From Hanleya hanleyi (Eukaryota > Mollusca > Polyplacophora > Lepidopleurida > Hanleyidae): a DNA stretch of 64,000 bases. The stretch covers positions 18,233 through 82,232 of the forward strand of contig JAVTVY010020531.1 of NCBI GenBank assembly GCA_036873755.1, in the 5' to 3' direction. The translations under genes and the position numbers were made by a program. The notes beneath the pieces were generated by a model. That model was not told the origin of the DNA. It made no database searches and saw only the letters and a program-made list of their open reading frames with translations. This document shows, piece by piece, positions 1 to 64,000 of the stretch (the stretch's first letter is position 1; each line of letters begins with the position of its first letter).

Positions 1-1900
1 TTTTTATCACCGACATTGGTTAGCAACTTTTAGGTTCACAAAATCATAAAGAAAGAATTCAAGACGACAATATAAGGTGATGAAAAGAAAAGCATATTCT
101 TCATATTTATTTTGTCAATCACATGAAAACATTCATCAACATGCTCTTTACAGTCCGCAGTCTTAGGTGACTAGTACCTTCGCCTAATTGTGCTATGATA
201 CCGGGACGGTGGAGCAGGAGGGACCATTACTTTCAGCAAAAACAAAAAAAAACACACACACACACATACACACACGAAACAAAAAATTAGACAGAGAAAG
301 ACAAAGAACCGATAGAGTGACGCGAAAACACCTATATCTGTATTGAAATCAGATTTTAATTTCCGATAAGTTATAACCATGAGAGGCATCGTTGCTTATT
401 CACATGATTTACAAGTTGTGCTCGTAAATGCTGCTCTGGTACACGCTATAATAACCAGTCAATTATGACTGCATGATTACTGCAAAAATCGACCAAATAT
501 TCGCCCCAGATTCTCGTTGTTGATGACTTCCTTCGCTACATGTATATCAACCAAGTTGTGTACGTATTTCATCACATTGGTTGATATAGCGAATGAATTC
601 GTCAACAATGAGAATCGGTTCTTTCCTATGGACATACACGAGTATATGCAGTGGACCGAGGTAAGTTTTCAGCCTACGTACCGGTAGCACAGAAGTTGAA
701 CGTTCGCTGGCGGCAGTAGAATTTTCAATACACATGAATCACAAGGAGACAAAAGGCTCCCCAACAAGTAGAAAAATCTCTGTGCCAGTGACATGATCGA
801 AGCTTAATGAACCTTTGGATTGAATATATATATGGATTGATATATATTTAAATTATCTATTCTTCCGACCGTCATTTTGCTTGACGCTGAATAATTTTTA
901 AAAAGTTGGGGAAACAGGCAACGCAAATGGAGTTTGTAAACACGGGCGAGGATTTCTTGCTTTATTGCTCGGAAATACGCTAGAATACCTCTCCGGCCAT
1001 CTAAGACCCCTGGAGCTTCCGGGGCCTAGGCGGACCCTGGACCCTCGCCTGGTTGTGCTGCGATAGTAGCCCCCCCCCCCCAATCATGAATTGCTTCCGC
1101 CGTGCCTGTCTCTCTGGTAGTTAACTTTATTCATCGCAACTTAATTAAGAGAAAGTACTTGATGAACAATGTATCTTATTGAATCCGGTGAACATGTTGA
1201 GATTTATTCTGTTTTGTTTTCTCCTGTACACATTAACCCATCAACGGGTAAAAAAGTACAATTAAAGGTTCTATTCTATTCTATTCTATTCTATGCTATA
1301 ACATACTGTCCTAAGAACGGCTTTTTTCCTGAGAACGGGAGGTAGCACTTCGGCCCCTAACCCGTAACTTGGATCTTTCTCCGAATCTCGGTAAAAAGCA
1401 AAAAGTTTGCGGATAGAAACAGAAGGTTAGCCGATCCCTGATTGGCTCAAAGAAATACGTCACTGAGCTAAAAATAGACCATCTGCGTGGGGATATCCTG
1501 TGAACACGTGGTGACGGTAGTTTTCCCATAGTGTCAAAACACCACTGCTGCAGCACTGGAGGCAGGTCAGATGAGGATGCTGACCATGAGGCCGATCACG
1601 TGAAGTAAGTGACCTATTTTTTTTATATCGTGCACTCGAAGACATCACATCATGGAGTTTGGCAAAATTTGTCTCAAAAGTGGTGAGAACTCGGATATTA
1701 ATTGTAGCTTTGTCTGTGACTGTGTCAACCTGAAATGTTGATAGGCCTAGTATTCAGTGTTTACTACCCATTAACTTTGAACAGTCAGCCACATTGTTGG
1801 AATGGCACATATGGTGGGTGGGAGACAATCGGGTGGGTGGAGGGGGGGGGGGGATGGTGTTCAGTATTGGAGCTAGATCTAAATGTGCTGAAAATGTTCT
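1..1900. other. intergenic, simple repeats only
   Basis: I see no supportable gene here. The stretch holds a CA/TG microsatellite at about 250-275, a run of 12 C at 1070-1081, a pentamer TTCTA repeat at about 1266-1294 and a run of 12 G at 1842-1853. The TTCTA repeat follows an A-rich segment and could be the tail of an old retroposed sequence, but no coding remnant supports that. Confidence 0.6.
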
Positions 1901-1949
1901 CTACTTGATGTGAAGGTCTATTCATACTGCACACTTTTTTTTGTTCCAG

Positions 1950-2138
1950 GGGAAGAAATTAAACGGTGCGAGTTGCTTCCTGACAAGTTCCGAAAGGAGC
2001 AGTCTTGGTTCAGGGAAGAATTTGATCGCCCACACTCAGTCACCCGTGAGGAATTTTCTACCCCAGCCATACAGACATTTCAGGAAATCATATGGCAAAG
2101 CATCCCTTGTGATATTCTTCATGGATGTTGTCAGTTAA
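1950..2138 (+). other. possible coding exon, very uncertain
   Basis: A pyrimidine-rich tract ending in CAG at 1947-1949 looks like a 3' splice site. The bases after it are open in two frames: one ends in a stop just before the hairpin element at 2146, and the other reads through into the hairpin. One frame is rich in Glu, Lys and Arg, the other in Ser and basic residues; neither matches a family I recognise. A donor-like GTAAGT sits upstream at about 1606, but joining there gives an early stop in the only open upstream frame I tried. It may be a terminal exon of an unknown gene or chance. Confidence 0.15.
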
Positions 2139-2145
2139 TAGCCCC

Positions 2146-2381
2146 GCCCGCCTGTCCCTCTTTCCACCTCTTTCCTGATCATGTGGTGATAAATGAAGTG
2201 CTATGATCCTTATCAAAATATCTACTTGAGGAATAAAGTCTAAAGTTAACTTAAAATAGTTACAGATAACTTTAAGTTAACTTTAGGCTTCATTCCTCAA
2301 GTAGACCATTTGATAAGGATCATTAACACTTCATTTATCACCACATGATCAGGAATGAGGTGGAAAGAGGGACAGGCGGGC
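2146..2381. mobile_element. foldback/hairpin MITE-like element
   Basis: Two arms of about 110 bases (2146-2255 and 2271-2381) are near-perfect reverse complements, separated by a loop of about 15 bases. The arms begin and end with GCCCGCCTG and its complement. The inner part is symmetrical around TTTAAGTTAAC. No coding capacity and no clear target-site duplication are visible. A long hairpin of this size is typical of a MITE or a foldback element; the superfamily cannot be assigned. Confidence 0.75.
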
Positions 2382-3312
2382 AGATTTTATTTTTGCTTCT
2401 TTTCCGTTGGGCATAAGGTTCCCGTATTCTGAGATGTGCATTAAAACAAAACGACGGATAAACTGTTCATTCTGCTGGCTCTCAAATCTATAGTGAAGCA
2501 TGTGAAATGGCATTTTCACAAGTCCAGGTAAATCCTAGATCCTCGCCGAGGGTTTACCTGCACATTTTTTGACATAAAATGAATCTTCGGGGTGGAGAAT
2601 AAATTGAGGGAGTCGGTGATGATAAATGAACTATCAATTTCAATGAACTTATTCTACATGAAATAGTCAGTATGCAATATTCTGGTATATATGGATACAT
2701 GTAATCATTATCATGCACCAGGTGTAGTAAAATCTAATGTGTATATGATACAAGTTTGTAATATCTGGATACACATGCTATGTGACATTAGTGTAGTGGA
2801 TATGGAAGATGAGTATCACTGTATGGACCGTAGATAAATGACTAAAATAAACATAAAATTAAAGTATATGTTGAAGCAAAATAAATATATGTGGTGTGTA
2901 ATCCCTCTAATAATACAGTCACTATTAGGAAGTGAAATTCGCCACAATAAAATCTTGGGGTGATCATATTAATTAGAAAAGGAAGTTGACAAAATGGTTC
3001 AAAATCATGCATACAATCCATTATTTCTTCTTTATTTCCACAATTTTAGCGGGTAATCAACTTTTTAGAACGGCCGATTAAATTTTTCCCCCAAAATTGG
3101 GGGTGATTGAATTTTGATAGGGGTATTGGATTATTATAGGGATTACTGAATCCTCATTTGATCCATTGAGCAAGATATTAACTGCTGTTGCTGAGATATT
3201 ATGTATGCAATTGAGGTTTACTGATAACGAAACAAAACATTGACATGTCCTATTTTATGCGATACATAAAGTGACTGGATAGTATATGTGCCTAGTCAAC
3301 ACCATTTGTATC
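2382..3312. other. intergenic, nothing recognised
   Basis: AT-rich sequence with stops in all frames. I see no RNA gene, repeat or conserved coding segment. Confidence 0.6.
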
Positions 3313-3627
3313 TACAGTGTTTGGGGGAGTTCCGAATCAATTTTCACATCCAGACTGCTAGCGCTCGTTCTTTTACGAGGTGAGAGCGACTGCTGGTCTT
3401 ATATTCTAGGGAAATCTGTCGTCTATAATTGTATGTAAAAAAAATCTTCAATCGGACTTGTCAATCGATGAGAAAATAACCTCCGCTTAAGTGGACCAGC
3501 GCGGGCAGTTGCGAATCATTTTGGTGAGTTGCGGATCACGCCATCTAGCGGCCGCTACAGGCACTGAGAATGTAATTTTTATTGGCTTGAGGGGTCATCT
3601 GCTAATCATCCATAGGCCGGTGAAGCC

Positions 3628-3734
3628 CTGGAGAAAATTGTTGCCTTAATTCTCCCCGCCCTGTGAGCGAATTTTTAACTGTTGCAGTCCAGGCACAAAT
3701 GACACGCAGATCTAGCGTCGAAAATGTTCTGAAG
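3628..3734 (+). repeat. 107-bp inverted repeat, left copy
   Basis: The reverse complement of this segment is found at 4721-4827. A smaller inverted pair lies just outside (3508-3539 and 4662-4693, 32 bases) and a 24-base direct pair at 3393-3416 and 4693-4716. Confidence 0.85.
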
Positions 3735-3873
3735 TATATTTATCTTGGAGCGAGCCTACAAAATTGCATTGTAATCTCAATTTAATTATTTTTTAGAACA
3801 TTTTAGGATACGATGTCTGACAATCATGGAGGGTGGGCTAGTGAACTTTCCTGTACTGCTCCAAAACGACAAC

Positions 3874-4004
3874 AGAGGAAGCGGGAACTTCGTGACTTTA
3901 AATCTTATCATTCTCTTAGACGGGAGTATCCCAGCAGCCTTTGCGGCGCTGCCTGACAACAATGGCGTGGGCTAAAGCAACGCATAGCGACGTATTCACT
4001 TAGC
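3874..4004 (+). repeat. 131-bp direct duplication, copy 1
   Basis: This segment recurs without a mismatch that I can see at 4826-4956, in the same orientation. The second copy directly adjoins the inverted copy of 3628-3734, which suggests one complex rearrangement rather than two independent events. Confidence 0.9.
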
Positions 4005-4720
4005 CCAGGCAGACCGCGATTCTCATTGGGGTCAATTTAGGCCTGGGCCGAGCAGAGGATCATGGATAAATTCAAAAGGCAGCCGTGTGGTATCTCAAAA
4101 TTCGTTTTTTTTCAGCCAGTTCTGTCCATTTCTTCGAATTTTTCTGGCCTAAAAAGTATTTTATTTGGGCAAAAGTAGTTATTCTCTACTTCATTTGGTA
4201 GTTTATGAAAGAAAAATCAGAAAATTAAAATTTCGAAAAATCGTCCCAAAAAATAGTCGACAAATGGCTGCCGAGATGCCGTTACTCGACGTCATCATAG
4301 CGTTCATCTTAAACTTTGTTACTCTTTCGACACCCTACTGAATCAACAAGTATGATTATAGGTTAAAACCGCCGGTCACGTGTCAAATTACAGTCAATGG
4401 TAGGTTTTCCAGTGCTTTCGTTATCAAGCGTGGGCGTGTGTCTGACCAGACGACAGTGACCACAGCCGAAAATGAACGATTTTCAGCATATCGATGACAG
4501 GTATGGTTACTGGTGTCCAGTCCTATTTTGAAGGAGAAATATCGCACTATATTGTCACCAAACGTAGGGTTATTACTATTTCAAGTTAACAACAATTTTA
4601 AACATTTTTGCGGCGAGAGGTGTTTTTAGGTGTTGGTAGACAGTCCATTGTAGGTATTTTTGTGATCCGCAACTCACCAAAATGATTCGCAACTGGTCTT
4701 ATATTCTAGGGAAATCAAAA

Positions 4721-4827
4721 CTTCAGAACATTTTCGACGCTAGATCTGCGTGTCATTTGTGCCTGGACTGCAACAGTTAAAAATTCGCTCACAGGGCGGG
4801 GAGAATTAAGGCAACAATTTTCTCCAG
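4721..4827 (-). repeat. 107-bp inverted repeat, right copy
   Basis: Reverse complement of 3628-3734. It sits between the 24-base direct repeat copy (4693-4716) and the 131-bp duplication (4826-4956), so three repeated blocks are stitched end to end here. Confidence 0.85.
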
Positions 4828-4956
4828 AGGAAGCGGGAACTTCGTGACTTTAAATCTTATCATTCTCTTAGACGGGAGTATCCCAGCAGCCTTTGCGGCG
4901 CTGCCTGACAACAATGGCGTGGGCTAAAGCAACGCATAGCGACGTATTCACTTAGC
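4826..4956 (+). repeat. 131-bp direct duplication, copy 2
   Basis: Identical to 3874-4004 as far as I can read. Its left edge overlaps by two bases the end of the inverted segment 4721-4827. Confidence 0.9.
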
Positions 4957-6567
4957 GCAACTCTATAACGAATATTATGGATTAAGAATACTGATCAGCG
5001 ATACGGATTTGATATTTTGGAACATCATGATGTCTTGCCGGCATCATTGAAAACTGTTGACCGCTTCTCTCTTGCAGGAAACAAGCCTATGTTTATGTAT
5101 ACTTTTGTCTTTTGAATTTGGTGCTAATACTGTTATATGGAAATGGAATAGGTCTTTGGATTATGGACGCGGATATTCTCTAATGGACGACGGCTGGATT
5201 ATGAATGACGGACTAGACGCTTGTAATTAGCATCGAATTATAGTGTGAGGAAATGAGCACAAAATGAACACGTGGGAACTTACTACCTGCCTCATGTATC
5301 ACTGACTCATTCATCTCTCGATTCCTTCCACTTGTGTGTGTTTAAGAGAAATATGAACCATTAATAGTTTATTCTCTGTCTGTCTGATATTACGACAGTC
5401 CATTGTATCATCATCGGACCGATCGACAGTCCATGGTAGGTCAACATGCACTTGTGAATGATGCACAGAGAGCACATCGTCTGATCCAATGATTCGCCAA
5501 ATGGACTGTTGCCAAGACAAATGGTAGCTACAATGGACTGTCGACATATCTGATATATAATCACATGTTGCCTCATTATAACATTGCAGCTGTTATGCGG
5601 CTTCAATGTGAAGTGATTCAACCTACAGTTCATGGTCGCATGACAAATGGACTGGTGCATTTACCTATAATCACACTTGTCGATTCAGTGGGGTGTTCGA
5701 GTAGAGTTTGAACAAAATATACTGTGTGTTATGTTGCAGCGCTCTAGCCTTATGGATAGCGAAAATATATGGGTTGACACCCCCACCACCCCTCACCTGC
5801 GATACACCTCAAATATTCCAGACGAGATAGTGTTAATAAAGGAATATCCAGTTATTGAACTCATAGAAACCTCGCTCAGTGGTAAACAATTTATTTATAT
5901 AAAGCTTTTTATATTGGAGTAAGAGATATGTCTGAAATTATTGAATATGATGATGTAATATCGAGAAAATGATTTGTTCACCAAGGTTTGGAATGATTCG
6001 CGTACATAGTTCCGGTTACAAGGATATTGTCATTGATTCATTTTTTTGACAACGCCATGGATTGACCAATCTTCCTTAAAGTCGGTAGGTCTGTTGTATT
6101 AGTTGTGAGACGGTCCCTTATTCACCGATTTCAAGTTATGAACGGCGCTTATTTCGTTGATTCGGAATTGACATCTCTATAACGCCATTATATTACAATG
6201 CTGGTCAGTTAACATTTATCACAAATCACTAGATATTTTGTTTGGCCATTTAGCAAGATTCTGTCACTTAAATAAATACTAAATAAACCCACCTTATTTC
6301 GCGTAGATTCACTACTGGAAAAATCGCACGTGTTTTCGACTCTGTGTCAATTTGTCATTCCACAGTACCGGAAGTATTATGTTGCCGAATTGACCGGAAA
6401 AGAAACAATGCAGGTCGGTTGTTTGACATTCATTTCAGTCCACGGAAACAGACGTTCCAATAAACCTAAAAAGTTTTAATCAGATGCTCTACTTCAAGAA
6501 ATATCAGGCATTAATTAGGAAAGTGATCCACAACTCCCCGTGATTCGGAACTCCCCCAAACACTGTA

Positions 6568-9500
6568 ATTGGATGAATATGTATTGATCTAATCTTGAGG
6601 TTAATACAGATCAAATGTAATGAGTACTGATAGCAAACTGATTATGTATTTGAGATTTTTAATTTTCATGTCTAATAGCAACAGTCATGGTGTTGGAATA
6701 TTATATCACAGTGGTCTACTTTATGAGTGTTCGTGTTTACTTTCTCACATCAACTTAGTGAACATCTGTAAGAAACGCTCCCCATCTCCTGATTAGCTGA
6801 TTCAGATCTAAGCAACAAGTATGATATATTCGTTTTGTAGATCAGGTTTTAATCAGATTGTGTCTGAACCTAAAGCAAATTCCACATCATTTGCAGCAAA
6901 AGGCCATTGATTACCGATTACAAATATTTATCCACATTTGATAGATCCATGGTTTAGAGATATTTTATCAGTTGGCCAATTTATCCAGACCATTTTGATC
7001 GATTGATCCTCTGACCCCAATCTTCACTATATTTTGGGAATTTCATTGTTACAGTGTCAAAGAAAATTAATCCGCCGAAGGGCGTTCAGACATACCAGGT
7101 AGAGTATCTTATTCCGATTATTACCCAGCACTTTGAAGCTGGCGAAGCAAAATACAGCCCCGAATAAAGAATCAAGCAATTAGAAGCAGTAAGAGACCTA
7201 GATTTTATATTTAGGTTGAATGTGAATCGAACACAACAACTTTATGGTGTTTATTAGAACACCTGTACAATTTGGGGCAGGAGACTTTAATAGAGAATAA
7301 CTACGATGCAATCTCAATCCAGGGCACGCACGTGTATTTGTTTATACGGAAGTTACAACTACGCATGAACCTCGGAAGGCCCAATATTGACCAATCAGGG
7401 ATCGGCTAACCGTCTGTCTCTATCCAAAAGCAACAATCTTAATTTGATTTTCAAAACGAGCGTACACGAAGGGAGACAACTTGTTTGAGAACAATCAAAT
7501 ATCCACTTTGACCCGGCATGTACTGGCAGTATTTTAGATACATATGCTGTGAATGCATGTTGTTTGATTGAATTCGTTCTTTGGAATTTGGTTTCATTGC
7601 CATGAGTCTTATCAATATTTAGAATGATAAAAAGTTTTATCAATATTCAGAATGATAATATAATAATTGATCAATTGAGTCAAATTTTTTGCCAAAAATA
7701 TGTATTCTTAAATATCTTTTAGACTTTGTAACAAAAAGTGAAACATATCTTATCAGAAATTAGGTAATAAGCAAAATTATTTACTCACTTTCTCTCGATC
7801 TTTTAACCAATTTCTCAAAAAGTTATATTCTTATGCTATGCCGGTTTTTCATATAAATACATCAACAATGGATACAGCAGGGTGATATATTTATTCATTA
7901 TTAAAAACACTAATTCGATATAACTTTTTCAACAAACACTTTTGTACAAAAAAACTATTTAAGCAAAACAATTGGCTATAAACAACAAGCTGACATTGTG
8001 GTCGATCTAATTGTGGTATCTATCTGAGAATAAGACTGACAACATGATTAATACAAGTGCCTGCATATTCCAGGGAAAAGAAAATATTCTATATAATAAT
8101 AAACACATACCAAAATTTGTTTAAAACCAGTTGATGCATATTTTCTGTAAACTAAGATAAATGTAACTCCGAAGATTGAAGTCATGGTGTTACGTGATAT
8201 GATACTATATTTCGGCTATAATTTATGCCATCATCAGGATCGTATGAGCAACTGTCAGACAGACAGACAGAATTTAGAATATTGGCGCCCCATTCGATTG
8301 AATGATTTGCGCCATGTCATTGATATTGCTTCAGTAAAATAAAAAGTAATCTGTATGAATATAAAAAAAACTCTCAATGAATTGAACATGCAGAGGGAAT
8401 ATATAGATTTAAAGTGTTATGGCTCAGGGAAAGGCAGGCGATGTTAAATGTTTGGCAGGTTATTTTCATGAAGGGGAAAAGTAAATATATAAAAAGCAAT
8501 CAGTATGTATGCCATGCAAATTTCTATCAATGGAAAAAACAGCAAAAATTATCACATAATCAACACATGCAAAAGCAGGTTGAAAGCAGCATACAAGTAA
8601 AAAAGAATAAATATAGGTATAGGCCATGCAAAAATAGTAATGCTACACAGACATCACAGCAAAATCAAATATAAACCAAATATAAAAGGGAAAAATTAAA
8701 ATTTACAATAGATGGTCAGTATAAATTAAAAACGTTTACATCGGATGATAAAATCCGCAACAGCTTGAAAACCCGTACCGTGATTTCTAGAAGGCTTAAA
8801 ACCATTCTCCATGGTTGGATTAAAAACACCTGCATGAATAAGATCAGTACAAAACAAGTGACGTTGATTAACATGTCTGTGACAATAAAATAAAAAATGA
8901 TCTACTGTTGCATACAGAATATATATATATACAGTGTGAAAACAATAGTATGACAAACAAGAGTATGCCAAAAAGAAAAGTATACAAATTGACCAATGAG
9001 GACAACACAAAGAGTCCGGACTGATATGTGATCAGGTGAGTTCACTTGAAGACAATAAGGTATTTTGAGGCTATTAATCCGTGATCTGGTTTTTATAGCT
9101 AGGGCTTCTTTGAAAAACTTTAGAATAACATATTTTCTGACCATGTAGTTTTATTTATCAGTTAATTGTTTTATTTGGCTAATTTCTATATCATGATAGT
9201 TTTTTTTTTGCTTTGAAGAGAACACAGTTTTTTATTTAAGTCATTAAATTTGGTATTCATTTAAGTCATTAAAGCAAGGAACTAAAATATATGGGCCTAA
9301 ATATTATATAAATAATTTAAAAAATAATGTATTCGTTTCAAAACAAGTTTTTTTTCATGTAGGCTTACCCTACAGTAAGCCTACATCATGTACCGATAAC
9401 AGTTTCAGATAGAAGGAATTGTATTGTTAACTTAATGTCTGGGTCAAGCACATCGGGTATACATCTTGCAAAAAAACATTGAAAGAATGAACTTAGTAGT

Positions 9501-11000
9501 TTCGGCTCTTCAGAACTGTTTTATAACTCGATATGGAAGCACCCTTCTCACTCGTCGCGTCCTTCTTAATGCCAGAGTACGTAAAGAGTTACTCCCCCTG
9601 GTATCACAGACCGTCCCCAGAAAAGACCGTGCTGTGCAGAGCCAGAGCTCCCGTGAGCACGGTCAGCTTTTAGACCCTTTTGCAACGAGTGCCACGTTTA
9701 CAGCAAAACGCAGAACGAGGCTTTCCGGGGTTCCCTAGCAAACTGGTATATGTAAGTAATGTAACAGTGAGTTATGGTACCAGGCTAGGCGAAGTCAAAA
9801 TCGTCACAGCGGAAGTAACAGCGGGAAAACAGATCGGCTGTTCTGTCGATTACGGTCCGTAATTGCCGCAGTCTTCAATGATACTTGAGATAAATTTCTA
9901 CAACTTGGCGAAGTGAAAGATAGTTCATCTATTTAAATTAAATTTAAACCACGTTTCAAAACTGTGAGCAGTTTGACCGTATTATGAGATTGTTCAGCAT
10001 GCCTAACTCGAACATCAGTTTTGGACCTCGCCTTCCTCAGATTATTTTCCTACGAAGTAGGCTACAGATCGCAAATTGTCCGGTAATGAGTGAGTGAGTC
10101 AGTCCATCCGAATCTTTTCGTCGGCAAAATAAGGAGAACCATTGACATTAGAACCATGATTTTTGTCATGAACGTGCATTAGGGCATTGTTACCAGCAAG
10201 TTCTGAGCTGACCGAATTCTGATGAAAATTTGATTTTTAATTATTTTTTTTATTATTTATTGATAGCTCAGCGACTGCACTGTCATGTCCATTGGGAACC
10301 ATTGGCTGTATGTTTCACTGTATACATTGTATATAACACAGTACAAAACGTGATGGGATAATGAAATAGGAAATGATAATTTTCCATCATTTGTTAGTGC
10401 ATTTATCTTCACTGCTATTACCAACATTACCATTACATTCTTAATACACAGAAGTAAGTATATCGTTATAGATAGTAACTGTGGTCTTTAACGTGTATCC
10501 TATTTCACATCCAAACATGTCATCACCGACCAAATCAGGCTTCAAATTTAGGTCATATTGCCACTGCTGGTGAAATATCCTACATCAACCAATTAAGTCA
10601 GACTGTGCAATAACCCAGCAGAACAAAGATAGATGTGGTATCCTTCAGATTAGCCTGTGAGCGACAATGATAACAGTTTACTGAGGATGAAACAAAGCCA
10701 TCCTGCAAGCCACCCAAGGAATTTACCAGCTTGTGTTGGGAAATTTTGTTGGTATCATGTAAGTTGTTTAGTAGTTTACTCATTCAAATCTCCATACCAT
10801 ATTTTCTGTTATTCAACAGACAAATTTCTTCACTGGTTTTAATTGTTTAAGTTTTACTGGGTTTCAACCGCTACAGATAGTAACATAGTACTGATGCTGT
10901 AGAAAAGTATCACACTGGGATATAATTTAAACAAAAACATTACATGTGTAATTATGTCTAAATTTTTCTTGTCATTTCAAATTTTGATTCCTTGATTAAG
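6568..11000. other. intergenic, nothing recognised
   Basis: AT-rich sequence with only short chance ORFs. A short perfect hairpin with 12-bp arms lies at 9357-9386 and a small CAGA repeat at about 8255-8272. I see no conserved coding segment or RNA gene. Confidence 0.6.
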
Positions 11001-11005
11001 GGATA

Positions 11006-11080
11006 CAGAATCACTGGCACGGAGTGTGTTGGTGTGTCACAGAATCACTGCCACAGAGTGTGTTGGTGTGTCACAGATTC
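11006..11080 (+). repeat. 34-bp tandem duplication
   Basis: A 34-base unit starting CAGAATCACTG occurs at 11006 and again at 11040 with two substitutions, followed by a short partial third copy at 11074. Confidence 0.85.
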
Positions 11081-11257
11081 ACATCAGCACAGTAACTGGT
11101 AAACTATTCATTCAATCCCATCACTTTTAATCTTCAACAAAATATTCAATACTGTTTTAATAGAAAATTTCTGGTGTTTTTTGATGAAAATCTCTGGTGA
11201 TTCTGACTTGGGCTGCAAGTGCCCATCTTAATATAGGCAGGATTTCAACTTGGGGCT

Positions 11258-11281
11258 GGGGGGGGGGGGGGGGGGGGGGGG
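11258..11281 (+). repeat. poly-G run of 24
   Basis: An uninterrupted run of 24 G, the longest homopolymer in the window. It could form a quadruplex and is a likely place for sequencing or assembly error. Confidence 0.9.
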
Positions 11282-11799
11282 ATTGCCAAGAGCTCAGTGC
11301 CTGTCCTAATGCCTACCTTACTTCGTAGGTCCTGTGACGCATAGTCACACTGCCATGTTTAATAACATGAAAGTCATAAATAAATCCCAAGATTGGTCAG
11401 AATTACTATTTAAAGAGGCGTTTGGAATTAACAGCAACAAACCACAATTAAATCATGGACTGAAAGCTTCAAAACAGCTAGCTTTGTTTGATTGATAAAA
11501 CGATAAAATCGGACAAATGTATATTATATCGAACTGGTCACTTCCCTAGTATGTATATACAAACACTTGTCAGCCTTAACTGGGTCACCGCTTACTGTTT
11601 AATCCCACATACTGTTAATCTCTTCTATCATGTATCTTTTTATGTAATGTCACAACAACTGTTTATATTGCACATAATTAACATTGATGGCATTTTTACA
11701 ACCATATATGTTCATTCATAACCGATGATTTCAACACCTCACATGTATATATACCGTTAAGTTTCTCTGTAAGATTACTTGATGATGGTTTGAAGGAAT

Positions 11800-12003
11800 C
11801 ACAGGCCCTCAAAACAAGAGTTTTTGGGTGTGTGAACGGTGGTATTACGGTGAAGTGTCGAAATATGGCGTCTCTATATATAACCCCATGCTTTATATAA
11901 AAATATATAAAGCATGGGGTTATATACAGAGACCCCATATTTCGACACTTCACCGTCATACCACCGTCGGCACCCTCCAAAACTCTTGTTTTGAGGGCCT
12001 GTG
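11800..12003. mobile_element. hAT-like MITE with 8-bp target-site duplication
   Basis: The element is a nearly complete palindrome of 204 bases with arms of about 100 bases and a loop of about 4. The termini are CACAGGCCCTCAAAAC and its exact complement. The 8-base sequence GAAGGAAT flanks it directly on both sides (11792-11799 and 12004-12011). An 8-bp target duplication with short CA-starting terminal inverted repeats is the signature of the hAT superfamily. There is no coding capacity. Confidence 0.85.
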
Positions 12004-12139
12004 GAAGGAATAAACCGAAGTATTGAGTCACAATGAATTGGCATTCTTCGGAGTGCTTACCCTGCTTTACTACATAAATTATACAGAGCACTTACCGCAT
12101 CGACCACAAAATTAATGGCTAAAAAAGTGCCCATACAAG

Positions 12140-12545
12140 AGTTTTCATGGTCGCAACCAGGGACAATAAAATAAATTTATCGTACCGTCCCTGTCGCAAC
12201 TCATTAAGCAAAAATAGAGATGACCATAAAAATGCATGGGGTTCGGAAAAGTGACGATATAAATGCTTGTCAAATTATATATGCGACCACCATTTTTATG
12301 GTTGCAACTCGTTAAGCACATAAAACAGGACCATAAAAATGTGGGTCGGAAAAATTACCATATAAATGATGGTCGATATACAGATTCGACAATAAAAGTT
12401 ATGATCAACACTGTTGACTATATATTGGTGACCATCATTTTTATGGTCGCACCCCGTTGACAATATATTCATGACCATCATGGTTATGGTCGCACCCTAG
12501 GCAACCATGATTTATATGGTCGCAGCGACCATATGTTGTGGACAG
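12140..12545. repeat. degenerate cluster of ATGGTCGCA/CCATAAAAATG motifs
   Basis: About eight imperfect occurrences of ACCATnnTTTTATGGTCGCA, or its complement, lie within 400 bases (for example near 12147, 12222, 12289, 12330, 12430, 12474 and 12510), in both orientations. It looks like a decayed array or the remains of nested palindromic elements. No function is evident. Confidence 0.5.
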
Positions 12546-12972
12546 TGTATTCGATCGACTGTATCCAGTTTCCAATGAATTCACTTGAAATTGATTCGAA
12601 TTTATTTATTGAGCGAATTGATTTTCAAGCTATAGATTCAAAAGATCTCAAATCATTCGGAGCGACTATAAAACTATATGTATCTGATTGTACAGGGGAA
12701 TATTGTAGTTTATTTAATTTTTATTTTAACGTTTTCCACGTAAATGACCCTCATCCGTCTCTAAGTAAACCTCACATAGGTTGGTTGGTTGGTTTGATTG
12801 CGCAATATTACAATGGGCACAGGTCATATAGAGTATGCCGTGCAACCCGTTTCCCCACACCGCCCTACACATGCTCCCTCCTACCAATGACGCATAGCCA
12901 TCGGTACTCGACCTACTACGATTGTCTCTATTCTAGATACTAGCTTGAATTAGAGCGTGAAGGTTTCATAGT

Positions 12973-13938
12973 ATGGAAAGCCATCAGTGTGATAACCTCT
13001 GGTTTTCCACACGTGGTAATTCGATTTTCCACGCGTAGAAATTATATTATCCACGCGAGGAAAATACAGCCAACGGTTTGACTTGTAATTACCACTTGTG
13101 GATATTTCGACCAATTACTCAACTTGGAAATACCACACGTGGAAATTATTTACCACGTGTGGAAAATATCCACTAATGATAGAACTGGGAATACCACGTG
13201 TGAAAATTATTCACCACACGTCGTATTTATCACCCAATCATTGAATTCGGAAATACAACGCGTCGTAAATAATTTCGACACGTGGTATTCCCATTTATCC
13301 ACGCGTCGAAATTTTATTTTGTCCAGCCAATGAATAAGAGCTTCACGAAGAAAGTTGGTCCCTTCAGAATGTCGGAAATCGACAGTTTGCGGCGGTTCAA
13401 GTATCAGTTCTCCGAATGTGTTCGTCTAGCTGGAACAGACAATCTGCAACAGGACACAGCAGTGTTGAGCAGCGCAGGAGTTCCACCTGAGGCTGAGTCG
13501 TATAGGTCGACGACCGAACGACAGATAAGATAGGGTGAAAATGCGTGAATCTGCTTTCTGTAACGATTGTTTTGATTCGTAGATTCGAAAATAGAATTAC
13601 CACGTGTGGAAAAGAGAATTACCACGTGTGAAAAAACCAGTGAAATACCACGCGTGGAAATTATTTACCACGCGTCGTATTTCCGAATGCAATGATTGGG
13701 TGATAAATACGACGTGTGGTAAATAATTTCCACACGTGGTATTCCCAGTTCTATCATTGGTGGATATTTTCCACACGTGGTAAATAATTTCCACGTGTGA
13801 TATTTCCAAGTTCAGTAATTGGTCGAAATATCCACACGTGGTAATTACAAGTCAAGCCATTGGCTGGATTTTCCACGCGTGGAAAATCGAATTACCACGT
13901 GTGGAAAACCAGAGGTTATGACACTGATGGCTTTCCAT
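12973..13938. mobile_element. foldback element rich in CCACACGTGG palindromes
   Basis: Imperfect inverted arms of about 340 bases (12973-13315 and 13590-13938) enclose a unique spacer of about 275 bases. The ends read TATGGAAAGCCATCAGTGT and its complement, leaving TA at both edges, which suggests TA target specificity. Each arm carries about eleven decamers of the form CCACnnGTGG (CCACACGTGG, CCACGTGTGG, CCACGCGTGG and variants), spaced roughly 20-35 bases apart. There is no transposase. Confidence 0.75.
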
Positions 13939-15285
13939 ATTTTAGTGTAACCCACCGTCCATACGAAAAGATCGAACAGCCCATTGAAGTTGTTGCCGAG
14001 TTAATTTTAGTAGTTTGGTGTACACGTGCACATACAGTGATTCCCCACCGTATAGTGAGTCAGTCGACATTTTTTTAGTTAAAACTGCACCTTCGATCGC
14101 GAGTCTAGACTTGCTTTGTTAACGTACGCCCGTCGGTTCACGGTTGGTGGAATGCACGCAGAGCAGGATATATAAAGTTGTATTTACATTATACGACACT
14201 GGACTACCTGTGCGAACTCCCCTGTATATGAGAAGTAGGACGAATGCTGATCGAGCCACCACTGTTCTCACACACAGGTAAGCCATTATATTCGTTTTTA
14301 TTTGTTAATTCTTAATATTTTCTCGTGTATAGATCTAATTTGGTACTATGTCGGTGATTCCGGAACCTTTTCGTTTTTAATGAGACGTGACGTGAGAGAC
14401 TTTCATAAGAAAAATAAATATGTTTTTATTAAAATCATAAAAAACGCGTATTAGTCAAAGTAAAAATCCCGACCCCGGTATGAGGTTACCCAATCTAATT
14501 AAAATTAAATCCTGTCAGCTCCTCCATTTGGATATTTCGCTGCAGGATCTAACCGGCTTGCAGTAACGCGAGTGTTAACCAATCCCGAGAGCTCTTCATA
14601 GTACTTTGAAGGGAATATAATGGTAAGTGTTTTCCGGTTGGCTCAGCCAAAGCACGCGCCAAGCTGTCTGGGAAATCGACTGATGTTGCCGCCCTCCCGC
14701 CAGGTTGGCCGATAATTTGGGGTAGAATTATGGACTGGTCCTCGGCCTAAAGTTTGAGTTAAAGTAGAAAACGTGACCCTATCTCCCCTTCACGACTGCA
14801 AGTAAAGTAGTTAAAATGCGGCCGTGATGTCACAAGAGTATTAATTCATGAGCTTGGCGCTCTGAACACCAAATTCAATTGAAATCAGTAAGATCCTACA
14901 TAGCGACATATACGATTGGGGAGCATTGATAGGATATTAATTTATTAAGATTGGAGGTTACCAAGCTTGTCCTCATTTGGATCGACTTCTGTATTTCACT
15001 GCAGCAGTGCTGACCAAACAGTTCCGCCTCTTGAACAGACTGATGTTTAAATACACAAATTATTTTCCCTATTATTTCCAAGGTTAAGTAGTTTTAGTTC
15101 GACGCTGGAAAACTATATCTTATTCTAAAACTACCTGTTCATAGATATACATGCTGATGTTGTTCACTGGTTGCTCTCCACCTGGGAGTTGACTAATACC
15201 ACAATCCAGTCCACTGACTTATCGAATCGAGAAAGCAAACTGTTTTCAGAGGATCACTTTTTAAATGCATTTTACACAGAACACA
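13939..15285. other. intergenic, nothing recognised
   Basis: No conserved coding segment, RNA gene or repeat that I can support. Stops occur in all frames. Confidence 0.55.
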
Positions 15286-15290
15286 GCATG

Positions 15291-15362
15291 GGCGTAGGAA
15301 GCGAGGTTGGGCGTAGGAAGCGAGGTTGGGGGGGAGGGGAGGGGGCGCGGAGGGGGGTGAGG
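15291..15362 (+). repeat. 19-bp tandem duplication and G-rich tract
   Basis: GGGCGTAGGAAGCGAGGTT is present twice in a row and runs into a G-rich stretch with several runs of three to seven G, compatible with a quadruplex on the plus strand. Confidence 0.8.
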
Positions 15363-16302
15363 GGTCTTCCTGGTATCGAGATCGAACACTCGGCTGGCTA
15401 ACGTGATTGCTGCTGTAATAAGACTATTTAAAGCTACAGTATTTATGATTGCCATCGCCAGTGTAATGATTGTGTACGTTCGATATTCTTCGATAGTGTG
15501 TCTGTCCGTCAACAAATTTGTCTCTTAAGGCGCGTTTATAAGTATGAAAGTGGTCCAATAGTTATCTGAAAGAAACCTCTGAAAATGCTCCAGATCAGGA
15601 GAAATGGACTCTAGAATTTTAAAATCTGGGGCATGTCCCCTGAGCCCTTTAATGTATGATGGTTTTGAGAGACATTCCGCTCCCACAGGTTGAATCCTCT
15701 TCCTATGCCACTGCATAAGGTCGCCACTGTCACAAAATTCTCAGGAATAAATCTGAACATCCTTAATATGCAAAACCCACTAAAAGTTAGTCAAGATATT
15801 ATCCAGTAATGTTTCCATCACATCTAATATGGGATAATCTAAACATGAATATCGCGTGACTGGGCGAAGTGACGTCATTTATTTGCTTTCGACCTGACCT
15901 GCTTATGACATCGGGCGATCAAACAGACGCGCTGGTTGACAAAAGATGACAGCACATGATTATTAGTCACCAATATCAAAATACCAGTACATATCATACG
16001 TCAAACTGTACTAAGAAAACACAAGTTGAATCATCAATATAAGAGCATGGAAATAAATATACAGTAGGGGAGACACACTTTTCCATCACGAGTTATTGAC
16101 ACGTATACAGATATTCAATAGATCAGTATCGATAGGCACCAACCTTGGCACACCCATCACTTGAGGCAGAACAATATCAGAAGGGGTGTCCTTTGTTCTG
16201 AGCTCTCTGGCGCCCTCTGATCACCAAAAGAGCATCTGAGGGGCAATATTGTAACCCAATAAACAGTTAGCCTCCCAGTAGCTTTGTTATTTTCCTTTTT
16301 CT
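15363..16302. other. intergenic, nothing recognised
   Basis: Short ORFs only, without recognisable homology. A TGACGTCA site lies at about 15871. Confidence 0.5.
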
Positions 16303-16750
16303 TTAGGCTGCGAAGCTGAAACTTTCCACACTGTATCACTGGTTCAAGTGCTACCAGAAAGTGTAACAAATTCCAAGATGGCGGCCATGACATCACCGTG
16401 ACATCATTTTTCAAAAATAAGACACTTAGCAGACGCTTTTTTCTGACCGATTTTTCCATTTTTTGATTTGCACAATTCGTTACTGACACTGCCTGGTAAA
16501 TTAGTAAATAATCATCTTACGTGAAATAAAATAATTTTGAGCGCTTTTACGAAGAAATCTTTCCAGTTACACCCTAATGTCATCCATTTTGAATTTACTC
16601 ATGAAGCTCTGCTCCGAATATTATGCAACAGGCTCAAAATAACCCCAGCATTACCATAAGCTATAACTGCACTAAGTTACAGCTCTGAGCGTTTCTTTAT
16701 TTTGGATCACATGGGAAAAGTTCTCTGGCACGGGAAGGGGGGGGGGGTCT
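16303..16750 (+). mobile_element. degenerate piggyBac-like MITE copy
   Basis: The sequence aligns by eye, in order, with the intact element at 21742-22334. Shared landmarks are the CTGAAA-TTCCACAC segment, the CCAAGATGGCGGCCATGA segment, CATTTTGAATTTACTCATGA, the GGCTCAAAATnACCCC segment and a terminal G run (16737-16747). The left terminal repeat is not recognisable, so this copy is truncated or diverged. Confidence 0.65.
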
Positions 16751-17512
16751 GAAACCACCTACACAGATTGAATAATAGGTTTGAATAATCGCCTGTATCA
16801 AAAGAAACAATCGCTCCTTATCCAAGTAAAAGTTTCCAATTGCGCTTTCCATCGTCAAATGGAAAATAAGATGGAAATGCCCAACACTGCTCCCGTATTC
16901 TACCTATCCATCTAAAAAATGAAAGCATGAAAGATGGAAAGCTCTCACTGATACTGTATTCCTACTTTCCAAAGGAGGTGTTCGCTTTAGATGGATATTT
17001 TTCCCTTCAGAGTCGCTCTCTGCTGCTCTATTGTCTCGCTCCGAGCCGGCCGGTAAATTGTGACGTAATGCTCAGGTATTCCCCAACTCATGGTCAGACA
17101 GGCGAGGCCAGTCAAATGGGAAATTCTGGTTCATATTCTCATACTGTTACCATTGGCACATATTGGCACATGCATAATCAATTGGGAAAGCAAGCTTCAC
17201 CACTTGTTGAGGGTCATTTCCTTAATAAAGGCCTTGATATAAGACAAGTTTAACCTTATAACTTCAATTCATAGTTACAACTTTCCGCTGCCCTAAGACG
17301 AAATTATATGTGTAACAATTAATTTTTTGCACTGCTGGATCGTCAGAATATTCAAATACTGACTGTGTGTGGAGTTGTTTGTGTGCAATTCTATTGGCGA
17401 ATTATAATAAAATAAGGGAGTATGTACGTTAGGGGTTCGCTGTCTTTATTTCACTTTAAAGTCCAAAATGATGAAGATGGGAGAAAAAGGAAAAAATGAA
17501 GAAATTTTTTTT
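16751..17512. other. intergenic, nothing recognised
   Basis: An ORF of 108 codons lies at 16927-17253 but has no recognisable domain, splice context or repeat in its protein. I do not call it. Confidence 0.5.
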
Positions 17513-17597
17513 CGGGGATTGGGGATTCGAACCAAAATGTTGGTTTTTTTCTTTTAATCTGTTGTCCGGCACTATAACCATTCGGCCAAGCAGCTGT
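17513..17597 (-). tRNA. tRNA-like sequence (tRNA pseudogene or SINE head)
   Basis: On the minus strand the segment contains TGGCCGAATGG, an exact match to the RNA polymerase III A-box consensus, and 44 bases further GGTTCGAATCC, an exact B-box match. The spacing suits a Ser/Leu-type (class II) tRNA. The anticodon and T stems do not pair well, so a functional tRNA is unlikely. It is better explained as a tRNA pseudogene or the head of a tRNA-derived SINE. Confidence 0.4.
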
Positions 17598-17690
17598 TAC
17601 AATTATCAAAATGAGGAATCATGTGCCGAATGGCGACGAACTACACCCTTTTAGAGCATTACAAGCGTTTTGGCATATTTCAATATCATG

Positions 17691-17794
17691 AAAATATGAC
17701 ACCTTTAACCAAAACGGTTCTTCAGTATCATTTTGGATCAAACCCACCGCATTTCGATATGTAACACTCGTTTTGGTTAACGGTGTCATATTTT
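17691..17794. repeat. inverted repeat, 26-bp arms
   Basis: 17691-17716 and 17769-17794 are reverse complements with one mismatch, separated by about 52 bases. It may be the remnant of a small inverted-repeat element. Confidence 0.7.
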
Positions 17795-18049
17795 ATATAT
17801 GAATGGAATTCCCTTCAAGAATATCGTCAAAAATTGCAAAAACAAACAAATGCTTATTTTCTAATGCTCGTAATATTTTTTTAACAAATCTCTTCTAGGT
17901 GAAAATTGAGAGTATGAAAATTCAGTATTTTCTCTCTCAAGCTAATAACTTTTAAAGTAAACGAGAGGAAATTATATTTTCGGTTTATAAACGCAACACA
18001 CTAAGGAAAAAAATACGGTCAAACCGAACACCTCCTTTAGAACAGAAAT

Positions 18050-18072
18050 NNNNNNNNNNNNNNNNNNNNNNN
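18050..18072. other. assembly gap (23 N)
   Basis: A run of 23 undetermined bases. The flanks differ in character (AT-rich left, low-complexity CAA-rich right), so the join may not be exact. Confidence 0.95.
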
Positions 18073-18159
18073 TGTGGGCATCTAAGCGTGTCGAAACTCG
18101 CCCACACGAACGGCACGAATTTGAAGGAATGGGAACAGAATACTCAGACATTATTCAAG

Positions 18160-18445
18160 AAAGAAATTGTTTCAAAACAACAAGGCTTGAAACAACAACA
18201 ACTCTTTGAACAACTACAACTAGTCTTTGAACAACAACAACTAGCACTGTATTGCAAACTCCCTGACGTGCACCACTGGAGGTACAAACGAGAAAAGAGA
18301 AGGAGTATACTGGGGGCTGGCTTATGTATCCTGGCTGAGCTGAGAGAGAGCTCCCCTAAGGGGAGACTGCTCCTCTGGGGGATAACTCCCCAAGGGAGAG
18401 CTCCCCTAAAGGGAGACTACTCCTTTGGGGGATAACTCCCCAGGG
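18160..18445 (+). repeat. low-complexity CAA stretch and 50-bp tandem duplication
   Basis: 18175-18245 is an imperfect CAACAA/CTTTGAACAA repeat. 18346-18443 holds two copies, 50 bases apart, of a segment containing GAGAGCTCCCCTAA and GGGGGATAACTCCCC. The ORF that spans both (18088-18435) is Gln-rich low-complexity sequence and I do not treat it as a gene. Confidence 0.7.
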
Positions 18446-18554
18446 GAGATAACTTTTGTTTTAAAACTTCCGTTTTATCGTTTGTATTGTATTCCTGGCG
18501 GAGATTAAGGTATTAATCAAAGCAAGTGTAGGTTTGGGCCATAAATAGATATGT

Positions 18555-18740
18555 TGCACAACTAGACCCCAAGGGGAACCTGCGTACCAAATTTGAGAAA
18601 GATCCATGCAGTAGTTCCTGAGAAATCGCGATAACAACAATTGTTTACAGACGGACGGACGGACGGACGACTGACCACGGACGAAAAGCAATTTGAACAG
18701 ACCACCATCTGGTGATGATGGGCTAAAAATGCTATAGAAG
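18555..18740 (-). mobile_element. solo copy of the 157-bp-repeat element's left end
   Basis: Read on the minus strand, this begins TTTTTAGCCCATCATC, goes through a hairpin (ATGGTGG), a CCGT tetramer run and one partial 157-bp unit including CTACTGCATGGATCTTTCTC. It is the same family and order as 35214-35400. It breaks off soon after GTCTAGTTGTGCAA, so it has less than one core repeat. Confidence 0.8.
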
Positions 18741-19044
18741 GCCTACGCATGACCGGCATCATATATATCGATATATATCCTCATATATATCCGCAACTTG
18801 AGGGCACATACGGTAACAGTCGGTGACTGCCGACCGACGGTACCAACCACGTGTTTCTACATACATATTCAGCAAAATGATTTTGTCAAATTCGGTTTGC
18901 AAAACTATGTTGTGACATTCGCTTTCAGTTGTGCGTAAGTGTTAGTGGAAAGAACTGCAAGTTATCAAATTGTAAATATATATTTAAACTGCTAAAAACT
19001 AATAAGATCTTCCTACCTGTTTCGGGAGATGTGACAGCTCGATA

Positions 19045-20130
19045 TAGGCAGCCTCGATGTGAGTAATTCTTGGCGGTAGTCGGTTGTCGGTGTGAACGCC
19101 ATCATATATAAACGAACTAACACGAACTTTCACGAATGATGTAATGCTTGTGCTGACGGTGGTCGGTTGTCGGTGTGCCCCCATCACATATAAAATGACA
19201 TAAATTGTTTTCATGAATAGGGAATACGCCATATTTGTGCTAGTCGGTTGTCGGTGTGGACACCATCATATAAACGAACTTACACGAACTAGTACGAATG
19301 ATATAATGCTTCTGCTGACAGTCGTCGGTTGTCGGTGCGTCCCTGGCACATATTAAAATACTTCAACCGTTTATATGAAATAGGATATGTCGGTTGTCGG
19401 TGTAGAAATGAAGTAATGCTCTTGCTGGCGGTCGTCGGTGTGTCCCCAACACATATAATATTACTGAAATCATTTATAGGAAATACGCTATGATGATGGT
19501 AGTCAGTTGTCGGTGTGGACACCATCATATATAAACGAACTTACACAAATGATGTAATGCTTGTGCTGACGGTCGTCGGTTGTCGGCGTGCCCCCAACAC
19601 ATATAAAATTACTAAACTCGTTTATATGAAATACTCTATGATGATGGTAGTCAGTTGTCGGTGTGGACACCATCATATATAAACGAAATTACAAGAATGA
19701 TGCAATGCTTGTGCTGACGGTCGTCGGTTGTCGGTGTGCCCCCAACACATATAAAATTACTAAAATCGTTTATAGTAAATACGCTATGATGGTGGTAGTC
19801 GGTTGTCGGTGTGGACACCACCATATATAAACGAACTTACACGAACATACAAGAATGATGTAATCCTTGTGCTGACAGTCGTCGGTTGTCGGTGTGCCCC
19901 CAACACATATAAAATTACTAAACTCGTTTATAGGAAATACGCTATGATGATGGTAGTCGGTTGTCGGTGTGGACACCATCATATATAAACGAACTTACAA
20001 GAATAATGTAATGCTTGTGCCGACGGTCGTCGGTTGTCGGTGTGCCCTCAACACATATAAAATTACTTCAATCGTTTACATGAAATACGCCATGTTGGTG
20101 GTCGTCGGTTGTCGGTGTGAAAACCGCAAC
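19045..20130 (+). repeat. minisatellite with GTCGGTTGTCGGTGTG core
   Basis: A tandem array with a unit of about 150-158 bases. Each unit holds two copies of GTCGGTTGTCGGTGTG, one followed by GACACCATCATATATAAACG, the other by CCCCCAACACATATAAAATT. Right-hand landmarks recur at about 19512, 19661, 19811 and 19969. One unit at about 19370-19440 is shortened. Short minus-strand ORFs within it are by-products of the repeat. Confidence 0.9.
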
Positions 20131-20139
20131 ATAAAATAT

Positions 20140-21039
20140 TAACCTAACAACACGCTAACGCAACGAGCGCCTCCAGGTATGCATGCGTGACAGGTAACCA
20201 GTACAACAGATGAAATATACGCTCGCAAAGGACAGCGCAAACTAAAGCATTCAAAGATTCTTGATCAAGTACCTGTACAAATATAGATACATAAATACAC
20301 GCATTAGTCTTTTTAAAGTTGTCTTAAATGACGGATTTGCCCTTTTTCTAAGGACGTATTATGTTGATCATTTTTATGACTTTCAGCAACGCCTGATATT
20401 TTCTATGGCGGCTAGCTTCAAACCTGACAGCATGTCAAATTTAATGTATTTTCTCTACGCTTTGATTAACTTCAAAGCTCCTTGCCTATCATGGCTTGGT
20501 AAAATATCTGGCTTGAATTTAACATGAGGCTGACATGTTGTAACTCCTGGTCTATCTGTACCAAGAACTGCAATGTTACGCCCTGATGAGCTCTCTATTG
20601 ATTCCTTCTAAAACTAGGGAATGTCTTGCACATGTATATCTTAGGTAGACCAATTTAACTTTCTCCAAACCTAAAGCCAATATTGTAGACTACCTCTGAC
20701 CCGTTCATACAAGTAAATTCTGTTTTCAACGCTAAACTAATTAACTGTATTATCTGCATAAACCGTTGTCCATGCATTATTATACATGTATCCATATCTT
20801 CTCAATATGTCAAGGGATCTATTCGTATTGCACATTTCTATTATTGATAAATTCACTGATATATTTAAACAGTACATGATACACATTTGTTACACATCAA
20901 ACATCTAAATTAACCTTATAACCCTCTACAATTGTACTTATGCAATTAGTGTCTCTTGCCACATTTATTGACTCCACGGTCTTTGAAAGTTCGTCATTGT
21001 CATTCCGTTGATGAAAGGCTTACTGGTTTAATGCCTACT
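20140..21039. other. intergenic, nothing recognised
   Basis: AT-rich, with one chance ORF of 88 codons at 20261-20527 without recognisable features. Confidence 0.5.
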
Positions 21040-21345
21040 TGACACTTGCAACACTATATATCTGACTGAAGCGCTATCGGGAAGTGAAACAAAAATCCAA
21101 GATGGCGGCTCCAGTGGCGTCACAGATAGGTCGCGCCATTTTGTTGACGATTTTTAAAATCTATTACTTGTGTAATTATCTTCGCTAAACTGCCTGACAA
21201 ATCAGCAAATAATTTCCTGGTTCAACATACAATAGTACTGATCACTTTCACATACGGAAAGGCTCGAAATTTGAAAAGAATTTATCAGTTTCAGCGAGAA
21301 CATCATGTCATCCGCTTGGAAATTACACATGCTGCTCTGATCCGA
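21040..21345 (+). mobile_element. partial, diverged piggyBac-like MITE copy
   Basis: The landmarks GCGCTATCGGGAAGTGAAAC, AATCCAAGATGGCGGCTCC and ACATGCTGCTCTG match the middle and right part of the 21742-22334 element in order. Both ends are missing. Confidence 0.5.
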
Positions 21346-21741
21346 TGATAGATAAAATGATCACAATATGATAATATAAACCATGAAGACACAAATTAGC
21401 AGCCTTCAACGTTGCTTGCGTTCTCGTACAAGTGGGAGGATGGAAAAGTTCAACGTCTCTCACGTATCCCAGCATTCCGTCCAGATTAGAGAGTTGAAAA
21501 GGTCGCACCGCTACAATATTCCTTTCTTTCCATCCGGCAAAATTGTGAACAGCAAGACCAAAAGCTCGATCTCAATATACAAATACTTAATATTAGAAAA
21601 CGAAAAAAAAAAATTGGACGGTATTCCAATATTGCATTCAGCTTTCCATCTTTGCTACATCTTTAATCGGTTCGATCAGGAAAATCTCTCCCATGTGAAG
21701 CCAAACGGGAACACGAAACACTACTGGAAATTTGGACAAGG

Positions 21742-22334
21742 TTAACCCTATCTGGCCTGGGCGATTTGGGGTGTATCGCAGCATGTGGGGGGGGGGGTGC
21801 GGAAAGTGCCCGCCCTACACATTTTCTCTGCCACTGAGGCTAGAGCACTGAAATTTACCACACAGTATCTTGGGTTCAAGCTCTATCGGGAAATGTAAAA
21901 AACATCCAGAATGGCCGCCATGATGACATCACAGTGACGTCATCTTCTCGAAAGCCATTTTTCGGCCTTTTTGGGGTCGATTTTTCGAAATTTTCATTTT
22001 TCCGATTTTTCTCTCGAAAAAAATCAAATAAAATATAGAATAATTTGTTTTGCATAAATAAAATACTTTCAAGGCCTTTTATGCAAGGAAAATGTGAAAA
22101 ATGGAGCGAAAAATTGAAAAAAAAATTCGCGGATACCACATGGGCGCCATTTTGAATTTACTCATGATGCTCTGCCCGGGGGTATATGACAATAGGCTCA
22201 AAATGACCCCAATAACATAAGCTTTAAAGTCACCGAGTTTCATCCTCCTAGGTTTTGTCGTTTCGGAGCAGCAGAGAAAAGTTCCCTAGGGGGAGAACAC
22301 TTTCGCCCCCCCCCCCCAGGCCAGGTAGGGTTAA
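21742..22334. mobile_element. piggyBac-like MITE, intact ends
   Basis: The element lies between two TTAA tetranucleotides (21742-21745 and 22331-22334). Its ends are CCCTATCTGGCCTGGG and the complement of CCAGGCCAGGTAGGG, so TTAA-CCCTA opens and TAGGG-TTAA closes it. TTAA target sites with CCCT-starting ends are the hallmark of piggyBac transposons. About 45 bases inside the left end is a run of 11 G (21787-21797), and near the right end a run of 12 C (22306-22317). It has no transposase ORF. Related copies in this window are at 16303, 21040 and 32731. Confidence 0.85.
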
Positions 22335-23754
22335 CACCATATGGCATAATCAAAAATGTCACGGTTCCTTGGTTAGCTGTTAGTAGTATAGAAAGGTGAT
22401 ATTGAATCAACTTGACCTTTGACCTCTGGACCACAAGGCCGCTATAGTTCCGGCAAAGGTCAATGAGTGCAAGTGTACAGACCTGTATATGTGGTTAGGA
22501 TGCGCAGGTGTATGACGTCACTTCCGGTAGGCGTGAATCGGGCGTGACCTCTCCGGATGTATTCATCCGCGGTGATGCGATCTGGCGGTGATGCGATCTG
22601 CTTCCGCGGACAGAAATAGTCCCAAATACGCTTAGAGCCGGGGGAAATTCTGCGGCAATCTTCAGGGGCAAGAGGGGTCCCTAGTGGGACGATTGGGTCG
22701 AGGGAGGTGTCCCCGTTCCTCCAGGGCGATCCAGTCATGGGTGGGTGCATGTTTCCACAAAAAAAAGATATAAAAAAATAAATAGAAAAAAAACTAAATG
22801 AAATAAAAGGCGGAACACAGACTTTACCCCTACAATATACTCCTATCAACCCAAAAGGGATAATATCGGGCCTGGGTATGAATGGCTGACCTATATCTGG
22901 TATCGAATGATAGGAATGCATGTACTGATCTGTATCCCGTCCATCTTTACATCCGGGCCCTTGACTATATCCGGGTCTTCGCTTGAATGCATGTACTGAC
23001 TTATATCCATCAGGTCTTTGATCGTATGCATGTACTGGCCTGTATGTGATTCCCCGCGCACATTAACTGTGTCGTCTGCATAATGGAGCATTCATGAACA
23101 CTGGATTGCATCAGCCTTACATTCGGGAGTCTGGCCTATATCTGGGTCATCGGAGTTATATCATCCGGTGATTGAATGCATGTACAGACTTGTATCTGGG
23201 GTTTTTCCATTCACGTGATCAGAGGTCAATAAGCGTGAGTGTGGTTGTGTATGCCATGTGAATCGGGCGTGATAGCTGACCTATATTCGAGTCCTCGGTC
23301 TGGATCTTTGGAATGATAGACATGTACTGACCTGTATCCTTTCATCTCATCTTTACATCCGGGTACAGATCACTATAGTTCAATGTCAATTGAATGAATG
23401 ATAGGCATGTACTGACTTGTATGTGATTTCCCGCGCACATCAACTGTGTCGTCTGCATAACGGAGCATTCGTGAACACTGGATTGCATCAGCTTTACATC
23501 CGGGTACGGGAGGGGAGTGGGTGTATGTAAAAGTTTCTCCAGAAAAAATATAAAAATCGGAACACGGACTTTACCTCTACAATAGGGGAAAATCCCTATC
23601 AACCATATCCAAAAGGGTCTAATATCGGTCCCCTGGCTTAAAAGGTCAATAAGAGTCAATGTACTGACCTGTATCATTGATTGAATGAAAGGCATGTACT
23701 GACCTGTATCCTTTCATCTCGCCCATCTTTACATCCGGGTCCTTAACTGATATT

Positions 23755-24540
23755 AACTCACATTTAGTAGTATAAAAGCGCATTTCGAGCCCTATTGACC
23801 TAGCGGCGCAATGCACAGAGGATAGTATAGTAACAGTATACTCACTCACATTTAGTAGTATAAAAGAGCATTTCGAGCCCTATTGAATTTGCGGCGCAGT
23901 GCGCAGAGGATAGTATGGTGACATCTGGATTGGCTGTCTAAGAATCAATGAGCTGTCTGATTGGCTCTATTTCCGACCTAGCCATTGGTTGAATTCTCGA
24001 ACGTTCATTGGTCGAAATGATTTGCCCACACTTCCCAGGTTAATCTACAATCTCACCAAGCTCCCTATGGCAAACTACCATGTTAAATGAATTCCTATAC
24101 TATAACATGCACAAGTCAATGTACTGACCTGTATCATTGACTGAATGAAAGGCATGTACTGACCTGTATCCTTCCATCTCGTCCATCTTTACATCCGGGT
24201 CTTTAACTGATATTGACTATTATTTCTTAGTATGAAAGCGTATTTCCAGCACTATTGACCTTGCGGCGCAATGCGCAGGGACAAGTGGTTGCCATGGTGA
24301 CGCACATTATGCAACATTTAGTAGTATATAAGTGCATTTCGAGCCCTATTGACCTTGCGGCGCAATGCGCAGAGGATAGTATAGTAACAGTATATTGACT
24401 CACATTTAGTAGTATAAAAGCACATTTCGAGCCCTGTTGACAGTGTGGCGCAATGTGCAGAGGGTGGTAACAGAGGTCAATTTAGTAGTATAAAATCGAA
24501 TTTCGAAACCTATTGACCTTGCGGCGCAATGCAGTGAGTG
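23755..24540 (-). repeat. 90-bp repeat array, left arm
   Basis: About six copies, partly interrupted, of a unit containing TTTAGTAGTATAAAAG, CGAGCCCTATTGACC and TTGCGGCGCAATGCGCAGAG. The array is the mirror image of 27497-28372. A GTGA repeat follows at 24534-24574. Confidence 0.85.
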
Positions 24541-24574
24541 AGGGAGTGAGTGAGTGAGTGAGTGAGCGAGGCGT

Positions 24575-24935
24575 GCCCAACACCCGTGAGGCGTACTCAA
24601 CACCCGTCAACGCCCATCGCAATGCCTTAACGCCCGTCTCAACGCCCGACAACGCCAAGCTCAACGCTTCAACGCCGCAGTGAATTAACCCAAACGCTCT
24701 GATTTTCATGGAATTGTCACTAATTCATTGGAAATGCACTGACGCCCGTCAACACCCGTTGTTACGCATTAGCGCCCGTCTTAACGCCCGCCAACGCCAA
24801 GCTCAACGCTTCAACGCCCTGGTTATTTAGCCCAAAAGCTCTGATTTTCATGGAATTGTCACTAATTTATTGGAAATGCACTGACCACCGTCAACGCCCG
24901 TCATTGCGCGTTAACGCCGTAGTATAACGCCTTGG
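24575..24935. repeat. CAACGCCCGTC short-repeat block, left arm
   Basis: Many near-identical 9-11-mers (CAACGCCCGT, TTAACGCCCGTC) are interspersed with two copies of a segment containing TTTTCATGGAATTGTCACTA. The same block recurs at 25868-26180 and, inverted, at 26275-26405 and 27318-27500. Confidence 0.8.
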
Positions 24936-25024
24936 CGCCAAGATATAGACCGGAGAGAGGACAACAGCAATAAGAAGGATGACAGATGAGAGACCGACAA
25001 CAACAACAACAAGTTTTCATATAG

Positions 25025-25030
25025 TTTATT
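25025..25030 (-). terminator. poly(A) signal AATAAA for the minus-strand gene
   Basis: TTTATT on the plus strand reads AATAAA on the minus strand, about 185 bases after the stop of the second ORF. The mirror copy is kept at 27253-27258. Confidence 0.5.
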
Positions 25031-25214
25031 CTTCCCAATGTTACATCATACTCACGCTGGGGGAGCCGCGTTGGGTATGTTTACAATTCAAGAAGACTCT
25101 TGTCCAATCAGAGGCCGCCATTTGGCGCTGTATCAGTCATATTCGCTCTTGCCCGTTAAATGTATTCTCGGCTGCTCTTGTCCAATCAGAAGTCGCCCTT
25201 TCAGAAAGTTCCAT

Positions 25215-25448
25215 CTAAGCATCATCGGGCAGTTCAGGGTACTGTTCGGGCAGCATGTCCTGAAAGAGTTGTTTGCGCATCCTGATCGCATTTTCCATGG
25301 CCTCGGTGGGTGGAATCCCCATATCCTCTTCCAAGTAAGGCTTGGTCTTTATGATGGATATGTGCGTAGGGTCTCCTTTCGTTTCAAGCGGTAGTAAGGT
25401 ATACTGTTCATAGATCGCCATGACTGTTTTCCTGATGCACGGGCGCAT
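25215..25448 (-). CDS. 77-residue ORF downstream of the zinc finger ORF
   Basis: A small, acidic, unrecognised protein. If translation began at an internal Met it would start MAIYEQYTLLPLETKGD; the end is PEQYPELPDDA. It lies in the same frame as the upstream zinc finger ORF, separated only by a TAG and four codons, so it is either the C-terminal part of one roughly 199-residue protein made by stop readthrough (or broken by a nonsense mutation), or a separately translated ORF. No signal peptide or membrane segment is visible. A mirror copy on the plus strand (about 26831-27065) has a nonsense codon. Function unknown. Confidence 0.45.
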   Translation of the reverse strand: MRPCIRKTVMAIYEQYTLLPLETKGDPTHISIIKTKPYLEEDMGIPPTEAMENAIRMRKQLFQDMLPEQYPELPDDA

Positions 25449-25460
25449 TTGTGTGTATGA

Positions 25461-25814
25461 CTATTGTAAGTTATCCTGTCCAGCGTTCTCGATCGCTGCA
25501 GCGTGAGTATTGATAGCTGCTCTCACAATACGATCCCAGAAGGTAGGTTCTGCCTCACTTTCCTGGTATGTAGGCTGACTACCTGAGGTCACGCTCTCCG
25601 TATCAGTAGATAGACTCTCAGCAATCTCACTTTCGTGGGATGTAGGCTGACTATCTGAGGTCAAGCTCTCCGTATCAGTAGATAGACTCTCATCAATCTC
25701 TGTATTGGCTTCTTGTGCCTCGGAGTCTTCAATCCCATGTATATTTTTCTCGTGTCGCATCATATCGTAACGTCTGGTGAACGTGCGTTCGCAGTCAGAG
25801 CAAGCGTAAGCCAT
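25461..25814 (-). CDS. small single C2H2 zinc finger protein in palindrome arm
   Basis: A 117-residue ORF begins MAYACSDCERTF. Residues 5-26 form one classic C2H2 finger (C-x2-C-x12-H-x4-H), a likely nucleic-acid-binding module. It is followed by an acidic Ser/Thr-rich segment with two tandem 24-residue repeats (ESLSTDTES-T) and a C-terminal helix-like part starting FWDRIVRAA. An upstream in-frame Met at 25856 would add 14 residues. I prefer the Met at 25814 because a TATAAAAG at 25860-25867 (minus strand) would place the transcription start near 25834, downstream of the first Met. The ORF ends in TAG, followed in frame by the 77-residue ORF. It probably belongs to the palindromic element; one finger alone cannot define its function. 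Confidence 0.6.
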   Translation of the reverse strand: MAYACSDCERTFTRRYDMMRHEKNIHGIEDSEAQEANTEIDESLSTDTESLTSDSQPTSHESEIAESLSTDTESVTSGSQPTYQESEAEPTFWDRIVRAAINTHAAAIENAGQDNLQ

Positions 25815-25859
25815 ATTGACGGTTGAACGTCGACTGTGCGGGTTTTGGCAATACACTTG

Positions 25860-25867
25860 CTTTTATA
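25860..25867 (-). promoter_or_regulatory. TATA box of the minus-strand zinc finger gene
   Basis: TATAAAAG lies on the minus strand 46 bases before the preferred start codon. The mirror position in the right arm (about 26411-26421) reads CTAAAAAAG, so the box is lost there. Confidence 0.55.
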
Positions 25868-26185
25868 GACAGTAACGCCCGTCAACGCTTAGCTTCACGC
25901 TTCAACGCCTTGATGAACTAGCTCAGAAGCTCTGATTTTCATGGAATTGTCACTAATTCATTGGAAATGCACTGACGCCCGTCAACGCCCGTCGTCACGC
26001 CTTAACGCCCGTCAACGCCCGTCGTTACGTCTTAACGCCCGTCACAACGTCCGTCAACGCCCGTCGTTTCGCCTTAACGCCCCTTTCAACGCCCGTCAAC
26101 TCTTAGCTTAACGCTTCAACGCCCTGGTGAACTAGCTCAGAAGCACTGATTTTCATGGAATTGCCACCAATACATCGAAATGCAC
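25868..26185. repeat. CAACGCCCGTC block next to palindrome centre
   Basis: Tandem CAACGCCCGTC-type 10-mers with two copies of the TTTTCATGGAATTG segment, lying upstream of the minus-strand gene. The mirror image is much shorter (26275-26405), so the array has expanded on this side or contracted on the other. Confidence 0.75.
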
Positions 26186-26270
26186 TGACGTCATTTTCGA
26201 GCAGCGCAGGGGTCAAAGGTCACTTCCAGTCACGTGGTCAAAGGCCACTTCCGATCACGTGACCGGAAGC
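26186..26270. promoter_or_regulatory. promoter-like centre of palindrome
   Basis: Within 85 bases lie TGACGTCA (26186-26193, the full CRE consensus), GGGTCAAAGGTCA (26210-26222, a DR1 nuclear receptor element differing from AGGTCAAAGGTCA only at the first base), CACGTG (26231-26236), TCACGTGA (about 26254-26261) and CCGGAAG (about 26263, ETS type). It is the space between two divergent gene copies and could be a bidirectional promoter. Motif matches are seen; function is inferred. Confidence 0.45.
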
Positions 26271-26469
26271 GCACAGTGTCGGGCGTTAAGCCGTAACGAC
26301 GGGCGCTGACGGGCGTCACAGCATTTCGATGTATTTGTGGCAATTCCATGAGAATCAGAGGTTCTGAGCTAGTTCACCAGGGCGTTGAAGCGTTTAGCTA
26401 AGCGGGTGTTACTGTCTAAAAAAGCAAGTGTATTGCCAGAACAAGCACAGTCGACGTTCAACCGTCAAT

Positions 26470-27065
26470 ATGGCTTATACTTGCTCTGAGTGCGAGCGCA
26501 CGTTCACCAGACGTTACGATATGATGCGACACGAGAAAAATATACATGGGATTGAAGACTCCGAGGCACAAAAAGCCGATACAGAGATTGATGAGAGTCT
26601 ATCTACTGATACGGGCAGCTTGACCTCAGATAGCCTACACCCCACGAAAGTGAGATTGCTGAGATGCTATCTACTGATACGGAGAGCTTGGCCTCAGATA
26701 GTCAGCCTACATACGAGGAAAGTGAGGCAGAACCTACGTTCTGGGATCGTATTGTGGAAGAAACTATCAATACTCACGCTGCAGCGGTCGAGGACGCCGG
26801 ACAGGATAACTTACAATAGGCATACACACAAAAGCAACCCTGCATCAGGAAAACAGCCATGGCCATCTATGAACAGTATACCTGACTACCGCTTGAAACG
26901 AAAGGCGACCCTACGCACAGGTCAATCATGAAGACCAAGCCTCACTTCGAAGAGGATATGGGGTTACCACACACCGAGACCCTGGAAAATGTGATCAGGA
27001 TGTGCAAACAACTCTTTCATGACATGATGCCCGAACAATATCCTGAACTGCCCGATGATGCTTAA
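26470..27065 (+). pseudogene. broken mirror copy of the zinc finger gene and second ORF
   Basis: This is the right-arm counterpart of the minus-strand pair. It starts MAYTCSECERTF with the C2H2 finger intact. A 4-base deletion at about 26632 shifts the frame relative to the left copy. The TAG at 26817-26819 is shared with the left copy, and the second ORF then continues recognisably but meets TGA at 26883-26885, where the left copy has TTA. It ends PELPDDA at 27065. The TATA box is also lost. The chance reading frame after the shift runs to 26931 and is not meaningful. Confidence 0.75.
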
Positions 27066-27252
27066 ATCACACCGAGCAAAGATGGAACTTTCTAAAAGGG
27101 CGACTTCTGATTGGACAAGAGCAGCCCTGAATACATGTAACGGGCAAGAACGAATATGACAGATACAGCGCCAAATGGCGGCCTCTGATTGGACAAGAGT
27201 CTTCTTGAATTGTAAACATACCCAACGCGACTCCCCAGGCTCCATTGGGGAG

Positions 27253-27258
27253 AATAAA
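27253..27258 (+). terminator. poly(A) signal AATAAA, right arm
   Basis: Mirror of the signal at 25025-25030, about 190 bases after the remnant's final stop. It is followed by a TTG repeat matching the CAA repeat of the left arm. Confidence 0.4.
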
Positions 27259-27317
27259 CTATATGAAAACTTGTTGTTGTTGTTCTCTCATCTGTCATTC
27301 TTGTTGTTGTTGTTGTT

Positions 27318-27500
27318 GTTGACGGGCGTTGACGGGCCTCAATGCATTTCCAATGATTTAGTGACAATTCTATTAAATCAGAGCTTTTGGGCTAATTCAC
27401 GAGGGCATTGGAGCGTTGAGCTTGGCGTTGGCGGGCGTTGAGACGGGCGTTAAGGCGTAACGACGGGCGTTGACGGGTGTTGAGACGGGCGTTGAGCGTT
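27318..27500. repeat. GACGGGCGTTG short-repeat block, right arm
   Basis: Inverted counterpart of 24575-24935: repeated GACGGGCGTTG, with one copy of a segment containing TTAGTGACAATTC. Confidence 0.75.
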
Positions 27501-28372
27501 ACTACTAAATGTGAGTCAATATACTGTTACTATACTATCCTCTGCGCATTGCGCCGCAAGGTCAATAGGGCTCGAAATGCGCTTTTATACTGCTAAATGT
27601 GAGTCAATATACTGTTACTATACTATCCTCTGCGCATTGCGCCCCAAGGTCAATTGGGTTCGAAATGCGCTTTTATACTACTAAATGTGAGTCAATATAC
27701 TGTTACTTTACTATCCTCTGCGCGTTGCACCTCAAGGTCAATAGGGCTCGAGATGCGCTTTTATGCTACTAAACGTTGAGTGTTAAGACGGGCGTTGTTC
27801 ACGCCCCACGGGCGTTGGGCATGCCTGACTCCCTCACTCTCTCACTCACTCACTCTCTCACTCACCAATGTTAGTACGTCCATGCGTTAAAAGTCAATAG
27901 GGCTGGGAATGCGCTTTTATACTACTAAATGTGAGTGAATATACTGTTACTATGCTATCCTCTGCGCATTGCGCCGCACGGTCAATAGGGCTCAAAATGC
28001 GCTTATATACTACTAAATGTGAGTGAAATACTGATACTATACTATCCTCTGCGCAATGCGCCGCGAGGTCAACAGGGCTCGAAATGCACTTTTATACTTC
28101 TAAATGTGAGTCAATATACTGTTACTATACTATCATCTGCGCATTGCGCCGCAAGGTCAATAGGGCTCGAAATGCGCTTTTATACTGCTAAATGTGAGTC
28201 AATATACTGTTACTATACTATCCTCTGCGCATTGCGCCCCAAGGTCAATTGGGTTCGAAATGCGCTTTTATACTACTAAATGTGAGTCAATATACTGTTA
28301 CTTTATTATCCTCTGCGCGTTGCACCGCAAGGTCAATAGGGCTCGAGATGCGCTTTTATGCTACTAAATGTG
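27497..28372 (+). repeat. 90-bp repeat array, right arm
   Basis: About eight units of about 90 bases containing CTACTAAATGTGAGTC, ACTATCCTCTGCGCATTGCG and GGTCAATAGGGCTCG, interrupted at 27780-27890 by a GACGGGCGTTG and CTCACT segment. Three consecutive units at 27500-27775 recur almost unchanged at 28095-28370, so a block of about 275 bases was duplicated about 595 bases apart. Confidence 0.85.
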
Positions 28373-28771
28373 TGCCCGGATGTAAAGATGGACGGGATAC
28401 AAGTCAATACATGCCTTTCATTCAATCAATGATACAGATCATTACATTGACTTGTGCATGTTAGAGTATAGGAATTCATTTAACATGGTAGTTTGGCATG
28501 ATGAGCTTGGTGAGATTGTATATTAACCTGGGAAGGGTGGGCAACTCATTTGAACCAATGAACGTTCGATAATTCAACCAATGACTAGGTCGGAAATAGA
28601 GCCAATCAGGCAGCTCCTTGATTCTTAGACAGCCAGTCCAGATATAGGTCAACAAACGTACCCAGATGTAAGGCTGATGCAATCCAGTGTTCACGAATGC
28701 TCCGTTATGCAGACGTCACAGTTGATGTGCGCTGGAAATCACATACAAGTCAGTACATGCCTATCATTCAA

Positions 28772-29410
28772 TCAAAATCACGGATGTAAAACCAGACATT
28801 CCCCAGATCGGATGTAATGTAACCAATAGTATCCGATAGAAGTACCCGGATGATAACAACAATGTCACCCTACCGTAGGTACCCCAATATCCAGACCTAT
28901 TAGGATGAATGGACGGAGTACAATTGCCTGTAACACACGAAGGAGGACAAGTGATTGTAAAACAGGTCTGTACATGCATTCCTAAACCAAAGACCCGGGT
29001 GTAAAACCAGACATTCCCCAGACCGGATGTAATGTAATCAATAGTATCCGATAGAAGGACGCGGATAATAATGATAAAAACAAGGTCACCCTACCGTAGG
29101 TACCCCAAATCCCCGACTTATTAGGATGAACGGACGGAGTACAGTTGCCTGTAACACACGGGTGACAAGTGATTGTAAAACAATTCTGTACATGCATTCC
29201 TAGACCAAAGACACGGATGTGAAACCAGACATTCCAGAGGCCGGATGTAATGTAACCAATAGTATCCGATAGAAGAACCCGGATGATACTGATAAAACAA
29301 GGTCACCCTACCGTAGGTAACCAAGTCCCCGACCTATTAGGATGAATGGACGGAGTACAATTGCCTGTAACACACGAAGGAGAACAAATACCCGGTTGTA
29401 AAACAAGGTC
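28772..29410 (+). repeat. about 215-bp tandem repeat, three copies
   Basis: The landmark ACCAGACATTCC recurs at 28791, 29005 and 29224. Each unit also has ATAGTATCCGATAGAAG, GTCACCCTACCGTAGGTA and GAATGGACGGAGTACA. It occurs only in the right arm of the palindrome. Confidence 0.85.
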
Positions 29411-29603
29411 ATAAGTCCCCGGATGTCAAGTACATGAAGAACCCGGATGTAGGAAACACGCCCGATTCACGCCTGTACCTGCACATCCTAACCCCAGATA
29501 CAGAGTAGTACACTTGCACTCATTGACCTTGCCGAAACTATAGCGGTCTTGCGGCCCAGAGGTCAAAGGTAAAGTTGACTTAGTATCACCTTTCTATACT
29601 ACT

Positions 29604-30203
29604 GCTGTTCAACTGGCAGAACACAGACGAATATGCTTTATTGAACTATCATATCTGAGGATTGGGGTAACCTCTTTACAATACACCCTTTTTATAGTAT
29701 TATATTTGGTAATATTTGCGAGGGAAGGCAAATCGTGTACCTGGTCATATTTTCTGGCTTTCCCCTGTATACGTGCACATTATAAAAAGTTACATTTCCG
29801 GACAAATATAATATTTGATTACTGAAACTAATTGTGAGGGCCTTTGATACTTAACGGAAATTCTCTGCACCAACATGACCCTAGTGGAAGAAGGGAGATC
29901 AAACCCTTTTCAAATTAGGCTATAGCTGCCGGCTTTTGATTTCATGCTCAATATAGCTGCCAGTTTGTATCCACCCTGTACAATTCCTACTCATTAAGGT
30001 CGCCCCAATTCCCAATTTTCCCCACCTCCTACACTCGCCATCCCTCGTGCATTATTGGGTTGTCATATTCATTTTGCTTCACAAGAAATCAAATTGTGTG
30101 CAGAGTTTTTTTTTCAAAACACAAATATTCGATATTATCCAAAGAAATCTTGCATTAAATGTAAGAACATGTCTTTGTCAGACTGTTTTGCTGTCTTTTT
30201 CCA
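29604..30203. other. intergenic and 5' region of the esterase gene
   Basis: No repeat or gene recognised. The last bases (TGTCTTTTTCCAG, ending at 30204) look like a 3' splice site, so a 5' UTR intron may end just before the start codon of the esterase gene. Confidence 0.4.
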
Positions 30204-30218
30204 GATCGACATTTCCGA

Positions 30219-32484
30219 ATGGCGAACCTTTGGAATATCTGTTTGTCGTGTATATTGTCAATTGTGGTGGTTTCTGCCGTAGAAGAGACGGTGAACACAA
30301 CAAGTGGGTTTATCATGGGAACCCGAGTCCAGAATACAGCCATCATCAAATTCCTAGGTATACCGTATGCAGAGCCCCCTGTCAGAGAACAGCGCTTCAA
30401 GCCACCGGTAAAAAAGACCCGGATGTCTGAGATATTTAACGCTACAGTTGATGGTTTCTCTTGTCCACAGATGCCTAATCTCTCCGGCGACGACTTAGGA
30501 AGCCAGTCTGTCATGAGTGAAGACTGCTTGAATCTAAACATTTTTGCCCCAGTGAAGGCTTCGAAGAGCGAGCCACTATCGGTTATGGTCTGGATATACG
30601 GGGGAGGTTATTTAACTGGATCTGCTGCCTCCTATGATTCCACCGTTCTAGCGGAATTGAATGACGTCATCGTTGTCGTGATCAACTATAGGATTGGGAT
30701 TCTGGGATTTCTTAATACCATGGACGATAGTTCCATCGGTAACTTTGGTCTTAGAGATCAGTGTTTGGCTCTACAGTGGGTCAACGAAAACATAGAGGAG
30801 TTTGGTGGAAATACCAGCAGCATAACCATATTTGGCGAATCTGCCGGTGCAGGAAGTGCGACACAGCTTACAATGGCTGCCAGCTGTCACGGCTTATTTC
30901 AGAGAGTTATCGCGCAAAGTGGAAGTCCCTTGGCGCCTTGGGCCTACAACGCAGATCCTCTCAAAACTGCCACTGAGCTAGGAAAGCGAATGGGTTGCCC
31001 GACCGACACAACATCTTCACTCGTAAAATGTTTACGTGAGAAGTCTACTGACGAAATAATAAAACATCAAAATGGTATTTACACTGTTTTCACGGGTTCA
31101 TCTTGGGTCCCTACCTACACGAGTGACTTTTTCACCTTCGTACCAAAACGGCTTCCAATGTGGAAGGGTATACCTGTACGCAACAAAATGAACGAATTTG
31201 ATCTGATGACAGGACTAAATATGGAAGAGGGTGAATTATTTTACGAGGGTTTTTTGGCCCTACTAAGAGCGAAAGGCGTAATTCAGGACAGAACCGATGA
31301 TCTCCGTTTTGCATATCTCAACCAGACACTGACACAGATCGCACATATAATGTTACCTGGGAACACCGACCGAGTCGACCAGTTACTTCCTTCTTTGTGG
31401 TTCCAGTATACAGACTGGCATAATCCCCATGACAACTTCACCAATTCTAAAATGTTTATTGAGCTGTTGGGTGATTTTATGTTTCATGTCAGCTCTGTGC
31501 AATTTGCTCGATTACACTCAGAGTTTGGGCCTTTACAAACGGGAGACAACTCTGATACTAGCAAAACATATTTTTATCGTCTCAAGCCGCGGGGTAGTTG
31601 GCTGACCACTAATCCCTGGACGGTTGGGGCTTCCCATGGGGACGACATATCTTTCCTTTTTGGGCATTTACAGAACAAACTCGTCAACTCTACTCTGGAA
31701 GAGAGAAATCTCAGTTACGTGATGATGGAGTACTGGACCAATTTCGCCAAGTCTGGGTGAGTTTCCAAAGAATATGTATCGGACCCAGATGGATGCTTTG
31801 TGTTTCTCCTCAAAGTTTACATTTGTTGTGTATACTAGCTCTTAAACTCTTTCGAATTGTAGCCAATGTCATAAATCCATCGGGTAACGTTTATTGAGGT
31901 GACAATTATTGAGTAGTAAGATTCGGCACTGTTCAACATTTATATAATTAGGTTTGTCTGTCACAAGATGGTATATTGTTATATTTCACTAAACATGAAA
32001 CTGGATCAACGTCTATATGACAAGTGTATGTAAGGAAATGATGGCTAAACTGCCCATGATATGTCAATCATTTAACCCATTTATTTGTTGATGGCGAACG
32101 AAAATAGCAACCTATCGTCCAAGTATACTAGTATATGTTTTCCATTTCAGAGATCCCAACGAACCTTCTAAACGTTACATCATGACCAAATGGCCAACCT
32201 ACAGTCTGCAGGCGGAGGAATACATCGAACTCGATGTCGACATGACACGTGACTCTATCGGCCAACACCCGTATGCCAGGAGAGTATCCTTCTGGAATGA
32301 CTTTATACCGGAACAAGTGAAGCTGATTGAGAAGCAAGTATCTGTAGTGCAGAAACCTTGTGACACTAGTACTGACACTGGCCCGGCTTCGTCTGCTGTT
32401 AACGTCTATACACACACTTATACCACTCTGGTTGTCATATTTTTTGGACTAATATCAAGTATCAGATATGGTAGCTCAGAATAA
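30219..32484 (+). CDS. cholinesterase/carboxylesterase-like protein, two exons
   Basis: Exons 30219-31756 and 32151-32484 encode 623 residues, the usual length of an alpha/beta-hydrolase-fold type B carboxylesterase/cholinesterase. Residues 1-20 form a signal peptide. The oxyanion loop YGGG is at 127-130; the nucleophile elbow GESAG at 206-210 gives Ser208. Glu337 (MEEGE) and His473 (ASHGDD) complete the triad. Cys82-Cys103 and Cys260-Cys271 fit two conserved disulphides; the third cholinesterase disulphide lacks a partner. Eight N-glycosylation sequons are present. The stretch before SEDCL lacks the Trp that binds choline in acetylcholinesterase (Trp84 in Torpedo), so the substrate may be a non-choline ester. 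The C-terminus ends in a hydrophobic segment (about 604-617) suggesting a GPI or membrane anchor. The start is chosen for the signal peptide. Likely enzymatically active; exact substrate unknown. Confidence 0.92.
31757..32150 (+). other. intron of the esterase gene
   Basis: The donor GTGAGT starts at 31757 and the acceptor TTTCCATTTCAG ends at 32150. Splicing joins GG to A, giving a Gly codon, and continues into the Asp-Pro-Asn stretch and the WPxY/YIxLD/FWN motifs typical of this family's C-terminus. Confidence 0.9.
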
Positions 32485-32730
32485 TCTTTGACGTAAACTG
32501 CTGTACAATTGATAACTATCGTACCGACTATTTTTTTCTTATTTTACATTTTTGTTTTGCAAAATGAGGTAATAATTATGCAGAATTACTTGATTATTGG
32601 AATATATACTTTTTGCAATTAACTGACACCTCTTGTATCCTAACAAACTGGAAAACTTTCGTAAGATGATTGATGACCATTACATACAAACTGCAATGCT
32701 CCATGCTGTAAATTGTCGAGCATTTTCGTG

Positions 32731-33345
32731 CTAACCTTATCTGGCCTTGGGGATTTGGGATGTACCGCACCTGGTGGGGGGGGGGGGGGGGGCGGCGGAA
32801 AGTGCCCCTTCCTATATATTCTCGCTATCGCAGAGGCCAGAGGACTGAAACTTACCACACTATATCTTTGGGTCATGCTCTACAACAGTATGTAAAAAGA
32901 ATCAATATGGCCGCCAAGATGACGTCACATTGACGTCCTTTTCCAAAAGAGCATTTTAAAACGATTTTTCGGTCAGAATTTTCGAATTCTTTTACTTTTG
33001 GCTTTTCCTGGAAACAACTGCACGATAAATTAGTAAATGATAATGTGATATGAAATAAAATATGATTTACCCACAGAAAAGCAGAAAAGCAAAAAAAAAA
33101 TGAGGAAATTAGACGAAAACATCACTTTTTGTTACCCCACATGACCGCTATTTTTAATTTACCTATGATCCTCTGCTCGGGGGGTCAGGCAAATAGGCCC
33201 AAAATGACCCTAATATGATAATCTACAAAGTTACGGAGATTCAGCTCTCAATTTTGTTGTTCCGGAGATAGGAGCATAAAACCATAAAAAAGCGGCGGGG
33301 TGGGGGGGGGGGGTGCTCTCCACTCCACCCCAGGCCAGGTACATG
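32731..33345. mobile_element. piggyBac-like MITE, diverged ends
   Basis: It begins CTAACCTTATCTGGCCTTGG and ends CCCCAGGCCAGGTACATGAA, compared with TTAACCCTATCTGG and CCAGGTAGGGTTAA in the intact copy at 21742. Interior landmarks agree: a G run (32776-32792, 17 G), ATGGCCGCCAAGATGACGTC, and the GGCnCAAAATGACCC segment. It is an older copy than 21742-22334, judged by its damaged target sites. Confidence 0.8.
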
Positions 33346-33529
33346 AACATGATGCCAAACGTCCGGGCAACAACCAAAATAGAGAGTTTTGAATACGTAA
33401 TCTAGAGATTTCGTCCAACCAACCCCGAGAGTCTCTTAATACATTTACTGTTCACTGGCATTTCTTATTTTATTACCAACACGACTGCCAAATTTAAATC
33501 TGATATCCAGTTCATCACCCTGTAGCTTA

Positions 33530-33740
33530 AGTCTCCAAAGTCTCTTTTGTTCTTAAAGACACAAAATATAGTTTCCGTGCCAAATCTGTTTTAGAAGTAC
33601 CGAGAGTAAACACGACCACACATGGTATTAACTCTGTTCGCTACCAGGGTATTATATTGTGGAATAGACTTCCCAATGAAATAAAAATGGCATCCAATCT
33701 TATAGAATTTAAAACTATGATTGGTCATTTTGAATTTTAA
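33530..33740 (+). pseudogene. C-terminal fragment of non-LTR retrotransposon reverse transcriptase
   Basis: About 70 codons, open to a TAA at 33738-33740, encode the sequence type KDTKYSFRA...VPRVNTTTHG...RYQGIILWNRLPNEIK. The motif GxxLWNxLPxEI near the C-terminus is characteristic of reverse transcriptases of CR1/Jockey-like non-LTR elements. An in-frame stop lies just upstream and the rest of the ORF is missing, as expected of a 5'-truncated insertion. Confidence 0.8.
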
Positions 33741-34380
33741 ATGTATTATTACTATTATTATTATTATTTTTATTCTATTATTTTTTATTTATTTTTTTGT
33801 ATTTGTTATCATTATTATAATTTTTTTTTTTTTTATTTATTTTTTTTTATCAACAAATTTCAATCAGTTTGGTGTGTTTCAGTTGTTTTTAAGTGTCCAA
33901 ATCTTCAAAATTACAATTTTAAAGAATTAAAACGTGAGATTGGAAATTTGGAATTGTTAAGCTTGTCCCAGTCCAAGGGGATTACAATCTTATTTTCTTA
34001 TATTTTAAATGTGCGTTTAGAAAATTTTAATTTTAGAGACTGTTTCCATCCGAAGGTATTTAAATGTTACAATATTCAGTGGTCATTTTTATATCTGTAT
34101 GTTTGCTTTTTAATTTTATTTTATTTTATTTTTTTTATTTTTCTTTATTTATGTGTGGTAGACATAATCGTTATATCGTTTAATCATTTAATCAGTGTTT
34201 TGAGGGTTTTACTTGTTACTACGTGTCCATTGTCCGTATAATCTTTTAATTAGTGTTTTGCTCTCTTTAGTTATTATTAATCCATAGTCGGTGATAATAG
34301 CTCCACGGTGAGCTAATGTTGTAGTTATAAAAAAATCGACTCTAAATAAAGTACTTATCTTATCTTATCTTATCTTATCT
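33741..34380 (+). mobile_element. 3' UTR and TTATC tail of the non-LTR element
   Basis: A T-rich 3' region follows the reverse transcriptase stop. It ends with AATAAAGTACTTATC and about five TTATC repeats (34354-34380). Short-tandem-repeat tails are usual for several non-LTR clades. The tail directly abuts the first satellite sequence at 34381. Confidence 0.8.
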
Positions 34381-35324
34381 AAGGGTCCAGCGCACTATTA
34401 AAATTTACATTGGCGGCAATGTTAAAAACTGTTAACGTAATTGCATATCCTCGATTGATTAATTAAGTCTCGACTTCCATATTTCGGCCAGAAGTACTTT
34501 AATTGAAGTACTACAACCGGACAGATTTCTTGACGGGGGTCGCCCATTGAAATTTTGAGTTATGCGCGCTCCTGCAAATGACGTCATAATTTTGGCTTTT
34601 TTCTCTGCTTTCAGAAAGCAGTGCACAGGTACCCAAATAGTCCCTCTTAGCAACTCCATATTAGGCCTTGAGTTAAAATCAACATCACAGCGGAACTAAA
34701 CACATACCATACTCCAATCACCTACCACTGGCCTTCAATTATTCCTCGCAACAGACTGGAAAAAATATTGAAAACAATTCACCTCTCCGGCAGAGGTTGC
34801 CTAAAGGTGTTAACGGATCGGCACTATTTTTAATAGTGGTCTGGTACCTACTAGAGTAGGTAATTTTGCTCAATCACCTCCAAACTATATGCATGGGTAT
34901 TCCTTGTTGACTGGCTAGAAAATGTGAGAAATTTCCGTGCGATTCGCTGAGCGGTTGACGAATTATGGGGCTTCGAATTCATGTACCACAACCTAAATAC
35001 AACACTTTTTCACTTCCTCAGGCAAATTCATAGGTCAACAATGTTATCATGTGTGACTCGAGCAGCCATCACCAGAGCCCCAAATAGTAATTACTAAGAT
35101 GCTACTCCCATTTGCCCACATTTCAACACCTGAAACGACCTCTTTAGCCTTTCTCATGAATTATGGTGATTTTTTTACAATGGTACCCCCAAAGCCGCTT
35201 ATTTTGGTCAATTTTTAGCCCACCATCATCAGATGGTGGGCTGTTTAAATCACTTTTCGTCCATGGTCCGTCGTCCGTCCGTCAGTTCGTCCTTCAGTCA
35301 GTCAGTCCGTCCGTAAACAATTCT

Positions 35325-37325
35325 TGTTACCGCAATTTCTCAGGAACTACTGCATGGATCTTTTTCAAATTTGGTACACAGGTTCCCCTTGGGGTCTAGT
35401 TGTGAAAGAAACCTTTTCTGGTCCGATTCGAAAATCCAATATGGCCACCAGGCAGCCATCTTGGATTTCCCCAGGAAACCTTGTTACCGCGATTTCTCCG
35501 GAACTACTCCATGGATCTTTTCCAAATTTGGTACACAGGTTCCCCTTGGGGTCTAGTTGTGCAAGAAACCTTTTCTGGTCCGATTCGAAAATCCAATATG
35601 GCCACCAGGCAGCCATCTTGGATTTCCCCATGAAACCTTGTTACCGCGATTTCTCAGGAACTACTGCATGGATCTTTTTTCAAATTTGATACACAGGTTC
35701 CCCTCGGGGTCTAGTTGTGCAAGAAACCTTTTCTGGTCCAATTCGAAAATCCAATATGGCCACCAGGCAGCCATCTTGGGTATCCCCATGAAAACTTGTT
35801 ACCGCGATTTCTCAGGAACTACTGCATGGATCTTTTTCAAATTTGGTACACAGGTTCCCCTTGGGGTCTAGTTGTGAAAGAAACCTTTTCTGGTCCGATT
35901 CGAAAATCCAATATGGCCACCAGGCAGCCATCTTGGATTTCCCCATGAAACATTGTTACCGCGATTTCTCAGGAACTACTGCATGGATCTTTTCCAAATT
36001 TGGTACACAGGTTCCCCTTGGGGTCTAGTTGTGCAAGAAACCTTTTCTGGTCCGATTCGAAAATCCAATATGGCCACCAGGCAGCCATCTTGGATTTCCC
36101 CATGAAACATTGTTACCGCGATTTCTTACGAACTACTGCATGGATCTTTTTCAAATTTGGTACACAGGTTCCCCTTGGGGTCTAGTTGTGCAAGAAACCT
36201 TTTCCGATCCGTTTCGAAAATCCAATATGGCCACCAGGCAGCCATCTTGGATTTCTCCATAAAAGCTTGTTACCGCGATTTCTCAGGAACTACTGCATGG
36301 ATCTTTTTTCAAATTTGGTACACAGGTTCCCCTCGGGGTCTAGTTGTGCAAGAAACCTTTTCTGGTCCGACTCGAAAATCCAATATGGCCACCAGGCAGC
36401 CATCTTGGATTTCCCCATGAAACATTGTTACCGCGATTTCTCAGGAACTACTGCATGGATGTTTCTCAAATTTGGTACACAGGTGCCACATGGGGTCTAG
36501 TTGAGCACGATACCCTTTCTCGTCCGATTCGAAAATCCAATATGGCCACCAGGCAGCCATCTTGGATTTCCACATGAAAATTTGTTATCGTCATTTCTCA
36601 GGAAGTACTGCATGGATCTTTCTCAAATTTGGTACACAGGTTCACCTTATGATCTAGTTGTGCAAGATACCTTTTTCAGTTCAAATTGAAAATCCAATAT
36701 GGCCACCAGGCGGCCATCTTAGATTTCCCCATGAAACTTTGTTATCGTGATTTCTCAGGAAGTACTGCCTGGATCTTTCTTAAATTTGGTAGACACGTTG
36801 CCCTTGTGGTCCAGTTGTGCAACGTACCTTTCTGGTCCGATTCCAAAATCAAATATGTCCATCACGCGGCCATCTTGGATTTCCCCATGAAACTTTGTTA
36901 TTGCGATTTCTCAGGAACTACTGCATACATCTTTATCAAATTTGGTACACAGCTTCCCCTTGTAGCCTAGTTGTGCAAGATACCTTTTCTGGTCCGATTC
37001 GAAAATCCAATATGGCCACCAGGCGTCCATCTTGGATTTCCCAATGAAACTTTGTTATCGTGATTTCTCAAGAAGTACTGCATGGATCTTCCTCAAATTT
37101 GGTACACAGATTCCCCTTGTAGCCCAGTTGTGCAAGATACCTTTTTTGGTCAGATTCGAAAATCCAATATGGTTGCCAGGTGGCCATCTTGAATTTCCCC
37201 TTGAAACACTGTTATCTTGAATTCTCAGAAAATATTTCATGGATCTTTCTGAAATTTGGTACACAGGTCCCAGATGGGGCCTAGTTGTGCAAGATAGCTT
37301 TATCGGTCCGATTCGAAAATCCAAT
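35325..37325 (+). repeat. 157-bp tandem repeat array, about 13 copies
   Basis: The unit contains CTACTGCATGGATCTTT, AAATTTGGTACACAGGTTCC, GGGGTCTAGTTGTGCAAG and GCAGCCATCTTGGATTTCCC. Central copies are nearly identical; copies from about 36580 on are progressively more diverged, as expected of array edges. The unit is not a multiple of three and ORFs slide through all frames, so the predicted peptides are artefacts. Confidence 0.95.
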
Positions 37326-38177
37326 TAATACGGTATTCCCGAGTTGTGACCTTGCATCACAAGAGTCGGTGGATCAAACGGTGGGGCATATTCTATATAT
37401 TGACTATAGAGAATATCCATATCTTCACCTTCCATATCAAGGAGTTCAAATAATTCGGAATTAAAATGTATTTAGTCCATGCAGTTGCAAGTGAACTGCC
37501 CCGCCCTTTCGTCTGCCGGCGGGTCAGCTACATGAGGGACGTCACTCTTGTGACACAATGTCACAACTCGACAACTGTAAACTACTGCATATTTCGATCC
37601 ATGGGAAATAATCAAGATTCAGACACTTTCAAATTCGAAGTTTCAACATTACTGCGCGGACCGGATGCCTTCAGTATTAAGTATTGTACCATCTTACTAT
37701 TTTCGGTCATGGTATCTTAAAAGAGATATCTCAAACTAGTCCAGTAAACAGAACAGAATAAGCATTCGTTCCAAATTATAAAATTTTAAGTATGCCAAAG
37801 TATCAAAGAGATTTTTCTTCGCTTCCAGTACCAAATGATGACACGTGCAAAAAAATAAATAGAATAAAAATATTACAAAACGAAGACGAAGGATCCTCCG
37901 TACATGTGCATTCACTTTCAGGCTAACTTCTCATTTCTCTTGTACTATAACAACCAACATAAGTTCAGTTTCTAGAAATCTTGAAACTTCTGAAACTTAG
38001 AAAGATTATATCTTGGTGTTTTCCAGTGTCCCTTTTTAGATCTTTTTCGCTCAGATTCGAAATTCTGTAAACAAAATTACAACTCAATCGTCTTAGTAAC
38101 AATGGACAAAAAGATCCTCTTGTCATTAGCTTACAATTATCGGACAATGGTGGGCACCAAGATCCTTCAGGATATCT
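37326..38177. other. unique flank of the 157-bp insertion
   Basis: No recognisable gene. It may be the right flank of the tandem-repeat element, since it lies between the array and the resumed satellite unit. Confidence 0.45.
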
Positions 38178-39103
38178 CGTTAAGATTAATGTTTGGTTTT
38201 ATCATCAAACAGAATCGTGAAACTGTGAAATTTGGAACTGTTTTACGGAAAAACTATTTCTCATCAAATAAAATCACAGAAGTTGCAGCTGAAGAACAGC
38301 GCGTTTCAATTATACAACGAATTCTGACCCCACCCCCAACCAAGTACACCAATAAAGGTTGACCCCTGCCATTTTTGTTCGCCATTAACCGAGAACGAAC
38401 GTATCTATTCAAGCCAAACACTTTATTATCACGGAAAAAGTCACTTAAGGTAATCCCTAACCACTTCGGCTATTATCTCGTGTTCTCGAGCTCGGCTAAA
38501 TATGACCAAATGTCCATTAATCCATGCAAAACATGGAAAAAATGAGGTGTCTCTAGTTAAAACTATACAATATAGCCTCCGTCCAGCGGCTGGAGCACTG
38601 TTAGCGAAGTCCCTTATCATCATTCAACATTACGTGGCTGATTGAAGCAGTGATGAATAGAGTCGCTTCAACTGGGGCTGAATAGGGGTTTAAAGAACAC
38701 TACCCCTGTCGGCCAATGCACCAATATTCTGATAATTTTGGCCTTTTCAGAGGACAGCTATAGGAATCCCCCGATTCCTCGATTAGTTACGGGTATTCTC
38801 CAGGCATAACATTGAAGCATGCCCCAATAGCATATTATAGCGAGCGAAATATATAGCAGACAACTGTAAAATTTAGAAAACAACCGCGAATAATCTGTAA
38901 CCAAATCACACAAAAATAGCATCAAATGTTCTAAAGACAAAGCCACACGTCGTCTCCGCCCTCACATTGCCTGGTCTTTCTCACATTTCACTAAAACACT
39001 TCATAATTCAACCAAAAATACCTAACTTTGCGTGGTCTGCCTTATCCATTGTCCATTTTTCAACACCAAGTGATCCCAACATCAGCGGAAAACGGAACCC
39101 TTT

Positions 39104-40382
39104 AAGAGTCCAGACCACTATTAAAATTTACATTGGCGGCAATGTTAAAAACTGTTAACGTAATTGCATCTCCTCGATTGATTAATTAAGTCTCGGCTTC
39201 CATATTTCGGCCAGAAGTACTTTAATTCAAGTACTACAACCGGACAGACTTCTTGACGGGGGTCGCCCATTGAAATTTTGAGTTATGCGCGCTCCTACAA
39301 ATGACGTCATAATTTTGGCCCCGAATCGTAGTTAGTAAGATCCTCCTCCCATTTGCCCACATTTCAACACCTGAAACGACCTCTTTAGCCTTTCTCATGA
39401 ATTATGGTAATTTTTTTACAATGGTACCCCCCAAAACTGCTTATTTTGATCAATTGTTAAGATTAATGTTTGGTTTTATCATAAAAACAGAATCGACCAA
39501 CTGTGAAATTTGGAACTGTTTTACGGAAAAACTATTTCTGGTCAAATAAAATCACAGAAGTTGCAGCTGAAGAACAGCGCGTTTCAATTATACAACGAAT
39601 TCTGACCCCACCCCTCCCCCCAACCAAGTACACCTACAAAGGTTGACCCCTGCCACTTTTGTTCGCCATTAGCCGAGAAGGAACGTATCTATTCAAGCCA
39701 AACACTTTATTATCACGGAAAAAGTCACTTAAGGTAATCCCTAACCACTTCGGCTATTATCTCGTGTTCTCGAGCTCGGCTCGGCCAAATGTCCATTAAT
39801 CCATGCAAAACATGGAAAAATTGAGGTGTGTCTAGTTAAAACTATACAATATAGCCTCCGTCCAGCGGCTGGAGCACTGTTAGCGGAGTCCCTTGTCGTC
39901 ATTCAACATTACGTGGCTGACTGAAGCAGTGGTGAATAGAGTCGCTTCAACTGGGGCTGAATAGGGGTTTAAAGAATACTACCCCTGTCGGCCAATGTAC
40001 CAATATTCTGATAATTTTGGCCTTGTCAGAGGACAGCTATAGGAATCCCCCGATTCCTCGATTAGTTACGGGTATTCTCCAGGCATAACTTTGAAGCATG
40101 CCCCAATAGCATATTATAGCGAGCGATATATATAGCAGACAACTGTAAAATTTAGAAAACAACCGTGAATAATCTGTAACCAAATCACACAAAAATAGCG
40201 TCAAATGTTCTAAAGACAAAGCCACACGTCGTCTCCGCCCTCACATTGCCTGGCCTTTCTCACATTTCACTAAAACACTTCATAATTCAACCAAAAATAC
40301 CTAACTTTGGGTGGTCTGCCTTATCCATTGTCCATTTTTCAACACCAAGTGATCCCAACATCAGCGCAAAACGGAACCCTTT
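39104..40382. repeat. satellite unit 1, deleted (1279 bp)
   Basis: This unit lacks about 480 bases: the sequence goes from CATAATTTTGGC directly to a GTAGTTAGTAAGATCC segment that normally lies about 500 bases further on. Confidence 0.85.
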
Positions 40383-42109
40383 AAGGGTCCAGACCACTAT
40401 TAAAATTTACATTGGCGGCAATGTTAAAAAATGTTAACGTAATTGCATCTCCTCGATTGATTAATTAAGTCTCGACTTCCATATTTCGGCCAGACTTCTT
40501 GACGGGGGTCGCCCATTGAAATTTTGAGTTATGCGCGCTCCTACAAATGACGTCATAATTTTGGCTTTTTTCTCTGCTTTCAGAAAGCGGCGCACAGGCA
40601 CCCAAATAGTCCCTCTTAGCAACTCCTTATTATGCCTTGAGTTAAAATCAACATCACAGCGGAACCAACCAAATACCATACTCCAATCACCTACCACTGG
40701 CCTTCAATTATTCCTCGCAACAGAGACTGGAAAAAATATTGAAAACAATTCACTTCTCTGGCAGAAGTTGCCTAAAGGGGTTAACGGATCGGCACTATTT
40801 TTAATGGTGGTCTGGTACCTACTAGAGTAGGTAATTTTGCTCAATCACCTCCAAACTAAGCATGGGTATTCCTTGTTGACTGGCTGGAAAATGTGAGAAA
40901 TTTTCGTGAGATTCGCTGAGCGGTTGACGAATTATGGGGCTTCGAATTCATGTACCACAACCTAAATACAACACTTTTTCACTTCCTCAGACAAATTCAT
41001 AGGTCAACAATGTTATCATGTGTGACTCGAGTAGCCATCACCAGAGACCCAAATAGTAATTACTAAGATGCTCCTCTCATTTGCCCACATTTCAACACCT
41101 GAAACGACCTCTTTAGCCTTTCTCATGAATTATGGTGATTTTTTTACAATGGTACCCCCCAAAACCGCTTATTTTGATCAATTTTTAAGATTAATGTTTG
41201 GTTTTATCATAAAAACAGAATCGTGAAACTATGAAATTTGGAACTGTTTTACGGAAAAACTATTTCTGGTCAAATAAAATCACAGAAGTTGCAGCTGAAG
41301 AACAGCGCGTTTCAATTATACAACGAATTCTGACCCCACCCCCAACCAAGTACACCAATAAAGGTTGACCCCTGCCATTTTTGTTCGCCATTAGCCGAGA
41401 ACGAACGTATCTATTCAAGCCAAACACTTTATTATCACGGAAAAAGTCACTTAAGGTAATCCCTAACCACTTCGGCTATTATCTCGTGTTCTCGAGCTCG
41501 GCTAAATATGACCAAATGTCCATTAATCCATGCAAAACATGGAAAAATGGAGGTGTGTCTAGTTAAAACTATACAATATAGCCTCCGTCCAGCGGCTGGA
41601 GCACTGTTAGCGGAGTCCCTTGTCATCATTCAACATTACATGGCTGATTGAAGCAGTGATGAATAGAGTCGCTTCAACTGGGGCTCAATAGGGGTTTAAA
41701 GAACACTACCCCTGTCGGCCAATGTACCAATATTCTGATAATTTTGGCCTTTTCAGAGGACAGCTATAGGAATCCCCCGATTCCTCGATTAGTTACGGGT
41801 ATTCTCCAGGCATAACTTTGAAGCATGCCCCAATAGCATATTATAGCGAGCGATATATATAGCAGACAACTGTAAAATTTAGAAAACAACCGTGAATAAT
41901 CTGTAACCAAATCACACAAAAATAGCGTCAAATGTTCTAAAGACAAAGCCACACGTCGTCTCCGCCCTCACATTGCCTGGCCTTTCTCACATTTCACTAA
42001 AACACTTCATAATTCAACCAAAAATACCTAACTTTGGGTGGTCTGCCTTATCCATTGTCCATTTTTCAACACCAAGTGATCCCAACATCAGCGCAAAACG
42101 GAACCCTTT
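40383..42109. repeat. satellite unit 2, 33-bp deletion (1727 bp)
   Basis: The bases between two CAGA tetramers are missing near 40493, removing the AGTACTTTAATTCAAGTACT inverted repeat present in all other full units. Confidence 0.85.
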
Positions 42110-45100
42110 AAGGGTCCAGACCACTATTAAAATTTACATTGGCGGCAATGTTAAAAAATGTTAACGTAATTGCATCTCCTCGATTGATTAATCAAGTCTC
42201 GACTTCCATATTTCGGCCAGAAGTACTTTAATTCAAGTACTACAACCGGACAGACTTCTTGACGGGGGTCGCCCATTGAAATTTTGAGTTATGCGCGCTC
42301 CTACAAATGACGTCATAATTTTGGCTTTTTTCTCTGCTTTCAGAAAGCGGCGCACAGGCACCCAAATAGTCCCTCTTAGCAACTCCTTATTATGCCTTGA
42401 GTTAAAATCAACATCACAGCGGAACCAACCAAATACCATACTCCAATCACCTACCACTGGCCTTCAATTATTCCTCGCAACAGAGACTGAAAAAAATATT
42501 GAAAACAATTCACTTCTCTGGCAGAGGTTACCTAAAGGGGTTAACGGATCGGCACTAGTTTTAATAGTGGTCTGGTACCTACTAGAGTAGGTAATTTTGC
42601 TCAATCACCTCCAAACTATGCATGGGTATTCCTTGTTGACTGGCTAGAAAATGTGAGAAATTTTCGTGAGATTCGCTGAGCGGTTGACGAATTATGGGGC
42701 TTTGAATTCATGTACCACAACCTAAATACAACACTTTTTCACTTCCTCAGACAAATTCATAGGTCAACAATGTTATCATGTGTGACTCGAGCAGCCATCA
42801 CCAGAGACCCAAATAGTAATTACTAAGATGCTCCTCTCATTTGCCCACATTTCAACACCTGAAACGACCTCTTTAGCCTTTCTCATGAATTATGGTGATT
42901 TTTTTACAATGGTACCCCCAAAACCGCTTATTTTGATCAATTTTTAAGATTAATGTTTGGTTTTATCATAAAAACAGAATCGTGAAACTGTGAAATTTGG
43001 AACTGTTTTACGGAAAAACTATTTCTGGTCAAATAAAATCACAGAAGTTGCAGCTGAAGAACAGCGCGTTTCAATTATACAACGAATTCTGACCCCACCC
43101 CCAACCAAGTACACCAATAAAGGTTGACCCCTGCCATTTTTGTTCGCCATTAGCCGAGAACGAACGTATCTATTCAAGCCAAACACTTTATTATCACGGA
43201 AAAAGTCACTTAAGGTAATCCCTAACCACTTCGGCTATTATCTCGTGTTCTCGAGCTCGGCTAAATATGACCAAATGTCCATTAATCCATGCAAAACATG
43301 GAAAAATGGAGGTGTGTCTAGTTAAAACTATACAATATAGCCTCCGTCCAGCGGCTGGAGCACTGTTAGCGGAGTCCCTTGTCATCATTCAACATTACAT
43401 GGCTGATTGAAGCAGTGATGAATAGAGTCGCTTCAACTGGGGCTCAATAGGGGTTTAAAGAACACTACCCCTGTCGGCCAATGTACCAATATTCTGATAA
43501 TTTTGGCCTTTTCAGAGGACAGCTATAGGAATCCCCCGATTCCTCGATTAGTTACGGGTATTCTCCAGGCATAACTTTGAAGCATGCCCCAATAGCATAT
43601 TATAGCGAGCGATATATATAGCAGACAACTGTAAAATTTAGAAAACAACCGTGAATAATCTGTAACCAAATCACACAAAAATAGCGTCAAATGTTCTAAA
43701 GACAAAGCCACACGTCGTCTCCGCCCTCACATTGCCTGGCCTTTCTCACATTTCACTAAAACACTTCATAATTCAACCAAAAATACCTAACTTTGGGTGG
43801 TCTGCCTTATCCATTGTCCATTTTTCAACACCAAGTGATCCCAACATCAGCGCAAAACGGAACCCTTTAAGGGTCCAGACCACTATTAAAATTTACATTG
43901 GCGGCAATGTTAAAAAATGTTAACGTAATTGCATCTCCTCGATTGATTAATCAAGTCTCGACTTCCATATTTCGGCCAGAAGTACTTTAATTCAAGTACT
44001 ACAACCGGACAGACTTCTTGACGGGGGTCGCCCATTGAAAGTTTGAGTTATGCGCGCTCCTACAAATGACGTCATAATTTTGGCTTTTTTCTCTGCTTTC
44101 AGAAAGCGGCGCACAGGCACCCAAATAGTCCCTCTTAGCAACTCCTTATTATGCCTTGAGTTAAAATCAACATCACAGCGGAACCAACCAAATACCATAC
44201 TCCAATCACCTACCACTGGCCTTCAATTATTCCTCGCAACAGAGACTGAAAAAAATATTGAAAACAATTCACTTCTCTGGCAGAGGTTACCTAAAGGGGT
44301 TAACGGATCGGCACTAGTTTTAATAGTGGTCTGGTACCTACTAGAGTAGGTAATTTTGCTCAATCACCTCCAAACTATGCATGGGTATTCCTTGTTGACT
44401 GGCTAGAAAGTGTGAGAAATTTTCGTGAGATTCGCTGAGCGGTTGACGAATTATGGGGCTTTGAATTCATGTACCACAACCTAAATACAACACTTTTTCA
44501 CTTCCTCAGACAAATTCATAGGTCAACAATGTTATCATGTGTGACTCGAGCAGCCATCACCAGAGACCCAAATAGTAATTACTAAGATGCTCCTCTCATT
44601 TGCCCACATTTCAACACCTGAAACGACCTCTTTAGCCTTTCTCATGAATTATGGTGATTTTTTTACAATGGTACCCCCCAAAACCGCTTATTTTGATCAA
44701 TTTTTAAGATTAATGTTTGGTTTTATCATAAAAACAGAATCGTGAAACTATGAAATTTGGAACTGTTTTACGGAAAAACTATTTCTGGTCAAATAAAATC
44801 ACAGAAGTTGCAGCTGAAGAACAGCGCGTTTCAATTATACAACGAATTCTGACCCCACCCCCAACCAAGTACACCAATAAAGGTTGACCCCTGCCATTTT
44901 TGTTCGCCATTAGCCGAGAACGAACGTATCTATTCAAGCCAAACACTTTATTATCACGGAAAAAGTCACTTAAGGTAATCCCTAACCACTTCGGCTATTA
45001 TCTCGTGTTCTCGAGCTCGGCTAAATATGACCAAATGTCCATTAATCCATGCAAAACATGGAAAAATGGAGGTGTGTCTAGTTAAAACTATACAATATAG

Positions 45101-47368
45101 CCTCCGTCCAGCGGCTGGAGCACTGTTAGCGGAGTCCCTTGTCATCATTCAACATTACGTGGCTGATTGAAGCAGTGATGAATAGAGTCGCTTCAACTGG
45201 GGCTCAATAGGGGTTTAAAGAACACTACCCCTGTCGGCCAATGTACCAATATTCTGATAATTTTGGCCTTTTCAGAGGACAGCTATAGGAATCCCCCGAT
45301 TCCTCGATTAGTTACGGGTATTCTCCAGGCATAACTTTGAAGCATGCCCCAATAGCATATTATAGCGAGCGATATATATAGCAGACAACTGTAAAATTTA
45401 GAAAACAACCGTGAATAATCTGTAACCAAATCACACAAAAATAGCGTCAAATGTTCTAAAGACAAAGCCACACGTCTCCGCCCTCACATTGCCTGGCCTT
45501 TCTCACATTTCACTAAAACACTTCATAATTCAACCAAAAATACCTAACTTTGGGTGATCTGCCTTATCCATTGTCCATTTTTCAACACCAAGTGATCCCA
45601 ACATCAGCGCAAAACGGAACCCTTTAAGGGTCCAGACCACTATTAAAATTTACATTGGCGGCAATGTTAAAAAATGTTAACGTAATTGCATCTCCTCGAT
45701 TGATTAATCAAGTCTCGACTTCCATATTTCGGCCAGAAGTACTTTAATTCAAGTACTACAACTGGACAGACTTCTTGACGGGGGTCGCCCATTGAAAGTT
45801 TGAGTTATGCGCGCTCCTACAAATGACGTCATAATTTTGGCTTTTTTCTCTGCTTTCAGAAAGCGGCGCACAGGCACCCAAATAGTCCCTCTTAGCAACT
45901 CCTTATTATGCCTTGAGTTAAAATCAACATCACAGCGGAACCAACCAAATACCATACTCCAATCACCTACCACTGGCCTTCAATTATTCCTCGCAACAGA
46001 GACTGAAAAAAATATTGAAAACAATTCACTTCTCTGGCAGACGTTACCTAAAGGGGTTAACGGATCGGCACTAGTTTTAATAGTGGTCTGGTACCTACTA
46101 GAGTAGGTAATTTTGCTCAATCACCTCCAAACTATGCATGGGTATTCCTTGTTGACTGGCTAGAAAGTGTGAGAAATTTTCGTGAGATTCGCTGAGCGGT
46201 TGACGAATTATGGGGCTTTGAATTCATGTACCACAACCTAAATACAACACTTTTTCACTTCCTCAGACAAATTCATAGGTCAACAATGTTATCATGTGTG
46301 ACTCGAGCAGCCATCACCAGAGACCCAAATACTAATTACTAAGATGCTCCTCTCATTTGCCCACATTTCAACACCTGAAACGACCTCTTTAGCCTTTCTC
46401 ATGAATTATGGTGATTTTTTTACAATGGTACCCCCAAAACCGCTTATTTTGATCTATTATTAAGATTAATGTTTGGTTTTATCATAAAAACAGAATCGTG
46501 AAACTGTGAAAATTGGAACTGTTTTATGGAAAAACTATTTCTGGTCAAATAAAATCACAGAAGTTGCAGCTGAAGAACAGCGCGTTTCAATTATTCAACG
46601 AGCCCACCCCCAACCAAGTACACCAATAAAGGTTGACCCCTGCCATTTTTGTTCGCCATTAACCGAGAACGAACGTATCTATTCAAGCCAAACACTTTAT
46701 TATCACGGAAAAGTCACTTAAGGTAATCCCTAACCACTTCGGCTATTATCTCGTGTTCTCGAGCTCGGCTAAATATGACCAAATGTCCATTAATCCATGC
46801 AAAACATGGAAAAATGGAGGTGTGTCTAGTTAAAACTATACAATATAGCCTCCGTCCAGCGGCTGGAGCACTGTTAGCGGAGACCCTTGTCATCATTCAA
46901 CATTACATGGCTGATTGAAGCAGTGATGAATAGAGTCGCTTCAACTGGGGCTCAATAGGGGTTTAAAGAACACTACCCCTGTCGGCCAATGTACCAATAT
47001 TCTGATAATTTTGGCCTTTTCAGAGGACAGCTATAGGAATCCCTCGATTAGTTACGGGTATTCTCCAGGCATAACTTTGAAGCATGCCCCAATAGCATAT
47101 TATAGCGAGCGATATATATAGCAGACAACTGTAAAATTTAGAAAACAACCGTGAATAATCTGTAACCAAATCACACAAAAATAGCGTCAAATGTTCTAAA
47201 GACAAAGCCACACGTCGTCTCCGCCCTCACATTGCCTGGCCTTTCTCACACTTCACTAAAACACTTCATAATTCAACCAAAAATACCTAACTTTGGGTGG
47301 TCTGCCTTATCCATTGTCCATTTTTCAACACCAAGTGATCCCAACATCAGCGCAAAACGGAACCCTTT
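42110..47368. repeat. satellite units 3-5, basic length (1759, 1757, 1743 bp)
   Basis: These have the simple 1.76-kb structure with one copy of the 525-bp sub-repeat, and share variants such as GGTTACCTAAAGG and CACTAGTTTTAATAG that separate them from the long units. Unit 5 has several small deletions (near 46600 and 47042). Confidence 0.9.
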
Positions 47369-50300
47369 AAGGGTCCAGACCACTATTAAAATTTACATTG
47401 GCGGCAATGTTAAAAAATGTTAACGTAATTGCATCTCCTCGATTGATTAATTAAGTCTCGACTTCCATATTTCGGCCAGAAGTACTTTAATTCAAGTACT
47501 ACAACCGGACAGACTTCTTGACGGGGGTCGCCCATTGAAATTTTGAGTTATGCGCGCTCCTACAAATGACGTCATAATTTTGGCTTTTTTCTCTGCTTTC
47601 AGAAAGCGGCGCACAGGCACCCAAATAGTCCCTCTTAGCAACTCCTTATTATGCCTTGAGTTAAAATCAACATCACAGCGGAACCAACCAAATACCATAC
47701 TCCAATCACCTACCACTGGCCTTCAATTATTCCTCGCAACAGAGACTGGAAAAAATATTGAAAACAATTCACTTCTCTGGCAGAGGTTGCCTAAAGGGGT
47801 TAACGGATCGGCACTATTTTTAATGGTGGTCTGGTACCTACTAGAGTAGGTAATTTTGCTCAATCACCTCCAAACTATGCATGGGTATTCCTTGTTGACT
47901 GGCTAGAAAATGTGAGAAATTTCCGTGAGATTCGCTGAGCGGTTGACGAATTATGGGGCTTCGAATTCATGTACCACAACCTAAATACAACACTTTTTCA
48001 CTTCCTCAGGCAAATTCATAGGTCAACAATGTTATCATGTGTGACTCGAGCAGCCATCACCAGAGACCCAAATAGTAATTACTAAGATGCTCCTCTCATT
48101 TGCCCACATTTCAACACCTGAAACGACCTCTTTAGCCTTTCTCATGAATTATGGTGATTTTTTTACAATGGTACCCCCCAAAACCGCTTATTTTGATCAA
48201 TATTTAAGATTAATGTTTGGTTTTATCATAAAAACAGAATCGTGAAACTATGAAATTTGGAACTGTTTTACGGAAAAACTATTTCTCGTCAAATAAAATC
48301 ACAGAAGTTGCAGCTGAAGAACAGCGCGTTTCAATTATACAACGAATTCTGACCCCACCCCCCAACCAAGTACACCAATAAAGGTTGACCCCTGCCATTT
48401 TTGATCGCCATTAGCCGAGAACGAACGTATCTATTCAAGCCAAACACTTTATTATCACGGAAAAAGTCACTTAAGGTAATCCCTAACCAGCTAAATACCT
48501 AAACCTAAATACAACACTTTTTCACTTCCTCAGACAAATTCATAGGTCAACAATGTTATCATGTGTGACTCGAGCAGCCATCACCAGAGACCCAAATAGT
48601 AATTACTAAGATGCTCCTCTCATTTGCCCACATTTCAACACCTGAAACGACCTCTTTAGCCTTTCTCATGAATTATGGTGATTTTTTTACAATGGTACCC
48701 CCCAAAACCGCTTATTTTGATCAATTTTTAAGATTAATGTTTGGTTTTATCATAAAAACAGAATCGTGAAACTATGAAATTTGGAACTGTTTTACGGAAA
48801 AACTATTTCTGGTCAAATAAAATCACAGAAGTTGCAGCTGAAGAACAGCGCGTTTCAATTATACAACGAATTCTGACCCCACCCCCCAACCAAGTACACC
48901 AATAAAGGTTGACCCCGGCCATTTTTGTTCGCCATTAGCCGAGAACGAACGTATCTATTCAAGCCAAACACTTTATTATCACGGAAAAAGTCACTTAAGG
49001 TAATCCCTAACCACTTCGGCTATTATCTCGTGTTCTCGAGCTCGGCTAAATATGACCAAATGTCCATTAATCCATGCAAAACATGGAAAAATGGAGGTGT
49101 GTCTAGTTAAAACTATACAATATAGCCTCCGTCCAGCGGCTGGAGCACTGTTAGCGGAGTCCCTTGTCATCATTCAACATTACATGGCTGATTGAAGCAG
49201 TGATGAATAGAGTCGCTTCAACTGGGGCTCAATAGGGGTTTAAAGAACACTACCCCTGTCGGCCAATGTACCAATATTCTGATAATTTTGGCCTTTTCAG
49301 AGGACAGCTATAGGAATCCCCCGATTCCTCGATTAGTTACGGGTATTCTCCAGGCATAACTTTGAAGCATGCCCAAATAGCATATTATAGCGAGCGATAT
49401 ATATAGCAGACAACTGTAAAATTTAGAAAACAACCGTGAATAATCTGTAACCAAATCACACAAAAATAGCGTCAAATGTTCTAAAGACAAAGCCACACGT
49501 CGTCTCCGCCCTCACATTGCCTGGCCTTTCTCACATTTCACTAAAACACTTCATAATTCAACCAAAAATACCTAACTTTGGGTGGTCTGCCTTATCCATT
49601 GTCCATTTTTCAACACCAAGTGATCCCAACATCAGCGCAAAACGGAACCCTTTAAGGGTCCAGACCACTATTAAAATTTACATTGGCGGCAATGTTAAAA
49701 AATGTTAACGTAATTGCATCTCCTCGATTGATTAATTAAGTCTCGACTTCCATATTTCGGCCAGAAGTACTTTAATTCAAGTACTACAACCGGACAGACT
49801 TCTTGACGGGGGTCGCCCATTGAAATTTTGAGTTATGCGCGCTCCTACAAATGACGTCATAATTTTGGCTTTTTTCTCTGCTTTCAGAAAGCGGCGCACA
49901 GGCACCCAAATAGTCCCTCTTAGCAACTCCTTATTATGCCTTGAGTTAAAATCAACATCACAGCGGAACCAACCAAATACCATACTCCAATCACCTACCA
50001 CTGGCCTTCAATTATTCCTCGCAACAGAGACTGGAAAAAATATTGAAAACAATTCACTTCTCTGGCAGAGGTTGCCTAAAGGGGTTAACGGATCGGCACT
50101 ATTTTTAATGGTGGTCTGGTACCTACTAGAGTAGGTAATTTTGCTCAATCACCTCCAAACTATGCATGGAGTATTCCTTGTTGACTGGCTAGAAAATGTG
50201 AGAAATTTTCGTGAGATTCGCTGAGCGGTTGACGAATTATGGGGCTTCGAATTCATGTACCACAACCTAAATACAACACTTTTTCACTTCCTCAGACAAA

Positions 50301-53300
50301 TTCATAGGTCAACAATGTTATCATGTGTGACTCGAGCAGCCATCACCAGAGACCCAAATAGTAATTACTAAGATGCTCCTCTCATTTGCCCACATTTCAA
50401 CACCTGAAACGACCTCTTTAGCCTTTCTCATGAATTATGGTGATCTTTTTACAATGGTACCCCCCAAAACCGCTTATTTTGATCAATATTTAAGATTAAT
50501 GTTTGGTTTTATCATAAAAACAGAATCGTGAAACTATGAAATTTGGAACTGTTTTACGGAAAAACTATTTCTCGTCAAATAAAATCACAGAAGTTGCAGC
50601 TGAAGAACAGCGCGTTTCAATTATACAACGAATTCTGACCCCACCCCCCAACCAAGTACACCAATAAAGGTTGACCCCTGCCATTTTTTATCGCCATTAG
50701 CCGAGAACGAACGTATCTATTCAAGCCAAACACTTTATTATCACGGAAAAAGTCACTTAAGGTAATCCCTAACCAGCTAAATACCTAAACCTAAATACAA
50801 CTTTTTCACTTCCTGAGACAAATTCATAGGTCAACAATGTTATTATGTGTGACTCGAGCAGCCATCACCAGAGACCCAAATAGTAATTACTAAGATGCTC
50901 CTCTCATTTGCCCACATTTCAACACCTGAAACGACCTCTTTAGCCTTTCTCATGAATTATGGTGATCTTTTTACAATGGTACCCCCCAAAACCGCTTATT
51001 TTGATCAATATTTAAGATTAATGTTTGGTTTTATCATAAAAACAGAATCGTGAAACTATGAAATTTGGAACTGTTTTACGGAAAAACTATTTCTCGTCAA
51101 ATAAAATCACAGAAGTTGCAGCTGAAGAACAGCGCGTTTCAATTATACAACGAATTCTGACCCCACCCCCCAACCAAGTACACCAATAAAGGTTGACCCC
51201 GGCCATTTTTGTTCGCCATTAGCCGAGAACGAACGTATCTATTCAAGCCAAACACTTTATTATCACGGAAAAAGTCACTTAAGGTAATCCCTAACCACTT
51301 CGGCTATTATCTCGTGTTCTCGAGCTCGGCTAAATATGACCAAATGTCCATTAATCCATGCAAAACATGGAAAAATGGAGGTGTGTCTAGTTAAAACTAT
51401 ACAATATAGCCTCCGTCCAGCGGCTGGAGCACTGTTAGCGGAGTCCCTTGTCATCATTCAACATTACATGGCTGATTGAAGCAGTGATGAATAGAGTCGC
51501 TTCAACTGGGGCTCAATAGGGGTTTAAAGAACACTACCCCTGTCGGCCAATGTACCAATATTCTGATAATTTTGGCCTTTTCAGAGGACAGCTTTAGGAA
51601 TCCCCCGATTCCTCGATTAGTTACGGGTATTCTCCAGGCATAACTTTGAAGCATGCCCCAATAGCATATTATAGCGAGCGATATATATAGCAGACAACTG
51701 TAAAATTTAGAAAACAACCGTGAATAATCTGTAACCAAATCACACAAAAATAGCGTCAAATGTTCTAAAGACAAAGCCACACGTCGTCTCCGCCCTCACA
51801 TTGCCTGGCCTTTCTCACATTTCACTAAAACACTTCATAATTCAACCAAAAATACCTAACTTTGGGTGGTCTGCCTTATCCATTGTCCATTTTTCAACAC
51901 CAAGTGATCTCAACATCAGCGCAAAACGGAACCCTTTAAGGGTCCAGACCACTATTAAAATTTACATTGGCGGCAATGTTAAAAAATGTTAACGTAATTG
52001 CATCTCCTCGATTGATTAATTAAGTCTCGACTTCCATATTTCGGCCAGAAGTACTTTAATTCAAGTACTACAACCGCACAGACTTCTTGACGGGGGTCGC
52101 CCATTGAAATTTTGAGTTATGCGCGCTCCTACAAATGACGTCATAATTTTGGCTTTTTTCTCTGCTTTCAGAAAGCGGCGCACAGGCACCCAAATAGTCC
52201 CTCTTAGCAACTCCTTATTATGCCTTGAGTTAAAATCAACATCACAGCGGAACCAACCAAATACCATACTCCAATCACCTACCACTGGCCTTCAATTATT
52301 CCTCGCAACAGAGACTGGAAAAAATATTGAAAACAATTCACTTCTCTGGCAGAGGTTGCCTAAAGGGGTTAACGGATCGGCACTATTTTTAATGGTGGTC
52401 TGGTACCTACTAGAGTAGGTAATTTTGCTCAATCACCTCCAAACTATGCATGGGTATTCCTTGTTGACTGGCTAGAAAATGTGAGAAATTTTCGTGAGAT
52501 TCGCTGAGCGGTTGACGAATTATGGGGCTTCGAATTCATGTACCACAACCTAAATACAACACTTTTTCACTTCCTCAGGCAAATTCATAGGTCAACAATG
52601 TTATCATGTGTGACTCGAGCAGCCATCACCAGAGACCCAAATAGTAATTACTAAGATGCTCCTCTCATTTGCCCACATTTCAACACCTGAAACGACCTCT
52701 TTAGCCTTTCTCATGAATTATGGTGATCTTTTTACAATGGTACCCCCAAAACCGCTTATTTTGATCAATATTTAAGATTAATGTTTGGTTTTATCATAAA
52801 AACAGAATCGTGAAACTATGAAATTTGGAACTGTTTTACGGAAAAACTATTTCTCGTCAAATAAAATCACAGAAGTTGCAGCTGAAGAACAGCGCGTTTC
52901 AATTATACAACGAATTCTGACCCCACCCCCCAACCAAGTACACCAATAAAGGTTGACCCCTGCCATTTTTGATCGCCATTAGCCGAGAACGAACGTATCT
53001 ATTCAAGCCAAACACTTTATTATCACGGAAAAAGTCACTTAAGGTAATCCCTAACCAGCTAAATACCTAAACCTAAATACAACTTTTTCACTTCCTCAGA
53101 CAAATTCATAGGTCAACAATGTTATCATGTGTGACTCGAGCAGCCATCACCAGAGACCCAAATAGTAATTACTAAGATGCTCCTCTCATTTGCCCACATT
53201 TCAACACCTGAAACGACCTCTTTAGCCTTTCTCATGAATTATGGTGATTTTTTTACAATGGAACCCCCCAAAACCGCTTATTTTGATCAATTTTTAAGAT

Positions 53301-56300
53301 TAATGTTTGGTTTTATCATAAAAACAGAATCGTGAAACTATGAAATTTGGAACTGTTTTACGGAAAAACTATTTCTGGTCAAATAAAATCACAGAAGTTG
53401 CAGCTGAAGAACAGCGCGTTTCAATTATACAACGAATTCTGACCCCACCCCCCCAACCAAGTACACCAATAAAGGTTGACCCCGGCCATTTTTGTTCGCC
53501 ATTAGCCGAGAACGAACGTATCTATTCAAGCCAAACACTTTATTATCACGGAAAAAGTCACTTAAGGTAATCCCTAACCACTTCGGCTATTATCTCGTGT
53601 TCTCGAGCTCGGCTAAATATGACCAAATGTCCATTAATCCATGCAAAACATGGAAAAATGGAGGTGTGTCTAGTTAAAACTATACAATATAGCCTCCGTC
53701 CAGCGGCTGGAGCACTGTTAGCGGAGTCCCTTGTCATCATTCAACATTACATGGCTGATTGAAGCAGTGATGAATAGAGTCGCTTCAACTGGGGCTCAAT
53801 AGGGGTTTAAAGAACACTACCCCTGTCGGCCAATGTACCAATATTCTGATAATTTTGGCCTTTTCAGAGGACAGCTTTAGGAATCCCCCGATTCCTCGAT
53901 TAGTTACGGGTATTCTCCAGGCATAACTTTGAAGCATTGCCCAATAGCATATTATAGCGAGCGATATATATAGCAGACAACTGTAAAATTTAGAAAACAA
54001 CCGTGAATAATCTGTAACCAAATCACACAAAAATAGCGTCAAATGTTCTAAAGACAAAGCCACACGTCGTCTCCGCCCTCACATTGCCTGGCCTTTCTCA
54101 CATTTCACTAAAACACTTCATAATTCAACCAAAAATACCTAACTTTGGGTGGTCTGCCTTATCCATTGTCCATTTTTCAACACCAAGTGATCCCAACGTC
54201 AGCGCAAAACGGAACCCTTTAAGGGTCCAGACCCCTATTAAAATTTACATTGGCGACAATGTTAAAAAATGTTAACGTAATTGCATCTCCTCGATTGATT
54301 AATTAAGTCTCGACTTCCATATTTCGGCCAGAAGTACTTTAATTCAAGTACTACAACCGGACAGACTTCTTGACGGGGGTCGCCCATTGAAATTTTGAGT
54401 TATGCGCGCTCCTACAAATGACGTCATAATTTTGGCTTTTTTCTCTGCTTTCAGAAAGCGGCGCACAGGCACCCAAATAGTCCCTCTTAGCAACTCCTTA
54501 TTATGCCTTGAGTTAAAATCAACATCACAGCGGAACCAACCAAATACCATACTCCAATCACCTACCACTGGCCTTCAATTATTCCTCGCAACAGAGACTG
54601 GAAAAAATATTGAAAACAATTCACTTCTCTGGCAGAGGTTGCCTAAAGGGGTTAACGGATCGGCACTATTTTTAATGGTGGTCTGGTACCTACTAGAGTA
54701 GGTAATTTTGCTCAATCACCTCCAAACTATGCATGGGTATTCCTTGTTGACTGGCTAGAAAATGTGAGAAATTTTCGTGAGATTCGCTGAGCGGTTGACG
54801 AATTATGGGGCTTCGAATTCATGTACCACAACCTAAATACAACACTTTTTCACTTCCTCAGGCAAATTCATAGGTCAACAATGTTATCATGTGTGACTCG
54901 AGCAGCCATCACCAGAGACCCAAATAGTAATTACTAAGATGCTCCTCTCATTTGCCCACATTTCAACACCTGAAACGACCTCTTTAGCCTTTCTCATGAA
55001 TTATGGTGATCTTTTTACAATGGTACCCCCCAAAACCGCTTATTTTGATCAATATTTAAGATTAATGTTTGGTTTTATCATAAAAACAGAATCGTGAAAC
55101 TATGAAATTTGGAACTGTTTTACGGAAAAACTATTTCTCGTCAAATAAAATCACAGAAGTTGCAGCTGAAGAACAGCGCGTTTCAATTATACAACGAATT
55201 CTGACCCCACCCCCCAACCAAGTACACCAATAAAGGTTGACCCCTGCCATTTTTGATCGCCATTAGCCGAGAACGAACGTATCTATTCAAGCCAAACACT
55301 TTATTATCACGGAAAAAGTCACTTAAGGTAATCCCTCACCAGCTAAATACCTAAACCTAAATACAACACTTTTTCACTTCCTCAGACAAATTCATAGGTC
55401 AACAATGTTATCATGTGTGACTCGAGCAGCCATCACCAGAGACCCAAATAGTAATTACTAAGATGCTCCTCTCATTTGCCCACATTTCAACACCTGAAAC
55501 GACCTCTTTAGCCTTTCTCATGAATTATGGTGATTTTTTGACAATGGTAACCCCCCAAAACCGCTTATTTTGATCAATTTTAAGATTAATGTTTGGTTTT
55601 ATCATAAAAACAGAATCGTGAAACTATGAAATTTGGAACTGTTTTACGGAAAAACTATTTCTGGTCAAATAAAATCACAGAAGTTGCAGCTGAAGAACAG
55701 CGCGTTTCAATTATACAACGAATTCTGACCCCACCCCCCAACCAAGTACACCAATAAAGGTTGACCCCGGCCATTTTTGTTCGCCATTAGCCGAGAACGA
55801 ACGTATCTATTCAAGCCAAACACTTTATTATCACGGAAAAAGTCACTTAAGGTAATCCCTAACCACTTCGGCTATTATCTCGTGTTCTCGAGCTCGGCTA
55901 AATATGACCAAATGTCCATTAATCCATGCAAAACATGGAAAAATGGAGGTGTGTCTAGTTAAAACTATACAATATAGCCTCCGTCCAGCGGCTGGAGCAC
56001 TGTTAGCGGAGTCCCTTGTCATCATTCAACATTACATGGCTGATTGAAGCAGTGATGAATAGAGTCGCTTCAACTGGGGCTCAATAGGGGTTTAAAGAAC
56101 ACTACCCCTGTCGGCCAATGTACCAATATTCTGATAATTTTGGCCTTTTCAGAGGACAGCTATAGGAATCCCCCGATTCCTCGATTAGTTACGGGTATTC
56201 TCCAGGCATAACTTTGAAGCATGCCCCAATAGCATATTATAGCGAGCGATATATATAGCAGACAACTGTAAAATTTAGAAAACAACCGTGAATAATCTGT

Positions 56301-56505
56301 AACCAAATCACACAAAAATAGCGTCAAATGTTCTAAAGACAAAGCCACACGTCGTCTCCGCCCTCACATTGCCTGGCCTTTCTCACATTTCACTAAAACA
56401 CTTCATAATTCAACCAAAAATACCTAACTTTGGGTGGTCTGCCTTATCCATTGTCCATTTTTCAACACCAAGTGATCCCAACATCAGCGCAAAACGGAAC
56501 CCTTT
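47369..56505. repeat. satellite units 6-9, long form (2283-2285 bp)
   Basis: Each carries the segment from CCTAAATACAACAC to CCCTAACCA twice, joined by the linker GCTAAATACCTAAA. In unit 6 the repeated segments start at 47980 and 48504. First and second sub-repeats differ at diagnostic sites: the first usually has TTTCTCGTC, CCCTGCC and GATCGCC, the second TTTCTGGTC, CCCCGGCC and GTTCGCC. Confidence 0.9.
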
Positions 56506-59315
56506 AAGGGTCCAGACCACTATTAAAATTTACATTGGCGGCAATGTTAAAAAATGTTAACGTAATTGCATCTCCTCGATTGATTAATTAAGTCTCGACT
56601 TCCATATTTCGGCCAGAAGTACTTTAATTCAAGTACTACAACCGGACAGACTTCTTGACGGGGGTCGCCCATTGAAATTTTGAGTTATGCGCGCTCCTAC
56701 AAATGACGTCATAATTTTGGCTTTTTTCTCTGCTTTCAGAAAGCGGCGCACAGGCACCCAAATAGTCCCTCTTAGCAACTCCTTATTATGCCTTGAGTTA
56801 AAATCAACATCACAGCGGAACCAACCAAATACCATACTCCAATCACCTACCACTGGCCTTCAATTATTCCTCGCAACAGAGACTGGAAAAAATATTGAAA
56901 ACAATTCACTTCTCTGGCAGAGGTTGCCTAAAGGGGTTAACGGATCGGCACTATTTTTAATGGTGGTCTGGTACCTACTAGAGTAGGTAATTTTGCTCAA
57001 TCACCTCCAAACTATGCATGGGTATTCCTTGTTGACTGGCTAGAAAATGTGAGAAATTTTCGTGAGATTCGCTGAGCGGTTGACGAATTATGGGGCTTCG
57101 AATTCATGTACCACAACCTAAATACAACACTTTTTCACTTCCTCAGGCAAATTCATAGGTCAACAATGTTATCATGTGTGACTCGAGCAGCCATCACCAG
57201 AGACCCAAATAGTAATTACTAAGATGCTCCTCTCATTTGCCCACATTTCAACACCTGAAACGACCTCTTTAGCCTTTCTCATGAATTATGGTGATCTTTT
57301 TACAATGGTACCCCCCAAAACCGCTTATTTTGATCAATATTTAAGATTAATGTTTGGTTTTATCATAAAAACAGAATCGTGAAACTATGAAATTTGGAAC
57401 TGTTTTACGGAAAAACTATTTCTCGTCAAATAAAATCACAGAAGTTGCAGCTGAAGAACAGCGCGTTTCAATTATACAACGAATTCTGACCCCACCCCCC
57501 CAACCAAGTACACCAATAAAGGTTGACCCCTGCCATTTTTGATCGCCATTAGCCGAGAACGAACGTATCTATTCAAGCCAAACACTTTATTATCACGGAA
57601 AAAGTCACTTAAGGTAATCCCTAACCAGCTAAATACCTAAACCTAAATACAACACTTTTTCACTTCCTCAGACAAATTCATAGGTCAACAATGTTATCAT
57701 GTGTGACTCGAGCAGCCATCACCAGAGACCCAAATAGTAATTACTAAGATGCTCCTCTCATTTGCCCACATTTCAACACCTGAAACGACCTCTTTAGCCT
57801 TTCTCATGAATTATGGTGATTTTTTTACAATGGAACCCCCCAAAACCGCTTATTTTGATCAATTTTTAAGATTAATGTTTGGTTTTATCATAAAAACAGA
57901 ATCGTGAAACTATGAAATTTGGAACTGTTTTACGGAAAAACTATTTCTCGTCAAATAAAATCACAGAAGTTGCAGCTGAAGAACAGCGCGTTTCAATTAT
58001 ACAACGAATTCTGACCCCACCCCCCAACCAAGTACACCAATAAAGGTTGACCCCTGCCATTTTTGATCGCCATTAGCCGAGAACGAACGTATCTATTCAA
58101 GCCAAACACTTTATTATCACGGAAAAAGTCACTTAAGGTAATCCCTAACCAGCTAAATACCTAAACCTAAATACAACACTTTTTCACTTCCTCAGACAAA
58201 TTCATAGGTCAACAATGTTATCATGTGTGACTCGAGCAGCCATCACCAGAGACCCAAATAGTAATTACTAAGATGCTCCTCTCATTTGCCCACATTTCAA
58301 CACCTGAAACGACCTCTTTAGCCTTTCTCATGAATTATGGTGATTTTTTTACAATGGAACCCCCCAAAACCGCTTATTTTGATCAATTTTTAAGATTAAT
58401 GTTTGGTTTTATCATAAAAACAGAATCGTGAAACTATGAAATTTGGAACTGTTTTACGGAAAAACTATTTCTGGTCAAATAAAATCACAGAAGTTGCAGC
58501 TGAAGAACAGCGCGTTTCAATTATACAACGAATTCTGACCCCACCCCCCAACCAAGTACACCAATAAAGGTTGACCCCGGCCATTTTTGTTCGCCATTAG
58601 CCGAGAACGAACGTATCTATTCAAGCCAAACACTTTATTATCACGGAAAAAGTCACTTAAGGTAATCCCTAACCACTTCGGCTATTATCTCGTGTTCTCG
58701 AGCTCGGCTAAATATGACCAAATGTCCATTAATCCATGCAAAACATGGAAAAATGGAGGTGTGTCTAGTTAAAACTATACAATATAGCCTCCGTCCAGCG
58801 GCTGGAGCACTGTTAGCGGAGTCCCTTGTCATCATTCAACATTACATGGCTGATTGAAGCAGTGATGAATAGAGTCGCTTCAACTGGGGCTCAATAGGGG
58901 TTTAAAGAACACTACCCCTGTCGGCCAATGTACCAATATTCTGATAATTTTGGCCTTTTCAGAGGACAGCTATAGGAATCCCCCGATTCCTCGATTAGTT
59001 ACGGGTATTCTCCAGGCATAACTTTGAAGCATGCCCCAATAGCATATTATAGCGAGCGATATATATAGCAGACAACTGTAAAATTTAGAAAACAACCGTG
59101 AATAATCTGTAACCAAATCACACAAAAATAGCGTCAAATGTTCTAAAGACAAAGCCACACGTCGTCTCCGCCCTCACATTGCCTGGCCTTTCTCACATTT
59201 CACTAAAACACTTCATAATTCAACCAAAAATACCTAACTTTGGGTGGTCTGCCTTATCCATTGTCCATTTTTCAACACCAAGTGATCCCAACATCAGCGC
59301 AAAACGGAACCCTTT
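56506..59315. repeat. satellite unit 10, triple sub-repeat (2810 bp)
   Basis: Three copies of the 525-bp segment. The middle copy has second-type variants in its left part (GGAACCCCCC, AATTTTTAAG) and first-type variants in its right part (CTCGTC, GATCGCC), so it is a hybrid. Confidence 0.9.
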
Positions 59316-61598
59316 AAGGGTCCAGACCACTATTAAAATTTACATTGGCGGCAATGTTAAAAAATGTTAACGTAATTGCATCTCCTCGATTGATTAATTA
59401 AGTCTCGACTTCCATATTTCGGCCAGAAGTACTTTAATTCAAGTACTACAACCGCACAGACTTCTTGACGGGGGTCGCCCATTGAAATTTTGAGTTATGC
59501 GCGCTCCTACAAATGACGTCATAATTTTGGCTTTTTTCTCTGCTTTCAGAAAGCGGCGCACAAACACCCAAATAGTCCCTCTTAGCAACTCCTTATTATG
59601 CCTTGAGTTAAAATCAACATCACAGCGGAACCAACCAAATGCCATACTCCAATCACCTACCACTGGCCTTCAATTATTCCTCGCAACAGAGACTGGAAAA
59701 AATATTGAAAACAATTCACTTCTCTGGCAGAGGTTGCCTAAAGGGGTTAACGGATCGGCACTATTTTTAATGGTGGTCTGGTACCTACTAGAGTAGGCAA
59801 TTTTGCTCAATCACCTCCAAACTATGCATGGGTATTCCTTGTTGACTGGCTAGAAAATGTGAGAAATTTTCGTGAGATTCGCTGAGCGGTTGACGAATTA
59901 TGGGGCTTCGAATTCATGTACCACAACCTAAATACAACACTTTTTCACTTCCTCAGGCAAATTCATAGGTCAACAATGTTATCATGTGTGACTCGAGCAG
60001 CCATCACCAGAGACCCAAATAGTAATTACTAAGATGCTCCTCTCATTTGCCCACATTTCAACACCTGAAACGACCTCTTTAGCCTTTCTTATGAATTATG
60101 GTGATCTTTTTACAATGGTACCCCTCAAAACCGCTTATTTTGATCAATATTTAAGATTAATGTTTGGCTTTATCATAAAAACAGAATCGTAAAACTATGA
60201 AATTTGGAACTGTTTTACGGAAAAACTATTTCTCGTCAAATACAATCACAGAAGTTGCAGCTGAAGAACAGCGCGTTTCAATTTTACAACGAATTCTGAC
60301 CCCACCCCCCAACCAAGTACACCAATAAAGGTTGACCCCTGCCATTTTTGATCGCCATTAGCCGAGAACGAACGTATCTATTCAAGCCAAACACTTTATT
60401 ATCACGGAAAAAGTCACTTAAGGTAATCCCTAACCAGCTAAATACCTAAACCTAAATACAACTTTTTCACTTCCTCAGACAAATTCATAGGTCAACAATG
60501 TTATCATGTGTGACTCGAGCAGCCATCACCAGAGACCCAAATAGCAATTACTAAGATGCTCCTCTCATTTGCCCACATTTCAACACCTGAAACGACCTCT
60601 TTAGCCTTTCTCATGAATTATGGTGATTTTTTTACAATGGAACCCCCCAAAACCGCTTATTTTGATCAATTTTTAAGATTAATGTTTGGTTTTATCATAA
60701 AAACAGAATCGTGAAACTATGAAATTTGGAACTGTTTTACGGAAAAACTATTTCTGGTCAAATAAAATCACAGAAGTTGCAGCTGAAGAACAGCGCGTTT
60801 CAATTATACAACGAATTCTGACCCCACCCCCCAACCAAGTACACCAATAAAGGTTGACCCCGGCCATTTTTGTTCGCCATTAGCCGAGAACGAACGTATC
60901 TATTCAAGCCAAACACTTTATTATCACGGAAAAAGTCACTTAAGGTAATCCCTAACCACTTCGGCTATTATCTCGTGTTCTCGAGCTCGGCTAAATATGA
61001 CCAAATGTCCATTAATCCATGCAAAACATGGAAAAATGGAGGTGTGTCTAGTTAAAACTATACAATATAGCCTCCGTCCAGCGGCTGGAGCACTGTTAGC
61101 GGAGTCCCTTGTCATCATTCAACATTACATGGCTGATTGAAGCAGTGATGAATAGAGTCGCTTCAACTGGGGCTCAATAGGGGTTTAAAGAACACTACCC
61201 CTGTCGGCCAATGTACCAATATTCTGATAATTTTGGCCTTTTCAGAGGACGGCTATAAGAATCCCCCGATTCCTCGATTAGTTACGGGTATTCTCCAGGC
61301 ATAACTTTGAAGCATGCCCCAATAGCATATTATAGCGAGCGATATATATAGCAGACAACTGTAAAATTTAGAAAACAACCGTGAATAATCTGTAACCAAA
61401 TCACACAAAAATAGCGTCAAATGTTCTAAAGACAAAGCCACACGTCGTCTCCGTCCTCACATTGCATGGCCTTTCTCACATTGCACTAAAACACTTCATA
61501 ATTCAACCAAAAATACCTAACTTTGGGTGGTCTGCCTTATCCATTGTCCATTTTTCAACACCAAGTGATCCCAACATCAGCGGAAAACGGAACCCTTT
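59316..61598. repeat. satellite unit 11, long form (2283 bp)
   Basis: Two sub-repeats. It carries several private substitutions (for example ACAAACACCC near 59562 and CCCCTCAAAACC near 60121), more than neighbouring units. Confidence 0.85.
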
Positions 61599-63431
61599 AA
61601 GGGTCCAGACCACTATTAAAATTTACATTGGCGGCAATGTTAAAAAATGTTAACGTAATTGCATCTCCTCGATTGATTAATTAAGTCTCGACTTCCATAT
61701 TTCGGCCAGAAGTACTTTAATTCAAGTACTACAACCGGACAGACTTCTTGACGGGGGTCGCCCATTGAAATTTCGAGTTATGCGCGCTCCTACAAATGAC
61801 GTAATAATTTTGGCTTTTTTCTCTGCTTTCAGAAAGCGGCGCACAGGCACCCAAATAGTCCCTCTTAGCAACTCCTTATTATGCCTTGAGTTAAAATCAA
61901 CATCACAGCGGAACCAACCAAATACCATACTCCAATCACCTACCACTGGCCTTCAATTATTCCTCGCAACAGAGACTGGAAAAAATATTGAAAACAATTC
62001 ACTTCTCTGGCAGAGGTTGCCTAAAGGGGTTAACGGATCGGCACTATTTTTAATGGTGGTCTGGTACCTACTAGAGTAGGTAATTTTGCTCAATCACCTC
62101 CAAACTATGCATGGGTATTCCTTGTTGACTGGCTAGAAAATGTGAGAAATTTTCGTGAGATTCGCTGAGCGGTTGACGAATTATGGGGCTTCGAATTCAT
62201 GTACCACAACCTAAATACAACACTTTTTCACTTCCTCAGACAAATTCATAGGTCAACAATGTTATCATGTGTGACTCGAGCAGCCATCACCAGAGACCCA
62301 AATAGTAATTACTAAGATGCTCCTCTCATTTGCCCACATTTCAACACCTGAAACGACCTCTTTAGCCTTTCTCATGAATTATAGTGATCTTTTTACAATG
62401 GTACCCCCCAAAACCGCTTATTTTGATCAATATTTAAGATTAATGTTTGGTTTTATCATAAAAACAGAATCGTGAAACTATGAAATTTGGAACTGTTTTA
62501 CGGAAAAACTATTTCTCGTCAAATAAAATCACAGAAGTTGCAGCTGAAGAACAGCGCGTTTCAATTATACAACGAATTCTGACCCCACCCCCAACCAAGT
62601 ACACCAATAAAGGTTGACCCCTGCCATTTTTGATCGCCATTAGCCGAGAACGAACGTATCTATTCAAGCCAAACACTTTATTATCACGGAAAAAGTCACT
62701 TAAGGTAATCCCTAACCAGCTAAATACCTACACCTAAATACAACACTTTTTCACTTCCTCAGACAAATTCACTTAAGGTAATCCCTAACCACTTCGGCTA
62801 TTATCTCGTGTTCTCGAGCTCGGCTAAATATGACCAAATGTCCATTAATCCATGCAAAACATGGAAAAATGGAGGTGTGTCTAGTTAAAACTATACAATA
62901 TAGCCTCCGTCCAGCGGCTGGAGCACTGTTAGCGGAGACCCTTGTCATCATTCAACATTACATGGCTGATTGAAGCAGTGATGAATAGAGTCGCTTCAAC
63001 TGGGGCTCAATAGGGGTTTAAAGAACACTACCCCTGTCGGCCAATGTACCAATATTCTGATAATTTTGGCCTTTTCAGAGGACAGCTTTAGGAATCCCCC
63101 GATTTCTCGATTAGTTACGGGTATTCTCCAGGCATAACTTTGAAGCATGCCCCAATAGCATATTATAGCGAGCGATATATATAGCAGACAACTGTAAAAT
63201 TTAGAAAACAACCGTGAATAATCTGTAACCAAATCACACAAAAATAGCGTCAAATGTTCTAAAGACAAAGCCATACGTCGTCTCCGCCCTCACATTGCCT
63301 GCCCTTTCTCACATTTCACTAAAACACTTCATAATTCAACCAAAAATACCTAACTTTGGGTGGTCTGCCTTATCCATTGTCCATTTTTCAACACCAAGTG
63401 ATCCCAACATCAGCGCAAAACGGAACCCTTT
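61599..63431. repeat. satellite unit 12, collapsed long form (1833 bp)
   Basis: A first-type sub-repeat is followed by the linker and only about 73 bases of the second, which then jumps from ACAAATTCA to CTTAAGGTAATCC. About 450 bases were lost between short TCA matches. Its TGACGTCA site reads TGACGTAA. Confidence 0.85.
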
Positions 63432-64000
63432 AAGGGTCCAGACCACTATTAAAATTTACATTGGCGGCAATGTTAAAAAATGTTAACGTAATTGCATCTC
63501 CTCGATTGATTAATCAAGTCTCGACTTCCATATTTCGGCCAGAAGTACTTTAATTCAAGTACTACAACCGGACAGACTTCTTGACGGGGGTCGCCCATTG
63601 AAATTTTGAGTTATGCGCGCTCCTACAAATGACGTCATAATTTTGGCTTTTTTCTCTGCTTTCAGAAAGCGGCGCACAGGCACCCAAATAGTCCCTCTTA
63701 GCAACTCATTATTATGCCTTGAGTTAAAATCAACATCACAGCGGAACCAACCAAATACCATACTCCAATCACCTACCACTGGCCTTCAATTATTCCTCGC
63801 AACAGAGACTGGAAAAAATATTGAAAACAATTCACTTCTCTGGCAGAGGTTGCCTAAAGGGGGTTAACGGATCGGCACTATTTTTAATGGTGGTCTGGTA
63901 CCTACTAGAGTAGGTAATTTTGCTCAATCACCTCCAAACTATGCATGGGTATTCCTTGTTGACTGGATAGAAAATGTGAGAAATTTTCGTGAGATTCGCT
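63432..64000. repeat. satellite unit 13, cut by the window end
   Basis: The first 569 bases of another unit. The array clearly continues past 64000. Confidence 0.9.

Follow-up and report, generated by a model that had tools for sequence, protein, structure and literature searches.

A palindromic, gene-carrying transposable element with Maverick-like ends in the genome of Hanleya hanleyi

Structure of the palindrome

The DNA described here is a 64,000-nt window from the mollusc Hanleya hanleyi (assembly GCA_036873755.1, contig JAVTVY010020531.1, positions 18,233 to 82,232, forward strand), and all coordinates are those of the window. Positions 22382–29603 form an imperfect palindrome of 7222 bp. 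When this segment is aligned with its own reverse complement, 86% of its bases are paired at 85% identity, and the score of 3737 compares with −3232 to −3375 for five shuffled sequences; the palindrome described in an earlier, sequence-only reading is thus confirmed, with exact coordinates. The two arms differ by 4–10% across seven alignable blocks. The element's longest near-perfect palindrome (26246–26271) lies no more than about 6 bp from the innermost axis of symmetry (26252), and a length such as this is unremarkable, being matched in 8 of 100 shuffles. The axis falls within a central 85-bp module (26190–26274, plus strand) that is present in other copies and includes a AGGTCAAAGGTCA-like site at 26210.

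The ends of the element are exactly AGTAGT and ACTACT. The left terminal inverted repeat (22382–22509, plus strand) starts with AGTAGTATAG and matches the right end at 87.5%, and the right repeat (29477–29603, minus strand) has CTATACTACT as its last bases. Directly adjoining these ends is a perfect 6-bp target site duplication, GCTGTT, at 22376–22381 on the left and 29604–29609 on the right, a direct repeat that the earlier reading did not include. A AGGTCAAAGGTCA site is located 32 bp in from the left end (22413–22425, minus strand), and another, with one mismatch, close to the right end (29560–29572, plus strand). Further in, 11 modules of the ATGTACTGACCTGTAT type (up to three mismatches; 22473–24169, plus strand) all face inward; four are mirrored at 28397–28975, and the window has no others.

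Much of each arm is made up of tandem repeats. In the left arm, 88-bp units, each with an internal AGTAGTATA, occupy 23756–23923, with a second such array at 24314–24532, followed by a 10/20/142-bp array of the AACGCCCGTC type at 24596–24918 (all plus strand). The right arm has 88-bp arrays at 27500–27781 and 27893–28372 (both minus strand), and the 98% identity of 28095–28371 with 27500–27776 is the mark of a recent duplication within this arm. The mirroring of the short-repeat arrays, and of the poly(A) signals considered below, was noted earlier and holds. For a 218-bp repeat of 2.9 copies at 28745–29387, the tandem repeat finder listed no counterpart in the left arm. A supposed relationship between the first 60 bases of the element and the 88-bp unit was rejected, since 15 and 16 of 2000 shuffles scored as well and the match lost significance when the first 9 bases were omitted.

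The zinc finger gene

Each arm carries a copy of a zinc finger gene, and the copies face outward as previously proposed: the left runs from 25814 to 25215 on the minus strand and its mirrored partner from 26470 to 27065 on the plus strand. The left copy comprises one C2H2 finger, acidic repeats and a C-terminal half in a single frame, broken by an in-frame stop at 25461–25463 (minus strand). The right copy has the same stop, one additional stop and a 4-bp deletion. A TATA-box-like TATAAAAG (25860–25867, minus strand) precedes the left gene on its upstream side, and AATAAA poly(A) signals are found at 25025–25030 (minus strand, beginning at 25030) for the left gene and at 27253–27258 (plus strand) for the right.

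The sequence-only reading had assigned two ORFs to each arm. The finger gene stands, but the second ORF, rather than being separate, makes up that gene's C-terminal half: it follows the stop at 25461–25463 in frame, and a sense codon occupies that position in all 15 gene blocks aligned from other loci. The two ORFs together form a single gene of about 190 codons, interrupted by a stop in both arms of the window element.

Searches with the two ORFs as separate pieces reported no homologue among 5.8 billion proteins, the search lengths for the C-terminal half being such as to exclude full-length relatives. IMG/VR gave no match to the end sequence, the 88-bp unit, the two pieces, the whole protein or two ORFs from neighbouring copies; PHROGs gave just weak, unnamed matches (E of 0.02 or more), and among solved structures the only matches below E 0.4 were to the finger. 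Structure predictions for both pieces were of low confidence. A six-frame Pfam scan of the element, with stops read as X, found the finger and sub-threshold noise only, and no polymerase, integrase, ATPase, protease or capsid gene.

Copies at other sites

A search of the same genome with the element gave at least 188 matches, with 40 of 9280 candidates scored. Twenty regions were fetched, comprising three alleles or haplotigs (L009, L010 and L013) and 17 other loci. The insertion in the window is found on two further contigs, one of which, L010, contains the two arms complete with both ends and the flanking sequence on either side. This, together with the 4–10% divergence between the arms, argues decisively against an assembly fold-back, which had been raised as an alternative along with a local inverted duplication. 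The palindrome itself fits either, and it is all that does; the element's boundaries are common to other sites, and outward-facing gene pairs recur at the insertion sites L023, L026 and L012, so that an inverted duplication alone does not give the whole story. We regard an origin purely by local duplication or fold-back as in effect refuted.

Both ends were located at eight of the 17 other loci, making nine sites with the window. Target duplications agree at 6 of 6 positions in seven of these and at 5 of 6 in the other two, whereas a control that paired ends across sites gave a mean of 1.8 of 6 (maximum 5, n = 72). The AGTAGT hexamer is exact at 16 of the 18 ends, with a single change at one end each of L016 and L021; this agreement is partly due to selection, because the ends were located by a similarity scan against the first 20 bases of the window element, a procedure that leaves the duplications unaffected. 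The whole terminal decamer AGTAGTATAG is exact at just 12 of the 18. In L016, L021 and L026 a AGGTCAAAGGTCA site (up to one mismatch) lies 30–32 bp from both ends, and across the nine sites all 69 occurrences of AGTAGTATA point inward. Terminal repeats vary in length among copies, from about 0.1 kb up to repeats that hold the gene. These shared boundaries, recovered by the genome search that the earlier reading had suggested, and the 6-bp duplications at other sites support its proposal of a mobile element whose inverted repeats extend over several kilobases and contain genes.

Most of the fetched loci contain matches to the gene. Its reading frame is uninterrupted in L014, in L020 and in one of the genes of L026, and most of the copies read are broken. 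Pooled between copies, pN/pS is 0.35 in the C-terminal half and 0.65 in the N-terminal part, compared with 0.88–1.17 in shifted frames, and we conclude that the gene is under purifying selection between copies. Comparison of the two window arms with each other shows no selection (pN/pS 1.26 and 0.60). Two further ORFs, one resembling a Maverick ATPase in L019 and one a polymerase N-terminus in L024, were recognised by eye and confirmed by no tool, and are given no weight.

Relationship to Mavericks of the same genome

The H. hanleyi genome is rich in Maverick-type polymerase genes, with at least 164 matches to DNA_pol_B_2 (84 of 1723 candidates scored) and none in 14 control genomes. End letters were read for one Maverick, the C4967 element, of which the arms rather than the centre were read. 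Both of its ends start with AGTAGTATAG, as in the window element, and its polymerase gene lies inside 4.1-kb inverted arms of 89% identity. Its target duplication is imperfect, matching at 5 of 6 positions and only when two extra bases are counted to the left end. The C4967 end sequence matched at least 40 places (40 of 657 candidates scored), 39 of these 40 from base 1; among the scored matches it flanks a polymerase gene on its outer side in 13 contigs, and on both sides in C41214 and C28015. Between the window element and the Maverick arms read, nothing is detectable in common beyond the terminal decamer, so that no specific helper is identified.

In vertebrate Mavericks, the commonest end motif is (AGT)2//(ACT)2, target duplications are 6 bp, total length is 12.7–24.6 kb and terminal repeats are 46–1447 bp (PMC8097293). 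The window element shares the AGTAGT//ACTACT ends, the 6-bp duplications and the terminal inverted repeats with Mavericks, but at 7.2 kb it is shorter, its repeats of about 3.5 kb are longer, and in place of the Maverick core genes it has a different kind of gene of its own, one copy per arm. One might therefore see in it a decayed Maverick, a palindrome left by deletion from a single autonomous element and with no mobility of its own; the Maverick-like ends and target size, and the loss of every core gene, would fit. Elements built in the same way nevertheless occur at independent sites, each with its own duplications, and carry a gene that evolved under selection, from which it follows that the reduced form itself moved. 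The copies at multiple sites largely refute this explanation, which we consider very improbable.

FB and the sea urchin TU are foldback transposons, and the window element has the structure of this class, with long, internally repetitive inverted arms and a short centre. Variation in length between copies and the lack of a detected transposase are further points of likeness. In Tetris, a Mutator-like foldback element, target duplications are 8–10 bp and complete copies have no conserved ORFs (PMC4079207). The window family differs from Tetris in its duplications, 6 bp at seven of nine sites rather than 8–10 bp, and in a selected gene that in some copies is present once per arm; it differs from foldback transposons generally in having Maverick-type ends. 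Ginger elements, which have TGTNR ends and 4–5 bp duplications (PMC2836005), are likewise unlike it in both respects. If the element were instead a foldback transposon from one of the cut-and-paste superfamilies, such as Mutator or P, that had acquired AGTAGT ends and a 6-bp duplication by convergence, this would account for the shape, and for the failure to find a Maverick helper with common subterminal sequence. The identity of the element's terminal decamer with that of a local Maverick speaks against such convergence, which we think unlikely.

The likeness of its ends to those of the virus-like Mavericks in this genome leads us to conclude that the element is probably a gene-carrying hitchhiker on them; the likely interpretation is that it belongs to a multi-copy family of non-autonomous, foldback-type transposons dependent on Maverick/Polinton enzymes. 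Insertion by a Maverick integrase would explain both the target size and the ends, and the protein-primed Maverick polymerase may copy the element from its AGTAGT ends. The element's own protein could bind its DNA, perhaps at the subterminal sites, and so raise its copying or expression. We infer that strand switching or fold-back during the copying of a one-gene form produced the palindrome, with some one-gene variants resulting from later central deletions; alternatively, the order might have run in the opposite direction, with the repeats growing.

Palindromic defective genomes of protein-primed replicons, such as the adenovirus left-end palindromes and the yeast 'hairpin plasmid', offer a parallel. 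There too the end of a linear replicon is duplicated and mirrored, as expected if a strand folds back in the course of strand-displacement copying. The window family differs in being inherited, integrated in the genome and present in many copies, and its protein-primed copying is presumed. More tentatively, the element might be a Maverick satellite with a self-complementary genome. Copying by Maverick polymerase would start at either end, the displaced strand would form a hairpin needing only one type of end, and the element's finger protein, bound to the subterminal and central AGGTCAAAGGTCA sites, would give it an advantage over its helper; the Mavericks of this genome might use the same trick, each inverted arm carrying a polymerase gene.

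Implications

Parasites of mobile DNA are common, as virophages and phage satellites illustrate, and in the literature searched we found no Maverick satellite with a selected gene of its own. To our knowledge, protein-primed copying of Mavericks has never been directly shown, and this family lets one ask whether such copying leaves palindromes of this kind as its traces. With many natural copies that differ in the length of their inverted repeats, it also offers a direct route to the question of how an animal genome comes to contain, and to keep, long palindromes that carry genes.

Palindrome, ends and flanking sequence

In the window, 86% of the bases in 22382–29603 pair with their own reverse complement at 85% identity, bearing out the mirrored, reverse-complemented blocks proposed by the sequence-only reading. 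The block order is mirrored as far as the innermost listed pair, 26102–26190 and 26314–26402, and the seven alignable arm blocks differ by 0.04–0.10 (K80). The element has the ends AGTAGTATAG...CTATACTACT, the former being absent from the window outside the element, and the hexamer GCTGTT is repeated exactly in both flanks. Equal 6-mers turn up in 95 of 200,000 randomly drawn position pairs from the window, which makes a chance origin of this duplication unlikely. The window contains 11 copies of the motif AGTAGTATA against an expected 0.32, all of them inside the element and facing inwards.

Another motif, AGGTCAAAGGTCA, is a plausible candidate binding site. At up to one mismatch, 53.9 kb of element sequence contains 14 copies and 20.5 kb of flanks from the eight other loci none; with two mismatches allowed, none is present in the window outside the element. 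In four of nine elements it lies 30–32 bp from both ends.

A MITE-like element of ∼590 bp (21742–22335) stops about 40 bp to the left of the palindrome; its inverted ends are 21 bp long (GTTAACCCTATCTGGCCTGGG), and TTAA may be duplicated beside them. Adjoining the palindrome, at 30165–31760 on the plus strand, is a carboxylesterase-like open frame of 531 codons (Pfam E 8e-129), whose nearest protein among the matches listed comes from a chiton (only 44%), so that a mollusc is the probable host. A 157-bp tandem repeat (TRF) occupies 35323–37325, and from it a strong, steady GC skew continues to the window end (35323–64000), in sequence that is perhaps satellite-like.

Copies and target duplications

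The first 1.6 kb of the element has at least 188 matches in the genome (2.48 Gb, 52,793 contigs; 40 of 9280 candidates scored), and copy numbers are lower bounds. Twenty matching regions were fetched, comprising three alleles or haplotigs and 17 other loci. L009 matches the left flank of the window at 99.8% over 425 bp, the right flank falling outside its stretch; L010 has both window flanks, the left one split into pieces of 95% and 89% and the right one at 97%; L013 and L023 have their flanks in common (91% and 97%). These common flanks identify L009, L010 and L013 as the alleles or haplotigs. The target duplication in L010 reads GCTTTT and GCTGTT.

Both ends were located in eight of the 17 other loci, by a scan with the window's first 20 bases at up to 5 mismatches in which the outer or best pair was taken from several candidates. 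Truncation, nesting, divergence or a length beyond the fetched stretch may explain the nine loci in which fewer than two ends were located. Over the eight loci and the window, the target duplications match at 6/6 positions in seven of nine and at 5/6 in two, compared with a mean of 1.8 of 6 (maximum 5, n = 72) for left against right flanks of different loci. Of the 18 ends at these nine sites, 16 carry an exact AGTAGT hexamer and 12 an exact copy of the decamer AGTAGTATAG.

The zinc finger gene

Each arm carries one outward-facing gene with a single weak C2H2 finger, at Pfam E values of 1e-4 (left) and 2.2e-4 (right) that fall below the curated cut-off; no match at a meaningful level was obtained for the protein part beyond it. 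The divergent finger genes first read from the sequence thus stand, whereas the two separate ORFs assigned to each prove to be one frame, parted by a stop common to both window arms. This in-frame stop likewise terminates the left gene in the allele L010; the 15 other aligned gene blocks all have a sense codon there. From its ATG the frame is open over its full length in L014 (192 aa), L020 (189 aa) and one gene of L026 (189 aa); the remaining 12 blocks are broken or have no start.

For the N part, pooled pN/pS between loci is 0.65, for the C half 0.35, and in shifted frames 0.88–1.17, based on 78 non-independent pairs among 13 blocks from different loci, broken copies included. Between the two window arms the values are 1.26 and 0.60 respectively, so that no constraint is visible after the arm duplication.

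Variation in architecture

Terminal repeats measure about 0.1 kb in L021, 0.4 kb in L025 and 1.3 kb in L014, three copies with a single gene apiece, and in L016 reach 2.3 kb, up to the end of the gene. The repeat of L017 (one end found) includes the C half of the gene, its second copy being truncated. In L011, little palindromic overall (29%), an internal inverted repeat covers the gene C half and does not run on to the ends; L026 is 38% palindromic by the same measure, yet its inner arms extend 1.7 kb at 89%. L015 combines a single gene with an additional inner inverted repeat, L012 (one end found) has three gene copies, one truncated at its start, and L022 consists of degraded pieces.

In the window, L026 and L023, two long gene copies face outward, the right one of L023 being interrupted. 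An 85-bp central module (26190–26274) is nearly full length in seven of 13 loci compared (the alleles L010 and L013 included), partial in two and absent from four, and also sits in the central spacer of L023 and L026. The two-gene form with this centre is therefore present at three insertion sites, and either moved as a unit or forms anew, time after time, at one and the same position. Central deletion of the two-gene form may have given rise to the one-gene copies that lack the module. Because 88-bp units pair across the arms in places (in a tree of mixed support), we take their array to be older than the arm duplication; a later 277-bp duplication (98% identity) lies within the right arm.

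Other open frames accompany some copies. On contig C52471, which has the window's left flank, long frames between gene and end, inside the arm (L009:1522–4546, minus strand), look by eye like a non-LTR retrotransposon. An ORF of ∼146 codons at L024:3275–3712 (minus strand) has at least 151 genome matches (48,730 first-look candidates, 150 scored), most of those listed with at least one internal TGA; its relatives form outward-facing pairs on contigs C52266 and C49876, which suggests another gene-bearing palindrome family.

Mavericks in the same genome

For vertebrate Mavericks, PMC8097293 gives (AGT)2//(ACT)2 as the commonest ends and 6-bp duplications for intact elements, and PMC10294476 describes Mavericks in all mollusc genomes analysed, among other groups. 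In this genome the polymerase domain DNA_pol_B_2 is matched at least 164 times (84 of 1723 candidates scored); 14 control genomes have no match. Among the matches listed, contigs C4967, C41214, C28015 and C17501 each carry a pair of polymerase genes separated by more than 5 kb, outward-facing in all four cases.

The C4967 element, identified as a Maverick by its polymerase and ends (outer parts only), has AGTAGTATAG at 16472 and 33958. The arms have a 4.1-kb part at 89% that includes the polymerase, and another 0.3 kb at 85%; the element's flanks, TAGGCGTT and TAGGCCAA, match at 5/6 positions if two bases are assigned to the left end. AGTAGTATAG is absent from 43.7 kb around 12 other polymerase loci, where 1.5 kb on each side is too short for such ends. 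At least 40 places match the 288-bp C4967 end (40 of 657 candidates scored), and all but one of these 40 matches start at its first base. Among the matches listed, this end stands outward of polymerase genes on 13 contigs, two of which (C41214 and C28015) have it on both sides; the other 11, with one side each, are C4967, C738, C18910, C48396, C33419, C34881, C28590, C46428, C36721, C17511 and C4519. Some pairs of such ends, 5–8 kb apart and on contigs with no polymerase among the matches listed (C30352, C37869 and C1976), make further short derivatives likely. An ORF at L019:1091–1828 (minus strand) overlaps a piece of the finger gene; its likeness to the end of a Maverick packaging ATPase was seen by eye and confirmed by no tool.

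Since the joining enzyme sets both target size and ends, a Maverick integrase would be the likeliest agent inserting the element. The element is without these enzymes and would thus depend on a helper; that selection has maintained a gene in such an element is as expected of a satellite. The C4967 Maverick also has a gene in both inverted arms, which suggests that such gene-bearing arms are produced by the mode of copying rather than by the gene.
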